64,000 nucleotides of DNA. It comes from Oceanicoccus sp. KOV_DT_Chl. Lineage in GTDB: Bacteria > Pseudomonadota > Gammaproteobacteria > Pseudomonadales > Dasaniaceae. The translations under genes and the position numbers were made by a program. This document shows, piece by piece, positions 1 through 64,000 of the stretch. The stretch's first letter is position 1. The number at the start of each line of letters is the position of its first letter. The stretch spans positions 2,046,001 to 2,110,000 of the forward strand of contig NZ_FQLF01000002.1 of the NCBI RefSeq assembly GCF_900120175.1, in the 5' to 3' direction. The notes under the pieces were generated by a model that did not search any database, had not been told where the DNA came from, and saw only the letters and a list, made by a program, of their open reading frames with translations.

Positions 1-432
1 TTCTGATTTAAGCGTAAAATTGTCTGTCGCGGCTCCAGGGATTACGCCAAAGGTAAATCCAGTAATAAAACCTGATACCGCCGCCGCACCCATCTCACCG
101 TGGTTATAAAAGTGTAATTGTAAGGTGTAGTCCATTTCTTCTTGTTTGAATTTGTCGAAAGTGAACTCAGAGAATAACCCGCTATTTTTGAGATAATTTT
201 CAATAACAGGTTTTAGTTTATCTTTGGTTTGGGTTATTTCCGTAGCGCTAGAGTTATTGGGGTCGCCAAAGAAGAATTTTAAATCCACATACACCTTGGG
301 TTTGTTTTCATAGGTGGATACGTCTGGCATAGATTCTACTACTGGTATTTCCTCGTTATGAAAAGAGGCGCAAGCGCCTAACAGTGTAGTGATGGTTATT
401 AATAGGGCGTACTTAATCAATTTGGTGGGCAT
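1..432 (-). CDS. Putative outer-membrane or periplasmic lipoprotein, 3' end outside window
   Basis: The frame opens at an ATG (430-432) and runs off the left edge after 144 codons without a stop, so the C-terminus is missing. Residues 1-19 form a lipoprotein signal peptide: a basic start (MPTKLIKY), a hydrophobic core and the lipobox LLGAC. Cleavage before Cys19 and lipidation are therefore expected. The mature part is mixed alpha/beta in character, with a Gly/Ala-rich stretch near residues 109-130 (GEMGAAAVSGF, FGVIPGAA) that could be a membrane-associated hairpin. I do not recognise the family and assign no function. It points away from alkB and is probably transcribed separately. Confidence 0.75.
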   Translation of the reverse strand, partial: MPTKLIKYALLITITTLLGACASFHNEEIPVVESMPDVSTYENKPKVYVDLKFFFGDPNNSSATEITQTKDKLKPVIENYLKNSGLFSEFTFDKFKQEEMDYTLQLHFYNHGEMGAAAVSGFITGFTFGVIPGAATDNFTLKSE

Positions 433-678
433 TTCAAGGTTTTCCTTATTATTTAATGTTGGCAATAATATATAGCAATAGATTCAAAAACAAACATTCA
501 TTGCTGAAATTAAATTCATACTTCAACTGGCTGATTATAATGGGGTGACGAATATTAATTGATCATTGCGTGTACATTAATTAAAGAGTTAACTCGATGG
601 TTTTTTAGTGAATCGCAAAGCGATTCATGCCGTTGATTTTTTCTCCCCTAAAAGGAGTCGGGCAACCTCCGACAACCA
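433..678. other. Intergenic region with a small hairpin
   Basis: This gap lies between alkB and the lipoprotein, both on the minus strand. It holds a 7-bp inverted repeat (TGAATCG at 609-615, CGATTCA at 621-627, 5-nt loop). The T-run that follows it lies on the plus strand, so it is not a clear terminator for alkB. Short open frames running from here across the 3' end of alkB look like antisense shadows. I see no gene. Confidence 0.4.
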
Positions 679-1881
679 TCAACCCTTAAGCATCTGCCAT
701 TGCTGCCGCAACAAATCCATCCCTTGCCGGGTCATCGCGAAAATTCCATTTTTATCTGGCAGCTTGTACCCATCATTTTTCAAATATTCATTCGCCAGAC
801 TGCGATCGCCGTCATAGTGCGCAAGCACCCGCTTATCCATCACTCGAAACCAAAGAGCTGGAATATAAGCCAGCAGTATCATTGCAGCATAGCCTGATGG
901 CAGTTGCGGGCTTTGATCAAAATGCCGCAGTAATTGGTAGGGACGCGTCGGGTTGGCGTGGTGGTCAGAGTGCCGTTGTAGCTGGAACAATGTGATATTG
1001 CTATAAACGGTATTGCTATTCCACGAATGCAGCGGTGAACATTTTTCATAGCGGCCGTTGTCCAGCCGCTGGCGTTTCAAGCCATAGTGCTCAATATAGT
1101 TAATCACCTCCAGCAGCGAAATTGCTTGCCAGGCTTGGGCGAGAAACCACAGCGCTGTCCACCAGCCACCAACGCCAAGGGCTAGCAATAGTATTAATAA
1201 GGAGCCAGCCCAGCCCTGAAGGTTTTCATTGCGCCAATGCCAAACTGAACGTTGTTGACGGTTGAGTTTTTGTTTTTCGAGCTGCCAGGCTGAACGCAGG
1301 CTACCGAAAATAGTACGCGGTAAAAAACGCCAGAAGCTTTCACCTAGCTTAGCGCTGGCCGGATCCTCAGGGGTGGCGACTTTAACGTGGTGACCGCGGT
1401 TATGTTCCACCAGAAAGTGGCCATAAAAACTGGGCATTAAAGTGATCTTTGCCAGCCACTGCCCCAGCTTGCCACGTTTGTGGCCGAGCTCATGGGCGGC
1501 ATTGATGCCGTAGCCATTGATAGCGCCAAAGGTTAGTGCCCATGCCAACCAGTCCCAGCCATGTAGTAATGCCGAGGCTGCTACCCACACCCCAAACCCC
1601 AGTGCTAACCACTGCAGCAGCGGGTAGCAGTAAACAATGCGCTGATAGAACACATCGTTAACAAGGCTAGCGTTTACCTCGTCGCTGGGGTTAATCGAAT
1701 TTTCGCCGAGCAGGAAGTCGAGTAGAGGAATAAGCAAGGTTGCGTAAATAACGCTCAGCCACCAAAACAACGGGTTGCCGCTAGCGGTTACGAGTGCGTA
1801 ACTGACAAAGGGTAATGTTGGCATCAGCAGGCTTAGTAGCCATAGCGGGCGCTTTTGGATGAGGGCATTGGCGGTAGTCAT
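679..1881 (-). CDS. alkB: Alkane 1-monooxygenase (AlkB-type, membrane non-haem di-iron)
   Basis: This is an integral-membrane hydroxylase predicted to oxidise the terminal methyl of medium- to long-chain alkanes, using electrons from rubredoxin. All histidine boxes are present: HELGHK, EHNRGHH and LQRHSDHHAN, plus the NYIEHYG motif typical of AlkB rather than desaturases. There are several hydrophobic segments, and the length of 400 aa is normal for the family. I chose ATG 1881 because it has a GGAG ribosome site 8 nt upstream. A longer in-frame start at 1986 would add 35 residues overlapping the operators. No rubredoxin gene is adjacent. The divergent FabR/DesT-like regulator probably controls it. 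A specialised fatty-acyl hydroxylase is the main alternative. Confidence 0.9.
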   Translation of the reverse strand: MTTANALIQKRPLWLLSLLMPTLPFVSYALVTASGNPLFWWLSVIYATLLIPLLDFLLGENSINPSDEVNASLVNDVFYQRIVYCYPLLQWLALGFGVWVAASALLHGWDWLAWALTFGAINGYGINAAHELGHKRGKLGQWLAKITLMPSFYGHFLVEHNRGHHVKVATPEDPASAKLGESFWRFLPRTIFGSLRSAWQLEKQKLNRQQRSVWHWRNENLQGWAGSLLILLLALGVGGWWTALWFLAQAWQAISLLEVINYIEHYGLKRQRLDNGRYEKCSPLHSWNSNTVYSNITLFQLQRHSDHHANPTRPYQLLRHFDQSPQLPSGYAAMILLAYIPALWFRVMDKRVLAHYDGDRSLANEYLKNDGYKLPDKNGIFAMTRQGMDLLRQQWQMLKG

Positions 1882-1924
1882 GTGGTTGCTCCGATACAGG
1901 TAAATAATAAGCTGCCAGGAATTT

Positions 1925-1984
1925 GTTAACACTTGTGCACTAATAAGTTTACGCATGTAAACAAATAAGTTAACGCTTGTAAAC
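1925..1984. promoter_or_regulatory. Three phased operator-like palindromes between alkB and its regulator
   Basis: Three 16-bp imperfect palindromes of the form GTTWAC-N4-GTRMAC start at 1925, 1947 and 1969, exactly 22 bp apart. They are GTTAACACTTGTGCAC, GTTTACGCATGTAAAC and GTTAACGCTTGTAAAC. The 22-bp period is about two helical turns, so bound dimers would lie on one face of the DNA. From memory, the form resembles the DesT/FabR operator (GTGAAC-GCTT-GTTGAC type). They fill the gap between the two divergent starts and probably control both genes. Confidence 0.7.
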
Positions 1985-2022
1985 AACTATTTTTGACTGT
2001 TGGCTGTGTTAATATCGCCGCC

Positions 2023-2658
2023 ATGACTGATACCACTCTCACCTCTCAAGCACCCACCAAGCGGAAAAACACTAGGGATAAGCTGCTAAAGGCCGCGTTA
2101 TCGCTGGTTGCAGAAGATCGTGGTGGCTTGGCTGGCCTCAGCCTGAGGGAAATTACTCGTCGTATCGGTGTTAGCCCAACTGCCTTTTATCGTCATTTTC
2201 CCGGTATGGAAGAGCTGGGTTTAACCTTGATTCACGAGTCTTGTGAAAAGCTACGCACACAATTGGCGGCAGTCAGTTCGGATGGGGAGATGCAGGCGCG
2301 TGTACACAGTACGGTGGAAGTTTTTCTGACTTTTGTCGTAGAGCAGCGGGATGTATTTGTGATGATCGCCCGTGAGCAAGCGGGGAGTTCAAAAAAAATG
2401 CGCGCAGCGATTGGTCATGAGATTGCGCTGACAGAGCAGTTATTAGTACAGGCCTGGCAAGAGCGAGGCTTACCCGATATGCCGATTGAACAATTACATC
2501 GCGTGGTCAGTATGAGTATCTCGCTGGCATTTAGTACCCTGCCCAATGTGCTGGATATGAATAAAAATGACAGTGAAGGTATGGCTGAATTGGCGGCAGA
2601 ACTTGAACAGCAGCTGGCGTTATTATTATTAGGTGCTGCCGCGCTAGCAGGTTTGTAA
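2023..2658 (+). CDS. TetR-family regulator, FabR/DesT type
   Basis: This is a DNA-binding repressor of the TetR superfamily, 211 aa from ATG 2023. A TTG at 1993 would add ten residues and overlap the operator region. The N-terminal helix-turn-helix (LSLREITRRIGVSPTAFYRH) is followed by an ELGLTLIHES segment. Both closely match E. coli FabR and Pseudomonas DesT, which sense the saturation state of acyl-CoA/acyl-ACP and control desaturase genes. The C-terminal part is the ligand/dimer domain. The gene is divergent from alkB and adjoins three operator-like palindromes, so I infer that it controls alkB and itself in response to acyl chains. The family is clear; the ligand and target are inference. 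Confidence 0.85.
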   Translation: MTDTTLTSQAPTKRKNTRDKLLKAALSLVAEDRGGLAGLSLREITRRIGVSPTAFYRHFPGMEELGLTLIHESCEKLRTQLAAVSSDGEMQARVHSTVEVFLTFVVEQRDVFVMIAREQAGSSKKMRAAIGHEIALTEQLLVQAWQERGLPDMPIEQLHRVVSMSISLAFSTLPNVLDMNKNDSEGMAELAAELEQQLALLLLGAAALAGL

Positions 2659-2723
2659 AGCTGGCAATCCCCCCTAAGAAATCAAAACTTTGATAAAAAA
2701 TGAAAGTCAGTACTCAATAATTT

Positions 2724-2757
2724 CTAGCCTCTAGCCTCTAGCCTCTAGCCTCTAGCC
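2724..2757. repeat. Heptanucleotide tandem repeat (CTAGCCT) x 4.9
   Basis: Four perfect copies of CTAGCCT plus six bases of a fifth end one base before the stop codon of the minus-strand Fe-S gene. It lies between two convergent genes. A 7-bp unit is not a multiple of three, so slippage here could change the downstream stop context, but it lies outside both coding regions. Confidence 0.95.
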
Positions 2758-2758
2758 A

Positions 2759-4654
2759 TCAATGCAACGGCGCTACCCCAACCTGCGGCATATCCGCTAG
2801 ACCAATATCCCGAGCATGTTGCTCAAATCCTTTATTTTTCCAAAAGAACGCACCGGGCATCGTGGTTGGTACTACTAGAACATAAAACAGTGCGCGACCA
2901 ATTAATGCACTGGCGATCATCGAAAGTGCCAATAGCGACCACAGCGTTAAACTGAATACCGAATCGCTGCCCCATATTCCAAGACCCATCACCGCGACTA
3001 AATTTAAACCGATCAAGATATTTCTCAACAGATAAGTATTACCAAAAGTAGTGCGCTGAATATAATGCGAAGCGGCACCTTCATGGTTGGCGGCGGATAA
3101 ATCTTTATGATGGGTATAAAGTCCTACTGCTTCCAGTGACAGACCGGCAGTCATTAGTACGGCGAGGGTGCTCAATAAGCTGTTGACTGATTCGTCCAGG
3201 AATAAAAACACCGGTACTGAAATGGCAGCGATAACTACGGCACCCAGATTTAACATGGTGCCAAAGAAACTGGCGGCGGTATGCCAGTGATCCCAAAACG
3301 GCCGCGCTTTGATGCGGTAGCAGCGGTACATATAGTACAGCGCAACCAAGCCTGCCGGGACAGCTAAGGCAGCAAAAATAAAAGCGATAACTTGGGCGAT
3401 GCTACTGAATTCAGCCAGTATGGGCAGCAGTTCAACTGCAAAAAAATTACTTGGTAGTGATGCCAATAAATGCAAGCCAACACAAGCCATAAATATAACA
3501 ATGCCCAAGCCTTCCCGTGCAACTGGCGAGTGGCGCAGGTTATTGAAGCCGCGATAAAAACGCATGGGTTTACCCAGGTGAACGGTGGACATTAACAAGC
3601 CCAATGCAATCAGGCCAACGGCTAATGCTAGCAGTGGAATATATATATCAGAGTTGGCGACGGTAGCGAGTGCTTCAACACCCAATAATTTTCCGAAAAA
3701 TAAAGTGATGAATAAACCAATGGCAGCTTGACTACTTAGAGTGAAAATAACCAAGGGGTTTTCCCGGCTGCTTAATCGAGCCAGGTTCCATGATTTTTTC
3801 AATCCGGTTTTTTGATCGACCATTGGCTGGTAATTGCCGTTGCCATCTTTTTTGTATTTCACTGGCATAGAGTCTGTGCGAGTGACTTCGTCAGGCATAG
3901 CTTTAGTTTGTTGAAAGCGAATATTGGGTTTGGAGATTTCCGGGCTAGGGAAGCCGGGAATACAGGTGTCTATGTGATCGCGATTTTCCGGCATGTTTTC
4001 GACCACGCCAAAATTCAGCGCATTACCCAGGCAGGCAGAAACACAGGCTGGCTTTAAGCCGACTTCCAAGCGATCTACGCACATATTACATTTTTCAACT
4101 TGACCGGCAACGGGGTCTAATTGCGGTGCGTTGTAAGGACAAACCCAGGTGCAGTAACCGCAGCCAAAACAAATATCCGGGTCCTGAATCACTGCGCCGT
4201 ATTCTTCGTGTTTGGTATAAGCGCGAGTCGGGCAGCCTTTCAAACACACCGGATCATCACAGTGATTACAGGCCATGGAAATATTCATGCGGGTGTAGTC
4301 TGGATAACTACCGCCTTCTACATAACCGACTGAGCGAAAACTGATATGTGCGGGTAAATCATTTTTTTCACTACAAGCCGATTCGCAAGCGTGACAGCCG
4401 ATACAGTTGTCAGCGGTAAAGTGAAAAGCGTGTTGTTTGTTGCGATTGATATTAAAACCAATTTCATCGACGCCATTGATATTCAAGCTGACGGTATCTT
4501 CCAGTTGAGCTAGTTCGATAAGATTGCCGTAGCGATTGTGAGTGTCGCTCTCAATATCTTTTAGTTTGGCATATTCCGGTTCATTATCGCGCAATGGAAA
4601 AAGCGAGGTAGATGAACGCTTTTTTTCAATAGGATCAAATAATTCTACAGTCAT
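2759..4654 (-). CDS. DmsB-DmsC fusion: four-cluster ferredoxin plus membrane quinol anchor
   Basis: This 631-aa protein joins two normally separate subunits of DMSO-reductase-family enzymes. Residues about 75-215 hold four cysteine groups (CIGCHACESAC, CNHCDDPVCLKGC, CFGCGYCTWVCP and CNMC...CVSAC), as in DmsB, for a chain of [4Fe-4S] clusters. From about residue 300 to the end are around eight hydrophobic helices resembling DmsC, the quinol-oxidising anchor. It sits 73 bp downstream of the nitrate reductase on the same strand, so it probably carries electrons to that enzyme. No Tat signal is visible, so the Fe-S part is probably cytoplasmic. The domain assignment is strong; the electron-donor role is inference from position. 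Confidence 0.85.
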   Translation of the reverse strand: MTVELFDPIEKKRSSTSLFPLRDNEPEYAKLKDIESDTHNRYGNLIELAQLEDTVSLNINGVDEIGFNINRNKQHAFHFTADNCIGCHACESACSEKNDLPAHISFRSVGYVEGGSYPDYTRMNISMACNHCDDPVCLKGCPTRAYTKHEEYGAVIQDPDICFGCGYCTWVCPYNAPQLDPVAGQVEKCNMCVDRLEVGLKPACVSACLGNALNFGVVENMPENRDHIDTCIPGFPSPEISKPNIRFQQTKAMPDEVTRTDSMPVKYKKDGNGNYQPMVDQKTGLKKSWNLARLSSRENPLVIFTLSSQAAIGLFITLFFGKLLGVEALATVANSDIYIPLLALAVGLIALGLLMSTVHLGKPMRFYRGFNNLRHSPVAREGLGIVIFMACVGLHLLASLPSNFFAVELLPILAEFSSIAQVIAFIFAALAVPAGLVALYYMYRCYRIKARPFWDHWHTAASFFGTMLNLGAVVIAAISVPVFLFLDESVNSLLSTLAVLMTAGLSLEAVGLYTHHKDLSAANHEGAASHYIQRTTFGNTYLLRNILIGLNLVAVMGLGIWGSDSVFSLTLWSLLALSMIASALIGRALFYVLVVPTTMPGAFFWKNKGFEQHARDIGLADMPQVGVAPLH

Positions 4655-4727
4655 AATCAGTTACTACATTATCCAGTGTGTATTGCCCAGTAAAAATAAG
4701 TCAGACAAAAATGCAAAATGAGCCAGA

Positions 4728-6947
4728 TTAAAAGGCGCGCATTTTTACATTTAATTCTGCTGCTGCTTGCTGGTCAGTTTTTTCTACCCGCACCGAACAT
4801 TGTTTAAAGGCCGGTTGGCGCGAATGTGGATCTAATAAGCCCAGCGATAAACGGTTCACACAATCGTGATAGTGAAACGGAATAAACACCATGTCTCTGG
4901 GGATACGTTGAGTTAATTGCGCCATTACCACTGCGTCGCCACGGGGTGAAACCAGTTTCACATATTCCATATTGGCAATGCCCAGTTTAGCGGCGGCATC
5001 GGGGTTGATTTCCATATACGGTGTGGGGCTGAATTTATTACAGTTGCCGACTTTGCCCGTACGGGTACGGGTGTGAAAATGTTCCACTACCCGGCCGCTG
5101 TTTAACCAAAAAGGGAATTCTGCGCTGGGCTTTTCGTTATTGTCGGTCCACGGCAGGGCTAATAGCTTGGCTTTGCCGTCGGCAAACTGGAACACGCCAT
5201 CGGTATATAAGCGCGGGTCACCCGTTTCATCTCCTTCACGCATAGGCCATTGAATACCGCGTTGCTGCAGAATTTTTTCATGACTCATGCCAGAGATGTT
5301 TAACATTCTGTCGGCGCCATTAGCCCCTTTATCGCTAACGGTTTCGCCGTCGCCCTTGGACAGAAACTTCATTTCATCAAATACATCTGAACTGTCTTCC
5401 GGAAAGCTCATATTGGCATAGCCATCCCAGCGTTTGGCCAGCTGATTAAAGATCCATAAATCAGGCATAGAGTTAGCAAGTGGTGATTTCACTGGTGTTA
5501 CCAGATTGACGCGCCGTTCAGTATTGGTAAAGCAACCGGATTTTTCTGCCCATACAGAAGCGGGGAAAAACACATGAGCATATTGATTAGCTTCGACATC
5601 GGCATAGGCATCCTGCACTACACAAAATTCTAACTGCGCCATAATTCTGCGGATGCGACCAGTATCAGCCATAGACGTCATTGGATTGGTTGCGACCAAC
5701 CACAACGCTTTTATTTCACCACGTTCAATAGCGGGAAAAATATCGGTCATAAACATGCCGCGTTTTTTGGGAAAAAACTCTGGGTCAACGCCCCAGTATT
5801 TTCCAATCTCTTCGCGGTGCTGTTCGTTTTCTAACGCGCGGTAGCCGGGTAGGCCTGAACAAGAAGACCATTCACGGGTACCCATGGCATTACACTGGCC
5901 GGTGATCGATAAGGAGGTGCCGCCGGGTTTACCGATATTGCCAGTAATTAAATTCAAATTATTAATCGCAGACACACCATCAGAGCCGTGGGTGCTTTGG
6001 TTAATACCCATTGTCCAAATACTCATAGCAACACCTGCATTGGCATAGATGCGCGCTACTTTGCGAATCATGTCTGCATCAATACCGGTAATGCCGGCTG
6101 CTGTTTCAGGGTCGTATTGTTCAACCAGCTTTGAAAATTCTTCAGCGCCGTTACAGCTCGCTTGAATATAGGCGCGATCTTCCAGGCCTTCTTTTAAAAT
6201 GACATGGGCCAAGGCGTTAAGTAATACCAGATCGGTGCCGGGTGTAATAGGTAAATGAATATCAGCAAATTGGGCAAACATAGTGACACGGGGGTCGACC
6301 ACAATGACCGGGAATTTACGTTTTTCCAGTGCTTCTTTTAAGCGCCAGTAAATAATCGGATGCTGTTCAGGAAGATTGGAGCCAAAGGCTAGTAAACATT
6401 CGGTGGTATCAAAATCATCATAGCAGCCCGGCGGGCCGTCGGAGCCGAAAGACCGTTTGTAACCGGATACGGCAGAAGCCATGCAGAGCGTGGTATTGCC
6501 ATCGTAATTATTAGTACCGATTAGACCGCGGGTCAGTTTGCCCAAGGTGTAAAATTCTTCTGTTAAAATTTGTCCGGTGGAAACGACAGCTACCGAGTCG
6601 CGCCCGTATTTATCTTGAATGCGTTTAAACTCAGCCGCCGTTTTATTAAAGGCGGTATCCCAGTCAGTGGTTTGCCAGGCTTGGGTAAAATCATCGCGAA
6701 TCAACGGGTCTGTGCCGCGACCTTTGGCTTCAAAAATAGCCGCTTCGGTTAAGCCTTTGATACAGAGTTTGCCTTTATTGACCGGTGCATCAGCTACACC
6801 GCGGGTAGTTACTGCTTTGCCATTTTTATCAATGCCTACTTCAATCGCACAGCCGGTAGAGCAATAGCCACAAGTGGCGTATTTCCAATCGACGACACCT
6901 TTATCAGGTAACTTAATTGGATTTTTCTTACGGCGACCAAATAACAT
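4728..6947 (-). CDS. Assimilatory nitrate reductase, catalytic molybdopterin subunit
   Basis: This enzyme is predicted to reduce nitrate to nitrite in the cytoplasm. It is a bis-MGD molybdoenzyme of the NasA/NasC/NarB group. The N-terminal [4Fe-4S] ligands (CGYCSTGC then GKLCIKG) precede the molybdopterin oxidoreductase domain (for example GNTTLCMASAV with the probable Mo-ligand Cys) and the C-terminal dinucleotide-binding domain (NSGRVVEHFHTRTRTG). There is no Tat signal. At 739 aa it lacks the C-terminal [2Fe-2S] extension of longer NasA forms. I chose ATG 6947; an in-frame TTG at 6956 is also possible, and both share an AGGG ribosome site. Gene names vary between species (nasA, nasC), so no symbol is given. 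Confidence 0.9.
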   Translation of the reverse strand: MLFGRRKKNPIKLPDKGVVDWKYATCGYCSTGCAIEVGIDKNGKAVTTRGVADAPVNKGKLCIKGLTEAAIFEAKGRGTDPLIRDDFTQAWQTTDWDTAFNKTAAEFKRIQDKYGRDSVAVVSTGQILTEEFYTLGKLTRGLIGTNNYDGNTTLCMASAVSGYKRSFGSDGPPGCYDDFDTTECLLAFGSNLPEQHPIIYWRLKEALEKRKFPVIVVDPRVTMFAQFADIHLPITPGTDLVLLNALAHVILKEGLEDRAYIQASCNGAEEFSKLVEQYDPETAAGITGIDADMIRKVARIYANAGVAMSIWTMGINQSTHGSDGVSAINNLNLITGNIGKPGGTSLSITGQCNAMGTREWSSCSGLPGYRALENEQHREEIGKYWGVDPEFFPKKRGMFMTDIFPAIERGEIKALWLVATNPMTSMADTGRIRRIMAQLEFCVVQDAYADVEANQYAHVFFPASVWAEKSGCFTNTERRVNLVTPVKSPLANSMPDLWIFNQLAKRWDGYANMSFPEDSSDVFDEMKFLSKGDGETVSDKGANGADRMLNISGMSHEKILQQRGIQWPMREGDETGDPRLYTDGVFQFADGKAKLLALPWTDNNEKPSAEFPFWLNSGRVVEHFHTRTRTGKVGNCNKFSPTPYMEINPDAAAKLGIANMEYVKLVSPRGDAVVMAQLTQRIPRDMVFIPFHYHDCVNRLSLGLLDPHSRQPAFKQCSVRVEKTDQQAAAELNVKMRAF

Positions 6948-7013
6948 GAATGACAACCCTGATTAAATAATTGGTTTTTAGTTTGCACGGAGATGACAAA
7001 CGGTTAGGTGTGA

Positions 7014-7346
7014 TTAAGCAGATAACTGCACCATTTCGTTTTCAACTCGTACCTGCCAGGTTTTTAATTGGGTGTCCTGCTCTTCAATACACTTGCCCGT
7101 CTGCAAACAAAAATGTTGCTTGTAAATAGGCGAAGCCACTACCACGCGGTCAGCGATAGAGCCGATGATGCCACGCGAGAGTACGTTAGCTTTAGAAAAG
7201 GGATCGTGATTGTGAAGGGCGTAGACGGTATCATTGCCACTTTTTTGGACGCGGAAAATGGCTACCTGTTCACCATCAATCAGTGCGCAGCGACCGGCAT
7301 TGGGAACAATTGCATCAATATGACAAATATCTTTCCAGTTACTCAT
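7014..7346 (-). CDS. nirD: Nitrite reductase small subunit NirD
   Basis: This 110-aa Rieske-fold protein partners NirB in NADH-dependent nitrite reduction to ammonium. The fold is recognisable from start to end (for example WKDICHIDAIVPNAG, VASPIYKQHFCLQTGKC). The Cys-x-His / Cys-x2-His cluster ligands of true Rieske proteins are absent, as usual in NirD. It begins 12 bp after nirB ends on the same strand, so the two are translated from one transcript. The length is normal. Confidence 0.93.
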   Translation of the reverse strand: MSNWKDICHIDAIVPNAGRCALIDGEQVAIFRVQKSGNDTVYALHNHDPFSKANVLSRGIIGSIADRVVVASPIYKQHFCLQTGKCIEEQDTQLKTWQVRVENEMVQLSA

Positions 7347-7358
7347 GATGGTAATCCT

Positions 7359-9895
7359 CTAGGCAATTTCTTTAACAGCAATTAATTGCTCGCGTTCAAA
7401 TTCAGTGGCGGGACGAATTTGTGCGCGCTCTTTAACAAATACCACATTGCTATCGCTGGTGTCGCTATTCACAAAGTGTTCAAAACGTTTTACTTTTTCC
7501 GCATCGTCTATAGTGGTTTTCCATTCGCATTGATAGGTTTCGACGATGTGTGCCATATCGGATTCTAATTCTGCACAGAGACCAAGCTTGTCATCGATAA
7601 TGACCGATTGCAGATAGTCGAGACCACCTTCCATATTGTCCATCCATACTGAGGTGCGCTGAAGCCGATCGGCGGTGCGGATATAAAACATAAAGAAGCG
7701 ATCGATATACTTAATTAACATGTCGTAATCGAGATCGGTAGCAAATAGATCCGCGTGCCGCGGTTTCATCCCGCCGTTACCACAGACATACATGTTGTAA
7801 CCGTTTTCGGTGGCGATCACACCGACATCTTTACTTTGTGCTTCTGCACATTCACGGGTGCAGCCCGACACGGCCATTTTTAATTTATGCGGCGAGCGCA
7901 AGCCCTTGTAGCGGTTTTCAATTTTAATCGCCGCGCCGACAGAATCCTGTACGCCATAGCGACACCAGGTTGAACCGACACAGGATTTTACGGTACGTAA
8001 AGATTTTCCGTAGGCGTGGCCGGTTTCAAAACCTGCATCCACTAATTCGCGCCAAATGCCAGGCAATTGATCACTGCGAGCACCGAATAAATCCACTCGT
8101 TGGCCACCGGTGATTTTGGTGTAAAGATCATATTTTTTTGCCACTTGGCCTAACACAATTAATTTATCTGGGGTAATTTCACCGCCGGCAATACGGGGTA
8201 CTACTGAGTACGTACCGTCTTTTTGCATATTCGCCATGAAATAATCGTTAGTGTCCTGCAGGGCGTGGTGTTTGTCTTCAAGGATATAATCATTCCAGCA
8301 GGCGGCTAAAATAGAGGCAGTGGCCGGTTTACAAATATCACAACCGTGGCCGGAGCCGTGCTTATCTAGCAAGTCAGTAAAGTTGGTGATTTTTTCTACT
8401 TTGATAAGGTTGAATAAATCCTGACGGGTGTAGGGAAAGTGTTCACAAATATCAGTGTTTACTTCATAACCCAAGTTGGCTAACTCGCTGTTCATCACTT
8501 GTGTGGTCAGTGCCGCACAACCACCACAGCCTGTCGCTGCTTGAGTAACTTCTTTTAGCGCAGACATATTAACCGCACCATTAACGATAGCAGTAACCAG
8601 GTCGGCTTTGGTGACGTTGTTACAGGAACAAATCACCGCGGTGTCTGGTAGCGCGTCAACACCTAGAGCAAAACCGCCACCATCAACATTCGGCAGAATC
8701 ATACTTTCTGGCTGTTCGGGAAGCGCCATGCTGTTAAGGGCAAATTGCAGCAGGTTGCTGTAATCTTCGGCATCGCCAACCAATACAGCGCCTAGTAAAT
8801 GTTTGCGCTCGGCGTCGACTACAATCTTTTTATACACGCCTGCTACTTGATTGATGTAGGTGTAGGCTAGCGAACCGGGAGTGTTGCCGTGAGCATCGCC
8901 AACAGATGCGACATCTACGCCCATCAGTTTTAATTTGGTGCTCATGTCAAAACCGGTGAAAGTGCTGACGCCGGTTTCAGTCAGATGTTCTGCGGCAGTG
9001 ACGGCCATGGCATTGCCAGGGGCGATCAGGCCGTAAATGCGACCGCTCCATAAAGCGACTTCACCGATAGCGTAAATGGCTGGATCGGAGGTTTGGCAGT
9101 AGTCATTGACTACAATCCCGCCACGCTCGCCCAGTGCTAATTGCGCTTGACGGCCTAAAGCATCCTGGGGCGAATACCGGCTGAAAATAAAATTAAATCA
9201 GTTTCGAGTTCTTCGCCGTCGGCAAAGCACATCTTATGTACGCACTCATCGCCGTCGATAATTTGCTGGGTGTTTTTCTGGGTGTGTACGGATACGCCCA
9301 AGGCTTCAATTTTGCCGCGTAACATAGCGCCGCCGCCATCATCGACTTGCACCGCCATTAAGCGTGGCGCAAATTCCACAACATGGGTTTTTAAGCCTAA
9401 ATCTTTAATGGCTTTAGCGGCTTCCAGGCCTAATAATCCACCGCCAACAACCGCGCCGACTTTAGCGTTTCGCGATGCCTGGGTAATGGCTTCAAGGTCT
9501 TCAATAGTGCGGTAGACAAAGCAGTTGGCACGGTTATGGCCAGGCACTGGCGGTACAAACGGGAAGGAGCCGGTGGCTAATACGATTTTGTCGTAGCTAA
9601 CGGTGAGACCTTTTTCCGAGGTTAAGGTGTTGTTATCACGCTGAATTGAAACTACTTTGTCACCCAGGTGCGAAACAATATTGTTGGTTTGATAAAAATC
9701 TTCGGGGACCATATTCAAATCGGCAGCATCACGGGTTTCAAACCAGGCTGTTAGATGTACGCGATCGTAGGCAGCGCGGGGCTCTTCACCAAATACGATG
9801 ATACTAAATTGCTCAGCCTTACCACTGGCGACTAGTGTTTCTAAAAATTTATGGCCGACTGGACCGTTACCGATAATTACTAGACGTGTTTTCAT
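7359..9895 (-). pseudogene. nirB: NADH-dependent nitrite reductase large subunit NirB, frameshifted as sequenced
   Basis: This is a sirohaem nitrite reductase. An N-terminal FAD/NAD(P)H domain (RLVIIGNGPVGHKFLE, VVGGGLLGLEAAKAI) is followed by a BFD-like [2Fe-2S] domain (CSCNNVTKADL, GCGGC) and a sirohaem/[4Fe-4S] domain (SCVGSTWC, GCTRECAEA). The frame breaks at the G-run 9167-9170, where the minus strand reads ATTCGCCCCAGGATGC. One extra C gives IRPQDALGRQA and joins both halves into an 845-aa protein, the normal NirB length. I therefore suspect a sequencing deletion, though real inactivation is possible. Start: ATG 9895 with GGGAA upstream. It is transcribed from a sigma-54 promoter at 9961-9976. 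Confidence 0.9.
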
Positions 9896-9960
9896 GTTGT
9901 TCCCACTGCAATCTATATCCAACAAAAGAAAGACTTCTGCCTCCATCTATCAGCTAGTTT

Positions 9961-9976
9961 TGCAACCTTTGTGCCA
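9961..9976 (-). promoter_or_regulatory. Sigma-54 promoter for nirB-nirD-nitrate reductase
   Basis: On the minus strand this reads TGGCACAAAGGTTGCA. GG and GC are separated by exactly 10 nt, and TGGCAC and TTGCA match the -24/-12 consensus fully. The transcript would start near 9950, giving a leader of about 55 nt before the nirB ATG. That is too short for a NasT-type antitermination leader. Confidence 0.85.
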
Positions 9977-10067
9977 GTCTCTTCATCTCTATAAATAGTG
10001 TGCTCTAGAGCTCTTTTTTGAGAGTTGCGCCCCTTAAGTGTGCGGTAATTTCCTTGCTTATCGATTT

Positions 10068-10087
10068 TTGCACTCTAATTGGTCGCA
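10068..10087. promoter_or_regulatory. Possible NtrC enhancer site
   Basis: TTGCACTCTAATTGGTCGCA resembles the NtrC site TGCAC-N-GGTGCA, with one extra base in the right half. It lies about 92 bp upstream of the nirB -24/-12 element and about 127 bp upstream of the transporter one, suitable for an enhancer serving both. This is a weak single match. Confidence 0.35.
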
Positions 10088-10213
10088 TCGAACTTTTCGT
10101 TTGTGTGTCATAAGCGTGCATAAAGAAGTATTTGTGTTTTATATCGGTGCGCAACTTTGCTACCAGTGCGTTTATTGCGCGCTTAGGGTGGTTTTTTTGG
10201 TGCTTTCCTTAAC

Positions 10214-10229
10214 TGGCATAGCGCTTGCT
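10214..10229 (+). promoter_or_regulatory. Sigma-54 promoter for the nitrate transporter gene
   Basis: TGGCATAGCGCTTGCT has GG and GC separated by exactly 10 nt, and both -24 TGGCA and -12 TTGCT fit the consensus. Transcription would start near 10240, 39 nt before the ATG at 10279. Confidence 0.75.
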
Positions 10230-10278
10230 CTACTGCTGATAGAAATTCCGTATTTTATGAATCAGGAGCAGTAGCATC

Positions 10279-11745
10279 ATGAGCGGTAAGCTTAATATTT
10301 TTGAGTTTTCTAACCCGGCGATTAGGACATTGCATGTCAGTTGGATCGCGTTTTTTATTACCTTTGTGGTGTGGTTTAGTCATGCTCCGCTGCTTGCCTT
10401 CATTAAAGAAGCCTTTGATTTAAGTTCGCAACAGGTTAAAGCGCTGTTGATTTTGAATGTTGCGCTAACCATTCCCTCGCGCATCGTGGTGGGGATGTTG
10501 GTAGATCGTTTTGGTCCGCGCATTGTGTTTAGTTTGCTATTAATGTCGGCGGCATTTATCTGCTGGGGCTTTGCGTTGGCAACCAGTTACGAAATGCTGG
10601 CATTGTTCCGCTTTCTCTGTGGGTTTGTCGGTGCTGGGTTCGTAATCGGTATTCGCTTGGTAGGTGAATGGTTTCCAGCCAAGCAAGTCGGTATTGCAGA
10701 AGGTATCTATGGCGGTTGGGGAAATTTTGGTTCTGCTGCGGGTGCGATGGTGTTGCCATCGTTGGCATTGTTATTCGGTGGTGACGATGGCTGGCGCTAT
10801 GCGATCGCCTGCTGCGGTGCGTTGGCTTTTGTCTACAGTTTTATTTTTTATTCCGCTGCACGTAATACGCCTAAAGGATCAACTTATTTTAAGCCTAAGC
10901 GTTCCGGTGGCTTGGAGGTAACGAGTAAAAAGGATTTATATTTTTATCTGGCTATGAATATACCTATGTATATTGCACTGGCAGTATTGACGTGGAAATT
11001 ATCGCCCAGCAATCTTGGTTTGTTATCCGCGCTGGCGACAAATATGTTATATGGCATCTTGGCGGTGTTGTTTGTCATTCAAACCAGCCAGATATGGAAA
11101 GTCAATAAACAGCATTTGAATGAAGGTGTTGCCGATATTGATAAATACAAATTTAAACAGGTCGCGATTTTAAATTGGTCTTACTTTGTCACTTTTGGTT
11201 CAGAGCTAGCAGTAGTATCAATGTTGCCGCTATTTTTTATGGATACATTCGAGCTTAGTGCGGTGACTGCTGGTTTACTGGCTTCAGGTTTTGCCTTTAT
11301 GAATTTAGCTGCACGGCCAGGGGGCGGTTGGTTAAGCGATAAAATGGGGCGTAAAAAAACTTTGTCTGTATTAATTGCCGGTTTATCGGTGGGGTATTTA
11401 GTGCTGAGTCAGATTGATAGCCACTGGTTTATTCCGTTAGCCGTGATTGCAACAATGTGTTGTTCCTTCTTTGTACAAGCGGGAGAGGGGGCTGTGTTTG
11501 CTATGGTGCCATTAGTAAAGCGCCGGATGACCGGTCAGGTTGCCGGTATGACTGGCGCCTATGGTAATGTGGGCGGCGTTACCTACTTAACGGTATTGTC
11601 CTTTGTCGATGCGTCTACTTTCTTTATGGTCATTGCTGCTTCGGCCACCCTTTGTTTTATGCTGGTGCAGTTTTTGGATGAGCCAAGTGGCCATACGGCT
11701 GAAGTGATGCCCGACGGTAGTGTGGCACTGATTGATGTGGCTTAA
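10279..11745 (+). CDS. Nitrate/nitrite MFS transporter (NarK/NasA, NNP family)
   Basis: This 488-aa inner-membrane permease has about 12 hydrophobic segments and is predicted to import nitrate. Both NNP nitrate-signature motifs are visible: [13 protein letters not shown] in the N-half and TGAYGNVGG in the C-half. The conserved arginine of the substrate path appears in [12 protein letters not shown], and the MFS loop motifs DRFGPR and SDKMGRKK are present. The start ATG 10279 follows AGGAG. The gene is divergent from nirB and has its own sigma-54 promoter, so it should be induced under nitrogen limitation. A hairpin terminator follows before the phosphatase-kinase gene. Symbols differ between species (narK, nasA), so none is given. 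Confidence 0.92.
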
Positions 11746-11791
11746 TGAGCAACGTGTAGACGTTAAAACCCTATTACTGTGACTTTACCAA

Positions 11792-11815
11792 GGCTGGAGA
11801 TTCTCCAGCCTTTTT
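11792..11815 (+). terminator. Rho-independent terminator after the transporter gene
   Basis: Perfect 9-bp arms GGCTGGAGA / TCTCCAGCC (11792-11810) are followed by TTTTT. It stands 18 nt before the next ATG, so read-through would set kinase expression. Confidence 0.85.
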
Positions 11816-11832
11816 GTTGTTAAGAAAACGCT

Positions 11833-13575
11833 ATGAATGCGCCCGACTTACATTTGCAATCCTTGCTCCAGCTATCGGTTGGTCAGGCGACTAATGCCGG
11901 TGTAAAGTCCGTCAATGAGGATTCAATCGGGATACGGATTCCCGATGGTAGTTTGTTAACCACCAAAGGTGCGGTGGCATTAATTGCTGATGGCGTGAGC
12001 GCTGCCGAAGGGGGGCGAGAGGCCAGTGAAACTTGTGTACAAAATTTTTTAACGGATTATTTTTCTACGCCAGAGTCCTGGACGGTAAAAAAGTCAGCAC
12101 AGCGGGTGCTGACGGCATTAAACCGGTGGCTCTATGGCCAAAGTCAGCGTTTTTCTGGGGAGCATAAAGGGTATCTCACTACCTTAAGCTGCATGGTGTT
12201 TAAATCCCATAATGCCCATATTTTTCATGTTGGAGATAGTCGGATATACCGGTTTCGTAACGGTGCTATAGAACAACTAACACGAGACCATGCTCTCGCT
12301 ATTTCTGCTAAGCAAACCTATTTAACACGGGCGATGGGGCTGGATGTAAAGCTGGATGTTGATTATCGATCGGTAAATTTAGAGCTGGGTGATATATATA
12401 TTCTCACCACCGATGGCATTCATGATTTTGTTAGCGATAAAAAGCTAATCGCGATCATCAATGACAACCCGGATGATTATGAAGATGCTTGCCAGAAAAT
12501 ATTAGCATTGGCGCGGGCTAGCCACAGTGATGATAATTTAAGTTGTCAAATAGTGCGGGTAGATAATTTACCTAAACAGGAAGTCAATGACGTCGTTTCC
12601 AAGTTAACTGCTTTGCCATTTCCTCCGTTTCTATCAGTGGGCAGTGTGATTGATGGTTTGACTGTGGTTCGGGAATTATATGCCAGCACCCGAAGCCAGT
12701 TGTACTTGGTTGCAGATGAAGCATCCGGCAAGCAGTATTGCATGAAAACACCTTCCGTCAACTTTGAAGATGACCCTGCCTATATCGAACGTTTTGTGAT
12801 GGAGAGCTGGATCGGGAGCCGCATTAATAATGTGCATGTGGTTAAAGTCGTTGATCGGCAACAAAGAAAAAGTTGTTTATATTATTTAACGGAATATATT
12901 TCCGGCCTGACATTAACGCAATGGATGAAAGAAAACCCCAAGCCGCCAGTAGAGGAGGTGGTGTATTTGGTCGGCCAGATAGCGAAGGGCATTCGCGCGT
13001 TTCATCGTCGTGAAACTTTGCATCAGGATATCAAGCCGGACAATATTATTATTGATAAAAATGGCGTGGTTAAAATTTTGGATTTTGGCTCCTGTCATGT
13101 GGCAGGTATTGCCGAAATTGATAACCCATTGCAACAGGATATTGCTTTGGGTACTGCTAGTTATTCAGCGCCGGAACATATATTAAAAAAATCACCGACT
13201 TATCAGGCCGATACGTTTTCTCTAGCTGTAATCAGTTATGAAATGCTGACTGGGCAGTTGCCCTTTTCCGGAAAGCTGGAAAGTTGTAAAACATCCCAGG
13301 ATTTTTTAAATACAAAATATACGCCCAGTTATCAGCTTAATCCGTTAGTACCAGTGTGGATTGATGGGGCGCTAAAAAAATCGCTACGTTTTAGCCCTGA
13401 GCGCAGGCATCAGGATATTCCCGAATTTATTCATGAATTGCAGCATCCCAATGAAAAATATCTGGCGATAGGGTTTCGGCCGCTGGTTGAAAAAGATCCG
13501 GTGTTATTTTGGAAGCTGGTGGCGGGAATATTACTGGTAACGCAGTTAGTGACAGGCTATTTTTTGTTGCCCTAA
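11833..13575 (+). CDS. PP2C-type phosphatase fused to a Ser/Thr protein kinase, membrane-anchored
   Basis: This 580-aa protein carries opposing activities. Residues about 10-245 are a PP2C phosphatase with its metal-binding aspartates (NEDSIGI at 28-34, IADGVSAAEGG at 51-61, TTDGIHDF, SHSDDNLSC). Residues about 265-530 are a eukaryotic-type kinase with catalytic loop HQDIKPDN (about 397; HRD has become HQD), DFG (about 416) and SAPE. The glycine-rich loop is degenerate. A single C-terminal helix (LVAGILLVTQLVTGYFLL) anchors it to the membrane. In Pseudomonas aeruginosa a similar protein lies between nirB and the nitrate transporter, so the link to nitrate assimilation is conserved. Its target is unknown, possibly the transporter or a reductase. 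Confidence 0.9.
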   Translation: MNAPDLHLQSLLQLSVGQATNAGVKSVNEDSIGIRIPDGSLLTTKGAVALIADGVSAAEGGREASETCVQNFLTDYFSTPESWTVKKSAQRVLTALNRWLYGQSQRFSGEHKGYLTTLSCMVFKSHNAHIFHVGDSRIYRFRNGAIEQLTRDHALAISAKQTYLTRAMGLDVKLDVDYRSVNLELGDIYILTTDGIHDFVSDKKLIAIINDNPDDYEDACQKILALARASHSDDNLSCQIVRVDNLPKQEVNDVVSKLTALPFPPFLSVGSVIDGLTVVRELYASTRSQLYLVADEASGKQYCMKTPSVNFEDDPAYIERFVMESWIGSRINNVHVVKVVDRQQRKSCLYYLTEYISGLTLTQWMKENPKPPVEEVVYLVGQIAKGIRAFHRRETLHQDIKPDNIIIDKNGVVKILDFGSCHVAGIAEIDNPLQQDIALGTASYSAPEHILKKSPTYQADTFSLAVISYEMLTGQLPFSGKLESCKTSQDFLNTKYTPSYQLNPLVPVWIDGALKKSLRFSPERRHQDIPEFIHELQHPNEKYLAIGFRPLVEKDPVLFWKLVAGILLVTQLVTGYFLLP

Positions 13576-13602
13576 GCAAGCTGAAGTTTATAAATTGGCT
13601 TG

Positions 13603-13640
13603 ATGGCAGGGCTGCAGAATAGATATTGCAGCCCTGCCAT
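13603..13640. terminator. Bidirectional hairpin between convergent kinase and peroxiredoxin genes
   Basis: A perfect 14-bp stem (ATGGCAGGGCTGCA 13603-13616 with its complement 13627-13640) has a 10-nt loop. There is no strong T-tract on either side. Its position between two converging stop codons suggests a shared terminator. Confidence 0.65.
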
Positions 13641-13647
13641 TCTATGC

Positions 13648-14124
13648 CTATAGCTGAGCTAATACTGCATCAGCGGCACTGGCTTCAATCGCTTTGGCAT
13701 CAACACCTAAATAGGTTACTACGCCATTATCGACAATCATCGCGTAGCGCTGACTGCGAGTACCCATACCGAAACTGCTGCCATCTAATTCCAGACCCAG
13801 TGTTTTAACATAGTCGCCGCTGCCGTCTGCGGCCATGATAATCTCTTCGGCATTTTGTGCTTTGCCCCAGGCATCCATAACAAATACATCGTTTACCGAG
13901 GTGCAGATAATGCTATCAACGCCGTTGGCTTTAATTTTGTCGGCGTTTACCACAAAGCCAGGCAGGTGGGTCATTGAACAACCTGGCGTGAATGCGCCGG
14001 GTACAGCAAGCATTACTACTTTTTTGCCGTCGAACAGTTCGCTAATAGTATGTTCCTGTGGACCTTCAGCGCCCATTACTTTGAAAGAGCCTGCGGGTAG
14101 TTTATCACCTACTTGAATAGTCAT
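13648..14124 (-). CDS. Peroxiredoxin, Prx5 type
   Basis: This 158-aa thiol peroxidase is predicted to reduce H2O2 and alkyl hydroperoxides in the cytoplasm. The active site is PGAFTPGCSMTHLPGF, with the peroxidatic Cys in the P-x3-T-x2-C context. The GTRSQRYAMIVDNG segment is typical of the Prx5 / hybrid Prx-Grx group, but no glutaredoxin domain is fused here. The start ATG 14124 has GGAG 7 nt upstream. The in-frame extension to 14310 is unlikely because it would overlap the divergent usp gene. Confidence 0.92.
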   Translation of the reverse strand: MTIQVGDKLPAGSFKVMGAEGPQEHTISELFDGKKVVMLAVPGAFTPGCSMTHLPGFVVNADKIKANGVDSIICTSVNDVFVMDAWGKAQNAEEIIMAADGSGDYVKTLGLELDGSSFGMGTRSQRYAMIVDNGVVTYLGVDAKAIEASAADAVLAQL

Positions 14125-14298
14125 TTTATACTCCATTAATACTTGCTTATGATTAAAAATTGTTAAAAACAGCGGGCGATGGTAACAGAAAGTTGTGTAA
14201 AGCACAGCTTTGTCGCCGTTACGTGAACCGGCAAACTGCTTTATACTGAGAAAAGTGCTCATTCGATAGTCTGTTGGAATAGGACAAAGGAGGAGGCG

Positions 14299-14724
14299 AT
14301 GTACCGGCATATATTAGTGGCGATAGATTTATTGGATACCGATATAGCGGTATTAAAAAAGGCTTGCGAAATAGCTAAGACATATAATGCCGACGTCAGT
14401 GTCATTCATGTTTGTGACGCCCATGTTACCGGCTATGGTGAAGCTACGGCAAAACACCATATTGCCAATGATATGCAGATTAAGCAGCAGTGTTTTCCAC
14501 TCATAAAAAGCATGTTGCAGCAGGTTGATAGCGAGCACGTTAAGACCGAATTATTATTCGGAAGACCAGCCGATGTTATCCATCAGTTTGCTGAACAGAA
14601 AGATTGTGATTTGATTGTAGTGGGTAGTCACGGTTACAGTGGGGTTAAAGCATTACTGGGTTCAACAGCACATAAAGTGCTCCACGGCGCACAGTGTGAC
14701 GTCCACACCGTGCGAATTATCTAA
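14299..14724 (+). CDS. Universal stress protein, UspA family
   Basis: This 141-aa single-domain protein is expected in the cytoplasm. It starts with the family signature YRHILVAIDL. The ATP-binding-type motif G-x2-G-x9-G-S is present in GSHGYSGVKALLGSTAHKVL, so it belongs to the nucleotide-binding UspFG-like side of the family. The ribosome site AAAGGAGGAGG is very strong. It is divergent from the peroxiredoxin gene, suggesting a shared stress context. A precise role cannot be read from sequence. Confidence 0.9.
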   Translation: MYRHILVAIDLLDTDIAVLKKACEIAKTYNADVSVIHVCDAHVTGYGEATAKHHIANDMQIKQQCFPLIKSMLQQVDSEHVKTELLFGRPADVIHQFAEQKDCDLIVVGSHGYSGVKALLGSTAHKVLHGAQCDVHTVRII

Positions 14725-14745
14725 TTAAATTTGTAAGGCTATTTC

Positions 14746-15390
14746 TTGTTACTACTTTGCCCTCTTTGTAACGGCTCTCAAATGCAACGGTATTATCAGG
14801 ACTCACGCCGTAATTATTTTCAGTGTGAATGCTGTCAGTTAGTGTTTGTCGATCCGGCGCAGCGCTTAACCAAAGAACAGGAAAAAGCCGAATACGATTT
14901 ACATCAAAACTCGCCCGCTGATACAGGTTACCGTCAATTCCTGAGGCGTTTGTGCCAACCTATGTTGGCTATGTTACAGCCAAACTCCCACGGGCTGGAT
15001 TTTGGTTGTGGGCCGGGCCCGACCTTGTCGTTAATGTTTGAGCATGCGGGCCATAGCGTGAATTTGTACGATCATTTTTACTGCAATAATGAACTAGCAC
15101 TGGCGGAGCGTTACGACTTTATTTGCGCGACAGAAGTGATTGAACATTTGTTTGAACCTGGGCGTGTACTCAGGCAGTTGTGGCAGCTATTAAAGTTTGG
15201 CGGAGTAATGGGGTTGATGACTAAGTTGGTAATAGATCAAGCGGCCTTTTCCGGGTGGCATTATAAAAATGACCCTACTCATGTATGTTTTTTTAGCGCA
15301 GCCAGCTTACAATGGTTGGCGGCAGAACTGGGAGCGGAAATAACAATTATTGGTAGCGATGTGATAGTGCTGTCGAAGCCATATGCTTAA
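14746..15390 (+). CDS. Class I SAM-dependent methyltransferase with N-terminal zinc ribbon
   Basis: This is a 214-aa protein. Residues 5-31 contain CPLC and CECC, a probable zinc ribbon. The SAM motif LDFGCGPGPT follows, then motif II-IV regions (ICATEVIEHLFEPGRVLRQL) and a late FSAASLQWLAAELG segment, as in Methyltransf_23-type enzymes. The substrate is unknown. The start is a TTG at 14746, because the zinc ribbon begins four codons later and no earlier in-frame ATG exists. It is 21 bp downstream of usp, so the two are probably co-transcribed. Confidence 0.8.
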   Translation: MLLLCPLCNGSQMQRYYQDSRRNYFQCECCQLVFVDPAQRLTKEQEKAEYDLHQNSPADTGYRQFLRRLCQPMLAMLQPNSHGLDFGCGPGPTLSLMFEHAGHSVNLYDHFYCNNELALAERYDFICATEVIEHLFEPGRVLRQLWQLLKFGGVMGLMTKLVIDQAAFSGWHYKNDPTHVCFFSAASLQWLAAELGAEITIIGSDVIVLSKPYA

Positions 15391-15423
15391 TCAAGTAGGT
15401 TTTTAATACAAAAGGGAGCCGAT

Positions 15424-15729
15424 ATGTATTTTGAAAGAATTATGGGAATTCAGGTGATTGACGATGAAGAATATCAAAAATACCGAGAGGCGATGATGCC
15501 GATTCTGGATTCCTTTGGTGGTCGTTTTGGTTATGATTTTAAAGTGTCAGAAGTATTAATGTCGAAATCTGATAATGAGATTAATCGGGTGTTTACGCTG
15601 GAATTTCCCAATAGTAAAACGATGCAGGAATTTTTCTCTAATCCTGCCTATATAAAAGTGAAGAATAAGCACTTCAAACCCTCGGTTGCGAGTACCACAG
15701 TGATTTCGATGCATGAGCGCAATAGTTGA
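15424..15729 (+). CDS. Small DUF1330-like protein (dimeric alpha/beta-barrel fold)
   Basis: This 101-aa protein has a GGGAG ribosome site 6 nt before the ATG. The pattern of an early strand, then YQKYREAMMPILDSFGGRFG, a middle strand, LEFPNSKTMQEFFSNPAY and a final strand matches the DUF1330 family of small dimeric barrels. The biochemical role of that family is not defined. The gene lies 34 bp after the methyltransferase on the same strand and may belong to its transcript. Confidence 0.7.
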   Translation: MYFERIMGIQVIDDEEYQKYREAMMPILDSFGGRFGYDFKVSEVLMSKSDNEINRVFTLEFPNSKTMQEFFSNPAYIKVKNKHFKPSVASTTVISMHERNS

Positions 15730-15813
15730 TGCCGCGGACATATATTTTCTCTAAACAGCGACATCTCTGATGGTATAGGCGCTAATAGTAGAATAAGCTC
15801 CAGCTTTTGAGTG

Positions 15814-15840
15814 ACTTCTACACGGCAAAAGTGTAGAAGT
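15814..15840. terminator. Perfect 10-bp hairpin upstream of rlmJ
   Basis: ACTTCTACAC (15814-15823) pairs with GTGTAGAAGT (15831-15840) across a 7-nt loop. There is no T-run after it on the plus strand, so it could be a weak terminator of the preceding gene or a leader structure of rlmJ. Confidence 0.45.
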
Positions 15841-15881
15841 GCTCCTTCTTATTTAATAGTACAAACTCCAGAGATGCCGCC

Positions 15882-16718
15882 TTGCTAAGCTATAGACATT
15901 CATTTCATGCCGGTAATTTTGCCGATGTCCTCAAACATATTGTATTGGTGGAGATATTAGAGCATTTGGTGCAAAAAGAAGCGCCATTTGAATATATTGA
16001 TACCCACGCAGGTGCTGGTCTATTTAATCTACATTCCACCCATGCCAAAAAACTGGAAGAGCATACGGGTGGTATTGGTAGCTTGGATGCGGCTCAACTG
16101 CCGCAGCTGTCATGCTATTTTGAATTGGTCAATGGCTACAATCGCGGCGGCACATTAAAGCATTATCCAGGCTCACCAGCCTTCGCCCAACATTTTTTGC
16201 GGCCGCAGGACAGAGCGTGGTTATACGAGTTACATCCTGAAGACTATCAGTCATTGCGAAAAAACATGCAAAGCAATAGAAAAATACGAGTAGAGCATGA
16301 GGATGGGCTTAAAGGCATGATGGCGGTAGTGCCGCCGAAAAGTCGCCGTGGCTTGGTGTTAATTGACCCTTCCTACGAAGTTAAAACGGAGTACGACCAG
16401 GTATTTGATGCGATTAATAAGGCGCATAAAAAGTTTGCTACTGGTATTTATGTTTTATGGTATCCCGTGGTAGAGCGTCGCCAAATTGATGTGCTGGAAA
16501 AGAAATTTAAAATGAGCGGCATTAAAAATATTCAGCGTTTTGAGCTGGGGGTTACTGCTGACACTAAAGAACGTGGAATGACCTCATCAGGATTGTTTGT
16601 GATAAATCCGCCCTGGAAACTGTTTGACACAATGTCGGCGGTATTACCGGTGTTAGCGCAGCAGCTTGGCCGGAGTGATGGACAGTTTTATAAATGCGAC
16701 ATTATTGTTGAAGAATAA
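15882..16718 (+). CDS. rlmJ: 23S rRNA (adenine-2030-N6)-methyltransferase RlmJ
   Basis: This 278-aa enzyme methylates A2030 of 23S rRNA. The N-terminus MLSYRHSFHAGNFADVLKH and the IDTHAGAGLF SAM motif are characteristic of RlmJ (YhiR), as are YPGSPAFAQ and ALWYPVV-like (VLWYPVVERRQID) segments and the NPPWKL end. The catalytic motif, DPPY in E. coli, reads DPSYEV here. I note the change but do not infer loss of activity. The start codon is TTG 15882, because the conserved MLSYRHSFHAGN begins exactly there. A terminator hairpin follows. Confidence 0.93.
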   Translation: MLSYRHSFHAGNFADVLKHIVLVEILEHLVQKEAPFEYIDTHAGAGLFNLHSTHAKKLEEHTGGIGSLDAAQLPQLSCYFELVNGYNRGGTLKHYPGSPAFAQHFLRPQDRAWLYELHPEDYQSLRKNMQSNRKIRVEHEDGLKGMMAVVPPKSRRGLVLIDPSYEVKTEYDQVFDAINKAHKKFATGIYVLWYPVVERRQIDVLEKKFKMSGIKNIQRFELGVTADTKERGMTSSGLFVINPPWKLFDTMSAVLPVLAQQLGRSDGQFYKCDIIVEE

Positions 16719-16741
16719 GTTACAGGCCCGCTGAGTAATGA

Positions 16742-16776
16742 GGGGGAGGATGGATAAAGACCATCCTGACTCCCCC
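16742..16776. terminator. Hairpin between convergent rlmJ and tex
   Basis: GGGGGAG-GATGG pairs with CCATC and CTCCCCC, with a 4-nt bulge (CTGA) on the right arm. The two convergent genes end on either side. There is little T-tract, so efficiency is uncertain. Confidence 0.55.
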
Positions 16777-16833
16777 GGAGTATTTACCAAGTATTAAGGC
16801 AGCCCTGTAATCAGAGCTTTGCCAATCTGCCCG

Positions 16834-19165
16834 TCAGGATTTAACTTTTAATTTTCCGGCATTGGCAAATAGATCGGCAAAGGTGCCTTTTTTCTGTTCC
16901 GCAGGCGTGCTTTTTGATTGGCCTTTGTGAGCGTGTCGTTTGTTGTTGCCTTCACTGCGGGGAGTATTTTGTTTCGGCTCAGCTTTGTCACTTAAACGCA
17001 TGGTCAGTGCGATGCGTTTTCGATTGGCATCGATTTCCAATACTTTAACTTTGACGATGTCGCCCGCTTTCACCACGGTGCGTGGGTCTTTAACAAACGT
17101 ATTGGATAGGGCAGAAATATGTACTAGTCCATCCTGATGTACGCCGATATCGATAAAGGCGCCGAAGTTGGTGACATTGGTTACGGTGCCTTCCAAAATC
17201 ATATCTTCTTTTAAATCCGATATTTTTTCTACGCCGTCTTTGAATTCTGCGGTTTTAAACTCCGGACGAGGATCTCGGCCTGGTTTATCCAGCTCGCTGA
17301 TAATATCCTGCACGGTAGGTAAACCGAATTTTTCATCAGTAAATTTCGCTGGGTCCAGTGATTTCAAGAATTGACTATCGCCTACAATGGCGCTGATGTC
17401 ACGCTGACTTTGTTGCACGATTTTTTCTACAATGGAATAACTTTCCGGGTGTACCGCGGAAGCATCCAGCGCGTTATCGCCACCCACAACACGCAAAAAC
17501 CCGGCGGCTTGTTCGAAGGTTTTATCACCAAAACGTTTAGCTTTTTTCAGTTCTTCGCGATTTTTAAACGAGCCTTGCTGATCTCGCAACTCAACAATAT
17601 TGTTGGCGATAGTGCTGTTTAATCCTGAGACTCGACTTAACAAAGCGCTGGAGGCGGTATTTACATCGACGCCAACGCTGTTTACACAATCTTCTACCAC
17701 GGCATCCAGTGATCGGGCTAGTTGCGTTTGCGATACATCGTGTTGGTATTGACCTACGCCGATAGACTTAGGATCCAGTTTTACTAACTCGGCTAACGGG
17801 TCTTGTAAGCGGTGGGCGATAGAAATTGCGCCGCGAATGGTGACGTCCAAGTCGGGGTATTCTTTAGCTGCGTATTCGGAGGCCGAGTAAATAGAGGCGC
17901 CAGCTTCGTTAACCATTACTTTTTTAAGTTTAAGCTCAGGGTGAGCGCTAATGATATCGCCAACAAAACGATCAGTTTCGCGGCTGGCGGTGCCGTTGCC
18001 AATCGCAATTAATTCAACATTATGTTGTTTCGCCAGTTTGATAATGGTTGCTGCAGCTTCAGCAATTTTATTTTGTGGCGGTGTAGGGTAAATGGCACAG
18101 TGATCTAACACTTTACCATTGCCGTCAACCACGGCGACTTTCACTCCGGTGCGCAAGCCGGGATCCAAACCGATGGTGGCTTTGGGGCCAGCGGGGGCCG
18201 ACCGGCAAAAACGCTGATAGCTTCCTGTTCGGCACTTTCACGTAACTGCCCATCAAGTCCGTTTCAAGATGGGTGTAAAGCTTAATTCGCCAGGTCCAGC
18301 GTACCACTTCCCGCAGCCATTTATCGGCAGCCCGGCCTTGGTCACTTATATTCCAGTGCTCGGCTATCATGGCTTCACAGGGTTGCGGAGCATTTTTATC
18401 ATCGGGGTTGCGGAGCATTTTTATCATCGGGGTCGCCGGTGACAATGGCGAGATTTAGAAAGGCTTCATTGCGGCCGCGAAACATAGCCAAGGCGCGGTG
18501 CGATGGCGTGGTTTTGAGTGGCTCGTCGTGCTCGAAATAATCGCTGAATTTACTGCCTTCCTGTTCTTTACCATCAACCATGCGCGAACTGAGCTGACCT
18601 TCCTGCCATAAAAAATTACGCAACTTGGCGAGTAAGTCGGCGTCTTCGCTGAAGCGTTCCATTAATATATATTTCGCACCGTCCAGAGCAGCTTTGCTAT
18701 CGGCAATACCTAGCTCAGTATTGATAAACGTTTGTGCTTGTTGTTCGGGTCTAAACCGGGGTCATTGAAGAGTGCGTCTGCCAATGGTTCCAAGCCTGCT
18801 TCAATCGCAATCTGGCCTTTGGTGCGACGCTTGGGTTTGTAGGGAAGGTATAAATCTTCCAGACGATTTTTGGTGTCGGCGGCAAGAATATCTGACTGTA
18901 ATTCAGGGGTTAATTTTTCCTGTTCGCCAATGCTTTTAAGGATGGCTGCGCGACGATCTTCCAGCTCGCGTAAATACCGCAAACGATCTTCCAGTGATCG
19001 CATTTGAGTATCATCCAAACCGCCGGTCACTTCTTTGCGGTAGCGGGAAATAAATGGCACGGTGGCCCCTTCATCTAATAGCTCAATGGCAGCGGTGACC
19101 TGTGCTGGTTTTACATTGAGTTCATTGGCAATTTGTTGCGAAATTGAAGAAAGGAGGTTGCTCAT
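16834..19165 (-). pseudogene. tex: Transcription accessory protein Tex, broken by four lesions as sequenced
   Basis: Tex is a multi-domain nucleic-acid-binding protein with N-terminal Tex-N, RNase H-like YqgF, HhH and C-terminal S1 domains. N-terminal residues [20 protein letters not shown], the YqgF part ([16 protein letters not shown]), the HhH part ([19 protein letters not shown]) and the S1 part ([20 protein letters not shown]) are all present in four frame segments. Lesions: one base missing near 18747-18749, a 25-bp tandem duplication at 18381-18430, one base missing at CCC 18249-18251, and one missing at GGGG 18184-18187. Correcting all four gives 769 codons, normal for Tex. Sequencing or assembly error is likely, but real decay cannot be excluded. 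Confidence 0.88.
18381..18430. repeat. Perfect 25-bp tandem duplication inside tex
   Basis: 18381-18405 and 18406-18430 are identical. Twenty-five is not a multiple of three, so the duplication shifts the tex frame. The encoded segment DDKNAPQP appears twice, in different frames. Deleting one copy restores the local reading frame. Confidence 0.95.
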
Positions 19166-19298
19166 GTTGATTGGATACCGCAAATTTTTATGGGGGGCTA
19201 TTATGCAAAAAGCAGCGCCTGCTGGGCAGCTTGTGATGCAATTATTTTTTTGCTAAGGAAGTGTTTTTTGCTGCTTTGTTAACCGATTTGGTGGTTTC

Positions 19299-20501
19299 TC
19301 AACCGGCTTCGGCAGTACCAAGTTCGTGGTATTTTTTTAGGTCGATACCGAAGGCGTCATCGGATAGCAAATGGTTAATTTTTAGTAGCTTGCCATTGGC
19401 ATCGGTGGGTTCCTGGCTGAGGTCAATTTGTCGTTCGTCACACGGCTTTTTATCCTTGCCTCTGACGATCAAAACTTTGGGTGAATTGCGATGTTCAATG
19501 GCCGAGGGCAGGATAAGGCCGATTTCACCGTTGCTCATTTCGGCGACACTACCAGCGGGGTAAATCCCAATTGCTTCGACAAAGCGGTCAACCAGGATGG
19601 GATCATAATGACTGCCTTTGGCGCCGATCAAAATGCGTAAACCTTCCAGTGAGGTTTTGGCCGGGCTATAAACCCGTTTGCTAGTGATGGCATCATAGGT
19701 GTCAGCAATGGCGACGATACGGCTGAAGTAGGAGATTTTCTCTGCCGGCAGTGCTCGCGGGTAGCCGCGACCGTTGAGTCTTTCGTGGTGGCTATAAGCC
19801 ACATTAGCGACTTCATCAGTAATATCGGATTTGGCGGTTAGAATTTCGTAACCCAGGGTGGTGTGGGTCTTCATAATGTCGAATTCTTCCTCGCTGAAAG
19901 CCCCTTCTTTATTAAGGATTTCCAGCGGTATTTTGGATTTTCCCATATCGTGCAGCATGCCGCAGAGGCCAACGACCTCCAGGTCCGCTGGAGATAAACC
20001 TTCCGCACGCCCCAGGATGATAGAAAGCAAGCCAACATTCAGGCTATGCCGTGCGGTGTATTCATCGACGTCTTTTAATAGCCCTAACCACATCATGGCT
20101 TCTTGATTGGCGATTACACTATCAACGCATTGTTTTACCGCTTTTTTGGCGACAGAGGTTTCGAAGGTTTGGCCTAGCTCTAGGTTTTTGAAAAACCCTT
20201 TGACGACGCTTTTGGCTTGACGGTGAGCACTTTTAGCCTGTGGTAAGGCCTGTTGGAATGATTGGGTATTGTTATAAGCCTGACGTTTAAGGTTTTTAGC
20301 CGAAATTTCTGTTTTCTTGGCTTTGGCCGCGACATACACATACTTGCAGCTGGCTTTAAGCTTGCTTATCTCCGCTTCAGTGGTTATGCGAAAGCCGTGT
20401 ACGGTAAAGGGTGATTCCACCCAGGGGCGGTCTAGCTCCACAACCTTCATGCCCAGAGAAAGTCGATCACAACTGATTTTTAATACGGTATCGTTACTCA
20501 A
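19299..20501 (-). CDS. HD-GYP domain protein, probable c-di-GMP phosphodiesterase
   Basis: This 400-aa protein begins with a DUF3391-type region (residues about 5-130) and continues with an HD-GYP domain (about 140-320). The metal-binding and signature residues are present: ARHSLNVG, GMLHDMGKSKIP, HHERLNGRGYP and DTYDAITSKRVY. The complete GYP motif predicts hydrolysis of cyclic di-GMP to GMP. There is no signal peptide or membrane helix, so it should be cytoplasmic. The start is TTG 20501, with no in-frame ATG until residue 18. It is divergent from a GGDEF gene 230 bp away, so one locus encodes both synthesis and breakdown of the messenger. Confidence 0.9.
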   Translation of the reverse strand: MSNDTVLKISCDRLSLGMKVVELDRPWVESPFTVHGFRITTEAEISKLKASCKYVYVAAKAKKTEISAKNLKRQAYNNTQSFQQALPQAKSAHRQAKSVVKGFFKNLELGQTFETSVAKKAVKQCVDSVIANQEAMMWLGLLKDVDEYTARHSLNVGLLSIILGRAEGLSPADLEVVGLCGMLHDMGKSKIPLEILNKEGAFSEEEFDIMKTHTTLGYEILTAKSDITDEVANVAYSHHERLNGRGYPRALPAEKISYFSRIVAIADTYDAITSKRVYSPAKTSLEGLRILIGAKGSHYDPILVDRFVEAIGIYPAGSVAEMSNGEIGLILPSAIEHRNSPKVLIVRGKDKKPCDERQIDLSQEPTDANGKLLKINHLLSDDAFGIDLKKYHELGTAEAG

Positions 20502-20731
20502 GCTGCTACTCTTTGTTAACGTATCTGGGAGCGATTTATTGTTATTAGGCAGATGATTCTGCTTTCTTAATTTTAGCTGTATCTTACTATAGACGTTTTT
20601 AGGGGCAAAATTGGCATTTGTACTTATTCCAAAGAAAAATTATTCCCGGTTGTACAATTTATTGTCACATTGGATAATAAATCGCTATATTTCATAAGGT
20701 TAATCCACTGAAAATTTAACGCAGAGTAGAT

Positions 20732-21724
20732 ATGTCTACACAAAAAGTAGTCGACGGGCTGGAGCGGTTGACGGGCTTTCGTGATCGCAAGCTCATTCAG
20801 CAAAGTCTGGTCAATACCTTGCTGGAATTGGTGCCGAGTTATGGTCACCGTCTTTATGATGTGAAATGGAAACAAGACGGGCTGGACGTGGAGTTGTTGG
20901 TAGAGGCTATCAAGCCGGAAATATCAAGCTCAGCAGAAATATCCGAGCCGTTGATGGTAATTATGCGCCAATCGATTGAGTCCAGGCAGGCGATTAAATC
21001 GGAATCGGATCATGGTGTGACGGTGGTTATTCCGTTGCGTATTCAGGGTGAGTTAGGCGTGGAGGTTTTGGTACAGGAATGTATAAAGCTTGATGACGAG
21101 CAGTCGGAATTAACCCATGGCCTACTACATATATATTCCAATTTTTTATCGCTGGTTAAAGAGCATATTCACGATCATCTGACGGGTTTGCTTAACCGGG
21201 CTACGCTTGACCAGAAAATTAATAATATTATTAACCATACTGGGCCGGTAGCAGGGCGGCGTAGGAAGGAGCCCGACTATTGGTTAGCGGTGATAGATAT
21301 CGACCGATTCAAGATCATTAATGATAATCATGGGCATTTATTTGGTGATGAAGTATTGATTTTATTGGCGCAGTTAATGAAAGAGACTTTTCGTGATGTG
21401 GACAATTGTTTTCGCTACGGTGGCGAAGAATTTTTAGTGTTGTTACAAGTTGAGGATGGTCTACAAGCCAAGGCTGCTTGTCAGCGTTTTTGTGATGCGG
21501 TGGCAAGTCATCGGTTTCCACAGGATTTGTCAGTCACTGTTAGCATCGGTTTTGTGCAAATTACCGATCAGGAAAATGTGTCTTCAATTATTACTCAGGC
21601 TGACAGGGCGCTTTATTTCAGTAAGCAGAATGGTCGTAATCAATCGAATAGTTTCGAAGAGTTAGTGGCGGCAGGCAAGTTGTTGTTTGGGCCGAAAGCG
21701 GATGATGGAGTAGATATTTTTTAG
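20732..21724 (+). CDS. Diguanylate cyclase (GGDEF domain)
   Basis: This 330-aa protein has an N-terminal sensory region of about 150 residues (GAF-like, not confidently identified) and a GGDEF domain from about residue 155. Active-site RYGGEEFLVLL is intact, as are DHLTGLLNR and IDIDRFKIINDNHGH. An inhibitory I-site RxxD (RDVD) sits five residues before GGEEF, so product inhibition is expected. No membrane helix is visible. The partner HD-GYP gene is divergent. Confidence 0.92.
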   Translation: MSTQKVVDGLERLTGFRDRKLIQQSLVNTLLELVPSYGHRLYDVKWKQDGLDVELLVEAIKPEISSSAEISEPLMVIMRQSIESRQAIKSESDHGVTVVIPLRIQGELGVEVLVQECIKLDDEQSELTHGLLHIYSNFLSLVKEHIHDHLTGLLNRATLDQKINNIINHTGPVAGRRRKEPDYWLAVIDIDRFKIINDNHGHLFGDEVLILLAQLMKETFRDVDNCFRYGGEEFLVLLQVEDGLQAKAACQRFCDAVASHRFPQDLSVTVSIGFVQITDQENVSSIITQADRALYFSKQNGRNQSNSFEELVAAGKLLFGPKADDGVDIF

Positions 21725-21749
21725 CGTTGATTATGAAATGTATAGATAC

Positions 21750-21782
21750 AAAAAAAGGGGTGGCTTTTAAAGCCACCCCTTT
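21750..21782 (-). terminator. Strong rho-independent terminator of pckA
   Basis: The arms AAAGGGGTGGCTTT (21754-21767) and its complement (21769-21782) leave a one-base centre. On the minus strand the stem is followed by a run of about seven U, matching the end of pckA. On the plus strand it may also stop the GGDEF transcript. Confidence 0.85.
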
Positions 21783-21799
21783 ATGTTTGGTACGCTTGA

Positions 21800-23335
21800 T
21801 CAGGCTTTGGGACCAGCACTAATAATGGCGTCAGAGACATCAAACTTCTTGATATTGTCCTGAAACAGATTGGCCAGTTTAGTCGCTTGTTCATCATACG
21901 CTGCGTCGTTATTCCAGGCTTTACGGGGGTTGATATACTTATCATCAACGCCAGCAATCGCTTTCGGAATAGTGAGATTCAGTGCGTCAAGGTGTTCGGT
22001 TTCAGCGTCGATTAAGGAACCATTTTGCGCGGCAGAGACGATCGCGCGGGTCACTGGAATCGGGAAGCGTGAACCTTTGCCACCTTCGCCACCGGAACCA
22101 CCAGTCCAACCGGTGTTAACCAGATAGACTTGAGAATCAAAGTCTTCAATTCGTTTCATCAACAGTTCGGCATATTCGCCCGCTGGACGAGGCATAAACG
22201 GGGCACCAAAACAGGTAGAGAATGTTGGGTGGATACCGGCTTCTGCACCGATCTCAGTGGAGCCAACGCGCGCGGTATAGCCAGATAGAAAATGAAAAGC
22301 TGCGGCTTCTTTGGACAGGATAGAAACCGGAGGTAATACCCCGGAAACATCACAGGTCAGGAAGATAACCGTTTTTGGTTCGCCAGCTGCGTTAGCGATC
22401 ACGCGCTTTTCAACATGCTCTAAAGGATAAGAGCAGCGGCCGTTTTCGCTTAAAGAGGTATCGTCATAGTCAGCAGTGCGATTGTCATCCAGTACTACGT
22501 TTTCAACGATGGCGCCGAAGCGAATGGCATCCCATATAATCGGTTCGTTTTCCTGGCTCAGGTTAATCGTTTTAGCGTAACAGCCGCCTTCAATATTAAA
22601 GACCGCGCCTTTGCCCCAGCCGTGCTCGTCATCACCAATCAAGTAACAAGCAGGGTCTGCAGAAAGGGTGGTTTTACCGGTGCCGGACAAGCCAAAGAAT
22701 AGCGTCGTATTACCTGCCTCATCGACGTTGGCAGAGCAGTGCATTGGCATTACATCTTTTTCAGGCAACAGGAAGTTTTGTACTGAGAACATGGCTTTTT
22801 TCATTTCACCGGCATAGCGCATGCCAGCAAGTAATACTTTGCGTTGGGCGAAGTTGACCAGCACTACACCATCAGAATTAGTACCATCGCGCTCGGGCTC
22901 GCATTCAAAACTGGCTACGTTAAGGATGGTCCACTCTTCTTTAGACTTGGGGTTGTATTTTTCTGGGCGGATAAACATATTGTGGGCGAACAAACCTTGC
23001 CAGGCGGTTTCGGTATTAACCTGGACAGGAATATAGTGGTCGTCATGCGCCCCAACATGCAGTGTTGCCAGAAAACGATCTTTTTGTGATAAATAATCTT
23101 CTACACGATTCCACAGCGCATCAAATTTGTCTGCATCAAAAGGACGGTTTACTGAACCCCAGTCAATCGCGTCAGCGGTTGAGGGCTCTTGTACCACAAA
23201 GCGGTCGGCTGGAGAACGGCCAGTGCGTTTACCTGTGGTAATGTAAAGTGCGCCGGTATCGGTGAGTTGGCCTTCGCCGCGTATGAGTGCCTGCTCGATT
23301 AGTGCGGAGGCAGATAAATTACTGTGTGTGGTCAT
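21800..23335 (-). CDS. pckA: Phosphoenolpyruvate carboxykinase (ATP)
   Basis: This enzyme converts oxaloacetate and ATP to phosphoenolpyruvate, CO2 and ADP, the first committed step of gluconeogenesis. The P-loop [14 protein letters not shown] and adjacent metal site IGDDEHGWG are intact, as are [12 protein letters not shown] and [12 protein letters not shown] chose ATG 23335 (511 aa, [12 protein letters not shown]), which fits the family length. The ATG at 23407 would add 24 poorly conserved residues. Its place next to hslO-hslR-yrfG repeats the E. coli order. It is not overlapping hslO, and the 248-bp gap upstream can carry its own promoter. Confidence 0.95.
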
Positions 23336-23583
23336 GCGTGCTGTTTTCCTGTCTAGTGGTCCTAGTGTCGTGTCCGGGCTGGCTTTATTAATTGATCGTT
23401 TTGTCATCGGTTAGATTAAACGGAACTCCACCGTAGCCAGTCTTCCGAGGCGCGCCATTATGGCAAAAAAGCGGAGCGTAAGCTAACCCCTTTATGGCAT
23501 TTTGCCGGACTTTTTAGGTAGTAAAACTACAAGACGAATACGCTGGGAGCCACAGCCCGTAAGGGTTGTTGACAGCCAGTCTG

Positions 23584-24438
23584 TTAATGCACCGTGGCTT
23601 GAAACAGCTTGTCTATATCTGGTTGGGCAAACTGATAATGCTGGTGACAGAACTCACAATGGATCTCAATACTGCCCTGGTCGGCAATAATTTCTGTGAG
23701 TTCTTGCTGACCGAGGGTGCGCAGCGCGCTCAGGGTCCGCTGTTCAGAGCAGCTGCATTTGAATTGCAGCGGGGTGGGGTCAAAGATGCGTACCTGCTCT
23801 TGATGATAGAGCCGGTACAGTATCTGGTCGAAAGGTAGCGCAAGCAGCTCGGCTGCGGTGATGGTATCGGCAAGTTGAGTGAGGTGCTGCCACTGTTGCT
23901 GACGCTGTTCCGGGTTGATGTTGTGGCTGGCGGGTAACTCCTGTAGCAACATGCCAGCTGCTTGCTGATGATCGCAGCTTAACCATATCCGTGTAGACAG
24001 TTGCTCGCTCTGCTGAAAGTAGCCTTCCAGGCATTCCGCTAGATTAGCGCCATCAAGGCTAACAATACCCTGATAGCGCTTGCCCTGTTTAGGTTCGATG
24101 GTGATGCTTAATTGGCCATTAGCTAACAGCGTTTTGAAATCATTACTGCGGGCGTCTTCTGCACCTCGGGCAATAGCGCGCAGGTCATTTTCTGAAGTCG
24201 CTTCAGCCATGATTAATGGGATCTCGCCATCGCTGCGCGCTTGTAAAGTAAGAGTGCCTTCAAATTTAAGTGTGGCACTTAGCAGGGCGACGGCAGCAAG
24301 AAATTCACCTATCAGTTGGGCGACAACCTCAGGATATTGATGGGTATTCAAACTATCGTGGTAACTCTGGTCCAGTCGACTAAGTTCGCCACGGATATCG
24401 GTATCATCAAAAATAAAGCGCTGTAACTGGTCGCTCAT
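23584..24438 (-). CDS. hslO: Redox-regulated chaperone Hsp33
   Basis: This 284-aa cytoplasmic holdase is switched on by oxidation. The C-terminal zinc/thiol switch is present as CSC (FKCSCSEQRT) and CEFC, matching the C-x-C and C-x2-C of the family. The N-terminal substrate-binding part contains DIRGELSRLDQSY and LLSATLKFEGTL. It starts 7 bp after hslR ends on the same strand, so the two are translationally linked. Confidence 0.95.
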   Translation of the reverse strand: MSDQLQRFIFDDTDIRGELSRLDQSYHDSLNTHQYPEVVAQLIGEFLAAVALLSATLKFEGTLTLQARSDGEIPLIMAEATSENDLRAIARGAEDARSNDFKTLLANGQLSITIEPKQGKRYQGIVSLDGANLAECLEGYFQQSEQLSTRIWLSCDHQQAAGMLLQELPASHNINPEQRQQQWQHLTQLADTITAAELLALPFDQILYRLYHQEQVRIFDPTPLQFKCSCSEQRTLSALRTLGQQELTEIIADQGSIEIHCEFCHQHYQFAQPDIDKLFQATVH

Positions 24439-24445
24439 ATTGGGG

Positions 24446-24886
24446 TTATTCCTGCTGTTGTTCTTGTTGGCGTTGATTTTTAAAACGGTGAATTTGTCGC
24501 CGCTGTTTTTTGTTAGGGCGTTCGGCGGAAATTACGCCAAGCCCGCGCAATGCCTTGCGTTGGCCGGCATTGGCTTCGCGTTTATTGATGCTGTCTGCAG
24601 TCTCGGCGTAGAGTAATACTGCGTATTCGGCGCCACGGCGCTGGTCTGAGAGGGCAATGACTTCAACTTCTTTTTCATCCCAGCCCAAACGCAGGTTTAG
24701 CATGGCGCCAATTTCTACTTCTTTGCTGACTTTGCTGCGAGCACCGTTGTAGTGGACTTTGCCGCCTTCTATTGCTTGTTTGGCCAAGCTGCGGGTTTTA
24801 TAAAAACGTGCCGCCCACAGCCATTTATCCAGCCTTACTTTGGCGACGGGAAAGGGGTGAGCGCTGTGTTGGGTGTTGTCAGTCAC
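24446..24886 (-). CDS. hslR: Heat-shock protein 15 (S4 RNA-binding domain)
   Basis: This 146-aa protein binds 50S subunits carrying stalled nascent chains. The S4 fold occupies residues about 16-85 (VRLDKWLWAARFYKTRSLAK, GGKVHYNGARSK). The C-terminus is strongly basic and glutamine-rich (KKQRRQIHRFKNQRQQEQ). The start codon is GTG 24886. It lies between yrfG and hslO as in E. coli. Confidence 0.94.
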   Translation of the reverse strand: MTDNTQHSAHPFPVAKVRLDKWLWAARFYKTRSLAKQAIEGGKVHYNGARSKVSKEVEIGAMLNLRLGWDEKEVEVIALSDQRRGAEYAVLLYAETADSINKREANAGQRKALRGLGVISAERPNKKQRRQIHRFKNQRQQEQQQE

Positions 24887-24949
24887 GGTCTGTTTTTTGG
24901 CTGCAGTCGTTGTAAGTAAACGTCTCTCTTCGCTTGGTAGTCAAGGTAT

Positions 24950-25624
24950 TCAATGAGCTGGCCGGATATCCGTAATCGGCATAATTTCATCAAAGTGATG
25001 GATACCAGGGAAGTGCGTCTGTTGTCGCTTGGCCTGCTTGCTATCAGGTTGTAATAGCGTGAGTAAATGTTTGATTCCATATTGCTGGGCTGATTCTAGC
25101 ACGCTAGCGTTGTCGTCAATCAATAAGGTTTTGGCGGGGTCAAAGGGGTGGCTGCTACGCATGTGCTTCCAGAAATTGCGGTCTTCTTTGGGTGCACGAA
25201 AGTCATGGGAAACTACAATTTGATCAAATAAATCGCTTAGACCCGTACGACTCATTTTGATATCCAGCCCTTTGCGGTGCGCATTCGTTACCAGTATGAC
25301 GTCTTTGTTACTGGCTTTGAGTTGCTGCAAAAACTCAAGTACAAAGGGTCGAATTGCAATCATATGTTGAATTTCGCGCTTTAATGCAGGGATATCGAGC
25401 TGTAATTGTTCGGACCAATAGTCCAGACAGTACCAGTTTAGCGTTCCTCGTTCCCGCTCTAGCCGGGTGATTAACTGCTCACGGCTATGTGCTTCATCCA
25501 GCTGATGAATAGCAGCATAGCGTTGTGGAAGATGGTGCAGCCAAAAATAATTATCAAAATGCAGATCCAGCAAGGTGCCATCCATATCAAGTAGAACGGT
25601 GTCGATGATTTGCCAGTTAATCAT
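24950..25624 (-). CDS. yrfG: HAD-superfamily hydrolase, GMP/IMP nucleotidase YrfG-like
   Basis: This 224-aa phosphatase has the HAD motif I DMDGTLLDLHFDN, motif II LVTNAHRKG, the motif III lysine (APKEDRNFW) and motif IV LLIDDNASVLESA. The gene order yrfG-hslR-hslO-pckA and the similarity support the E. coli YrfG assignment, an enzyme that dephosphorylates purine mononucleotides. Substrate specificity is transferred by homology and context only. The start is ATG 25624. Confidence 0.88.
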   Translation of the reverse strand: MINWQIIDTVLLDMDGTLLDLHFDNYFWLHHLPQRYAAIHQLDEAHSREQLITRLERERGTLNWYCLDYWSEQLQLDIPALKREIQHMIAIRPFVLEFLQQLKASNKDVILVTNAHRKGLDIKMSRTGLSDLFDQIVVSHDFRAPKEDRNFWKHMRSSHPFDPAKTLLIDDNASVLESAQQYGIKHLLTLLQPDSKQAKRQQTHFPGIHHFDEIMPITDIRPAH

Positions 25625-26304
25625 GGGGTACTACCTGGTTGAAGGTGTTGGCTTGCACGCTGGCGAGCTCTGTAAAGGTGCTGTTAATTGCGGCTGGCAA
25701 TTATGCAGGGGTAGCACTGCTTTGTTAAGTAGAGTGGGTGTTTGTTTGTTAAATAATGATTAAATTCAACACTTTCAATGGCTTGGGGCGCCAGACAAAT
25801 TTAGGGTAAGCGTTTTTTGCTGTTTTCAGTAGCACTGGCTCTGACGTAGGTGCTTATCGCTGACAGTCTTCTGTTTGTGCTTGCAGGTTGTAGTTTTTTT
25901 ACCGTTTTGTTGGGGTGTTAGAATGGTAATTATTGTTTTTATCAGTCAGTTTGCGCCGCTGGTGTTCTGACAAGGCCGATTAGGGTAAAAACTAGCGTTG
26001 AAACTAAATCGTCTTACACCATTCGGTCTTTAGATCTTTCCGGTTTTAAAACCTGGTTATTGGAAAAATTATCCGTTGCAGGCTTGTTTTTCCTCGGTAG
26101 AAGGAGGATCTTAGGGGTGTTGCTCAGTATCACTATGCCTCCTAATAATCGGCTTAGTATCGATATAACAACAATAGTCTCGATAGCAGGAGCGGTTGTT
26201 TTCAAGACACGACGTTAAATACCAGAAAGAGTGAACCCAACTTTTGCCTCTTTGGGCAAAGGCTATAGGCGTTACTCTCTCATGTTAGGGTAGGGGCATT
26301 TAAA
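25625..26304. other. 680-bp intergenic region without a recognised gene
   Basis: This region lies between divergent yrfG and a small plus-strand gene. It holds promoters for both by position. I see a short inverted repeat TTTGCC / GGCAAA (26243-26248, 26255-26260) in the leader of the small gene. A 63-codon minus-strand frame (26014-26205) has no convincing ribosome site or family, so I did not call it. A small RNA is possible but not visible. Confidence 0.4.
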
Positions 26305-26547
26305 ATGAAGCAAGCAATCGGTTCGCTGGATCTTAATCGGCCACAATCTCGGTATGAAACTGCTGGCGGTGTAAGTCTGCAAAATATCAAACCTGTAAAA
26401 GAAAAACTTCTGGAAGAATTGGTCGAACTTGAAAAGCAAATGAAAGTGCTGGAGGCGGGTTCGGCGGCGGTGGATTTTTCAATGCTACAAACCTATAAAG
26501 AAATGATTCATAGCCGAAAAATATTTTTTAATGAATTGAATCGCTAA
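26305..26547 (+). CDS. Small hypothetical protein, 80 aa
   Basis: I do not recognise this protein. The ATG 26305 is preceded by AGGGGC at a fitting distance. Residues about 28-57 (VKEKLLEELVELEKQMKVLE) look like an amphipathic or coiled-coil helix, and the C-terminus is KEMIHSRKIFFNELNR. There is no signal peptide, membrane helix or cysteine. It converges with the small minus-strand gene at 26589. The length and composition favour a real cytoplasmic protein, possibly a regulator or adaptor, but no function can be assigned. Confidence 0.6.
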   Translation: MKQAIGSLDLNRPQSRYETAGGVSLQNIKPVKEKLLEELVELEKQMKVLEAGSAAVDFSMLQTYKEMIHSRKIFFNELNR

Positions 26548-26588
26548 TAGCGTTCGGTCTAATTGACCTATTCAATACAGGGTCGGCT

Positions 26589-26837
26589 CTATTTTTTCTT
26601 GAACTGGTCTTTAGGTTTAAGCTCAGTATCAGGGGTTGCTGGTAATAATTTTTCGCTAATTAATTCTTCCGCATAATCCACACTTAACCACCAAGGGATC
26701 GCATTAAAGCTGCGGTTGCGACGGCAGCCGCAGCGCTCTTCTCGCCGATCTAGCCCGGATGGTATAGAAATATTTTGATTTCGGCGATTATTCTTGCCGC
26801 GGCGATCACTAAAGATCGAGGGTTTAGATTCTTCCAC
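26589..26837 (-). CDS. Small DRR/CRR-PWWL protein, paralogue of the next gene
   Basis: This 82-aa protein belongs to no family I can name. It shares with its neighbour at 26973-27176 the ordered motifs (S)-I/L-F-x-DRR, then CRR, then PWWLxVDY (here IFSDRRGKNNRR, CGCRRNRS, IPWWLSVDYAEEL). It is rich in Arg and Asn in the N-half and has a Lys-rich tail (PKDQFKKK). The start appears to be GTG 26837, but the AGGAG there overlaps it, so the true start is uncertain. The shared motif and tandem placement support a real gene. Confidence 0.6.
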   Translation of the reverse strand: MEESKPSIFSDRRGKNNRRNQNISIPSGLDRREERCGCRRNRSFNAIPWWLSVDYAEELISEKLLPATPDTELKPKDQFKKK

Positions 26838-26972
26838 TCCTAGTATCCCATAAACATATTGTATTTATTACTACGCAGGTCACGCTGCCATGGTCAGTAT
26901 AGTAACAGAAATTTTTTAAAAAATATGGCGGTTGACTAAATCAATATGAATAACAACAGCAGGATTTTATTA

Positions 26973-27176
26973 CTATTCGCTGTTTTTATCGGCCCGAGGT
27001 ACAGCCTTCAGGTGTTGAGAAACGTAATCCACTTTCAGCCACCAGGGAGCGGTATCGGTTTGACCAAATGTTCGACGTCGGCAGGGGTGATTCAGTTTTT
27101 CTGCTGAAATGCTGCCATGACGCCGGTCTTCAAAAAGACTATTCTGATAATTATTGAGCTCATCTGCGGTAATCAT
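26973..27176 (-). CDS. Small DRR/CRR-PWWL protein, paralogue of the preceding gene
   Basis: This 67-aa protein has a good ribosome site (AAGGAAGG) before ATG 27176. It contains SLFEDRRHGS, HPCRRRTF and APWWLKVDYVSQHL, the same motif order as the 82-aa protein 136 bp downstream. A duplication followed by divergence is likely. The Arg-rich pairs and single Cys might bind nucleic acid or metal, but this is a guess. There is no membrane segment. Confidence 0.65.
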   Translation of the reverse strand: MITADELNNYQNSLFEDRRHGSISAEKLNHPCRRRTFGQTDTAPWWLKVDYVSQHLKAVPRADKNSE

Positions 27177-27276
27177 TCTGGGTATCCTTCCTTACAACGA
27201 TTAGTCTGTTATGTAAACTAGCATCGGTGCGTCATAATGACTGTGAGAAATTAACCGCTATTTTTGGTATTAATAA

Positions 27277-27396
27277 GGATTAACGGAAAGGGCTGTGGAT
27301 GAATCTAACCACGGTGATTCGATGATTTCGTCGGGCAAAAGAAAACCCGCAGTCGTTGCCAAATGCGGGTTTACTTAAGAATAATGGTGCTGGTCG
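27277..27396. repeat. Degenerate solitary copy of the tRNA-Phe-associated repeat
   Basis: About 120 bp match the 170-bp unit found at 28992-29671. The match begins at GGATTAACGG, skips about 50 bp of the hairpin-rich part, and resumes at GTGGATGAATCTAACCAC. It is then nearly identical through the terminator hairpin to AATAATGGTGC. It ends with TGGTGCTGGTCG, a mutated copy of the tRNA 3' end (TGGTGCCCGGTCG). It lies on the far side of fic from the main array. Confidence 0.85.
27343..27372 (-). terminator. Repeat-borne terminator downstream of fic
   Basis: AAACCCGCA (27343-27351) pairs with TGCGGGTTT (27364-27372). On the minus strand the stem is followed by TTTTCTTTT. It lies about 150 bp past the fic stop and would end that transcript. 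Confidence 0.75.
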
Positions 27397-27524
27397 TGTC
27401 TCCCCAACGTTTGATTCAGCCTTGTATTCTAAGGGGGGTGATTCAGTTGGCTTTATATAAGTACCGTCAATCTGCTGAGTGGCGCGTTAATAATTAATAT
27501 TGGGGTAACTGGGCCTTAGAGATT

Positions 27525-28646
27525 TTATTCAGGGGTTTTTTCAGCAAAGTAGGGCACGATTTGGTAATTTTCATAGGTGAATAAGCTCATCAGCTGTGGA
27601 TGAACAAAGAGTTTTTCTTTGCCCGATGCCAGCTCTTCGAGCACGCCAATATCGACCAGTTGTTTTAAGTAGCTGGAGGCCGTTTGGCGCTTGGCAATAT
27701 TACGCTCTACCAGATTTTGAATACGGCAATAAGGCAGTTCGAAAATAAGTTGTACTAATTCATGGCTGTATATTTTGGGCAGGCTTTGCTGAATATGTTG
27801 GCTGGTATGTTCGTTCAGGTAGCGCACCTGCTTGATTTTTTGCGTGGTCCAGCGCGACATTTGGGTAACAGCATCTAACAGGTACAGTATCCAGCTTTGC
27901 CAGTCGGCATCGCTGGTCACTTTGTTGAGTAGGCGGTAATAATCGGCTTTTTTCTGCAAAATGTAGCGGCTTAAATACAAAATGGGCAGCGTGAGCAGTT
28001 GCTGTTCAATGAGGTACAACACATTGAGAATTCGCCCTGTGCGCCCATTGCCGTCGGTAAAGGGGTGTATTGCTTCAAATTGATAATGCGATACGGCCAT
28101 TTTTACCAATGGGTCCAAATCGTCTTGCGCATGCAGAAATGTCTCCCAGTTACTCAGTAAGTCGCGAATGTGCGCTGCCCCTACTGGTGGGGTATAGATA
28201 ATTTCTTTGCTTGTTTGATTAGCGATCACAGTGCCCGGTACTTTGCGCACATCCATCTGGGCATCTTTAATTTGCGAGCAAATGGCAATGGCGGTATTGG
28301 CGCACAGCGGCCGTTCACGAATACCCAGGAAGCCTTCGTAGAGTGCTGTGCGGTAGCGCAATGCCTCTTTGGTGGCTGGATCGGCTGAGGTGCCGCTATC
28401 TGAGTATTGAAACAGGCGATCACTGGTCGTTAGGATGTTCTCAATTTCAGAACTGTCTTTCGCCTCAAGCAGGGGTAGCATGTTGATGAGCAGCCCCTGA
28501 TTTGGCAGTAATTCTCCTGCTTGCTTGAGCTCGGCCAATGCCACTCTGGCTTCAATACAGGCTTTTAATACCACCGGTGTTTCAAGCTCTATGGTGGGCG
28601 GCAAATGAGGAATGTCGTTATAGGGCTGGTCGGGTTGCCATGGCAT
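27525..28646 (-). CDS. fic: Fic-family protein AMPylase, class II (SoFic-like)
   Basis: This 373-aa enzyme is predicted to transfer AMP to Ser/Thr/Tyr of a target protein. The core HPFTDGNGRTGR matches HxFx(D/E)GNGRxxR fully. An N-terminal inhibitory helix motif SSEIEN matches the class II form (S/T)xxxE(G/N), so basal activity should be autoinhibited. The C-terminal winged-helix-like part (YCRIQNLVERNIAKRQTAS) and the whole sequence resemble Shewanella oneidensis Fic. I chose ATG 28646, where the homology (MPWQPDQPYND) begins; an upstream in-frame ATG at 28703 adds 19 residues. No antitoxin gene is adjacent, as expected for class II. It sits between copies of a tRNA-derived repeat. Confidence 0.93.
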   Translation of the reverse strand: MPWQPDQPYNDIPHLPPTIELETPVVLKACIEARVALAELKQAGELLPNQGLLINMLPLLEAKDSSEIENILTTSDRLFQYSDSGTSADPATKEALRYRTALYEGFLGIRERPLCANTAIAICSQIKDAQMDVRKVPGTVIANQTSKEIIYTPPVGAAHIRDLLSNWETFLHAQDDLDPLVKMAVSHYQFEAIHPFTDGNGRTGRILNVLYLIEQQLLTLPILYLSRYILQKKADYYRLLNKVTSDADWQSWILYLLDAVTQMSRWTTQKIKQVRYLNEHTSQHIQQSLPKIYSHELVQLIFELPYCRIQNLVERNIAKRQTASSYLKQLVDIGVLEELASGKEKLFVHPQLMSLFTYENYQIVPYFAEKTPE

Positions 28647-28991
28647 GTTTAAATTCTCTTCTTTTTTCGACACATGGAGAGGGTATGTCGATTGTATCGT
28701 CATATCAATAAAATATGGCGATTTTTTGTATTAATTTAAACATGAAGATATCTTGTGTTTGCAAACTGTCATTTTCTGTATGTATATTGCCTGCCATAGC
28801 TAAACTTGCTGCCAAAGCACGCCGTTAATAGCTTCCAGTATGTCATTTAGGTGCTGTTGTAATACCTTAAGGATGTTTGTGTAGTGTCTATAAAAAGCTA
28901 AAAGTGGGTCGTTACCTAGTTTTCTGTTCGTCGGCTGGTGCTTCTGCTAGCTATCGGCCATATAGGTGCTTGTTGCATCCGCCACGATCTC
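28647..28991. other. Intergenic region upstream of fic
   Basis: This 345-bp region lies between the fic start and the left edge of the tandem array. It is A/T-rich near fic and should contain the fic promoter. I see no gene, no repeat copy and no clear hairpin. The array begins abruptly at 28992. Confidence 0.5.
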
Positions 28992-29671
28992 TCGCGGATT
29001 AAACGGCAGTAGCCGTTTAACACAACCGCAGGTTGCCCGCAGGGTGAACCACATGGATGTGGTGAATGAATCTAACCACAGTGGTTCGATGATTTCGTCA
29101 GGCAAAAGAAAACCCGCAGTCGTTGCCAAATGCGGGTTTACTTAAGAATAATGGTGCCCGGTCGCGGATTAAACGGCAGTAGCCGTTTAACACAACCGCA
29201 GGTTGCCCGCAGGGTGAACCACATGGATGTGGTGAATGAATCTAACCACAGTGGTTCGATGATTTCGTCGTGCAAAAGAAAACCCGCAGTCGTTGCCAAA
29301 TGCGGGTTTACTTAAGAATAATGGTGCCCGGTCGCGGATTAAACGGCAGGAGCCGTTTAACACAACCGCAGGTTGCCCGCAGGGTGAACCACATGGATGT
29401 GGTGAATGAATCTAACCACAGTGGTTCGATGATTTCGTCGTGCAAAAGAAAACCCGCAGTCGTTGCCAAATGCGGGTTTACTTAAGAATAATGGTGCCCG
29501 GTCGCGGATTAAACGGCAGGAGCCGTTTAACACAACCGCAGGTTGCCCGCAGGGTGAACCACATGGATGTGGTGAATGAATCTAACCACAGTGGTTCGAT
29601 GATTTCGTCGGGCAAAAGAAAACCCGCAGTCGTTGCCAAATGCGGGTTTACTTAAGAATAATGGTGCCCGG
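28992..29671 (-). repeat. Four tandem 170-bp repeats downstream of tRNA-Phe, each with a copied tRNA 3' end (rtT-like)
   Basis: The units are 28992-29161, 29162-29331, 29332-29501 and 29502-29671, near-identical and exactly 170 bp. In the tRNA direction each unit begins with the sequence after the tRNA CCA and ends in TCCGCGACCGGGCACCA, the last 17 nt of tRNA-Phe. Complete pseudo-3' ends lie at 29152-29168, 29322-29338 and 29492-29508. The unit most distant from the tRNA (28992-29161) ends only in TCCGCGA. Each unit contains the terminator stem AAACCCGCA/TGCGGGTTT and hairpins TAAACGGC/GCCGTTTA, CCACAT/ATGTGG, AACCAC/GTGGTT and CAACC/GGTTG. Known parallel: the 178-bp repeats after E. coli tyrT carry the tRNA-Tyr 3' end. 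The 71-codon plus-strand frames in the units are not likely coding. Confidence 0.93.
29614..29649 (-). terminator. First terminator after tRNA-Phe
   Basis: AAACCCGCA (29620-29628) and TGCGGGTTT (29641-29649) form a 9-bp stem. On the minus strand it is followed by TTTTCTTTT. It lies 13 nt after the tRNA CCA. The same element recurs in every repeat unit. Confidence 0.85.
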
Positions 29672-29737
29672 TCGCGGAATCGAACCACGGACACGGGGAT
29701 TTTCAATCCCCTGCTCTACCGACTGAGCTAACCGGGC
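29662..29737 (-). tRNA. tRNA-Phe (anticodon GAA)
   Basis: The 76-nt gene on the minus strand starts GCCCGGTTAGCTCAGTCGG and ends CGACCGGGCACCA, so CCA is encoded. The acceptor stem GCCCGGT/ACCGGGC pairs fully. The anticodon arm GGGGATTGAAAATCCCC contains GAA. The T arm GTGGTTCGATTCCGC has the GTTCGA loop. Downstream lies the 170-bp tandem array, so the transcript may be a multi-part precursor. A sigma-70 promoter is visible at 29798-29826. Confidence 0.98.
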
Positions 29738-29791
29738 AAACAGCCTTGTGTAGAGTGGATAAAAAATAATCAACGACCCAAGTCACAAGAG

Positions 29792-29826
29792 GCGCGTATT
29801 AAACAGCTTCATCGGCGCTTAGTCAA
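29792..29826 (-). promoter_or_regulatory. Sigma-70 promoter of tRNA-Phe with GC-rich discriminator
   Basis: On the minus strand, TTGACT (29821-29826) and TTTAAT (29798-29803) are separated by exactly 17 nt. The -10 is followed by ACGCGCC, a GC-rich discriminator of the kind seen in stringently controlled stable-RNA promoters. The start would be near 29791, about 54 nt before the tRNA. Confidence 0.8.
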
Positions 29827-29841
29827 GCCGTAGTCATAGGC

Positions 29842-30116
29842 TTATTTATCGGTATCGGGAACATAGCCTTCGGCTTTGGCGTAATCTTCGCCGGCCATAA
29901 ATTTATCCATTTCCTGTTGTAAGAACTGGCGGGCTTCTGGGTCCATCATATTGAGTTGACGCTCGTTGATGAGCATGGTTTGGTGGGCTTGCCACTCCCC
30001 CCAGGCTTGCTTGGAGATAGTGTCGTAGATCGCCTGTCCTTTGGGGCCGGGTAGGGCGGCGCGGTTAAGCCTTCCAGCTCTTGTTGGTATTTTTTGCAGA
30101 AAACAGTACGTGACAT
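29842..30116 (-). pseudogene. yggX: Fe(2+)-trafficking protein YggX, frameshifted as sequenced
   Basis: This small protein is linked to iron trafficking and protection of Fe-S enzymes. It opens [20 protein letters not shown], with the conserved Cys7, and ends in a YVPDTDK-type tail after [14 protein letters not shown]. The frame breaks at 30047-30050, where the minus strand reads CCCGGCCCC. One extra base (CCG GGC CCC) gives [17 protein letters not shown] and a 91-aa protein of normal length. It follows mutY, as in E. coli. A sequencing deletion is the likely cause. Confidence 0.9.
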
Positions 30117-30164
30117 GGGAATTCCAGTGGCGAGTTTATTAAGGTATAGAAGTTTATTTAAGGC

Positions 30165-31223
30165 TTAGTCGAGTTTGGCTAGCAATTTTTTAATGGGTGC
30201 TGCCAAGCCGATCTCTACCGGTTGTTGTCTGTTATACCAGAGCCGTTGATTGGCTTCCATGGCTATAGACGGTGTCTTTTGCAGTTGGATGATGATTGGG
30301 GTCATATCGAAATGGTAGTGGCTAAAGGTGTGCCGAAAGTGTGGCCAGCGCTCAATTTTGACGGCAGTTTTACCGAAATGTTGCTGGCAATAGTCGCTGG
30401 GGTCGGCCTCACTATCCAGTTGCGGAAATACCCATAACCCCCCCCAAATACCACTGGGAGGCCGTTTCTCTAACAGTAATTCACCTGCGGGGTTTTTAAT
30501 AATTAGTATCTGAGCGGTTTTGACGGGCAGAATTTTTTTAGGCTTTTTACCCGGGTAGTCTTGCGGATTGCCTTGTATTCGGGCTAGGCAATCTTGCTTT
30601 AGCGGGCATATACCGCATGCAGGCTTGCTGCGGGTGCAAAGTGTTGCACCTAAATCCATCATCACTTGACTGTAATCGGCAACACGGGTTTGAGGGGCGT
30701 GGGCTTCTGCGATTTGCCATAGGCGGTTCATGACTTCGCCTTTACCCGGCCAGCCTGCTACGGCGTGAAAGCGTGCTAATACCCGTTTGACATTGCCGTC
30801 GAGAATGGTGGCTGGTAGCTGGAAGGCAATAGAGACAATAGCGCCGGCAGTGGAGCGACCGATGCCCGGTAGGTCGCACAGCTGATCGACGGTGTTAGGA
30901 AACTGCCCGTTGAGCTGTTCACAGACAGTCTTTGCCGTTTTATGTAAATTTCGAGCGCGAGAGTAATAACCTAAGCCGGTCCAAAGGTGCAGCACCCGAT
31001 CTTCCTCGGCAGCAGCAAGGTCTTGCACAGTGGGAAGCTCCTGCATAAATCGCTGAAAATAAGGGATGACTGTGGTCACCTGGGTTTGTTGCAGCATGAT
31101 TTCAGACACCCATACGCGGTAGGGGTTGATGTCTTTTTGCCAGGGCAGGTCTTTGCGGCCCGAGTGATCAAACCATTGCAGTGCGCGTTGACTGAGGTCG
31201 ATAGCGAGGCGCTGATCAGTCAT
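30165..31223 (-). CDS. mutY: Adenine DNA glycosylase MutY
   Basis: This enzyme removes adenine mispaired with 8-oxoguanine. The N-terminal HhH-glycosylase domain has catalytic Glu in SEIMLQQTQV, the LPGIGRSTAGAI hairpin and catalytic Asp in LDGNVKRVL. The [4Fe-4S] ligands follow as C-x6-C-x2-C-x5-C (CTRSKPACGICPLKQDC). A C-terminal NUDIX-like domain (LLLEKRPPSGIWGGLWVFP) recognises 8-oxoG. I chose ATG 31223 (352 aa), which fits the family. A longer frame to 31307 adds 28 unconserved residues. It is upstream of yggX on the same strand. Confidence 0.95.
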   Translation of the reverse strand: MTDQRLAIDLSQRALQWFDHSGRKDLPWQKDINPYRVWVSEIMLQQTQVTTVIPYFQRFMQELPTVQDLAAAEEDRVLHLWTGLGYYSRARNLHKTAKTVCEQLNGQFPNTVDQLCDLPGIGRSTAGAIVSIAFQLPATILDGNVKRVLARFHAVAGWPGKGEVMNRLWQIAEAHAPQTRVADYSQVMMDLGATLCTRSKPACGICPLKQDCLARIQGNPQDYPGKKPKKILPVKTAQILIIKNPAGELLLEKRPPSGIWGGLWVFPQLDSEADPSDYCQQHFGKTAVKIERWPHFRHTFSHYHFDMTPIIIQLQKTPSIAMEANQRLWYNRQQPVEIGLAAPIKKLLAKLD

Positions 31224-31377
31224 GGGGGCGGCCAAGTGGGAGGTTTTCTTTGACGCGTTGTGGGCGTGGCGCTGCTGTTTGGGTCGAATGTCGAAAATAA
31301 CGGGCATTGTCAGTATTTTTATCGCTGCTTATGGGGTTGAAGCGCTATCAATAGATGTAATGCGTCGGCGCTTTTCC

Positions 31378-31383
31378 TATAAT
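31378..31383 (+). promoter_or_regulatory. Possible -10 element of the his operon
   Basis: A perfect TATAAT lies 67 bp before the hisB start codon. I cannot find a good -35 hexamer at 16-18 nt, so the assignment is tentative. Confidence 0.4.
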
Positions 31384-31449
31384 ACCCAATTTGCTGCGCG
31401 AAAGCTGCGGCGCTGATTGTTTACCTTTGAAAGCCTTTGGAGAAATAGC

Positions 31450-32043
31450 ATGGCGGAGCGTAAAGCTACCATTAGCCGCGATACCCTGGAAACACAAATT
31501 ACTGTGTCGATTAACCTCGATGGCACGGGCGTGGCTAAGTTCGATACCGGCGTTCCCTTCCTTGACCACATGATGGATCAAATTGCCCGCCATGGGTTGA
31601 TTGATATGAATATAACTGCCAAGGGTGATTTGCATATCGATGCCCACCACACGGTGGAAGATATTGGTATTACGTTGGGACAGGCTTTTAATCAGGCGGT
31701 TGGTGATAAAAAAGGGATGGCGCGATATGGGCACGCTTATGTTCCGCTGGATGAGGCGCTGTCACGGGTAGTGATTGATTTTTCCGGTCGCCCTGGTCTT
31801 GAGTGGCATGTGCCGTTTACCCGTGGGACGGTGGGTGGCTTTGATGTCGATTTGTTTATTGAGTTTTTTCAGGGCTTTATCAATCACGCCAAAGTGACGT
31901 TGCATGTCGATAATTTGCGTGGCAAAAATACTCACCATCAGGCTGAGACCGTATTCAAGGCATTTGGCCGCGCATTGCGAATGGCGTTAACTGCGGACGA
32001 GCGCATGGCTGGAATAATGCCGTCTACCAAAGGTAGCCTGTAA
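31450..32043 (+). CDS. hisB: Imidazoleglycerol-phosphate dehydratase
   Basis: This enzyme catalyses step 6 of histidine synthesis, dehydrating imidazole-glycerol phosphate. The metal-binding repeats [10 protein letters not shown] and [16 protein letters not shown] are intact, and [18 protein letters not shown] is typical. It is a single-function form of 197 aa without the N-terminal phosphatase of E. coli HisB. Start ATG 31450 has GGAG upstream. It opens the hisB-hisH-hisA-hisF cluster. Confidence 0.96.
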
Positions 32044-32050
32044 AACTAAC

Positions 32051-32076
32051 ACCGGCGTTTGTCAGCAAGCGCCGGT
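32051..32076 (+). terminator. Intercistronic hairpin between hisB and hisH
   Basis: ACCGGCG (32051-32057) pairs with CGCCGGT (32070-32076) across a 12-nt loop, followed by TATTTCT. It may act as a partial terminator or mRNA-end stabiliser. Confidence 0.5.
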
Positions 32077-32104
32077 TATTTCTGATTGTACTTGAGATTT
32101 TCTT

Positions 32105-32767
32105 ATGAGCAAAAGCACCGTTGCTGTGATTGATTATGGCATGGGAAATTTGCATTCCGTTGCCAGCGCGCTGGAACATGTCGCCAACCGTCTTGATAAA
32201 AATATCGAAGTGGTGGTGACCGGTGATGCCTCCACAATAATGAAAGCCGATAGGGTGATTTTCCCTGGTGTTGGCGCTATTCGCGATTGTATGGCGGAAA
32301 TTTTGCGCGCGGAAGTGGATCAGGTTGTCGCCGAAGTGGCCAAGTCCAAACCACTGCTGGCGATTTGTGTAGGTATGCAGGCGCTTATGAATCGCAGTGA
32401 AGAAAACGGTGGTGTGGATTGTTTGGGCATGTTTCCCGGTGAGGTTAAATTTTTTGGAAACCCGCTAACTGATGTCAGTGGCAATAAATTAAAAGTACCG
32501 CATATGGGTTGGAATCAATTGCATCAAACTATTGAGCACCCTTTATGGGCAGGTATCGAACAAGATAGCCGTTTTTATTTTGTACATAGCTTTTATGTTC
32601 ATACTGAAAACCCCGCATTGGTGGCAGGCACTGCCGACTACGGTAAAAAAATTCACGCCGCGCTTTATCACGACAATGTTTTTGCCGTGCAGTGTCACCC
32701 GGAAAAAAGTAGTACGGCTGGTCTGACCTTACTTGGCAACTTTATGCAGTGGGACGGCCAGAGCTGA
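32105..32767 (+). CDS. hisH: Imidazole glycerol phosphate synthase, glutaminase subunit
   Basis: This 220-aa class I glutamine amidotransferase feeds ammonia to HisF. The catalytic Cys88 lies in [12 protein letters not shown] and the His-Glu pair in [17 protein letters not shown] and HMGWNQLH are family hallmarks. It follows hisB after 61 bp and precedes hisA. Confidence 0.96.
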
Positions 32768-32825
32768 TTTACTTTGTAAGTGCTTTGCGTGTTTCACAAT
32801 TAAACAGATTAATGGTTAAAAAATT

Positions 32826-33566
32826 ATGTTAATAATTCCCGCAATTGATTTAAAAGATGGTGCTTGTGTACGGTTAAAGCAGGGCGTCATGGATGATTCA
32901 ACCGTCTACGGTGACGACCCGGTACAAATGGCGGCACGCTGGGTGGCAGCGGGGACTCGTCGTTTGCATCTGGTGGATTTGAATGGCGCGTTTGATGGCA
33001 AGCCAATTAACGGTGATGCGGTCACGGCAATTGCTCGCGCTTATCCAGACCTGCCTATTCAAATTGGCGGCGGCATTCGAAATTTAGACACTATTGAGCA
33101 TTATATTACGGCGGGTGTGCAGTATTTAATTATTGGTACTAAAGCAGTAAAAGAACCATCATTTGTAACGGCAGCGTGTAAGGCGTTTCCCGGTCATATA
33201 ATTGTTGGTCTTGATGCTAAAGAGGGTTTGGTGGCAACGGATGGTTGGGCGGAGGTGTCAGATATTAAAGCTACAGAATTGGCGAAGCGATTTGAGCAGG
33301 ATGGTGTTGAGTCAATCGTTTATACCGACATTGCCCGCGACGGGATGATGCAGGGTGTTAATGTAGAGCAAACAGTTGCCATGGCGCAGGCCTCTTCAAT
33401 TCCGGTTATCGCCTCGGGTGGCATTACCAATATGGAAGATATTAAAGCGCTGCAGGCGATGGCCTCGGAAGGCATTCTCGGTGCTATTACTGGTCGCGCA
33501 ATATATGAAGGTACGCTCGATGTTGCCGAGGCGCAACGTTATTGTGATCAGGCGTCTAACAGTTAA
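32826..33566 (+). CDS. hisA: Phosphoribosylformimino-5-aminoimidazole carboxamide ribotide isomerase
   Basis: This 246-aa TIM-barrel enzyme opens the ribose ring of ProFAR. The catalytic Asp near the N-terminus (IPAIDLKDG) and the second in YTDIARDGM are present. Phosphate-binding loops are IGGGIRNL and IASGGI. It lies between hisH and hisF as is usual. Start ATG 32826. Confidence 0.96.
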
Positions 33567-33607
33567 ACTGAGCTTGGTGGCATAGAATATTTGAAGAGAA
33601 AAATTGT

Positions 33608-34381
33608 ATGGGCTTAGCCAAACGAATCATACCCTGTCTCGATGTCGAGAGTGGACGCGTGGTAAAAGGTATTAACTTTGTTGATATTCGCGATGCTGGC
33701 GACCCGGTTGAAGTTGCCAAGCGTTACAATGAACAGGGGGCGGATGAGATAACTTTTTTAGATATCACCGCAACTCATGAAGGTCGTGATACTACTGTGC
33801 ATATGGTAGAAAAAATTGCGGCGGAAGTTTTTATTCCGTTAACCGTGGGTGGTGGTATTCGGACCGTTGAAGATATTAGAACTATGTTGAATGCGGGGGC
33901 TGATAAAGTGGGTATTAATTCGGCTGCAATCACTAACCCGGATTTTGTGCGTGCGGCATCAGAACGATTTGGCGCGCAGTGTATTGTGGTGGCGATAGAT
34001 GCCAAAAAAGTCAGTGCAGCAGGCGAAAATAATCGGTGGGAAATTTTCACTCACGGTGGCCGCAAACCAACCGGTATTAATGCCGTAGAGTGGGCGGTAA
34101 AAATGGCAGCGTACGGTGCGGGTGAAATACTGCTAACCAGTATGGATGGCGATGGCACAAAAAAAGGTTTTGATTTGGCACTAACGCGAGCGATTAGTGA
34201 TGCTGTACCCATTCCGGTGATAGCTTCTGGCGGAGTCGGTAATTTACAACATTTGGTGGATGGCGTTGTTGAAGGTGGTGCCGACGCAGTATTGGCAGCA
34301 AGTATTTTTCACTTCGGCGAATTTACTGTCCCTGAGGCAAAACGTTATATGGCGGAGCAAGGAATAGAAGTGAGGGTGTAA
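33608..34381 (+). CDS. hisF: Imidazole glycerol phosphate synthase, cyclase subunit
   Basis: This 257-aa TIM barrel pairs with HisH to make imidazole-glycerol phosphate and AICAR. The catalytic Asp residues lie in [15 protein letters not shown] and [14 protein letters not shown]. Phosphate loops are VGGGIRT and IASGGVG. It is the last gene of the cluster, followed by a strong terminator. Confidence 0.97.
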
Positions 34382-34413
34382 TTAATCAATTATGGTGTTG
34401 ATTATAATGCAAT

Positions 34414-34442
34414 AAAAAAGCCTGCAATGTGCAGGCTTTTTT
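34414..34442. terminator. Strong bidirectional terminator after hisF
   Basis: AGCCTGCA (34419-34426) pairs with TGCAGGCT (34430-34437), flanked by A6 on the left and T6 on the right. It serves hisF on the plus strand and the small gene at 34457 on the minus strand. Confidence 0.92.
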
Positions 34443-34456
34443 ATTGGAAGGTTTGT

Positions 34457-34687
34457 TTAATCAGTCAGTGCTGCATAGAGCCGCGATAAAGTCTTGGGCT
34501 CAGCCAAAGACATAAATTCGATAAAATCTTTTAAGCCGTTGCGCGCATCATCTTTATCTTCAAAGGGACCAATGGGTGACCCTTCTCTGGTAGAGAAAAA
34601 CCATTCGCCTTGCGCGGCAAAAAAACGGTCGGAGCGCATAGGTGTGCCACCTGCTTCCCCGTCTCTATTGATCGTCATGCTATTCAT
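34457..34687 (-). CDS. Small conserved protein with RSDRFF...REGxxxGPF motif (DUF6316-like)
   Basis: This 76-aa cytoplasmic protein has the core RSDRFFAAQGEWFFSTREG followed by SPIGPFEDKDDARNGLKDFI. I recall this pattern from a small gammaproteobacterial family of unknown function (DUF6316) but cannot check. The fold looks like a short strand-rich unit followed by a helix. Two in-frame starts (ATG 34687 and 34678) are close. It shares the terminator with hisF. Confidence 0.7.
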   Translation of the reverse strand: MNSMTINRDGEAGGTPMRSDRFFAAQGEWFFSTREGSPIGPFEDKDDARNGLKDFIEFMSLAEPKTLSRLYAALTD

Positions 34688-34848
34688 CTGTCTCTATGGC
34701 CTTTAGGCTCTTCTTGGTTTTATACAGTTTAGCGTTATTTTGTTTTTTTGGAAGGGTTTTATTACATTCTTCTTATATGAAGTAGAGCTTTATCGCTAAA
34801 AGAGTTATTAAAATTGGGCTTAAGGCCTTTTTGTTGGTTGTGGCGAGG

Positions 34849-35643
34849 CTATCTAACGATTTCAGATGCGTGCACTAATTGCACTTGCTGCTGCTGGAGT
34901 TTAGGTAAGGCTTTTTCCAGGAAGCTTAAGGTTTCCGGGTAAGGGTGGCCAATAGCTACCGCTTGGCCCTGGAGCTTGGCTAGCTTGATTAGGCGGGAAA
35001 ACTGTTCAGCAATGGCGGCGCCTCGGCGATCATTGTCTAGAAAGACATCCCGGCGCAAGTGGGGAATATTATGAGCTTTGGCGCGGGATTCTGCCACCGT
35101 ACGCGGCGTGGTGCGGCTATCGAGAAAATAGAGCTGTTGCTCCTTCAGTTCTTGCATCAACCAGTCCATGGGTTGTTGTAATTGGGTCAATAAGCTTCCC
35201 ATGTGGTTATTCACCCCGCGGATATGGGGGATAGAGGCGAGATCTTGTTGCAGCGTTAGTAGAAATTGTTGTTGCTGCATCGCCGCTGTCAGTGTTCCCG
35301 GGCCTGTGGCGTAGCTATTGAGATTGCTCATAGGCAAATGAAGCAATATCTCTTTTTGCTGCTGATGTGCATGGTCGGCAAGGGTTGCAGCATATTTACT
35401 GTAAGGAAGAAAAGCGTAATTGATAGGGCCTGGTAGAGCGATAGCGCGCTGCCCCAGCTCCAGACTGTTACCCATATCATCAATGATTATTACTATTCGT
35501 GCGGTGCTGGGTTGAGTTTCAAGGCTAGCAGCCGGATGGCTGGCCATAAAAGCAATTACCACGATCATCATCGCGGGTAATTGCCGGCAAGTACTTAGGT
35601 ATATAGCTCGCAGTTTGGAGCTAAGGTGAATAGTTAGGCCCAC
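34849..35643 (-). CDS. yibQ: Divergent polysaccharide deacetylase, YibQ-like
   Basis: This 264-aa protein has a hydrophobic N-terminal segment (about residues 20-40, PAMMIVVIAFMASHPAAS) that is a probable signal peptide or anchor, so the rest is periplasmic. The deacetylase-like core has IIIDDMGNS, LLHLPMS, NNHMGSLL, FLDSRTTPR and DVFLDND. These keep the metal-binding Asp and His of the divergent-polysaccharide-deacetylase family (DUF610). The order gpmI-envC-ctpA-yibQ follows the enterobacterial envC-yibQ arrangement. Substrate is unknown. A link to cell-wall metabolism is inferred from context. Confidence 0.88.
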   Translation of the reverse strand: MGLTIHLSSKLRAIYLSTCRQLPAMMIVVIAFMASHPAASLETQPSTARIVIIIDDMGNSLELGQRAIALPGPINYAFLPYSKYAATLADHAHQQQKEILLHLPMSNLNSYATGPGTLTAAMQQQQFLLTLQQDLASIPHIRGVNNHMGSLLTQLQQPMDWLMQELKEQQLYFLDSRTTPRTVAESRAKAHNIPHLRRDVFLDNDRRGAAIAEQFSRLIKLAKLQGQAVAIGHPYPETLSFLEKALPKLQQQQVQLVHASEIVR

Positions 35644-35660
35644 AATGACAATACTGTTAG

Positions 35661-37025
35661 TTAGAGTGTTTCAGGTTTTGCTGTTACTGGATTCATCACC
35701 TGCGTTTTATTGTGGCTAAGTATATGTAGGCCTTTTAGCAGCGTCAGGGCTTCGTATAGCTGATTGTCAGTGTTGAAAAGCGAAGGCTTGATGTTTTCCT
35801 CTCTGCTTTTGCTGTTACTTTCGTCACCATCGCCATTGCTTAAATGGCCTTGCAGATCGGCTTCGGTAATGCGGCCACGGGATTTAATGGTTTCTACTTT
35901 GGCGCGCTCAATAATAATGTCTGGAATGATGCCCTGCGCTTGAATAGATCGGCCATTAGGGGTGAAATAGCGGGCGGTAGTTAATTTGATAGCGTGTTTC
36001 TCTGATAGCGGCACTACCGTTTGTACTGAGCCTTTTCCAAAGCTATCGGTGCCCATGATTACCGCACGGCGATGATCCTGCAGGGCGCCAGCTACGATTT
36101 CTGACGCTGAAGCTGAACCACCATTGATCAATACCACCACGGGAATACCTTTAGACATATCATTGGGTGTGGCTGAATATTCCGAATGCGCATCATTCAA
36201 GCGACCCTCGGTATAAACGATCAGGCCTTCCTCCAGTAAGCTGTCTGCTACTTCAACAGAAGCTTGCAAGATACCACCAGGGTTGTTGCGCAGGTCTAAT
36301 ACCAGACCTTTCATGGTACTGTTTTTGTTCTGAAGTTTGGCTAAGGCGGTGCGGAACTCTTCACCGGTTTTGCTTTGAAACTGTGCAATACGGATGTAGC
36401 CAAAGCCTGCTTCCAGCGTTTTGCTGCGCACACTAACGACCTTAATGGTGTCGCGGGTAATAGTGACATCGAAGGGTTGGTTGACCCCTTCGCGAATGAT
36501 GGTTAGCTCGATATCACTGCCTTTTTTACCGCGCATCAGATTAACGGCATCGTTCAGCGACAACCCCTTAACGGGTTTATCATCCAGTTGAATGATTAAG
36601 TCACCACTCTCAATGCCCGCTTTTTCTGCGGGGGTGCCGTCGATGGGAGAAATAACTTTAACAAAGCCATTCTCCATCCCGACTTCCAGGCCAAGGCCGC
36701 CGAATTCGCCAGAAGTGCTGACTTGTAGATCATCAAAAGATTTGGCGTCGAGATAGGTGGAGTGAGGGTCCAGACCTGTGAGCATGCCGCGAATAGCATT
36801 CTCAAGCAGGGTTTTGTCGTCAATTTCTTCTACATAGCTGATACGAATATGGTTGAACACATCAGCAAAGGTGCGCAATTCGTCTAACGGTAGGCGCCCC
36901 ATTTCTTGTTGATTTTCGGTTTCTTCCGCATCGTCAGATTGCTGGGCAACACTAAGCAGGCTGGAGCTGCCTAAAATCAAGCCTAAAGTGATAGGCAATA
37001 AGAGTTGTTTGATCGATAAAGTCAT
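35661..37025 (-). CDS. ctpA: C-terminal processing peptidase, S41 family
   Basis: This 454-aa periplasmic serine protease has an N-terminal signal peptide (about residues 1-27, cleavage near SVAQQ), a PDZ domain (about 90-180, GGLGLEVGMENGFVKVISP, SGDLIIQLDDKPVKG) and the S41 catalytic region. Nucleophile Ser lies in GGSASASEIVAGAL and the general-base Lys in GKGSVQTVVPL. The C-terminal tail is polar. It follows envC on the same strand; in Pseudomonas CtpA-type proteases control levels of peptidoglycan hydrolases, consistent with this context. Confidence 0.94.
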   Translation of the reverse strand: MTLSIKQLLLPITLGLILGSSSLLSVAQQSDDAEETENQQEMGRLPLDELRTFADVFNHIRISYVEEIDDKTLLENAIRGMLTGLDPHSTYLDAKSFDDLQVSTSGEFGGLGLEVGMENGFVKVISPIDGTPAEKAGIESGDLIIQLDDKPVKGLSLNDAVNLMRGKKGSDIELTIIREGVNQPFDVTITRDTIKVVSVRSKTLEAGFGYIRIAQFQSKTGEEFRTALAKLQNKNSTMKGLVLDLRNNPGGILQASVEVADSLLEEGLIVYTEGRLNDAHSEYSATPNDMSKGIPVVVLINGGSASASEIVAGALQDHRRAVIMGTDSFGKGSVQTVVPLSEKHAIKLTTARYFTPNGRSIQAQGIIPDIIIERAKVETIKSRGRITEADLQGHLSNGDGDESNSKSREENIKPSLFNTDNQLYEALTLLKGLHILSHNKTQVMNPVTAKPETL

Positions 37026-37159
37026 TGCGTGTGCCTGACGGCTCCCTTGCTAATTAGGTGTCACTAGGTGAACGTAATTTTTCGATTGTACCCTGCTTTC
37101 AGAGGTGGTGTTAGGGGTAAAAGTTGCGCTAGTTACGAGATTTAGCCGAAAGATAGCAC

Positions 37160-38332
37160 TTAGCCACGTTTGCACCACAGCGCCGGGTTGGTGGGTTTGC
37201 CTTGATGGCGGATTTCAAAATAGAGTCCTGCTTGCCGTTGACCGCCACTATTACCGACAGTGGCAATGACATCACCGGGGTTCACCCAGTCGCCGGTCTC
37301 TTTTAGCAGGCTTTGGTTGTGTGCATATAAACTCATATAGCCATCGCCGTGATCGATAATCACCAGTAAACCTGAGCCCCTGAGCCAATCCGCAAACACG
37401 ACCCGGCCATGGTGAATCGCTTTGACAATGCTGCCTTCATTACCAGGGATAGATATGCCCTGCCACTGCAGATTGGTGCCATTGCGTAGGCGGCCAAAAC
37501 GGTTGCTGGGTTTTCCGGCAACGGGCCAAGGCAAGCGACCTTTTAAGCTATGAAACGGTTGGTACTCACTGGGAATACTGATATTGGCCAGAGTTTGTTC
37601 CACTGCGGCTAATAGTTTTTCCAGCTCGCTGCGATCCTTATTCATTTGACTCAGTCGCTGGTCATTATTTTTGATCGCAGAATTAATTTTAGCGAGATTA
37701 TTTTCTCGTTCTTTTTTACTTGTTAGCAAAGCCGTATGGGCAGAGCTTAGCTGGTTCTTGGCCTGATTCAGGCTGTTGGTTTTTTCAATAATCCGCGGCT
37801 CAATAGTATTAATTTCACTGATAATGCCGATGTAATTATCAATTTGCTCCGAGCGCGCCTGATTAAAATAGTTGTAGTAAGTCAGGGCGCGGCTGATTTT
37901 GTCAGGCTGTTCTTGATTCAGCAGAACTTTGATTTTCTTCTGTTGGCCCACTTGGTAGGCCGCGACTATTTGCTGACCGATAAATTTTTGCTGTTCAGCT
38001 TTCGCGCTATTCAGTGATTTGCGTTTTTGCTGGAGTTTTGCCAGTTCGTTTTGCTCTTGTTGCAGTTGCTGTTGAATGTTGCGGATATTTTTTTGCACTT
38101 TGCCAATATCCACCTCAGCTTTTTGCAGTGAAGTTTGCAGATCTGATCGTTCGCTCTTAAAGCCGCTAAGCATGGCGCGCAGCTGCTTCATTTTGCCATC
38201 TAACAGTTTTATTTGCTGGCGGGTTTGGTTTTCTTTGTCGGTTTGAGCATGGGTGGTGTTGACTGCCAACAGGAGCAAGCCAATGAACAATATTCCAAGG
38301 CGGAATTGATGTGTGAATAATGACTTGCTCAT
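37160..38332 (-). CDS. envC: Murein hydrolase activator EnvC
   Basis: This is a periplasmic division protein that activates amidases. A signal peptide (FRLGILFIGLLLLAVNTTHA) precedes a long coiled coil (about residues 30-245, rich in Gln, Lys and Glu) and a C-terminal LytM/M23 domain (about 280-390). In the LytM domain the active HxH is replaced (LYFEIRHQ) as in EnvC, so it should activate rather than cleave. The start at 38332 gives 390 aa; a second ATG at 38344 adds four residues. It lies between gpmI and ctpA. Confidence 0.93.
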   Translation of the reverse strand: MSKSLFTHQFRLGILFIGLLLLAVNTTHAQTDKENQTRQQIKLLDGKMKQLRAMLSGFKSERSDLQTSLQKAEVDIGKVQKNIRNIQQQLQQEQNELAKLQQKRKSLNSAKAEQQKFIGQQIVAAYQVGQQKKIKVLLNQEQPDKISRALTYYNYFNQARSEQIDNYIGIISEINTIEPRIIEKTNSLNQAKNQLSSAHTALLTSKKERENNLAKINSAIKNNDQRLSQMNKDRSELEKLLAAVEQTLANISIPSEYQPFHSLKGRLPWPVAGKPSNRFGRLRNGTNLQWQGISIPGNEGSIVKAIHHGRVVFADWLRGSGLLVIIDHGDGYMSLYAHNQSLLKETGDWVNPGDVIATVGNSGGQRQAGLYFEIRHQGKPTNPALWCKRG

Positions 38333-38386
38333 TGGGCTGACCATACGGCTGTTGCAGGGCGATCTAAATAATAAAAACAGTGTAGC

Positions 38387-39943
38387 TTATTTTATCGTTA
38401 ATAAAGATTGCCCGGTCATTTCTACCGGTTGTTGCAATTGCATCAAGGCCAGCATGGTGGGCGCAACATCGGCCAGTTTGCCACCACTAGCTTGCATATC
38501 AACTTGTTTATCACCTACATAAATAAAGGGAACTAGTTCGGTTGTATGCTGGGTGTGGGCCTGACCAGAATCATAATCCAGCATCTGTTCACAATTGCCA
38601 TGATCAGCTGTTATCAGGCAGTCGCCGCCCACTTCCAATACCGCTTCCGTTACCTGGCGAACACTGTTATCGATAGCTTCAGCAGCTTTAACCGCAGCGG
38701 CAAAAATACCGGTGTGGCCGACCATGTCACCGTTGGCGTAGTTGCAGATAATAGTGTCGTACTTGCCGCTTTTAATCGCGGCGACCAGTTTTTCTGTGAC
38801 TAATGGCGCACTCATTTCCGGTTGTAAATCATAAGTGGCGACATCGGGCGAAGGTATTAATTCACGGTCTTCGCCCTGGTAAAGCTCCTCGCGGCCGCCA
38901 CTAAAGAAAAAGGTTACGTGCGCATATTTTTCAGTTTCGGCGATGCGCAGTTGGGTTTTACCCATCTGCGCCATTAATTCACCAAAACTATTGCTGAGGC
39001 TTTCGGGAGGGAATGCGCAAGGAGCATCAATATTGCCGGCATATTCCGTTGTGCAGACAAAGCTGGCGAGCTTGGGAGTAACGCTGCGCTGAAAACCATC
39101 GAAGCTTTTATCTACAAAGGCGCGGGTAATTTCCCGAGCGCGGTCGGCGCGAAAGTTCATAAAAATAACGGAGTCACCATCAGCAATGGTCGCCGCCGTT
39201 TGGCCGCCTGCTTGGATAATAGTGGGGCTGACAAACTCATCGTTTTCATCGCGCTGATAGGCTGCAGCGAGGCCATCGACGGCATTGTCAGCATGGTATT
39301 CCGCTTTGCCAGCAGTCAGCATGTCATAGGCTATTTGTACGCGATCCCAGCGATTGTCCCGGTCCATGGCGTAATAGCGACCAACCAGCGAGGCAATACG
39401 TCCACAGCCGAGTTCAGTAAATTGTCGGCTAAGTGTTTCCAAAGAATGTTGGGCGCTACGAGGTGGGGTGTCGCGGCCGTCGAGGAAGGCGTGAACATAA
39501 ACCTGCCTGGCGCCGCGTTCGGCAGCCATTTTTACCATCGCGTAGATATGATTTTCATGGCAGTGGACACCGCCGGCAGACAGCAGACCAAACAAATGTA
39601 CGGCTTTATTATTGGCTATGGCCTTGTCGATAGCATCGAGGTAAACCGGGTTGGTAAAAAAGTCGCCGTCGGCAATAGCTTTGTCGATGCGGCTGATACT
39701 TTGATAGACAATGCGGCCAGCACCTAGGCTCATATGACCGACTTCGGAATTACCCATCTGCCCTTCGGGTAAGCCGACATTCATGCCTGAGCTGGAAATC
39801 AACGTTTTTGGCGCTTGCGCCCATAGCTTATCCCACGTGGGGGTGTGGGCATGGAAGATAGCGTTGTCTTCAGGCGCTTCGCGGTGGCCCCAGCCATCAA
39901 GGATTAATAAAACAACAGGTTTTTTCGCGGTGTTGATTTCCAT
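38387..39943 (-). CDS. gpmI: 2,3-bisphosphoglycerate-independent phosphoglycerate mutase
   Basis: This 518-aa manganese enzyme interconverts 3- and 2-phosphoglycerate in glycolysis and gluconeogenesis. The metal site [10 protein letters not shown], phosphoserine loop [26 protein letters not shown] and the late [11 protein letters not shown] metal ligands are all present. The length is normal. It is divergent from yibN-grxC-secB, as in E. coli. Confidence 0.97.
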
Positions 39944-40136
39944 AGTTCAGCTTTAATCGGTTCGAGGAGGTTAATTGAAAGGCGCAATTCTAGCGGTTCC
40001 GGACCTTGTTTACCATTTCAGTCGATGCATGTGGAGATATTCACAGTGAGAATTGTGTCGGCCCCGTGTATACTTGCCGCCACATTTTTGGGCGCCCATT
40101 GTTGGGGCGCATTTGCTTAAGAGGTTGTTGTTACCA

Positions 40137-40552
40137 ATGGAGCTATTTCTCCAGTTTTTGTCCGACCAGTGGATACTGGCTACGGCCTTGATCGTGTGTG
40201 TTACTTTATTATTTCGACATGAGTCAGCAAAGGGGGGCCTACGCTATCAACTCAAGAGCTCATTAATAAAGTCAATCGGGAGCAGGCTATCGTAGTTGAT
40301 TTGCGTGATAGCAAGGAATTTGATCAAGGGCATATTGTTGATGCACTGCATATTCCTCATGCCAAGTTAGCTGATCGTATCAATGAGCTGGAGGCAAAAA
40401 AATCCCAGCCTGTAGTGTTGGTGTGCAAAATTGGTCAACATTCAGGCGCTGCCGGTAAACAATTAAAAGCAGCAGGATTTGAGCACGTATTTCGTCTCAA
40501 TGGCGGCATGATGGAGTGGTCTAGTCAGCAGTTGCCGCTGGTGACTAAGTAG
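40137..40552 (+). pseudogene. yibN: Membrane-anchored rhodanese-like protein YibN, frameshifted as sequenced
   Basis: An N-terminal membrane helix (FLSDQWILATALIVCVTLLF) is followed by a rhodanese domain (VVDLRDSKEFDQGHIVDALH) with active-site Cys in VLVCKIGQHSGAAG. The frame breaks in a run of six G at 40232-40237. A seventh G joins HESAKGG to PTLSTQELINKVNREQAI, giving 138 aa, close to the E. coli YibN length. It lies upstream of grxC and secB, as in E. coli. Sequencing loss of a G is the likely cause. Confidence 0.87.
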
Positions 40553-40616
40553 CACATAAATATTAACCGTAGCTGTTCCGGGCGACGGTGTATTCAGGTT
40601 TGGAAAACGATTTATC

Positions 40617-40871
40617 ATGGCAGCAGATATTTTTTTATATACCACCCAATTTTGCCCATTTTGTGTTCAGGCCAAGCGCTTATTGGACGCAAAAGGTGCG
40701 CAATACCGGGAAATCTCAGTGGATGGTAATTCCCAGTTGCGCACTGAGATGATGGATAAAAGTGGTCGGCATACGGTGCCACAGATATGGATTGGCGGCA
40801 CCCATGTAGGGGGGTGCGATGATTTATGGGCTTTGGAGCGGTCCGGCAAGCTTGATGGTTTGTTGGCCTAG
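40617..40871 (+). CDS. grxC: Glutaredoxin 3
   Basis: This 84-aa cytoplasmic thiol-disulfide oxidoreductase uses glutathione. The active site is CPFC (residues 13-16; CPYC in E. coli). TVPQIWIGGTHVGGCDD contains the cis-Pro and the glutathione-binding GG. It lies between yibN and secB, a conserved order. Confidence 0.96.
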   Translation: MAADIFLYTTQFCPFCVQAKRLLDAKGAQYREISVDGNSQLRTEMMDKSGRHTVPQIWIGGTHVGGCDDLWALERSGKLDGLLA

Positions 40872-40902
40872 CAACGATTTAACTTTAGATAGAGGATAAA
40901 AC

Positions 40903-41385
40903 ATGGCTGAGAATGAACAGGCACAGGCGCCACAACAGCAATTTGCAGTGCAGCGTATTTATATAAAAGATTCATCGTTTGAGTCACCCATGGGTGCGGC
41001 AGTTTTTGGCAAGCAGTGGCAGCCTAACATCAACGTTGAGATGAATAATGCCGTCAATAAAGTCGGTGAAGATACCTATGAAGCCGTTTTGACGTTTACG
41101 GTTACTGCCAAATTGGGTGAGGAGACAGCGGCGCTGATAGAAGTACAGCAGGCCGGTCTGTTTTTGGCTAAGGGTATTGAAGGTGAGCAATTACGTCAGG
41201 CCTTGAGTATTTTAGCGCCTAATCTATTGTTTCCGTATGTACGGGAAGCGATTGATAGCATGAGTGTGAAGGGCGGTTTCCCTGCGATAGCATTGCAGCC
41301 GGTTAATTTTGAAGCTATTTATCGCCAGCAAGTGGCGCAGCAGGCGGCTCAGCAAGCAACACCTGCAGACGCAGAAGCTCACTAA
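40903..41385 (+). CDS. secB: Protein-export chaperone SecB
   Basis: This 160-aa tetrameric chaperone keeps secretory preproteins unfolded and delivers them to SecA. QFAVQRIYIKDSSFESP and LLFPYVREAIDSMSVKGGFP are hallmarks. The C-terminus is Ala/Gln-rich and acidic. It starts 31 bp after grxC on the same strand. GC-rich convergent hairpin follows. Confidence 0.97.
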   Translation: MAENEQAQAPQQQFAVQRIYIKDSSFESPMGAAVFGKQWQPNINVEMNNAVNKVGEDTYEAVLTFTVTAKLGEETAALIEVQQAGLFLAKGIEGEQLRQALSILAPNLLFPYVREAIDSMSVKGGFPAIALQPVNFEAIYRQQVAQQAAQQATPADAEAH

Positions 41386-41398
41386 GCGTTTTACTTTG

Positions 41399-41423
41399 GC
41401 CGCCTGAGAGTTTTTCGGGCGGC
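41399..41423. terminator. Hairpin between convergent secB and trmL
   Basis: GCCGCC (41399-41404) pairs with GGCGGC (41418-41423), with a 13-nt loop containing TTTTT. It probably separates the two converging transcripts; T-tract is poor on both sides. Confidence 0.45.
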
Positions 41424-41434
41424 TGTAAGTCGTG

Positions 41435-41899
41435 TTATTTCCCGCCAATAAAATCTAATTGCCGCCAGGCCTCATAGACAAAAATTGCGACGCTGTTAGA
41501 TAAGTTCAAACTGCGGCTTTGGGGCTGCATGGGTAGTCGCAACCGTTGTTCCGCTGGGAGTGAATCCAGTATTTGTTCGGGTAGGCCGCGAGTTTCAGGG
41601 CCAAACAGCAGTGCATCATTGGGCTGAAAGTCGGCCTGGGTATAACTTCTGGAGCTTTTGGTCGTGCAGGCGAAAAGCCTATTGGGTTGCACTTGAGCCA
41701 TGAACTGCTCCAATGACGGATGGGTTGTAACCGCTGCCCATTCAGAGTAATCCAGTCCGGCGCGACGCAATTTCTTATCATTCATATCAAACCCCAGTGG
41801 CTCAATAAGATGGAGCTTAAACCCGGTATTGGCGCAAAGCCGAATAATGTTGCCTGTATTGGGCGGAATTTCGGGCTGGTAGAGAACAATATGAAGCAT
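41435..41899 (-). CDS. trmL: tRNA (cytidine/uridine-34-2'-O)-methyltransferase TrmL
   Basis: This 154-aa SPOUT-knot methyltransferase modifies the wobble base of certain leucine tRNAs. [21 protein letters not shown] at the N-terminus, [11 protein letters not shown] in the SAM knot and [15 protein letters not shown] at the C-terminus are characteristic. The length is normal. It converges on secB. Confidence 0.95.
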
Positions 41900-42132
41900 A
41901 ATTTGGCTAATTTCCTATACTGAATTTTTCTATTCTAATCTTTAAAATAGACCAGCGCTCTTAAAAAAAGCAGCTATAATTTGTTAACAAAAGCAAATAC
42001 TTACAAAAACATTCTCATAATTAGATGAAGTTTTTGGCGCAACTGGAGTTAAGCTTGGGGTTGCGAGTCCAAAAATTTTTCAGATGCAGTAATCATAGCG
42101 GCAGTATCAGCCGGTTAATTTAGGCCGGTGTA

Positions 42133-42155
42133 GAGGAGGGGCGCAAGCGCCAATG
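42133..42155 (+). promoter_or_regulatory. Ribosome site of mshI with an intervening hairpin
   Basis: A strong GGAGG (42135-42139) lies 13 nt before ATG 42153, too far for normal use. The gap holds GGCGC-AA-GCGCC (42140-42151). Folding it would bring GGAGG close to the start codon. Confidence 0.5.
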
Positions 42156-43094
42156 GCTATATCCATTCCCTGGTTTAAGCAATCCAAAACACGTTCGGGT
42201 CGTGTTGGCCTGTCATTTGGGCCTGACGGCATAGGGATTGCTGCAGTCAATTCTTACGGCGCAGTAGTGTTCTGCCAGTTCATTGACCAGTTAGGTGAAA
42301 CCGCAGAGTTGTTAGCCGAGGTGATCGAACAGCAAGGTTGGCAGAAGATGCCCTGTAGTTTGGTGTTACACCCGGTCTATTATCAACTGTTATTAGCCGA
42401 GTGCCCGGCTGTTGCTAGTGATGAAATGTCTGCGGCTGTGCGCTGGAAAGTGAAAGACTTATTAGATTTTCCGCTTGCTGATGCCGCCATTGAATACTTT
42501 TTGTTGCCCGAAGATGCCTACCGTGGTCGCCAAAAAATGCTTTACGCCGCCGCTTTACGTAAGGCGGCACTGCAAAGTCTGGTACAGCCAGTAGAAGAAA
42601 GCGATTTGATAGTGGATTGTGTCGAGATAGCTGAGCTGGCGCTGCACAATATCGTATCCCGGTTACCTCGTGAAGGCGGCGGCATCGCTTTACTTCAGCT
42701 GCATGCGGGAGAAGGGTTTATCAATTTGGTAGAGAATGGTGCAATTTACTTGACTCGTCGTCTTGATATTGGCTTGGATGGCTTCAATGCCGAGCGTGAT
42801 AACACGCGGTTTTTTGATTCTTTGTTTTTAGAGGTGCAGCGCTCGCTGGATTATTACGAGAGCCAATTGGGCAAAGGTATTATTACTCGTTTATTTTATT
42901 CCCCGGCTTTGGATGAAACTGTTGCGATTGGCGATTTTTTGTCGATGCAGTTAGGTTTGAATGTAGCTGCACTGGATTTGTCAGGTTTAGAAATACTGAC
43001 AGCCGAGGTCGGTTTGGATAACCGCTGTGTGAGTGCAGTGGGTGCTGCGCTAGGCCCGTTTAATGCGCAGGAGGCGACTCGTGCAGCATCTTAA
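42153..43094 (+). CDS. mshI: MSHA biogenesis protein MshI (PilM-like)
   Basis: This 313-aa cytoplasmic protein of actin-like PilM type starts the pilus operon. Hallmarks include GRVGLSFGPDGIGIAAV and a middle RWKVKDLLDFPLADAAIEYF. In type IV pilus systems PilM binds the N-terminus of PilN and links to the ATPases. It overlaps the next gene by 14 bp. Upstream lies a 253-bp region that should contain the operon promoter; I do not see a clear sigma-54 element there. Confidence 0.9.
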   Translation: MAISIPWFKQSKTRSGRVGLSFGPDGIGIAAVNSYGAVVFCQFIDQLGETAELLAEVIEQQGWQKMPCSLVLHPVYYQLLLAECPAVASDEMSAAVRWKVKDLLDFPLADAAIEYFLLPEDAYRGRQKMLYAAALRKAALQSLVQPVEESDLIVDCVEIAELALHNIVSRLPREGGGIALLQLHAGEGFINLVENGAIYLTRRLDIGLDGFNAERDNTRFFDSLFLEVQRSLDYYESQLGKGIITRLFYSPALDETVAIGDFLSMQLGLNVAALDLSGLEILTAEVGLDNRCVSAVGAALGPFNAQEATRAAS

Positions 43095-43692
43095 TTTTTA
43101 TTCACAGCTTGATCGGGCTGTTGAGCCGGCGTTATCGGCACGCCAACAAGTGTGGTTGTTAGCCGCGTTGGTGGTGGTGATGTTAGTGAGTTATGTTGCA
43201 CTAGCTGTTTCGAGTAACGGGCTGCAAAATGAACGCGAGCAATTGCAGCGTCAACAAGCATCGATTGCAGATACTCTGACTGTGCTGCAGGCGCGAAAGG
43301 CCAAATTAGAGCGTGAAAGTAAAGTGGATGGTGAAATCGCATTGCTGCAAAGTGATATTCAGTTTCGTCGTGAATTACTCGCCAATATTGATCCTAATAG
43401 TGCGGTGCTGGAAAAAGGTTTTGCCGATCATTTGTCAGGTTTGGGTCGGCAGCATATAGATGGCATGTGGTTCACTGAGATTCAGTTGCACAATGGTGGT
43501 CGGCAGTTGGCTTTGCTAGGGCAGACAAAAGCGCCGGAGCTGGTGCCAAGATATATCCAAAAACTTGCTCATGAAAGCGTGTTTTCTGGACATGAATTTA
43601 GAGTATTCCGATTAAAAGTGCCCAAGCAGCAAAAACATTTATTGGAGTTTGAATTACGCGCTTTGACAGAAAGCTCCGAGCGATCAGAGTAA
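43081..43692 (+). CDS. PilN-like MSHA biogenesis protein (MshI2)
   Basis: This 203-aa bitopic inner-membrane protein has a short cytoplasmic part (QHLNFYSQLDR), one membrane helix (VWLLAALVVVMLVSYVALAV), a coiled coil (LQNEREQLQRQQASIADTL) and a periplasmic fold. This is the PilN plan. I chose GTG 43081 because AGGAGG lies 6 nt before it. An ATG at 43063 lies in frame but without a ribosome site. It overlaps mshI by 14 bp, so translation is coupled. Confidence 0.85.
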   Translation: MQHLNFYSQLDRAVEPALSARQQVWLLAALVVVMLVSYVALAVSSNGLQNEREQLQRQQASIADTLTVLQARKAKLERESKVDGEIALLQSDIQFRRELLANIDPNSAVLEKGFADHLSGLGRQHIDGMWFTEIQLHNGGRQLALLGQTKAPELVPRYIQKLAHESVFSGHEFRVFRLKVPKQQKHLLEFELRALTESSERSE

Positions 43693-43697
43693 AAAAA

Positions 43698-44411
43698 ATG
43701 GTAGAAACAACTAAAGATTGGCGGCAGATGCTCACTGAGTGGCAGCAAAAGGTCGATGCGCTTACGCAGAGGGAGAGAATATTACTATTTGCTACCGCAG
43801 TAGTGGTTGTCTTCATGGGGTTGCAAATTCTACTATTGGATCCGGTAATGAAGGATCGCAAACAGCTACAAAATGATATTCGTAATTTTCAGCAACAAAT
43901 TCAATTGCAATCTTCAGAGCAGCAAATATTAGAGGCGCAGCTAGCAGTTGGCGTGGACCGTAATAAAATAAAACAACGTGATCAGTTACAGATAGAAATC
44001 AACAAGCTCAATGCACAAATTCAAGAGTCGGTAGTGGCGATGATTCCGCCAAAGCTGATGCCGGAGGTGTTGGAGCAGCTATTAACAGAAAGCAAAAGTT
44101 TAAAATTATTAAGTTTGGAGAATAAACCTGTTGTAGCAGTATTAAATCAACCAGTAGGCGAGAAAAATTCTCAGCAAGACAACGCTGTGGGCGCAACAAA
44201 AACTAACCAGCAAGCGCTATACAATCATAGTTTTGTGCTGCAGTTAAGCGGAAATTATAAGGATGCTATACGCTATTTCGAGCGATTGTCGCAATTGCCC
44301 TGGCGCTTTCACTGGGATAATTTAAGCTATAAGGTAGAGTCTTATCCTAACGCAATTATCACTTTGGAAGTGCATACCGTGAGTATGGCTGAGGAGTGGA
44401 TAGGTGTTTAG
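43698..44411 (+). CDS. mshJ: MSHA biogenesis protein MshJ (PilO-like)
   Basis: This 237-aa protein has one membrane helix (about residues 28-48, ILLFATAVVVVFMGLQILLL), then a periplasmic coiled coil (about 60-110) and a ferredoxin-like domain (about 145-235). It is the PilO-type partner of the PilN-like protein and aligns the pilus machine in the periplasm. It overlaps mshK by 8 bp. Confidence 0.88.
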   Translation: MVETTKDWRQMLTEWQQKVDALTQRERILLFATAVVVVFMGLQILLLDPVMKDRKQLQNDIRNFQQQIQLQSSEQQILEAQLAVGVDRNKIKQRDQLQIEINKLNAQIQESVVAMIPPKLMPEVLEQLLTESKSLKLLSLENKPVVAVLNQPVGEKNSQQDNAVGATKTNQQALYNHSFVLQLSGNYKDAIRYFERLSQLPWRFHWDNLSYKVESYPNAIITLEVHTVSMAEEWIGV

Positions 44412-44721
44412 ACTATCAATACATTTTTTGTTGGTTTCATCACTAACGTACATCATGCCTGGCGCCGTGTTGGCATTTGATGATCCAACCATGCCTGCAA
44501 GCTTCGTCCAGTCCAGTAGTCCAAAGCGATTAACCTTAGAAAGTATTTTATACAGTGATACAAGAAAAGTGGCGACGATAAGTGGTCAGGTCTTGGCTGA
44601 AGGTGACAGCATCGACGGTAAAAAAATTCTTTATATTGGTAGAGACAGTGTGCGATTAGCAGATGATGCTAAAGAGCTCACTTTAACTCTCAAGCGCTCA
44701 TCCATTAGGCAGGTAAAATAA
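44404..44721 (+). CDS. mshK: MSHA biogenesis protein MshK (PilP-like)
   Basis: This 105-aa small protein begins at GTG 44404 with a signal peptide (FLLVSSLTYIMPGAVLAF). The mature part (LTLESILYSDTRKVATISG, QVLAEGDSIDGKKILYIG) resembles the PilP/GspC homology region that contacts the secretin. It overlaps mshJ and mshL at either end. Confidence 0.85.
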   Translation: MFRLSIHFLLVSSLTYIMPGAVLAFDDPTMPASFVQSSSPKRLTLESILYSDTRKVATISGQVLAEGDSIDGKKILYIGRDSVRLADDAKELTLTLKRSSIRQVK

Positions 44722-46421
44722 TGCGTTATCAACGACTAATTTCATGTTCTCTGGCCGTGTTGTTTTTAGCGTCCTGTGCCTGGACGCCAAGAGATACTAG
44801 AGATAATACCGGTATTGATGAAATTCAAAAAGAGCTGGAGGCGTTGCAACAGACGAGCCAAGAGCAGAACTTGCCGACAGCTGATATTAACGATGCGCTA
44901 ATGCCGGCGTTGCTACCATCGGTAATTATTGGCGAACCAGCTGAAGAGGTCTTTGACATTGCTGTTGAAGGTATTGATGCCCGTGATTTTTTTATGGGAC
45001 TGGTAAAAGGTACTGGTTACAACATGGTGGTGCACCCGAATGTAGAGGGCAAAATTAGTTTAGAGTTGCAGAATGTAACAGTCGATCAAGTAATGGATGT
45101 AGTGAAAGAAGTGTATGGCTATCCCTATAAGCGTCGGGGGAACTTATTTCAAATTTTGCCTGGTGGGTTGCGCTCTGAAATATTTCAAATTGATTATTTG
45201 AGCCTGAAGCGTCGAGGCCTGTCTGAAACCCAAGTAACGAACGGGCAGGTAACGAGTGCAGGTACTAGCTCAAATGGTAGTAGTAATAGTAATAGCAACA
45301 ATAGTAGCTCTAACCAAAATAGAAATAATAATGGGAGCAAGGGTACGGGGAGTGTGGGTGCACAGATACAAACAGAAACAGCGTCAGATTTTTGGGGTGA
45401 GCTGCAGGCTACCCTTGATATTCTGATTGGTAGCGGAGATGGTCGCAGCGTAGTCGTGACACCGCAAGCAGGTATTATTGTAGTGCGGGCAATGTCAGAA
45501 GAAATTGAAACTGCACGTGATTTTCTAAGGCGCGCCGAGCTAATTATGCGCCGTCAGGTTGTATTGGAAGCTAAAATCTTGGAAGTGCAATTAAGTGATA
45601 GCTATCAGACAGGTATTGATTGGACTGCTGTTGGTGACCTTAATGGCAATAATTTCTCCTTTGGTTTGGCAGGTTCATCGCCAGTAAATCCCAGTGGTAA
45701 TGGCGGCGTGTTTAGTGGTGTGTTTCAGGCTGATGATTTTACCGGCATGATAGAGATGTTAGAAACACAAGGTAGTGTACAGGTTTTATCCAGCCCGAGA
45801 ATATCTACAGTGAATAATCAGAAAGCGGTTATTAAAGTCGGACAGGATGAATTCTTTGTCACAGAGATTTCCAATACGACGACGACTGGAACCGGTAGTA
45901 CAACTAACACACCAGAAGTTGAGCTGACGCCATTTTTCTCCGGCATAGCGCTGGACGTGTTGCCGCAAATTAGCGCAAACGATGAAATTATATTGCATAT
46001 TCATCCCGCTATCAGTGAAGTGGAAGATCAAAAAAAGTTAATTACTTTAGGTGACCAATTAGTGGAGTTGCCGTTAGCGTTGAGTACGATCAGAGAGACC
46101 GATAGCGTAGTGTATGCGCGCAGTGGTCAAGTTGTTGTGCTGGGTGGATTGATGCAGACTAAATCGGTAGATAATAATTCAGGCACACCCATGTTAGGCA
46201 ATATGCCGATGATTGGTCATTTGTTTAGTCAGCAGCGCAATGTATCAGTTAAGAGTGAATTAGTTATATTGTTACGCCCAATTATTATGGGGCCGGATGG
46301 ATTACCTGATATAACCAACAACTCCTTGCAGCGGGTTAATGAATTTAGAGATATATTAGATCGCTCTTATCGGAACGAAAAAAATAACAAAGAAGATAGT
46401 TCTACGGCAGGTAAAGACTAA
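44721..46421 (+). CDS. mshL: MSHA outer-membrane secretin MshL
   Basis: This 566-aa secretin forms the outer-membrane pore for the pilus. A lipoprotein signal ends in LASCAW, so it should be lipidated. An N-terminal domain (residues about 75-140, ISLELQNVTVDQVMDVVKE) precedes a low-complexity Ser/Asn/Gly-rich linker (about 175-210) and the secretin domain, with RRQVVLEAKILEVQLSDSYQ and VVVLGGLMQTK. It starts on the last base of mshK. Confidence 0.94.
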   Translation: MRYQRLISCSLAVLFLASCAWTPRDTRDNTGIDEIQKELEALQQTSQEQNLPTADINDALMPALLPSVIIGEPAEEVFDIAVEGIDARDFFMGLVKGTGYNMVVHPNVEGKISLELQNVTVDQVMDVVKEVYGYPYKRRGNLFQILPGGLRSEIFQIDYLSLKRRGLSETQVTNGQVTSAGTSSNGSSNSNSNNSSSNQNRNNNGSKGTGSVGAQIQTETASDFWGELQATLDILIGSGDGRSVVVTPQAGIIVVRAMSEEIETARDFLRRAELIMRRQVVLEAKILEVQLSDSYQTGIDWTAVGDLNGNNFSFGLAGSSPVNPSGNGGVFSGVFQADDFTGMIEMLETQGSVQVLSSPRISTVNNQKAVIKVGQDEFFVTEISNTTTTGTGSTTNTPEVELTPFFSGIALDVLPQISANDEIILHIHPAISEVEDQKKLITLGDQLVELPLALSTIRETDSVVYARSGQVVVLGGLMQTKSVDNNSGTPMLGNMPMIGHLFSQQRNVSVKSELVILLRPIIMGPDGLPDITNNSLQRVNEFRDILDRSYRNEKNNKEDSSTAGKD

Positions 46422-46455
46422 GTGCTAAAGGCGATTGGCATGCGAGTTTTTAGTT

Positions 46456-47364
46456 ATGTATAACGACCATTTTGGTCTTAATGAGTCGCCTTTTGGTTTG
46501 ACACCTAACACGGCGTATTTTCTTAATGCGCGCGGTTATCGTGAAGCCTTTAATATGTTGCAAGTGGCGCTGGCAAACGACGAAGGTTTTATTAAAGTGA
46601 CCGGGGAGGTAGGAACAGGCAAGACTATGCTTTGCCGTAAACTGCTTAATACCCTTGGCGACAATTATTACACAGTCTATATCCCCAACCCTTTCCTAAA
46701 CCCTACTGCACTATATCGTTCCATCGCCCAGGAATTGAATGTGGTAGTGAAGTCTCGGGATGGTATTCATGAGTATCAACAAGGTATCAATGAACGCTTG
46801 ATCGATTTGGTGGGGCAGGGAAAAAAAGTCGTATTGGTTATTGATGAAGCGCAGGCTATGCCAAGCAAGTCGTTGGAAGCATTGCGCTTAATATCCAATC
46901 TTGAAACAGAAACCACCAAGTTGGTGCACATTGTTTTATTCGGTCAACCTGAACTGGATCGTTTATTAGATCACGAAAATTTAAGGCAACTGCGCCAACG
47001 AATTAGTTTTTCCTATCGATTACCTGAGCTTGATTTAGAGGGTGTGCGTAACTATATCGGTCACCGGGTGGCAGTTGCCGGTTATAACGGCGAACGCTTA
47101 TTTAGTGAATCGGCGATAAAGTTATTGTTTAAAGTCAGTAGGGGCGTACCCAGGTTGGTTAATATTTTATCGCATAAATCGATGATGGCTGCGTTTGGTA
47201 AAGGAGCCCAGCAAATAGAAAAAAATCATGTGTTATCAGCAACCAAAGACACCGATGGCGTACACGCCCCTAGTGCTTTATCAGATTGGGGCTTGGGTCT
47301 GTCGATGGCGGTATTGCTAGTGGTGTGTGTCATTGTATTTGTGCTGCCGGAGACATCGTTATGA
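46456..47364 (+). CDS. mshM: MSHA biogenesis ATPase MshM (ExeA/GspA-like)
   Basis: This 302-aa AAA ATPase has Walker A (GEVGTGKT) and Walker B (VVLVIDEAQAM) and the ExeA signature HFGLNESPFGLTPN near the start. A C-terminal helix (LGLSMAVLLVVCVIVFVLP) anchors it. GspA-type ATPases help pass the secretin across peptidoglycan. ATG 46456 fits the homology. It overlaps mshN by an ATGA. Confidence 0.92.
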   Translation: MYNDHFGLNESPFGLTPNTAYFLNARGYREAFNMLQVALANDEGFIKVTGEVGTGKTMLCRKLLNTLGDNYYTVYIPNPFLNPTALYRSIAQELNVVVKSRDGIHEYQQGINERLIDLVGQGKKVVLVIDEAQAMPSKSLEALRLISNLETETTKLVHIVLFGQPELDRLLDHENLRQLRQRISFSYRLPELDLEGVRNYIGHRVAVAGYNGERLFSESAIKLLFKVSRGVPRLVNILSHKSMMAAFGKGAQQIEKNHVLSATKDTDGVHAPSALSDWGLGLSMAVLLVVCVIVFVLPETSL

Positions 47365-48440
47365 GTTTGATTAACGATATGCTAAATGATCTTGATGATC
47401 GTCGCTCCGGTCAGCGAGGTAATGAGGTATCACTGGATTGGATGAGCGGTCATAAAATACACGGTGAAAATAGATGGCAGTTACCACTCATTGCCTGTGT
47501 AGTGATATTAATTTTTATCGTAATTGCTTATGGCGTCTGGAGTTATCAAAGTAAAACCAGCATGACTGTCATTGATAAATTATCATTAGTTCGGTCGGAA
47601 TCCAGAGTAGTTGAAACCCTGGCAGCAGGTGATCAACAAGTTTTGGATGCAGTAGCTATTGACGCTGAGGTGAATGATAAGTCTGTTAAAGTGGTTAATG
47701 GCTCTGCAACAGCAACCCAGGCTAAGAAGTCAGTAACAAAAGCTGAGCCACCAGCCGTTAAGAAAAATACTATCCCCGCAGAGATATCTTTGCCAACTGA
47801 GCGAAAGAGCCCTAAGTCCGTACAGAAAATTCATGTAAATGATGTGGTAGCTGCCCCGATTAAAACGCAGAAACCCTTAACTCTGGATCAGCGTGATCGA
47901 GAACAATACCAGCGTGCTGAAATGCTATTGCGCCAGCAGCGTTTTACCGAAGCAGAATTACTACTGCAAGATTTTCTATCACAATATGCACAAGCACCTC
48001 ACTCCGGTGAGTTGTTAGTGAGTTTGTGGATTAGTCAGCAGCAGTGGCAACAAGCACAAAACCTATTAACAAGCTTGCGGGGTTTTTATCCACAGAATAT
48101 ACGTTTAATAATGCTGGATGCGCGGCTCGCGTTACAACAAAAGCAAACAGATAAAGCTGTGGCATTATTAATGTCTGAACAGCCGGTACTGTCGGAACAT
48201 CAAGATTACTATGAGTTATTGGGTATAACTGCTCGTCAAAATAAGCAGTATCAATTGTCAGCCGAGGTCTACCGTGGTCTGTTAGGGTTTGATTCACAGC
48301 GTGGTGATTGGTGGGTTGGGATGGCAATTGCATTGGAGATGCAGCAGCAGTCCAGTGCTGCTAGAGATGCTTATCGGCAAGCTCTTCTAAGTAAAAATAT
48401 TACGCCGGCGCTACGTAATTATGCGCAGAAAAAATTATAA
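47361..48440 (+). CDS. mshN: MSHA biogenesis protein MshN, TPR type
   Basis: This 359-aa protein has a short cytoplasmic start (MSLINDMLNDLDDRRSG), one membrane helix (about 37-58, LPLIACVVILIFIVIAYGVW), a Lys/Pro-rich linker and C-terminal tetratricopeptide-like repeats (about 170-355, YQRAEMLLRQQRFTEAELLL). The repeats suggest a periplasmic scaffolding role. It begins within the mshM stop (ATGA). Confidence 0.88.
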   Translation: MSLINDMLNDLDDRRSGQRGNEVSLDWMSGHKIHGENRWQLPLIACVVILIFIVIAYGVWSYQSKTSMTVIDKLSLVRSESRVVETLAAGDQQVLDAVAIDAEVNDKSVKVVNGSATATQAKKSVTKAEPPAVKKNTIPAEISLPTERKSPKSVQKIHVNDVVAAPIKTQKPLTLDQRDREQYQRAEMLLRQQRFTEAELLLQDFLSQYAQAPHSGELLVSLWISQQQWQQAQNLLTSLRGFYPQNIRLIMLDARLALQQKQTDKAVALLMSEQPVLSEHQDYYELLGITARQNKQYQLSAEVYRGLLGFDSQRGDWWVGMAIALEMQQQSSAARDAYRQALLSKNITPALRNYAQKKL

Positions 48441-48486
48441 GTGACGTTGCAATGATAAATAGCAACAGAATGATAGGGTTTTAATT

Positions 48487-50228
48487 GTGGCCGCACAGGA
48501 TAGGAAAAAAATTCGGATTGGTGATTTGCTGGTGCAAAATCAGCTGCTGACGGAAGAGCAGTTAGGTGAAGCTTTGGCGTCACAAAAAACCTCTGGTAAA
48601 AAGTTGGGGCGTGCGGTTATTGATCTGGGCTTGGTTGAAGAAGATCAATTGCTGAGTTTGTTGTCGCAGCAATTAGAAGTGCCATTTATTCATTTAAATA
48701 ATTATGATTTTAAGCCTGAGATCACCAAGCGTTTACCGGAGAGTTATGCCCGACGTTTTCGTGCGGTGGTCTTAACGGAAGAGAATGATCATCTCGTTGT
48801 CGGCATGGCTGATCCGACGGATATTTTTGGTTTTGATGAGCTATCGCGTATTTTGCAGCAACCACTGCAGTTAGCCGTGGTGCGGGAAGTAGAGCTACTT
48901 GAATCGCTGGACATGCTTTATCGGCGCACTAGCGAGATTGCTTCACTGGCGGAAGAGCTAAGTGATGAGCTCGGTGACCAGTCAGTAGAAATTGATTTAT
49001 TAAAAGCGACCGGTGCTGAAGATGCGCCGGTAGTGAAATTATTGCAATCCATTTTTGAGGATGCGGTGCAAGTACATGCATCAGATATTCACATTGAACC
49101 TGATGAAAAGGTGTTGCGTATCCGGCAGCGAGTCGATGGTGTTCTGCAAGAACAGGTGATGAACGAAAAACGAATTGCCTCTGCGGTCGTGCTGCGCTTA
49201 AAGTTGATGTCGGGCCTGAATATTTCAGAAAAACGCCTGCCGCAGGATGGTCGTTTTCATATCACAATTAAAAATCGTCCTATTGATGTTCGTATATCGA
49301 CCTTGCCCGCTCAGTATGGCGAGTCGGTCGTTATGCGATTATTGGATCAGTCTCAGGGTATTGCCGATCTTGATAATGTCGGTATGCCTTTAGAAATCCT
49401 GCAGCGGTTCCGTTTGCAAATTCAGCGGCCTCACGGTTTGGTTTTAGTCACTGGGCCAACCGGTAGTGGTAAGACTACTACCCTTTACGGGGCGTTAAGT
49501 GAATTAAATAACCCTGAGAAAAAATTATTACTGTAGAAGACCCGGTGGAGTATACCCTGCCGCGGATTACTCAAGTGCAGGTGCAGGAAAATATTGGCTT
49601 TGATTTTGGGGCCGTGCTGCGCTCAGCATTGCGACAAGATCCTGATATTTTGCTGGTGGGTGAAATTCGTGATCAGGAAACAGCAGAAATTGCTGTTCGT
49701 GCTTCACTAACCGGTCACTTGGTTCTTTCTACTTTGCACACCAATGATGCTATTACCAGTGCGATGCGCTTGATCGATGTTGGTCTGGAAGGTTATCTGG
49801 TTGCCAGTGCATTGCGTGGCGTGGTGGCGCAGCGTTTGGTACGGCGTATTTGCAATAGCTGTAAAGCGGATTATCAGCCTGACCAGCAAGAAAATATCTG
49901 GTTAAAAGCAATCAGTACCGATGCTGATACTACAGCGATGAAATTTTCTCACGGTCGTGGTTGTTCACACTGTAATAACACCGGTTATCGAGGGCGTATT
50001 GGTGTATTCGAATATTTGGAGATTGACAGTAATTTGGCTGATGCATTGCGATCGGCAGATCCATTAGCGTTTGGTCGAGCTGCCAAGCAACAGAAAGGTT
50101 TTAGAACGCTAAGTCAGTGCTCGCTGGATTATGCGGCTAAAGGTGTGACTACATTGGAAGAAGTGTTTCGCGTATCTGAGCAGTTGGCGGAAGAATCATT
50201 GCAAACTTTGGCAGTGGAAGGCGCATAA
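48487..50228 (+). pseudogene. mshE: MSHA extension ATPase MshE, frameshifted as sequenced
   Basis: This GspE/PilB-type hexameric ATPase powers pilus extension. Residues about 1-90 contain two MshEN-type motifs (RIGDLLVQNQLLTEEQLGEA and KLGRAVIDLGLVEEDQLLSL), the c-di-GMP-binding module of this family. Walker A (GPTGSGKTT) and Walker B ([12 protein letters not shown]), and a tetracysteine zinc site (CNSC...CSHC), are present. The frame breaks after a run of six A at 49519-49524: one more A gives [16 protein letters not shown], joining both parts into 580 aa. Start GTG 48487. Sequencing deletion is likely. Confidence 0.92.
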
Positions 50229-50231
50229 GCT

Positions 50232-51458
50232 ATGGCTAGTTTTAGCTATCGAGGGCGAGATGAAAAAGGTGCACTGGTTAGTGGTGTAGTGGAAGCTGCT
50301 TCGGCAGATAGTGTAGCGACGCAATTACTGGGTGGTGGCATAACACCGATTGCTATTGATAAAGCGGCAGTGAAAGCATCAATAGAATTACCGCCCGTGC
50401 TGCAGCAGTTAATGCAGAAAAATGTAACGCTAGAAGAGTTGGCGATGTTTTGTCGTCAAATGTATAGCCTGACACGTGCGGGTGTCGTTTTAAATCGATC
50501 AATTCGTGGCTTGGCTGATTCCACCAAAAATGAGCGCTTAAGAGAAGTGTTACTTGAGATAGAGGTGGCGCTAAACTCGGGGGTAAATTTAAGCACTGCG
50601 ATGAGGCGGCATGGCGAAATTTTTAATGACATGTTTATCAATATTGTCAGTGTGGGTGAAAATTCCGGTCGCTTGGAAGCCGCTTTTCAGCAACTGTCCA
50701 GTTATATGGAGTTGGAAAAAGATACACGACGGCGTATCGGAGCCGCCTTGCGCTATCCTATGTTTGTATTGATCGCATTAGCGGCCGCGCTGGTGGTATT
50801 GAATATATTTGTGATACCAGTGTTTGCCGATTTATTTGAAAATTTTGGTGCTGATTTACCCTGGGCAACCAAAATACTTATTGGAATGTCGTCATTATTT
50901 GTAAATTATTGGCCACTGTTATTAATGATTACCATAGGCACTATTGTAGGTCTGCGCTATTACGTCAATACAGAGCAAGGGGCGCTGCGCTGGGATCAAT
51001 ATAAACTGCGTATACCTTTTATCGGTTCTATTTTAGAGCGCGCATTGTTAGCCCGGTTTGGACGTAGTTTTGCCTTGATGCTCTCTGCTGGTGTGCCATT
51101 AATTCAGGCTTTGGAACTTGCCTCTCAGGCAGTGGGCAATGAATATGTAGGGCGTAGCATTCGTGCTATGCGGGAATCAATTCAACGGGGCGAATCCTTG
51201 TTGCGCAGTGCCGCGAATACAAAAATGTTTACCCCGCTGGTTTTACAAATGATCCAGGTCGGAGAAGAAACCGGACAAGTCGATGAAATGCTAGTAGAGG
51301 TGGCGGCATTTTATGAACAGGAAGTTGACTACGATTTGAAGAATTTGGCGAGTTACATTGAGCCAATATTGATTGCTTGCATTGCCGGATTGGTCATGAT
51401 TTTAGCGTTAGGCATTTTCCTGCCAATGTGGGATATGATGAGTGTTATGCAGGGTTAA
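50232..51458 (+). CDS. mshG: MSHA inner-membrane platform protein MshG (GspF-like)
   Basis: This 408-aa polytopic protein is the type II secretion / type IV pilus platform. It has two GspF domains (about 70-195 and 275-397), with FCRQMYSLTRAGVVLNRSIR and FGRSFALMLSAGVPLIQALE. Hydrophobic segments lie at about 170-195, 215-235 and 375-400. It follows mshE after 3 bp. Confidence 0.95.
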   Translation: MASFSYRGRDEKGALVSGVVEAASADSVATQLLGGGITPIAIDKAAVKASIELPPVLQQLMQKNVTLEELAMFCRQMYSLTRAGVVLNRSIRGLADSTKNERLREVLLEIEVALNSGVNLSTAMRRHGEIFNDMFINIVSVGENSGRLEAAFQQLSSYMELEKDTRRRIGAALRYPMFVLIALAAALVVLNIFVIPVFADLFENFGADLPWATKILIGMSSLFVNYWPLLLMITIGTIVGLRYYVNTEQGALRWDQYKLRIPFIGSILERALLARFGRSFALMLSAGVPLIQALELASQAVGNEYVGRSIRAMRESIQRGESLLRSAANTKMFTPLVLQMIQVGEETGQVDEMLVEVAAFYEQEVDYDLKNLASYIEPILIACIAGLVMILALGIFLPMWDMMSVMQG

Positions 51459-51547
51459 CCAGGTCGTTGTTAATCTGGATATGTATTGGATTAACTACAG
51501 TAATTGAGCAAATATTGTCTATAGTTATCAGTATGGAAGAAAAGCAG

Positions 51548-52171
51548 ATGAATAAACCAAAGGGCTTTAGCGCCAACTTAGCTGCACCTCGCCAGATACA
51601 GGGTTTTACCCTGATTGAATTGGTGATTGTGATCATACTATTAGGCTTATTGGCCGCTGCAGCATTACCGCGGTTATTGAGCGCCACCGATAACGCAGAA
51701 GTCGCGAGTCTGGAAGGGGTGGCAGGTGGCTTTAGCACGGGTGTATCGATAGCGCATGCGCAATGGGCTGCTGACGGCAACACTGCGGGTGGCAACACCT
51801 CGGCAGCAAATAAGATCGCTATCAATCTGGATGGCAAAGTTTTCTATATGAATGAATATGGCTGGCCAGCTAATGTAAATAGTAGTGAAGATGCATCCGC
51901 TGATGGACAAACGGCGGATGAGTGCAAGCAGATTTTTGATGATATATTGCAAAGCTCGCCCGCTGCTACCACCAATAATAATAATCGTGCCAATAACCGA
52001 TTTTATGTTTCGGTGATTACCGGAGCGGGTGGTGATATTGCCGGGCAGGTAGGTGATGTTTGTCGCTATGAGTTGATTTTAAGTAATAGTGCTACGGCTA
52101 CTGGTACCCATTATTTTGATTATGATGTGGTTGATGGTCAGGTAACGGTGGTGTTTCCTAATCAGGGCTAG
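51548..52171 (+). CDS. MSHA prepilin (MshA/MshB-like), first copy
   Basis: This 207-aa type IV prepilin has a 19-residue leader ending in QIQG, cleaved before FTLIELVIVIILLGLLAAAA by a prepilin peptidase. The mature N-terminus has Glu5. The rest is a globular head with few cysteines (DECKQIF, GDVCRYE). It is one of three tandem MshA/B-like pilins; whether it is the minor MshB or a second major subunit cannot be told from sequence. ATG 51548 is preceded by a purine-rich GAAGAAAAG. Confidence 0.85.
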   Translation: MNKPKGFSANLAAPRQIQGFTLIELVIVIILLGLLAAAALPRLLSATDNAEVASLEGVAGGFSTGVSIAHAQWAADGNTAGGNTSAANKIAINLDGKVFYMNEYGWPANVNSSEDASADGQTADECKQIFDDILQSSPAATTNNNNRANNRFYVSVITGAGGDIAGQVGDVCRYELILSNSATATGTHYFDYDVVDGQVTVVFPNQG

Positions 52172-52240
52172 GCAAGTGTAATGTAATATGTGCTTATTTG
52201 TGTCGCTGCAAAAATTATAAAGAAAAATAGAGGTTGTAAA

Positions 52241-52783
52241 ATGTATAAACAACAGCAAGGTTTCACTCTGGTAGAGTTAGTTATTGTTATCGTGCTACTC
52301 GGGATTTTGGCGGCAGCGGCTTTGCCCCGATTTTTAAATACTACGGCTCAGGCACAATCAGCAGCAGTAAAAGGCACGGCAGGGGGGTTTTCTTCAGGTG
52401 TTGCAATATTTAAAGCGAAGTGGACTGCCGATGGTAATAGCCTTGGTAATACGGGTGCAACGGTCTCATTAGATGGCGCAGACTTTATAGCCAATGAAAA
52501 TGGTTGGCCAGCGCAGGATCCAGCACTGGGTAATGGCAATACTACGTCGGTCGGTCAAACTGAAGCAGAGTGTGATCAGGTGTTTAATTTTATTCTGCAA
52601 AATCCGCCACTAACACATACCACAGGGGCTATTAATAATAATGATGAATATGATGTAACAGTGGTTGGCGGTACGCCCGATATTTGTGTGTATACATTAA
52701 TTGTGAATGGCGCTACAGATCCTGATAATAGAAATTTTACATATAACTTGGCAACCGGTCAGGTGTTGGTGACCGTTCCTTAA
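52241..52783 (+). CDS. MSHA prepilin, second copy
   Basis: This 180-aa prepilin has a short leader (MYKQQQG) cleaved before [20 protein letters not shown]. The head resembles the preceding pilin ([38 protein letters not shown]), so the two arose by duplication. ATG 52241 follows GAGG. Confidence 0.88.
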
Positions 52784-52808
52784 TTTATTGGTGTTAAAGA
52801 GGTTAGAT

Positions 52809-53308
52809 ATGAATAAGCAACAATCAGGTTTTACTTTGATCGAATTGGTGGCAGTGATAGTGTTGCTGGGTATTTTAGCGGTAACGGCTTTACCGCGTTT
52901 TATTGATATTCAGGGGATGCACGTGCCGGGGTCGTCAATGGTTTGCGTGCGGCTATGGAGGGCGCGGCATCCCAGGTTTACGCGAAATCACTATTGGCGG
53001 GTGTGGAAAGTAGCACCGGTAATGCCGGCGCTACAGTAACGGCCAATGGTCAGACGGTTGAGGTGAGAGCGGGTTACCCCAAGGCGGTTCAGGATGATGC
53101 GGCTAATTGGGATATCATCAATTTAATTCAGTTTGATACCAATGTTTTTACAGTACAGGATGCTGGCGGAAACAACGTTTATATTGGCTATAATCTTGAT
53201 GCTCCTGCTGATGTAAATGTGAGTGATAACAATTGTTATGCACGATATACGGAAACGAATGATCCTAATACGCCTCCGGTTGTTACTGCCGTCGTCACAG
53301 GTTGTTAA
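52809..53308 (+). pseudogene. MSHA prepilin, third copy (MshA-like), frameshifted as sequenced
   Basis: A leader MNKQQSG is cleaved before [20 protein letters not shown]. The frame breaks at GGGG 52913-52916: an extra G gives [20 protein letters not shown] and then [20 protein letters not shown], giving 166 aa, a typical MshA length. A C-terminal Cys pair (NNCYARY, VTGC) would form the usual disulfide loop. It is probably the major pilin. Sequencing deletion is likely. Confidence 0.87.
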
Positions 53309-53332
53309 GTGAGCTGAGCCAATTCTTCAGCC

Positions 53333-53833
53333 ATGATTAAGTACCGCCTTAAAACGGTGGGCATGAGATTCACCCACTTACAGAGTGGCTTTACCATGGT
53401 AGAGCTACTCACTGTTATTGTGCTAATTGGTATTTTAACGGTAACAGTGTCCTCTCGCTTTTTTGGTAGAACCGAGGTAGCTGATTTTGCCCTTCGTGAT
53501 CAGTTTATTTCTACCTACCGCTTTTCCCAGCAGCGAGCGATGTATGATCAAAATAGTTGCTACTCATTAACTATTGATGCTTCGGGTTTTGGTCCCCGCC
53601 GGAATTTGGGCACTTTTGTAGAGGCAAAAGAGGTCACATTTGATGGCGACTTTGCGGGCTTATCCATTAATGAAGGCGCTAATCCTGCCCCGACTATTTT
53701 CTTTGATAGCTTAGGTAATCCTTATACCGGTGACTGCGGCGCCACCCCAATTGGTTCTGCTTTAGTACTAACTATTAATCCCGGTAATCTTCGATTGGAG
53801 ATTTTATCGACGGGTTATATTAGGGCTATTTGA
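53333..53833 (+). CDS. mshC: Minor prepilin MshC-like
   Basis: This 166-aa prepilin has the cleavage motif SG before FTMVELLTVIVLIGILTVTV. The remainder has a Cys pair (NSCYSL, TGDCGA). Order after the MshA-type pilins supports MshC. The start is either ATG 53333 or 53363; the second gives a short leader MRFTHLQSG. Confidence 0.82.
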   Translation: MIKYRLKTVGMRFTHLQSGFTMVELLTVIVLIGILTVTVSSRFFGRTEVADFALRDQFISTYRFSQQRAMYDQNSCYSLTIDASGFGPRRNLGTFVEAKEVTFDGDFAGLSINEGANPAPTIFFDSLGNPYTGDCGATPIGSALVLTINPGNLRLEILSTGYIRAI

Positions 53834-53834
53834 T

Positions 53835-54377
53835 ATGAGTAGTCGCAGAAGTAACAAACTATCAGGATTCACTCTAATCGAGTTGGTCGTTGGCATCGTA
53901 CTTATGGCAGTGGCACTTACGTTATTGACCAGCGTCTTCTTTGCTAACCCCGGGCGCAGTGTTGAGCCTTTATTGCAAATTCGAGCGGCTGAATTTGGTC
54001 AGGCATTAATGGATGAAATACTGTCAAAGAAATTTGATGAATTGACTCCTGATGGCGGCGTGCCGGCATGTACTGCATGCAGTGCGATTATGGGGGCTGA
54101 AGGTGCAGCTCGTGATTTTTATAATGATGTCGATGATTATAACGAGAGTTGTGGCAATCCAATCGTAATTACTGACGCACTCAATAATCAATTTGACCAA
54201 GTGGGCCAGTATGCCGGATATAGCATGGAGGTCTGCGTTTTTTATGATGGGGACTTTGATGGTAATGATAATGGTGGCAACACCAATGCCAAGCTTATTA
54301 CCGTTAATATTTATCTGCCATCAGGCGCTGGCCTGGATTTTCCAATAAGCTTTACCGCTTATAAGGGAAATTATTAA
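53835..54377 (+). CDS. mshD: Minor prepilin MshD-like
   Basis: This 180-aa protein has a leader MSSRRSNKLSG cleaved before FTLIELVVGIVLMAVALTLL. A CxxC (ACTACSA) lies in the middle. Downstream YNESCGNP and SMEVCVFYDGDFDGND may form further pairs. The gene order supports MshD. It overlaps mshO by one base. Confidence 0.83.
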   Translation: MSSRRSNKLSGFTLIELVVGIVLMAVALTLLTSVFFANPGRSVEPLLQIRAAEFGQALMDEILSKKFDELTPDGGVPACTACSAIMGAEGAARDFYNDVDDYNESCGNPIVITDALNNQFDQVGQYAGYSMEVCVFYDGDFDGNDNGGNTNAKLITVNIYLPSGAGLDFPISFTAYKGNY

Positions 54378-55180
54378 TGACTTATCCTAATCAGAGTCAG
54401 CAGGGTTTCACTTTAGTAGAATTGGTTGCGGCTATTGTGTTGTTAGGGATAGTGGCCGTTTCCAGTACCCAGTTTATGCGTCAGGGTGTACAGGTGTATG
54501 TTGATAGTGCGCGCAGGGATAATTTGCAGCAGCAGGCGCGTTTTGCGATAGAGCGAGTCACCAGAGAGTTGCGTAATGCCTTGCCTGGCAGTGTTCGAGT
54601 ATTAGATGATGGTACCAATCAATGTATTGAGTTTATTCCTATTATTGCTGCGACAAGTTATTTAAGTTCAATTGTTAATTCCACAATTAGTCAGCTTGAT
54701 ATCGTTGATGTCGGCTATTCATTTCCTACCTCTGGCAGTGATCGACTAGCTATTTACACCTTTGATAACAATAGCGTATACGGTGGATCGCCGAGTATGA
54801 CTAATATAGTCAGCGCTATTGCCGGCCCGGTAGCTAATACGCAAAGATTAAATTTTTCTGCCCTAACGGTTGTTAATGAGTCACCCACTCGGCGGGCTTA
54901 TATTGTTGCTGGTGCAAAAAGTTTTTGTGTTAGTGATGGTCAGTTGCGCAGCCATCAAGGTTACCCACTGAGCGCATCGCCCCCCACAGCAGCTAATGGC
55001 ATCTTGTTGGCAGAAGATATTCGCGTGAACGATAATGGCGCGGTGACGGTGTTTACTCATACTGTGAATAGTTTGCAGCGAGCTGGAGTAGTTTTGATCG
55101 ATTTTCGTTTTCAGGATTTAAAAGCCGGCGATGAGTGGTTGCGTTTTAATCAGGCCGTTTTTGTGAGGAATGTACCATGA
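54377..55180 (+). CDS. mshO: Pseudopilin-like MshO
   Basis: This 267-aa protein has the leader MTYPNQSQQG before FTLVELVAAIVLLGIVAVSS, then a larger globular domain of PulJ-like type (RFAIERVTRELRNALPGSVR). It is a minor pilin assigned by position and by size. It overlaps mshQ by 4 bp (ATGA). Confidence 0.87.
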   Translation: MTYPNQSQQGFTLVELVAAIVLLGIVAVSSTQFMRQGVQVYVDSARRDNLQQQARFAIERVTRELRNALPGSVRVLDDGTNQCIEFIPIIAATSYLSSIVNSTISQLDIVDVGYSFPTSGSDRLAIYTFDNNSVYGGSPSMTNIVSAIAGPVANTQRLNFSALTVVNESPTRRAYIVAGAKSFCVSDGQLRSHQGYPLSASPPTAANGILLAEDIRVNDNGAVTVFTHTVNSLQRAGVVLIDFRFQDLKAGDEWLRFNQAVFVRNVP

Positions 55181-58100
55181 GTTTGTACCGTACATTTATA
55201 ACATCAGCCTGCTGTGTTGTCTTACTATTCGTATTTAGTGAGCTTGTAATCGCCGATATTAATGCCACCTATTATGATCAGAACGGCCAGCAATATCAGT
55301 ATTTCACCGGCACTGAAATCATCACTGTTGATCCTAATATTGATTTTAATTGGGGTGGCGGGTCACCCCGGCCGGGCATGGCGGCTAATGATTTTTCCGT
55401 GCGCTGGGAAGGCGAGTTAGAAGTGCCAGCAGATGGCAATTATAATTTTCGTGTTCGTGGTGATGACGGTATTCGCATTTGGGTAGACGGCAACTTACTG
55501 GTCAATGACTGGAGTAACCATGGCCCGAGAAACCGGGACAGTAGTGCCGTCGCGTTGTTGGCAGGTCAACGTTATTCTATTTTAGTAGAAATGTATGAGC
55601 GTGGTGGTGGTGCTGTGGCGCAGGTAAGTTGGTCTGGTCCCACTACCGGTGGTTGGCAAATTATTCCGCAAAATTATTTATTTACTGATAATAGTCCGCC
55701 TGAAGTTGATAGCGCAGCTTACGGTTGCTCTGCTGATAGTATCACCATAAATTTTAATAAAGGTGTAGACCCTGTTACTGCTGAAACCGTTGGTAATTAT
55801 GTTCTGGATAATGGCGCCAGTGTGTTCTCGGCAACACTGGATGGTGCTGGTAGAAGTGTGACCCTACAAACCTCTGATCTGACCGCTGATGAATACCTGG
55901 TAACCATTAATAATATTGAAGATACCAGTGGTGGCGTGATTGCCGCCAATACCACAGTGACGGCCAGTTTTAGAATCAGCGGATTAACCGCGACCTATTT
56001 TGACCAGAATAATAACGCAGGCGCTTACTTCACTGGCAGTCAGGTAGAGCGCGTTGATGCCACTGTTGATTTTAATTGGGGTACTGGGTCACCAGTAGCG
56101 GGCATAGGCAATGATCGTTTTTCCGTGCGCTGGGAAGGTTATGTTATTGCATCGAGCACCGATGATTTTGAATTTCGCACGCGCTCGGATGATGGTGTGC
56201 GTTTATGGATAGATGGAAATTTAGTGATTGATAACTGGACTAATCATGGTCCCAGATATGATTACAGTGCGGCTATTGCACTGGTGGCCGGGCAACAATA
56301 TGAAATACGTTTGGAGTACTTTGAAAATGGTGGTGGTGCAGTTGCTCAGCTGCAATGGCAGAATTCCAGTTTCAGCTGGCAGACTATTCCGCAATCCCAG
56401 CTGTTAGGAACTTGTGGTTTACCTACGTTAAGCAGTGCTTCTTTTTCATGTACAGGCAACACAATTAATCTAACTTTTTCCGAGCAGCTGGATATATTAA
56501 CGGCTGAAGATACAGCAAATTATACGATCGATCGAAGTGTGACAGTTAACGCAGCCTCATTAGGAGTAGACGGGAAAACGGTTACCTTAGAGACGTCATC
56601 TTTGGGTCCGGTTGATTATCTGGTGACAGTCAACAATGTCGAAGATAGTTCCGGGATTGCCATTGAACCTGATAGCCAGATAGCAGCGGCTTATCAAGCT
56701 TCTGGGTTACAGGCAACCTACTATGATCAGGATGGAAACGATGGTGCCTTCTTTACTGGCAATACTATTGAACAAGTCGATGCCATCATCGATAACAACT
56801 GGGGCAGTGGGGTACCTGTTGCGGGTATCGGCGCCAATGATTTTTCCGTGCGTTGGGAGGGTTATATTCAAGCACCTGCTGATGGCGATTATATATTTCG
56901 CTCACGTTCTGATGATGGTTTTCGTTTATATCTGGATGATGTTGAAATAATTGATCACTGGTCGGACCATGGCCCGAGCTACCGTTCCAGCGCGGTACAA
57001 ACTTTAGTAGCCGGCCAAAGCTATAAAATTGTTGTGGAGTATTATGAAAATGGCGGTGGCGCAGTTGCGCAGTTGGAGTGGTCCGGTCCCGGTTTTTCTA
57101 CGGAAATCATTGCGGCTGAATATTTTACCAGTGCCTGTGAAATAGCTACGGCATCCTGGCAGTTAGATGAGGTTTTATGGAATGGCACTGGCGGTGAAGT
57201 TGTCGATTCTTCCGGCGGCGGTCACAACGGTACAGCGTTAGGTTTTGGTAGCGGTCCCGACAACCCTAAAACTGCTTATGCCGACCCTGCGGTGAGTGGA
57301 AACCCTGGCACTTGCCGGTATGGTGAGTTTGATGGTGTCGATGATTATATTGAAATTGCTGACAGTTCGGATTTGGATAATACCCAGCAGCTTTCTTTAA
57401 CTGCCTGGTTTAAGGCCGATACTTTTAATCAAACCAATGGCACTAATGCACGAGGCTTATTTTCTAAAAGGCCCAATTTTTCCGGCAATGTTTCTTATGG
57501 TGCTTTCTTTTTAAACGGTCAACCCGGTTACCTCTATGTCGATATAGATAGCACCAATAATCGTTTTCGCTCTAATACACTTTTTGAACTTGACCGTTGG
57601 TATCATGTGGCAATCGTTTTTGATGGCAGTTTGGCGGCTAATGAACGGGTAAGGCTTTATGTGGATGGAGTATTAGATGGTGCCTTTAATGAATCAAGCA
57701 GTTTGATTCCTGATACCGATTCTAATTTTTATATAGGCAATTTATACACTGGCCTTACACAATTAAAGGTGTTTGACGGCGCTATTGATGAAGTCAACGT
57801 TATCCCTATGGCTTTAACGCCAGCAGAGGTGAATGACGTTATGGCCGAAACACGTGTCTGCGATGTACCTACTACCGACCATTTTGATATTGACCATAGT
57901 GGTAGCGCTATTTTTTGTGCGCCGACACTGGTGACGGTAACCGCTGAAGATATTACTGACGCTACTGATGTAGCCTACGCACGTACGGTTACCCTGGACA
58001 CCGGCTCTGGTGATGGTAACTGGATATTGAATAGTGGCGACGGTAGCTTCGATAACGGTACCGACGGTGATGGTGTCGCTACTTATACTTATTCAATTAA

Positions 58101-59897
58101 TGATAATGGCGTGGCAAGTTTCTTACTCGATCGCAGTGGCGCTAGCGAGTCTGATCTATTAACAATAAATATTGCTGTGACTGATGGCGGTATCAGTGAC
58201 GATAACGATGAGGGCGATCTGACGTTTGCTGTGAGTGGTTTCACGATTACCGGGGAAGCGCTCACTGCCGGTGTGGACCCGGCCACCTTACCGATAGGGA
58301 CACAAGTCGCAGGCACTGATTTTAATGCTTATATTGCAGCCTATGGGCAAAGCCCAACGGATCCAGTGTGTGGGGTTATTGAGGCCTATACAGGGGATAA
58401 AACACTCACCTTTGCGGTTAATTATAATAATCCTAATACGGGTGTAGAGGGGGTTATTGCTTCACCTTCCCCCATTACTTTTAATCAGGGGCAGGCAGTG
58501 TTGCCCTTAAAATACAAGGATGTAGGTTCGATTAATTTCACTGCCAATGATGGCAGCTTGAGCGGCGCGGGCATTAATGATTTTGTAGTGTTGCCCCATC
58601 ATTTTGCCATTTATCCCAGTGGCACTGCAGCAGATGTTAGTACTTATAATGCAGCGGATGAAAATGGAGTGATTTATCGTAAAGCTGGAGAAGATTTTGA
58701 CGTTACGGTCATTGCGCTCGATGAAGACAATGATCCGGTACAAAATTACGGTAAAGAATCACCCGCTGAGAGTATTTTATTGACTCACACTTTGCTCCAG
58801 CCGACATCAGTTCATACTGGTGTTCTAACAGGGGCTTTAAGCCGCGATAGTGATGCAACGTTTGTAGGGACTTATCAATGGGATGAGGTCGGTATTATTT
58901 CATTGCAGGCTGCTGTCTTCGATCGTGATTATCTGGGGGCAGGCGATACCACTTCAGTGCTTAGCCCAGTCGGTAGGTTCACCCCTGATCACTTGGTGCT
59001 GGAATCCGCTTCAATTACACCAGCTTTAGAGTCGGCAAATTTCACCTATATGGAACAGCCCTTTTTGATAAATTATACGCTGCGTGCGGTAGCGCAGAAC
59101 GGCGCCACCATCAAAAATTATCAGGGTGATTTTAGTAAGTTAGCCAGTGATAGTAATGACGCTTATGGTGCCGTAGATGGCATCACGTATTTATCGGATA
59201 GATTAACAGCAGATAGTAATCCTATCTCGTGGACAGAAGGTGTGGCGATAATTATTGATGCGCCGCTAATTTTTATTCGTGAATCCACTGCGGATGGTCC
59301 TTTCGCTAATGTGAATATTGGTTTGAGTATTGCTGATTCGGACGGTATTACCTTTCAGGATGCTGATTTAAATTTGGATACCGTCGGACCCAGCACCGAT
59401 AGTGACAGTGTGCAAATTGGGTCGGCGACAGAATTTCGTTACGGTCGCGTTTTTATTCCGCCTGTTTATGGGCCAGAAATTAACGCCGGTGATAAAACCG
59501 CCATTCCTTTTCTCATTGAATACTGGGGCGACCCCGATAGTAATGGCGTGTTTGAATTTGTCACCAATACGCAAGACAGTGAAACGGATTACAGTGGTTG
59601 GGATCTGGAAGATTGTATTCCTGGGGCAGTCAGTTGCGCAGATATTGCAGTGAATCCTGCGTCAATGCCGCCAGCGGTAGTGGTTTTTGGCAAGAGCCGC
59701 AGTGGTGATCAGGCCATTACCATAGATCGACCGGGAGCGGGAAATACCGGTGACGTGACGATTCAAATAGATGTTGATGAATGGTTTGAGTTTGATTGGG
59801 ATAGTGGGTGGCTGGTGATGAGGACCCTGGTACGCAAATTAATTTTGGTCTTTACCGGGGACATGATCGCATTATTTACTGGCGAGAAAGGCCTTAG
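55177..59897 (+). pseudogene. mshQ: Very large MshQ adhesin-like protein with three PA14-like domains, frameshifted near its end
   Basis: This 1573-aa protein is exported via a signal peptide (CCVVLLFVFSELVIADI). Three PA14-like modules at residues about 28-168, 266-408 and 507-651 share FSVRWEGY and a D/S-DDG core. Ig-like spacers separate them, and a LamG-like domain lies at about 658-890 (FDGVDDYIEIAD, LYVDGVLDGA). The C-terminal half resembles the MshQ/DUF6701 region. The frame breaks at GG 59813-59814. With one more G it reads LGDEDPGTQINFGLYRGHDR, ends at 59897 and leaves 3 bp to mshP. As sequenced it runs to 59913 with an unrelated tail. Confidence 0.88.
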
Positions 59898-59900
59898 CGT

Positions 59901-60350
59901 ATGGTTGCGATAACTAGGAAGCAGCAAGGTTTTTCCGTCATTATGGCGGTCTTTATCATTGTGGTGTTGAGTATGCTGGCGGCAGTCATGTTGAATATAT
60001 TGTCGGTGGGTACGGAGTCGGTTGCCAGGGAAATAATATCATCTCGCGCACTAATGGCAGCGGAAAGTGGTACCCAGCGAAAATTAAATGAAATTTTTCC
60101 ACCGCCATCGACAGTGGCTAACACTGCCAGCTGCGCAAATTCGGCCAATACCGTACAAAATTGGTTATATAATGCTGCGCAAGGCAATGCCTTTAATGGT
60201 TTGACTGGCTGCTTCGAAGTTTCTGTAGATTGTAGTTATGTACTGGTCAATGGCACACATTATTTTACTATAATCAGTACCGGATCATGCGGACCTGTAG
60301 GCGACCCTGCAGTCAGGGTCGTTGAGGTTCAGGCGAAGGATAATATTTAA
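59901..60350 (+). CDS. mshP: MSHA biogenesis protein MshP
   Basis: This 149-aa pilin-like protein (PilX-type) starts MVAITRKQQG, then FSVIMAVFIIVVLSMLAAVM. ESGTQRKLNEIF, with a cysteine pair in the C-half (TGCFEVSVDCSY), is typical. It is the last gene of the operon here; usually mshP precedes mshQ. It abuts the stop codon of ntrC on the opposite strand with no gap. Confidence 0.87.
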   Translation: MVAITRKQQGFSVIMAVFIIVVLSMLAAVMLNILSVGTESVAREIISSRALMAAESGTQRKLNEIFPPPSTVANTASCANSANTVQNWLYNAAQGNAFNGLTGCFEVSVDCSYVLVNGTHYFTIISTGSCGPVGDPAVRVVEVQAKDNI

Positions 60351-61793
60351 TTAATCGTCCTCATCGTCGTTGCTGCTGTCATTCATTCCCAGTTCATTCA
60401 TTTTTCGGGTTAGTGTATTTCTACCCCAACCCAACAGTACTGCTGCGTCGCGTTTGCGACCGTGAGTATGTTTGAGTGCGGTTTCAATCATCAATCTTTC
60501 AAAAATGGGAACGGCGGTATCTAATAATTTTTTCTTACCAAGGCTAAGCTCCTGATCAGCCCAGCGTCGAAGGTTTTCCTGCCAATCGCCATTGCCTGAG
60601 CTGCTAGTGCTTTCAGCAATATTTTGATTAAGCATTTCAGGTGGCAAATCTTCCAGGTGAATTTCGCGACCTGAGGCCATTACCGTAATCCAGCGGCAAG
60701 TATTTTCCAGCTGCCTGACGTTACCGGGCCAATCTAATTTACATAAATAATCTTCGGTATCCTTTATCAGTACTTTGGTTTCGGTTTCCAATTCTTCTGA
60801 GGCTTTGGCAAAGAAGTATTGCATTAACTTTGGCACGTCTTCGCGGCGGTCACGCAAGCTGGGAATGTGGATGCGAATAACATTCAAACGGTGAAATAAA
60901 TCTTCGCGAAAACGGCCATCTTTAACCAGTGCTTCGAGGTTTTGGTGGGTAGCAGCGATGATGCGTACGTCTACCTTGATGGGTATGTGGCCACCTACCC
61001 GATAAAACTCACCATCGGCTAACACCCGCAGTAAGCGGGTTTGGGTGTCTGATGGCATATCGCCGATTTCATCTAAAAATAATGTGCCGCCATCGGCTTG
61101 TTCAAAACGTCCTTCACGTAAAGCGGTAGCGCCGGTAAAAGCCCCTTTTTCATGGCCAAATAATTCTGATTCCATTAATTCTTTAGGGATGGCGGCCATG
61201 TTTAGCGCGATAAAGCGTTGCTTGGCGCGTGGGCTGTGTTTGTGCAGGGCCTGAGCCACCAGTTCTTTACCCGTACCGGACTCGCCGTTGATCAATACTG
61301 TGATATTGGAATGTGAGAGGCGACCAATAGCTCGAAACACTTCCTGCATGGCAGGTGCTTCACCAATAATTTCATTGTTGCTAATGGCTTCGGCAACTTC
61401 AATCGCTTCAGGTTTGATCTCACGCGCATGAATTAATGCGCGCTCGGTCATAGCGACAGCATCATCAATATCAAACGGTTTGGGAAGATATTCAAACGCT
61501 CCGCCCTGATAGGAGGCTACTGCGCTATCCAGATCCGAGTGGGCAGTGGTAATAATGACCGGTAGGTCGGGATGGGAATCGGTAATTTTCCCCAGCAGCT
61601 CCAGGCCGCCCATGCCAGGCATCCGAATGTCGCTGATAATGGCATGAGGTGAATCTGTCTGCAGTTTGCGGATAATCGATTCGCCAGTTTCAAAGGTTTG
61701 GGTTTCAATACCCGCTTGATTTAGGGCTTTTTCCAGAACCCAGCGAATAGAGCGGTCATCGTCGACTATCCAGACAGTGTTGGCCGTGCTCAT
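60351..61793 (-). CDS. ntrC: Nitrogen regulator NtrC, sigma-54 activator
   Basis: This 480-aa response regulator has a receiver domain (D11, D12 and phospho-acceptor D55), an AAA+ domain with Walker A GESGTGKE and the sigma-54 contact GAFTGA, and a Fis-type HTH (HTHGRKRDAAVLLGWGRNTL). It should activate the divergent sigma-54 promoters of the nitrate cluster in this window. Start ATG 61793 overlaps the ntrB stop as ATGA. Confidence 0.96.
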   Translation of the reverse strand: MSTANTVWIVDDDRSIRWVLEKALNQAGIETQTFETGESIIRKLQTDSPHAIISDIRMPGMGGLELLGKITDSHPDLPVIITTAHSDLDSAVASYQGGAFEYLPKPFDIDDAVAMTERALIHAREIKPEAIEVAEAISNNEIIGEAPAMQEVFRAIGRLSHSNITVLINGESGTGKELVAQALHKHSPRAKQRFIALNMAAIPKELMESELFGHEKGAFTGATALREGRFEQADGGTLFLDEIGDMPSDTQTRLLRVLADGEFYRVGGHIPIKVDVRIIAATHQNLEALVKDGRFREDLFHRLNVIRIHIPSLRDRREDVPKLMQYFFAKASEELETETKVLIKDTEDYLCKLDWPGNVRQLENTCRWITVMASGREIHLEDLPPEMLNQNIAESTSSSGNGDWQENLRRWADQELSLGKKKLLDTAVPIFERLMIETALKHTHGRKRDAAVLLGWGRNTLTRKMNELGMNDSSNDDEDD

Positions 61794-62884
61794 GCTTGTT
61801 GCTCCATAGGTGTGATATCTAGCGGTATGTATAAGGCGAATTGGGTGTTGCCCGCTTCGCTGTTGCATTCAATCAAACCATGGTGGTAGGTGATGATTGA
61901 TTGTGAAATGGATAGACCCAGACCGGTGCCTTCAGCGTGGCCACTGACCATAGGCAAGAAAATAGTTTCCAGTAGTTCTTTGGGTATGCCGGGGCCGTTG
62001 TCGCTGATGGTGACTTTACAAACCAGTCGGTGACAATGGGTGCCAATGGTAAATTGGCGTAAGGTGCGTGTTTTTAGCGTGATAGTCGGGCTTGCAATAT
62101 CAGCATTCTTGAGTGCTTGCATGGCATTGCGGACAATATTCAATACAGCCTGAATTAAGCGCTCTTTGTCACCTTCAAGATCCGGGATGCTGGGGTCATA
62201 GTCACGGGTGATGGTAATAGAGTGACCGGTTTCAACTTCAACTAATTTTTTAACCCTTTCCAGCACTTCGTGGATATTGAGCTGTTGCATGTCCATTAAA
62301 TCATGAGAGCCCAGCATGCGGTTGACGAGGTTACTGAGTCGGTCAGCTTCAGCAATAATAATATCGGTGTAATCAGCGAGTGATTCGTCGGGTAATTCGC
62401 GCGCTAATAACTGCGCTGCGCCGCGAAGCCCACCCAGCGGGTTTTTAATTTCATGGGCCAGACCGCGAATCAGTGCCTGTGAATTTTGCTGCGAGGATAA
62501 CAGCCCTTCTTCACGGCTGATGCGTAATAAACGATCAAGCGGTTGTAACTCCATCACCAGCGCGTTGCTACCGTTGTCTTCAGTGATTGGGGATACCGCG
62601 CAATCGACGGTTATGGCATCGCCATTGGGAAGTTCCAGCACAGTTTCGCGCTTGGTAAAGGGGTTATTGTTATGCATCACGCTGAGTAAGTTGGCTTGAG
62701 CCTGATTGCCATCTTTCTCATGAAACAGGACGTCAATAGGCTCACCAATGACGCGGTTGCCACTTACTTTTAATAGCACTTGGGCAGCAGAGTTGATATA
62801 GCTCACCGTCATGTCGGCATCAATCAGCAAAATAGCCGTCTGCAAATGGTCGAGAATGTCTGTTTGTGTGCTATCGGGAGCCAT
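61790..62884 (-). CDS. ntrB: Nitrogen sensor kinase NtrB
   Basis: This 364-aa histidine kinase has a PAS domain (about 10-110), the phospho-acceptor His144 in GLAHEIKNPLGGLRGAA, and the N, G1 and G2 boxes (NIVRNAMQAL, DNGPGIP, GTGLGLSISQ). No membrane segment is visible, as expected for cytosolic NtrB controlled by PII. Translationally coupled to ntrC. Confidence 0.96.
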   Translation of the reverse strand: MAPDSTQTDILDHLQTAILLIDADMTVSYINSAAQVLLKVSGNRVIGEPIDVLFHEKDGNQAQANLLSVMHNNNPFTKRETVLELPNGDAITVDCAVSPITEDNGSNALVMELQPLDRLLRISREEGLLSSQQNSQALIRGLAHEIKNPLGGLRGAAQLLARELPDESLADYTDIIIAEADRLSNLVNRMLGSHDLMDMQQLNIHEVLERVKKLVEVETGHSITITRDYDPSIPDLEGDKERLIQAVLNIVRNAMQALKNADIASPTITLKTRTLRQFTIGTHCHRLVCKVTISDNGPGIPKELLETIFLPMVSGHAEGTGLGLSISQSIITYHHGLIECNSEAGNTQFALYIPLDITPMEQQA

Positions 62885-63104
62885 TGCCTGCTCTAATTAA
62901 GGTTGGGTTGCGGTTTGCATTGCATGCCGTGTGCGGCGTGCACTAATTTGCTACAGGCTAAATGCAAAAAACAAACCATGTCTCTATATTCAAAGTAAAT
63001 GCGTTAAAAAGTCGCTAAATTGTTGCTAAAGTAGCTTAAATTGTGTTGGCGGCAGCAGTTGTAGAACAGCTTTTAGCTATTAGCATGGGAGTATAATACA
63101 AAGC

Positions 63105-63130
63105 GCACCAAGTTGGATCGTTTGGGTGCA
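63105..63130. promoter_or_regulatory. Inverted repeat, possible NtrC site upstream of ntrB
   Basis: GCACCA-AGT-TGG at 63105-63116 matches three-quarters of the NtrC palindrome GCACCA-N3-TGGTGC. A second half GGGTGCA lies at 63124-63130, forming a larger inverted repeat. It lies about 220 bp before the ntrB start in the 311-bp gap 62885-63195, which has no gene. A separate perfect palindrome CCATGGCGCCATGG is at 63152-63165. Weak evidence. Confidence 0.35.
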
Positions 63131-63195
63131 CTGTTTTTGAGCGGCGCACCGCCATGGCGCCATGGTTGTGCTCTAGGTGACAGGGCTGTGGGGGG

Positions 63196-63741
63196 TTAAT
63201 CAGTTGGTGTAACGCTGGTTTCCTTTTCGGTAATGAGATTGCCGGGTCGAGTCGCGATAATGGTAACAATCGGTGAGCTATTTAGCAGGGTGTCGTTTTC
63301 GTCGATGATGGTCAGTTGCAGTGTGTGCTCGCCTCGGCTGAGCCCGCTGACGCTAAAACTGGTGCTGCGGCTGCTACTGTGGTTTTCACTGTCGATAAGT
63401 AATTGTATCTGGTGATTCGGTTTGAGTGATGGCTCCACGGTTCCCTTGACTTCGAAGCTGTTGAGCCCGCTCACACTGCTGCCTGGGCTGGGGCTGCTAA
63501 TGCGCAGGCGGTAGGTCGGTATTGCCGGATCGGGCAGCGGTGCTGTTCGTACCGGAATTGCTACCGGTTTAAGGCTATTAGGTTCGGTTAGCTCTACTGC
63601 TTCAGCATCAGTGCTTGGAGTATCGGTATAGGTCACTTTGCCGTTTTCATCCACATGTTTATAGACTTCGGCGAGTACCGAGCTTGAAATAACAAAGCTT
63701 AATGGGATAGCGAGTGCTAACTTAGGGAGAGGGTGGTTCAT
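63196..63741 (-). CDS. Exported DUF4124-domain protein
   Basis: This 181-aa protein has a signal peptide (LPKLALAIPLSFVISSSVLA) and a DUF4124 module right after it (VYKHVDENGKVTYTDTPSTD). A Ser/Pro-rich middle and an Ig-like domain follow (RLRISSPSPGSSVSGLNSFE). The gene lies between glnA and ntrB, as in Pseudomonas. Function is unknown; it should be periplasmic. Confidence 0.88.
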   Translation of the reverse strand: MNHPLPKLALAIPLSFVISSSVLAEVYKHVDENGKVTYTDTPSTDAEAVELTEPNSLKPVAIPVRTAPLPDPAIPTYRLRISSPSPGSSVSGLNSFEVKGTVEPSLKPNHQIQLLIDSENHSSSRSTSFSVSGLSRGEHTLQLTIIDENDTLLNSSPIVTIIATRPGNLITEKETSVTPTD

Positions 63742-63908
63742 TGGATAGAGTCCTCGTTACCGGTCCATGCTTAGGGTTTTAATGGTAATCATAGCTGCTG
63801 CAAAGGTGTTTGTCTGGCTCTGCGCTGTGAGGTTGCGCGCATGTTTTGCAAATGAGTAGGGATAAATTGAGGCCATTGATTATGTTTGGATTAGCGGTGG
63901 CGAGGCAT

Positions 63909-63942
63909 AAAAAAACCCGCTGCCTTGAAAGGAGCGGGTTTT
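63909..63942 (-). terminator. Rho-independent terminator of glnA
   Basis: AAAACCCGCT (63912-63921) pairs with AGCGGGTTTT (63933-63942), with a U7 tract on the minus strand from the A-run 63909-63915. It lies 21 bp past the glnA stop. Confidence 0.9.
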
Positions 63943-63962
63943 GATTTAGCAAAAGGCAGGAT

Positions 63963-64000
63963 TTAGCAGCTGTAGTACATTTCAAACTCAACCGGGTGGG
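63963..64000 (-). CDS. glnA: Glutamine synthetase, C-terminal end only
   Basis: Only the last 12 codons are in the window. They read HPVEFEMYYSC and a stop at 63963-63965. This is the characteristic C-terminus of gammaproteobacterial GlnA, and its place upstream of DUF4124 and ntrBC fits. The rest lies beyond the right edge. Confidence 0.88.
   Translation of the reverse strand, partial: HPVEFEMYYSC

Follow-up and report, generated by a model that had tools for sequence, protein, structure and literature searches.

The only tRNA gene detected in the window (the whole 64-kb stretch of DNA that was analysed; ARAGORN, Rfam) is a gene for tRNA-Phe(GAA), and it is followed by a tandem array of four structured units that repeat the 3′ end of this tRNA. 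Based on structure models and on comparison with other tRNA loci, the array may be the tRNA-Phe representative of a class of tRNA 3′-end repeats that is widespread, largely unannotated and active as RNA, and of which rtT of Escherichia coli would be the described case; the probability of this reading is put at about 0.5.

Tandem Repeats Finder delimited the repeat at 28992–29678, with a period of 170, 4.0 copies, 99% matches and no indels. As the tRNA gene lies on the minus strand, the array itself (28992–29661) is located downstream of tRNA-Phe, and its units are numbered here from the tRNA outwards (Table 1). Compared to unit 1, unit 2 differs at one position and unit 3 at two, while unit 4 differs at two positions and has lost its tail. 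The 17-nt tRNA-Phe 3′ end, TCCGCGACCGGGCACCA, closes units 1–3, and unit 4 keeps its first 7 nt. A sequence-only reading of this DNA had described four 170-bp units behind tRNA-Phe(GAA), with the last 17 nt of the tRNA at the end of three of them and a 7-nt remnant at the end of the farthest one; the former was confirmed by the detected period together with the ARAGORN and Rfam placement of the tRNA, the latter by the sequence itself. Since the units differ from one another, and since the contig with the array is 2.47 Mb long in an assembly of seven contigs, an assembly artefact is argued against. Upstream of tRNA-Phe, on the minus strand of the window at 29840–30120, a small yggX-like gene (named by eye) was also noticed; no ORF of at least 80 aa is found there, and its frame looks interrupted, either by decay or by a sequencing error.

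Table 1. Features of the tRNA-Phe locus and its repeat units in the window.
Feature	Position	Strand	Basis or remark
tRNA-Phe(GAA)	29662..29737	-	complete, encoded CCA (ARAGORN, Rfam)
Repeat unit 1 (U1), 170 nt, adjoins tRNA	29492..29661	-	R2 match 29510-29600, 21.9 bits, E 0.0024
Terminator-like hairpin, U-rich tail, unit 1 (every 170 nt)	29614..29649	-	U1 fold
Imperfect inverted copy of tRNA 3′ region, unit 1 (GCCCG...ATCGAACCAC)	29591..29613	-	match 16/27
Direct copy of T-arm 5′ strand and T-loop, unit 1 (GTGGTTAGATTC)	29578..29589	-	sequence
Hairpin block P3-P6, unit 1	29509..29573	-	fold and R2; related inverted block in G009 tmRNA array
Helix P3, unit 1	29558-29573	-	
Helix P4, unit 1	29546-29554	-	
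Helix P5, unit 1	29533-29545	-	
Helix P6, unit 1	29509-29530	-	
17-nt tRNA-Phe 3′ end copy closing unit 1	29492..29508	-	sequence
Repeat unit 2 (U2)	29322..29491	-	R2 match 29340-29430, 21.9 bits, E 0.0024
Repeat unit 3 (U3)	29152..29321	-	R2 match 29170-29260, 21.6 bits, E 0.0027
Repeat unit 4 (U4), tail cut after 7 nt (TCCGCGA)	28992..29151	-	R2 match 29000-29090, 21.6 bits, E 0.0027
Fic/DOC protein (SoFic-like), between unit 4 and fifth unit	27525..28703	-	Pfam PF13784, PF02661, PF21248
Degenerate tRNA-Phe 3′ end ahead of fifth unit	27385..27400	-	sequence comparison
Fifth, degenerate unit	about 27277..27384	-	nt 1-90 at 97% identity, P3-P6 mostly deleted

Read in the sense of the tRNA, the parts of a unit are, in order, a U-tract hairpin resembling a terminator, the inverted copy of the tRNA 3′ region, the T-arm 5′ strand with its loop, helices P3–P6 and the 17-nt tail. 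This tail runs from the T-stem 3′ strand through the acceptor strand to CCA. The predicted fold of unit 1 has an energy of −71.1 kcal/mol, compared with a mean of −44 for shuffled sequences (z −7.4; 0 of 200 shuffles equal), and its minimum-energy form consists of the terminator-like U-tract hairpin and about three more hairpins. In the window units, P4 and P5 are taken as separate hairpins from the comparison with relatives; the minimum-energy fold has one alternative hairpin there. The earlier description of a U-tailed terminator and about four further hairpins per unit was therefore upheld for the terminator-like hairpin, which was folded, but only in part for the others, which number about three in the fold, P4 and P5 resting on comparison. 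A consensus terminator scan did not call the U-tailed hairpin of the units and called four weaker ones in the P4/P5 part. The full inverted copy in the unit reads GCCCGACGAAATCATCGAACCAC and agrees with tRNA-Phe at 16 of 27 positions; none of the other tRNAs tested exceeded 15. It is predicted to pair with the direct T-arm copy in helix P2 and may pair with the tail in helix P1, the latter comprising in the window five pairs in unit 1 (GCCCG/CGGGC), with a mismatch in units 2 and 3, and no partner in unit 4. In several unit types, the inverted copy is predicted to close the block as P1, and the predicted hairpin block occupies the T-loop position of the copied tRNA 3′ end.

The sequence-only reading knew of no other array behind tRNA-Phe, yet the present one is not unique, as tRNA-Phe units were also found in Citrobacter, Serratia, Yersinia, Amphritea and Neptuniibacter; in the loci scanned, no Rfam family matched these units. 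The units of Enterobacterales and marine gammaproteobacteria share with the window the tRNA and the helix order P2-P3-P4-P5-P6. Among the enterobacterial units, P1 has mostly 6–9 pairs; the window units have a weak P1, and sequence identity between the window and these units is low except for the tail and a CACCC/GGGC motif. Covariation was evaluated in 18 of 20 extracted units (L221 and L330 were left out), all enterobacterial, with P6 omitted and the structure set by hand. In total, 96.9% of 520 cells were paired, 8 of the 29 pairs were changed on both sides, and 27 cells were changed on both sides, compared with 4.9 in shuffles (0 of 500 as high). The covariation score was 0.184, whereas slid partners gave 0.017–0.052, a comparison in which the chosen structure is favoured, being derived from the same sequences. 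The covariation is located in P3 and P5, with P1, P2 and P4 nearly invariant. When all 19 tRNA-Phe units were analysed by RNAalifold, only P3 and P4 were recovered because the MAFFT alignment shifts P5 and P6.

A full-length model of the tRNA-Phe unit, tail included (R1), matched the window three times up to E 1, at units 1–3 (E 0.003–0.009, 20–22 bits). The score of R1 leans on the tail, since the tRNA 3′ end alone reached 15.5 bits in G008 and G009, two genomes of the same family, and unit 1 without its tail reached 8.2. Thus, a tail-free model (R2) was built from the hairpin block of the 18 enterobacterial units, without P1 and with the window kept out of training. Over the entire 64 kb, R2 gave exactly four matches up to E 10, and these are the four units (E 0.0024–0.0027). 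Among 26 other loci, a set that includes the window array itself as L253, R2 matched those of Amphritea (E 9.8e-8), Neptuniibacter (1.9e-5) and L377–L379 (3e-8 to 7e-6), and, more weakly, the units of G008 (0.0046) and G009 (0.07). At E 0.001, R1 matched 3 of 114 gammaproteobacterial genomes, the genome of the window not being one of them. In two of the three, the unit stands behind tRNA-Phe and the unusual tail is copied with 0 and 1 mismatch, and no tRNA was found in 3.1 kb around the match in the third. Tails copy the local tRNA even where tRNA-Phe deviates (L377, L378); in G008 and G009 the tail end of the tRNA-Phe units is lost, so that CCA is not always kept. The longest P1 helix that a unit forms with its own tail beats swapped tails in only 48 of 66 units, and in L187, L144, L150 and L222 P1 extends to the acceptor end through G-U pairs. 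The longest array seen, at L264/L294 (G224:C1, 2632465–2633433), has at least six 160-nt tRNA-Phe units with complete tails.

Units with a hairpin block were found behind genes of eleven tRNA species (Phe, Arg, Leu, Pro, Gln, Lys, Tyr, His, Glu, Ser, Asp) and behind tmRNA, and they span Gammaproteobacteria to Gracilibacteria and Paceibacterota. Four genomes of the family, in regions covering most tRNA genes per genome, were searched for the last 17 nt of each gene within 800 nt at up to 3 mismatches. This search yielded a downstream own-tail copy at 13 of 146 tRNA/tmRNA genes (5/36 in G000, 3/35 in G009, 2/40 in G008 and 3/35 in G005) and an upstream copy at none; 12 of the 13 genes have the hairpin block, and tRNA-Met of G005 repeats the whole T-arm instead. 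In chosen regions of a Gracilibacteria and a Paceibacterota genome, both selected because of an earlier scan match, copies were found at 7 of 21 and 2 of 13 genes, respectively. The units behind several tRNA genes at L348–L356 (Gracilibacteria, G395) and L198/L344 (Paceibacterota) have closing helices of up to about 13 pairs. Over all fetched loci, with at most 2 mismatches allowed, downstream copies were present at 76 and upstream copies at 8 of 276 genes, this set being enriched by at least 119 loci from a pattern scan for repeated tRNA-Phe ends; the eight upstream cases are tRNA-Lys and tRNA-Tyr clusters, where the neighbour gene stands upstream. Swapped tails matched in 15 of 1263 trials. 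The 80 pattern loci that were scanned first contained 40 tRNA genes, of which 23 had the copy downstream; upstream copies were absent.

Some of the loci were rejected as being of a different kind. In the Leu loci L133, L149, L334 and L178, as well as in the tRNA-Met locus L376, the repeats span a longer part of the tRNA including the whole T-arm, with no hairpin block in it, and they appear to form a second kind of tRNA 3′ repeat; the copies in L251 and L267 are likewise unlike hairpin-block units. Further observations concern individual loci. The tRNA-Lys and tRNA-Tyr units of L301, L302, L317, L326 and L126, which belong to different genera, have the inverted copy joined to the T-arm hairpin by the same linker, TGAGA, possibly a motif. 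Four weak, evenly spaced R2 matches (E 0.08–0.16) stand behind tRNA-Met in L088 (8506–9173, minus strand), perhaps an array with worn tails, and antisense near-copies of the tRNA 3′ end are found downstream of tRNA-Met in L117 (+41) and L088 (+831).

The hairpin block is not always read in the same direction. R2 matched the strand opposite to the tRNA in E. coli rtT (26.6 bits, with all model pairs standard; E 0.0006), as well as in arrays of tmRNA (L032), Arg (L068, L078, L076) and Gln (L088), with weaker opposite-strand matches at E 0.03–0.12 or worse; one unit of L032 was also matched, more weakly, on the tRNA strand. A BLAST comparison of the window block with the tmRNA array of G009 likewise gave an inverted match (78% over 68 nt, E 1.5e-10). 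Judged by these matches, the tRNA-Phe arrays share one orientation of the block, the other matched arrays have the reverse, and the block sequence is not strand-bound. With tails removed, the block of an Arg array in G000 has counterparts in three other arrays of that genome, namely Leu (86 nt, 84%), a second Arg (42 nt, 88%) and Pro (58 nt, 78%). The Arg–Leu and Arg–Arg matches stop at the tail boundary (within one base), whereas the Arg–Pro match does not, and the matches in Leu and Pro start within GGTTC of the T-arm. Similar block matches link the Ser and Leu arrays of Paceibacterota (104 nt, 87.5%) and the Glu and His arrays of Gracilibacteria (60 nt, 87%). At the level of sequence, the hairpin block is thus common to several tRNA loci of one genome.

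The inverted block in other arrays weakens the reading of the array as RNA and raises two of its alternatives. The first, which is tentative and given somewhat less than even chances, is that such units are modular partners or parasites of tRNA genes throughout bacteria: a cassette placed in the T-loop, in either orientation, would move between tRNA and tmRNA loci, acquire the local tail and give CCA-ended structured RNAs, from E. coli to candidate phyla. The recurrence of the design behind many tRNA species and tmRNA raises the question of how one hairpin cassette can occur across tRNA loci in either orientation and yet end in the tail of the local tRNA.

The second alternative places the function in the DNA, and the helices themselves bear on this distinction. 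If they are used as sense RNA, G-U pairs should be tolerated and A-C should not. For this count, L133, L149, L178, L251, L267 and L334 were removed, 36 of 66 units were kept, the rest (about 70% alike or more) being dropped, and 35 remained after the removal of one L314 unit with a tRNA gene inside. In the terminator parts, the ratio of G-T to A-C was 28:2. In the other helices of the 35 non-redundant units, it was 23:7 (p 0.005), and 13:1 in the longer stems (p 0.002); from nt 60 on, the values were 19:7 (p 0.03) and 11:1 (p 0.006), respectively. Shuffles of the 36-unit set gave 351:357 and 141:127. The first, redundant count of all 66 units was 37:18, and its tRNA control was opposite (11:25). 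This sense-strand preference for G-U is moderate evidence for sense RNA, and single-stranded DNA folded in that sense would also be compatible with it.

Beyond unit 4, a Fic/DOC gene separates the array from a degenerate fifth unit (Table 1). Sequence comparison indicates that the array was once longer than four units and has since been broken, with the cargo having entered inside the tail of unit 4. Cargo between units was found at four loci, namely the window, G008, the tmRNA array of G009 and the Arg array of G000. It consists of lipoprotein-like genes (by eye) in G008, and the Arg array of G000 is interrupted by an 8-kb stretch. At L032 (G009:C9, 7534–12105), about six units stand behind tmRNA (ssrA), and the tmRNA 3′ end is complete in three; roughly 3.5 kb of genes (toxin-antitoxin-like and helicase-like, by eye) split the units into two groups.

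Such cargo is what would be expected if the copied tRNA ends were attachment or landing sites, either of the integrase type or as folded single strands, and the array an integration scar or hotspot. The start of the copied 3′ end at the T-loop, which is the boundary for one class of tRNA integrases, points in the same direction, as do an integrase-like gene (by eye) directly behind the same tRNA-Phe in G005 and the occurrence of the hairpin block in both orientations. Nevertheless, this explanation is considered less likely. The cargo breakpoints lie inside the tail in the window, and inside the unit start in the Arg array of G000; in G008, one is close to the tail and the other within the hairpin block. 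No single crossover point was found at these three loci, and because the breakpoints fall in different parts of the unit, a fixed recombination site is disfavoured; ordinary islands inserting behind tRNA genes would explain the variation. In addition, the sense G-U bias is needless for a double-strand site, units of 130–260 nt are far below ordinary island size, none of the 11 IMG/VR stretches with the tRNA-Phe repeat pattern had a tRNA-attached unit, and no plasmid match to the window unit was obtained at E 1e-5. The suggestion of the sequence-only reading that the copied ends could be recombination sites is thus weakened by the differing breakpoints and the G-U bias, but the inverted blocks keep a DNA-level role alive.

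Within the genus and family, the distribution of the units is patchy. At E 0.01, a homologue of the window unit was found in 0 of 6 other genomes of the genus and in 2 of 3 others of the family. G005, of the same genus, has an identical tRNA-Phe without the array; this gene is followed by another terminator-like hairpin and the integrase-like gene (both identified by eye). With exact 9-nt ends as the pattern, tRNA-Phe arrays were confirmed in at least 5 of the 390 genomes of the order, and with exact 10-nt ends in at least 4 of the 148 genomes of the enterobacterial order, both end patterns being strict enough for the arrays of G008 and G009 to escape them. The Citrobacter unit was absent at 80% coverage from all 5426 E. 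coli genomes searched; a partial match was found in 519 of them, lying within the first 42 nt of the unit among the 15 listed. In a plasmid collection, the same unit had five full-length matches at 91–93%, all in Klebsiella records, one of which is chromosome-sized.

The patchy presence in the genus, the family and both orders, together with the fact that degenerate units are common, would also fit a functionless by-product, in which a tRNA 3′ end and terminator were duplicated, REP-like hairpins were collected and the copies were homogenised by exchange; a resemblance of rtT to BIMEs, stated in part of PMC2965389, is in line with this. Such an origin is nonetheless considered unlikely, as one part order is maintained at eleven tRNA species and tmRNA across phyla, the tRNA-Phe units show covariation and the sense-strand bias is present. 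Moreover, while REP and BIME elements are likewise short extragenic hairpins, the block in this genome sits in tRNA arrays rather than being scattered: REP-like dispersal was absent from the genome, the Phe block was confined to the Phe locus, and matches to the Arg block below E 1e-5 fell within tRNA arrays or a distal piece at a distance of 8 kb, with two short partial matches elsewhere.

Several other candidates were rejected, namely a coding role (the ORFs on both strands of the array have 20–71 aa, and none is Tpr-like by eye), a known RNA family (only the tRNA lies above gathering in the window, and 17 other array matches up to E 10 are far below family scores), a promoter within the unit (all four promoter-like sites are opposite to the tRNA strand, none being on the sense strand), an integron-like cassette array (unsupported, as the cargo breakpoints differ) and phage carriage (the best 20 of 268 phage-record matches cover the tRNA and at most 27 nt beyond).

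If the array acts as RNA, as is preferred here, RNA polymerase would pass the terminator behind the tRNA, and the transcribed unit would adopt a compact fold of several hairpins, closed at its 3′ end by a tRNA-like CCA, the copied tRNA end being placed in or beside the closing helix. Cutting at the CCA by tRNA 3′-trimming enzymes could then release a stable RNA of about 120–170 nt, as annotated for RttR, and unequal exchange between near-identical units would change their copy number. As for the cellular role, our guess is a decoy for tRNA 3′-end processing under read-through, followed by termination control behind the tRNA. Counting against the RNA reading are the terminator-like hairpin ahead of each unit, which should limit read-through, the weak P1 of the window, the identical tRNA-Phe of G005 without an array and the presence of the block on both strands. 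With the same design present behind many tRNA species and tmRNA, in gammaproteobacteria as well as in candidate phyla with small genomes, rtT, an oddity of one E. coli operon with an unsettled role, becomes a class open to comparison, deletion and testing, and annotators gain a structure that Rfam, as far as seen, covers only in its E. coli form.

In the open-access literature, no description of such arrays beyond rtT was recognised. Parts of the published sources mention a possible role of rtT in the stringent response (PMC2965389), support of the helices of the tyrT repeat RNA by covariation (PMC8250186), rttR among REP-bearing loci (PMC12306157), rttR in a table (PMC4606813) and tRNA fragments arising from integration (PMC9897764). 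Compared to the att sites of tRNA-targeting integrative elements, window-type arrays share the duplicated tRNA 3′ end from the T-loop and the nearby cargo, but differ in their short tandem units, their variable breakpoints and in that no integrase was found in the array.

The repeats of E. coli tyrT were reportedly described about 1979. These units (rtT, RF00391) are about 170–180 nt long, have the part order of the window units and are each closed by the tRNA 3′ end. In MG1655, they are made up of the tail of tRNA-Tyr, a spacer, GGGGAAGGAT...CTTCGACC (inverted), AAGGTTCGA (direct T-arm strand), hairpins and AATCCTTCCCCCACCACCA, and are located at +178, +356 and +534 from the tRNA. The annotated RttR ncRNA stops at locus position 1167, on the CCA that closes the first unit, so that a CCA-ended unit RNA has a precedent. 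The window array differs from rtT in being attached to tRNA-Phe rather than tRNA-Tyr, in having a U-tailed hairpin in each unit and in the opposite orientation of its hairpin block, R2 matching rtT on the strand opposite to the tRNA. The Rfam RtT model matched nothing in the window, with no hit in the array up to E 10 (gathering score 45 bits), whereas E. coli itself scored 134–138 bits. In E. coli K-12 (L126), the reverse-complement rtT block at 810–894 and 1166–1250 on the plus strand gave 25.7 and 26.6 bits with R2. The parallel to rtT that the sequence-only reading had drawn therefore stands as regards the tandem units ending in the local tRNA 3′ end, the part order, the end of RttR at CCA and the R2 matches to rtT, but not as regards the orientation of the block or a match to the Rfam family; on the basis of these comparisons, rtT and the tRNA-Phe type seem to carry the same block, turned round in one relative to the other.
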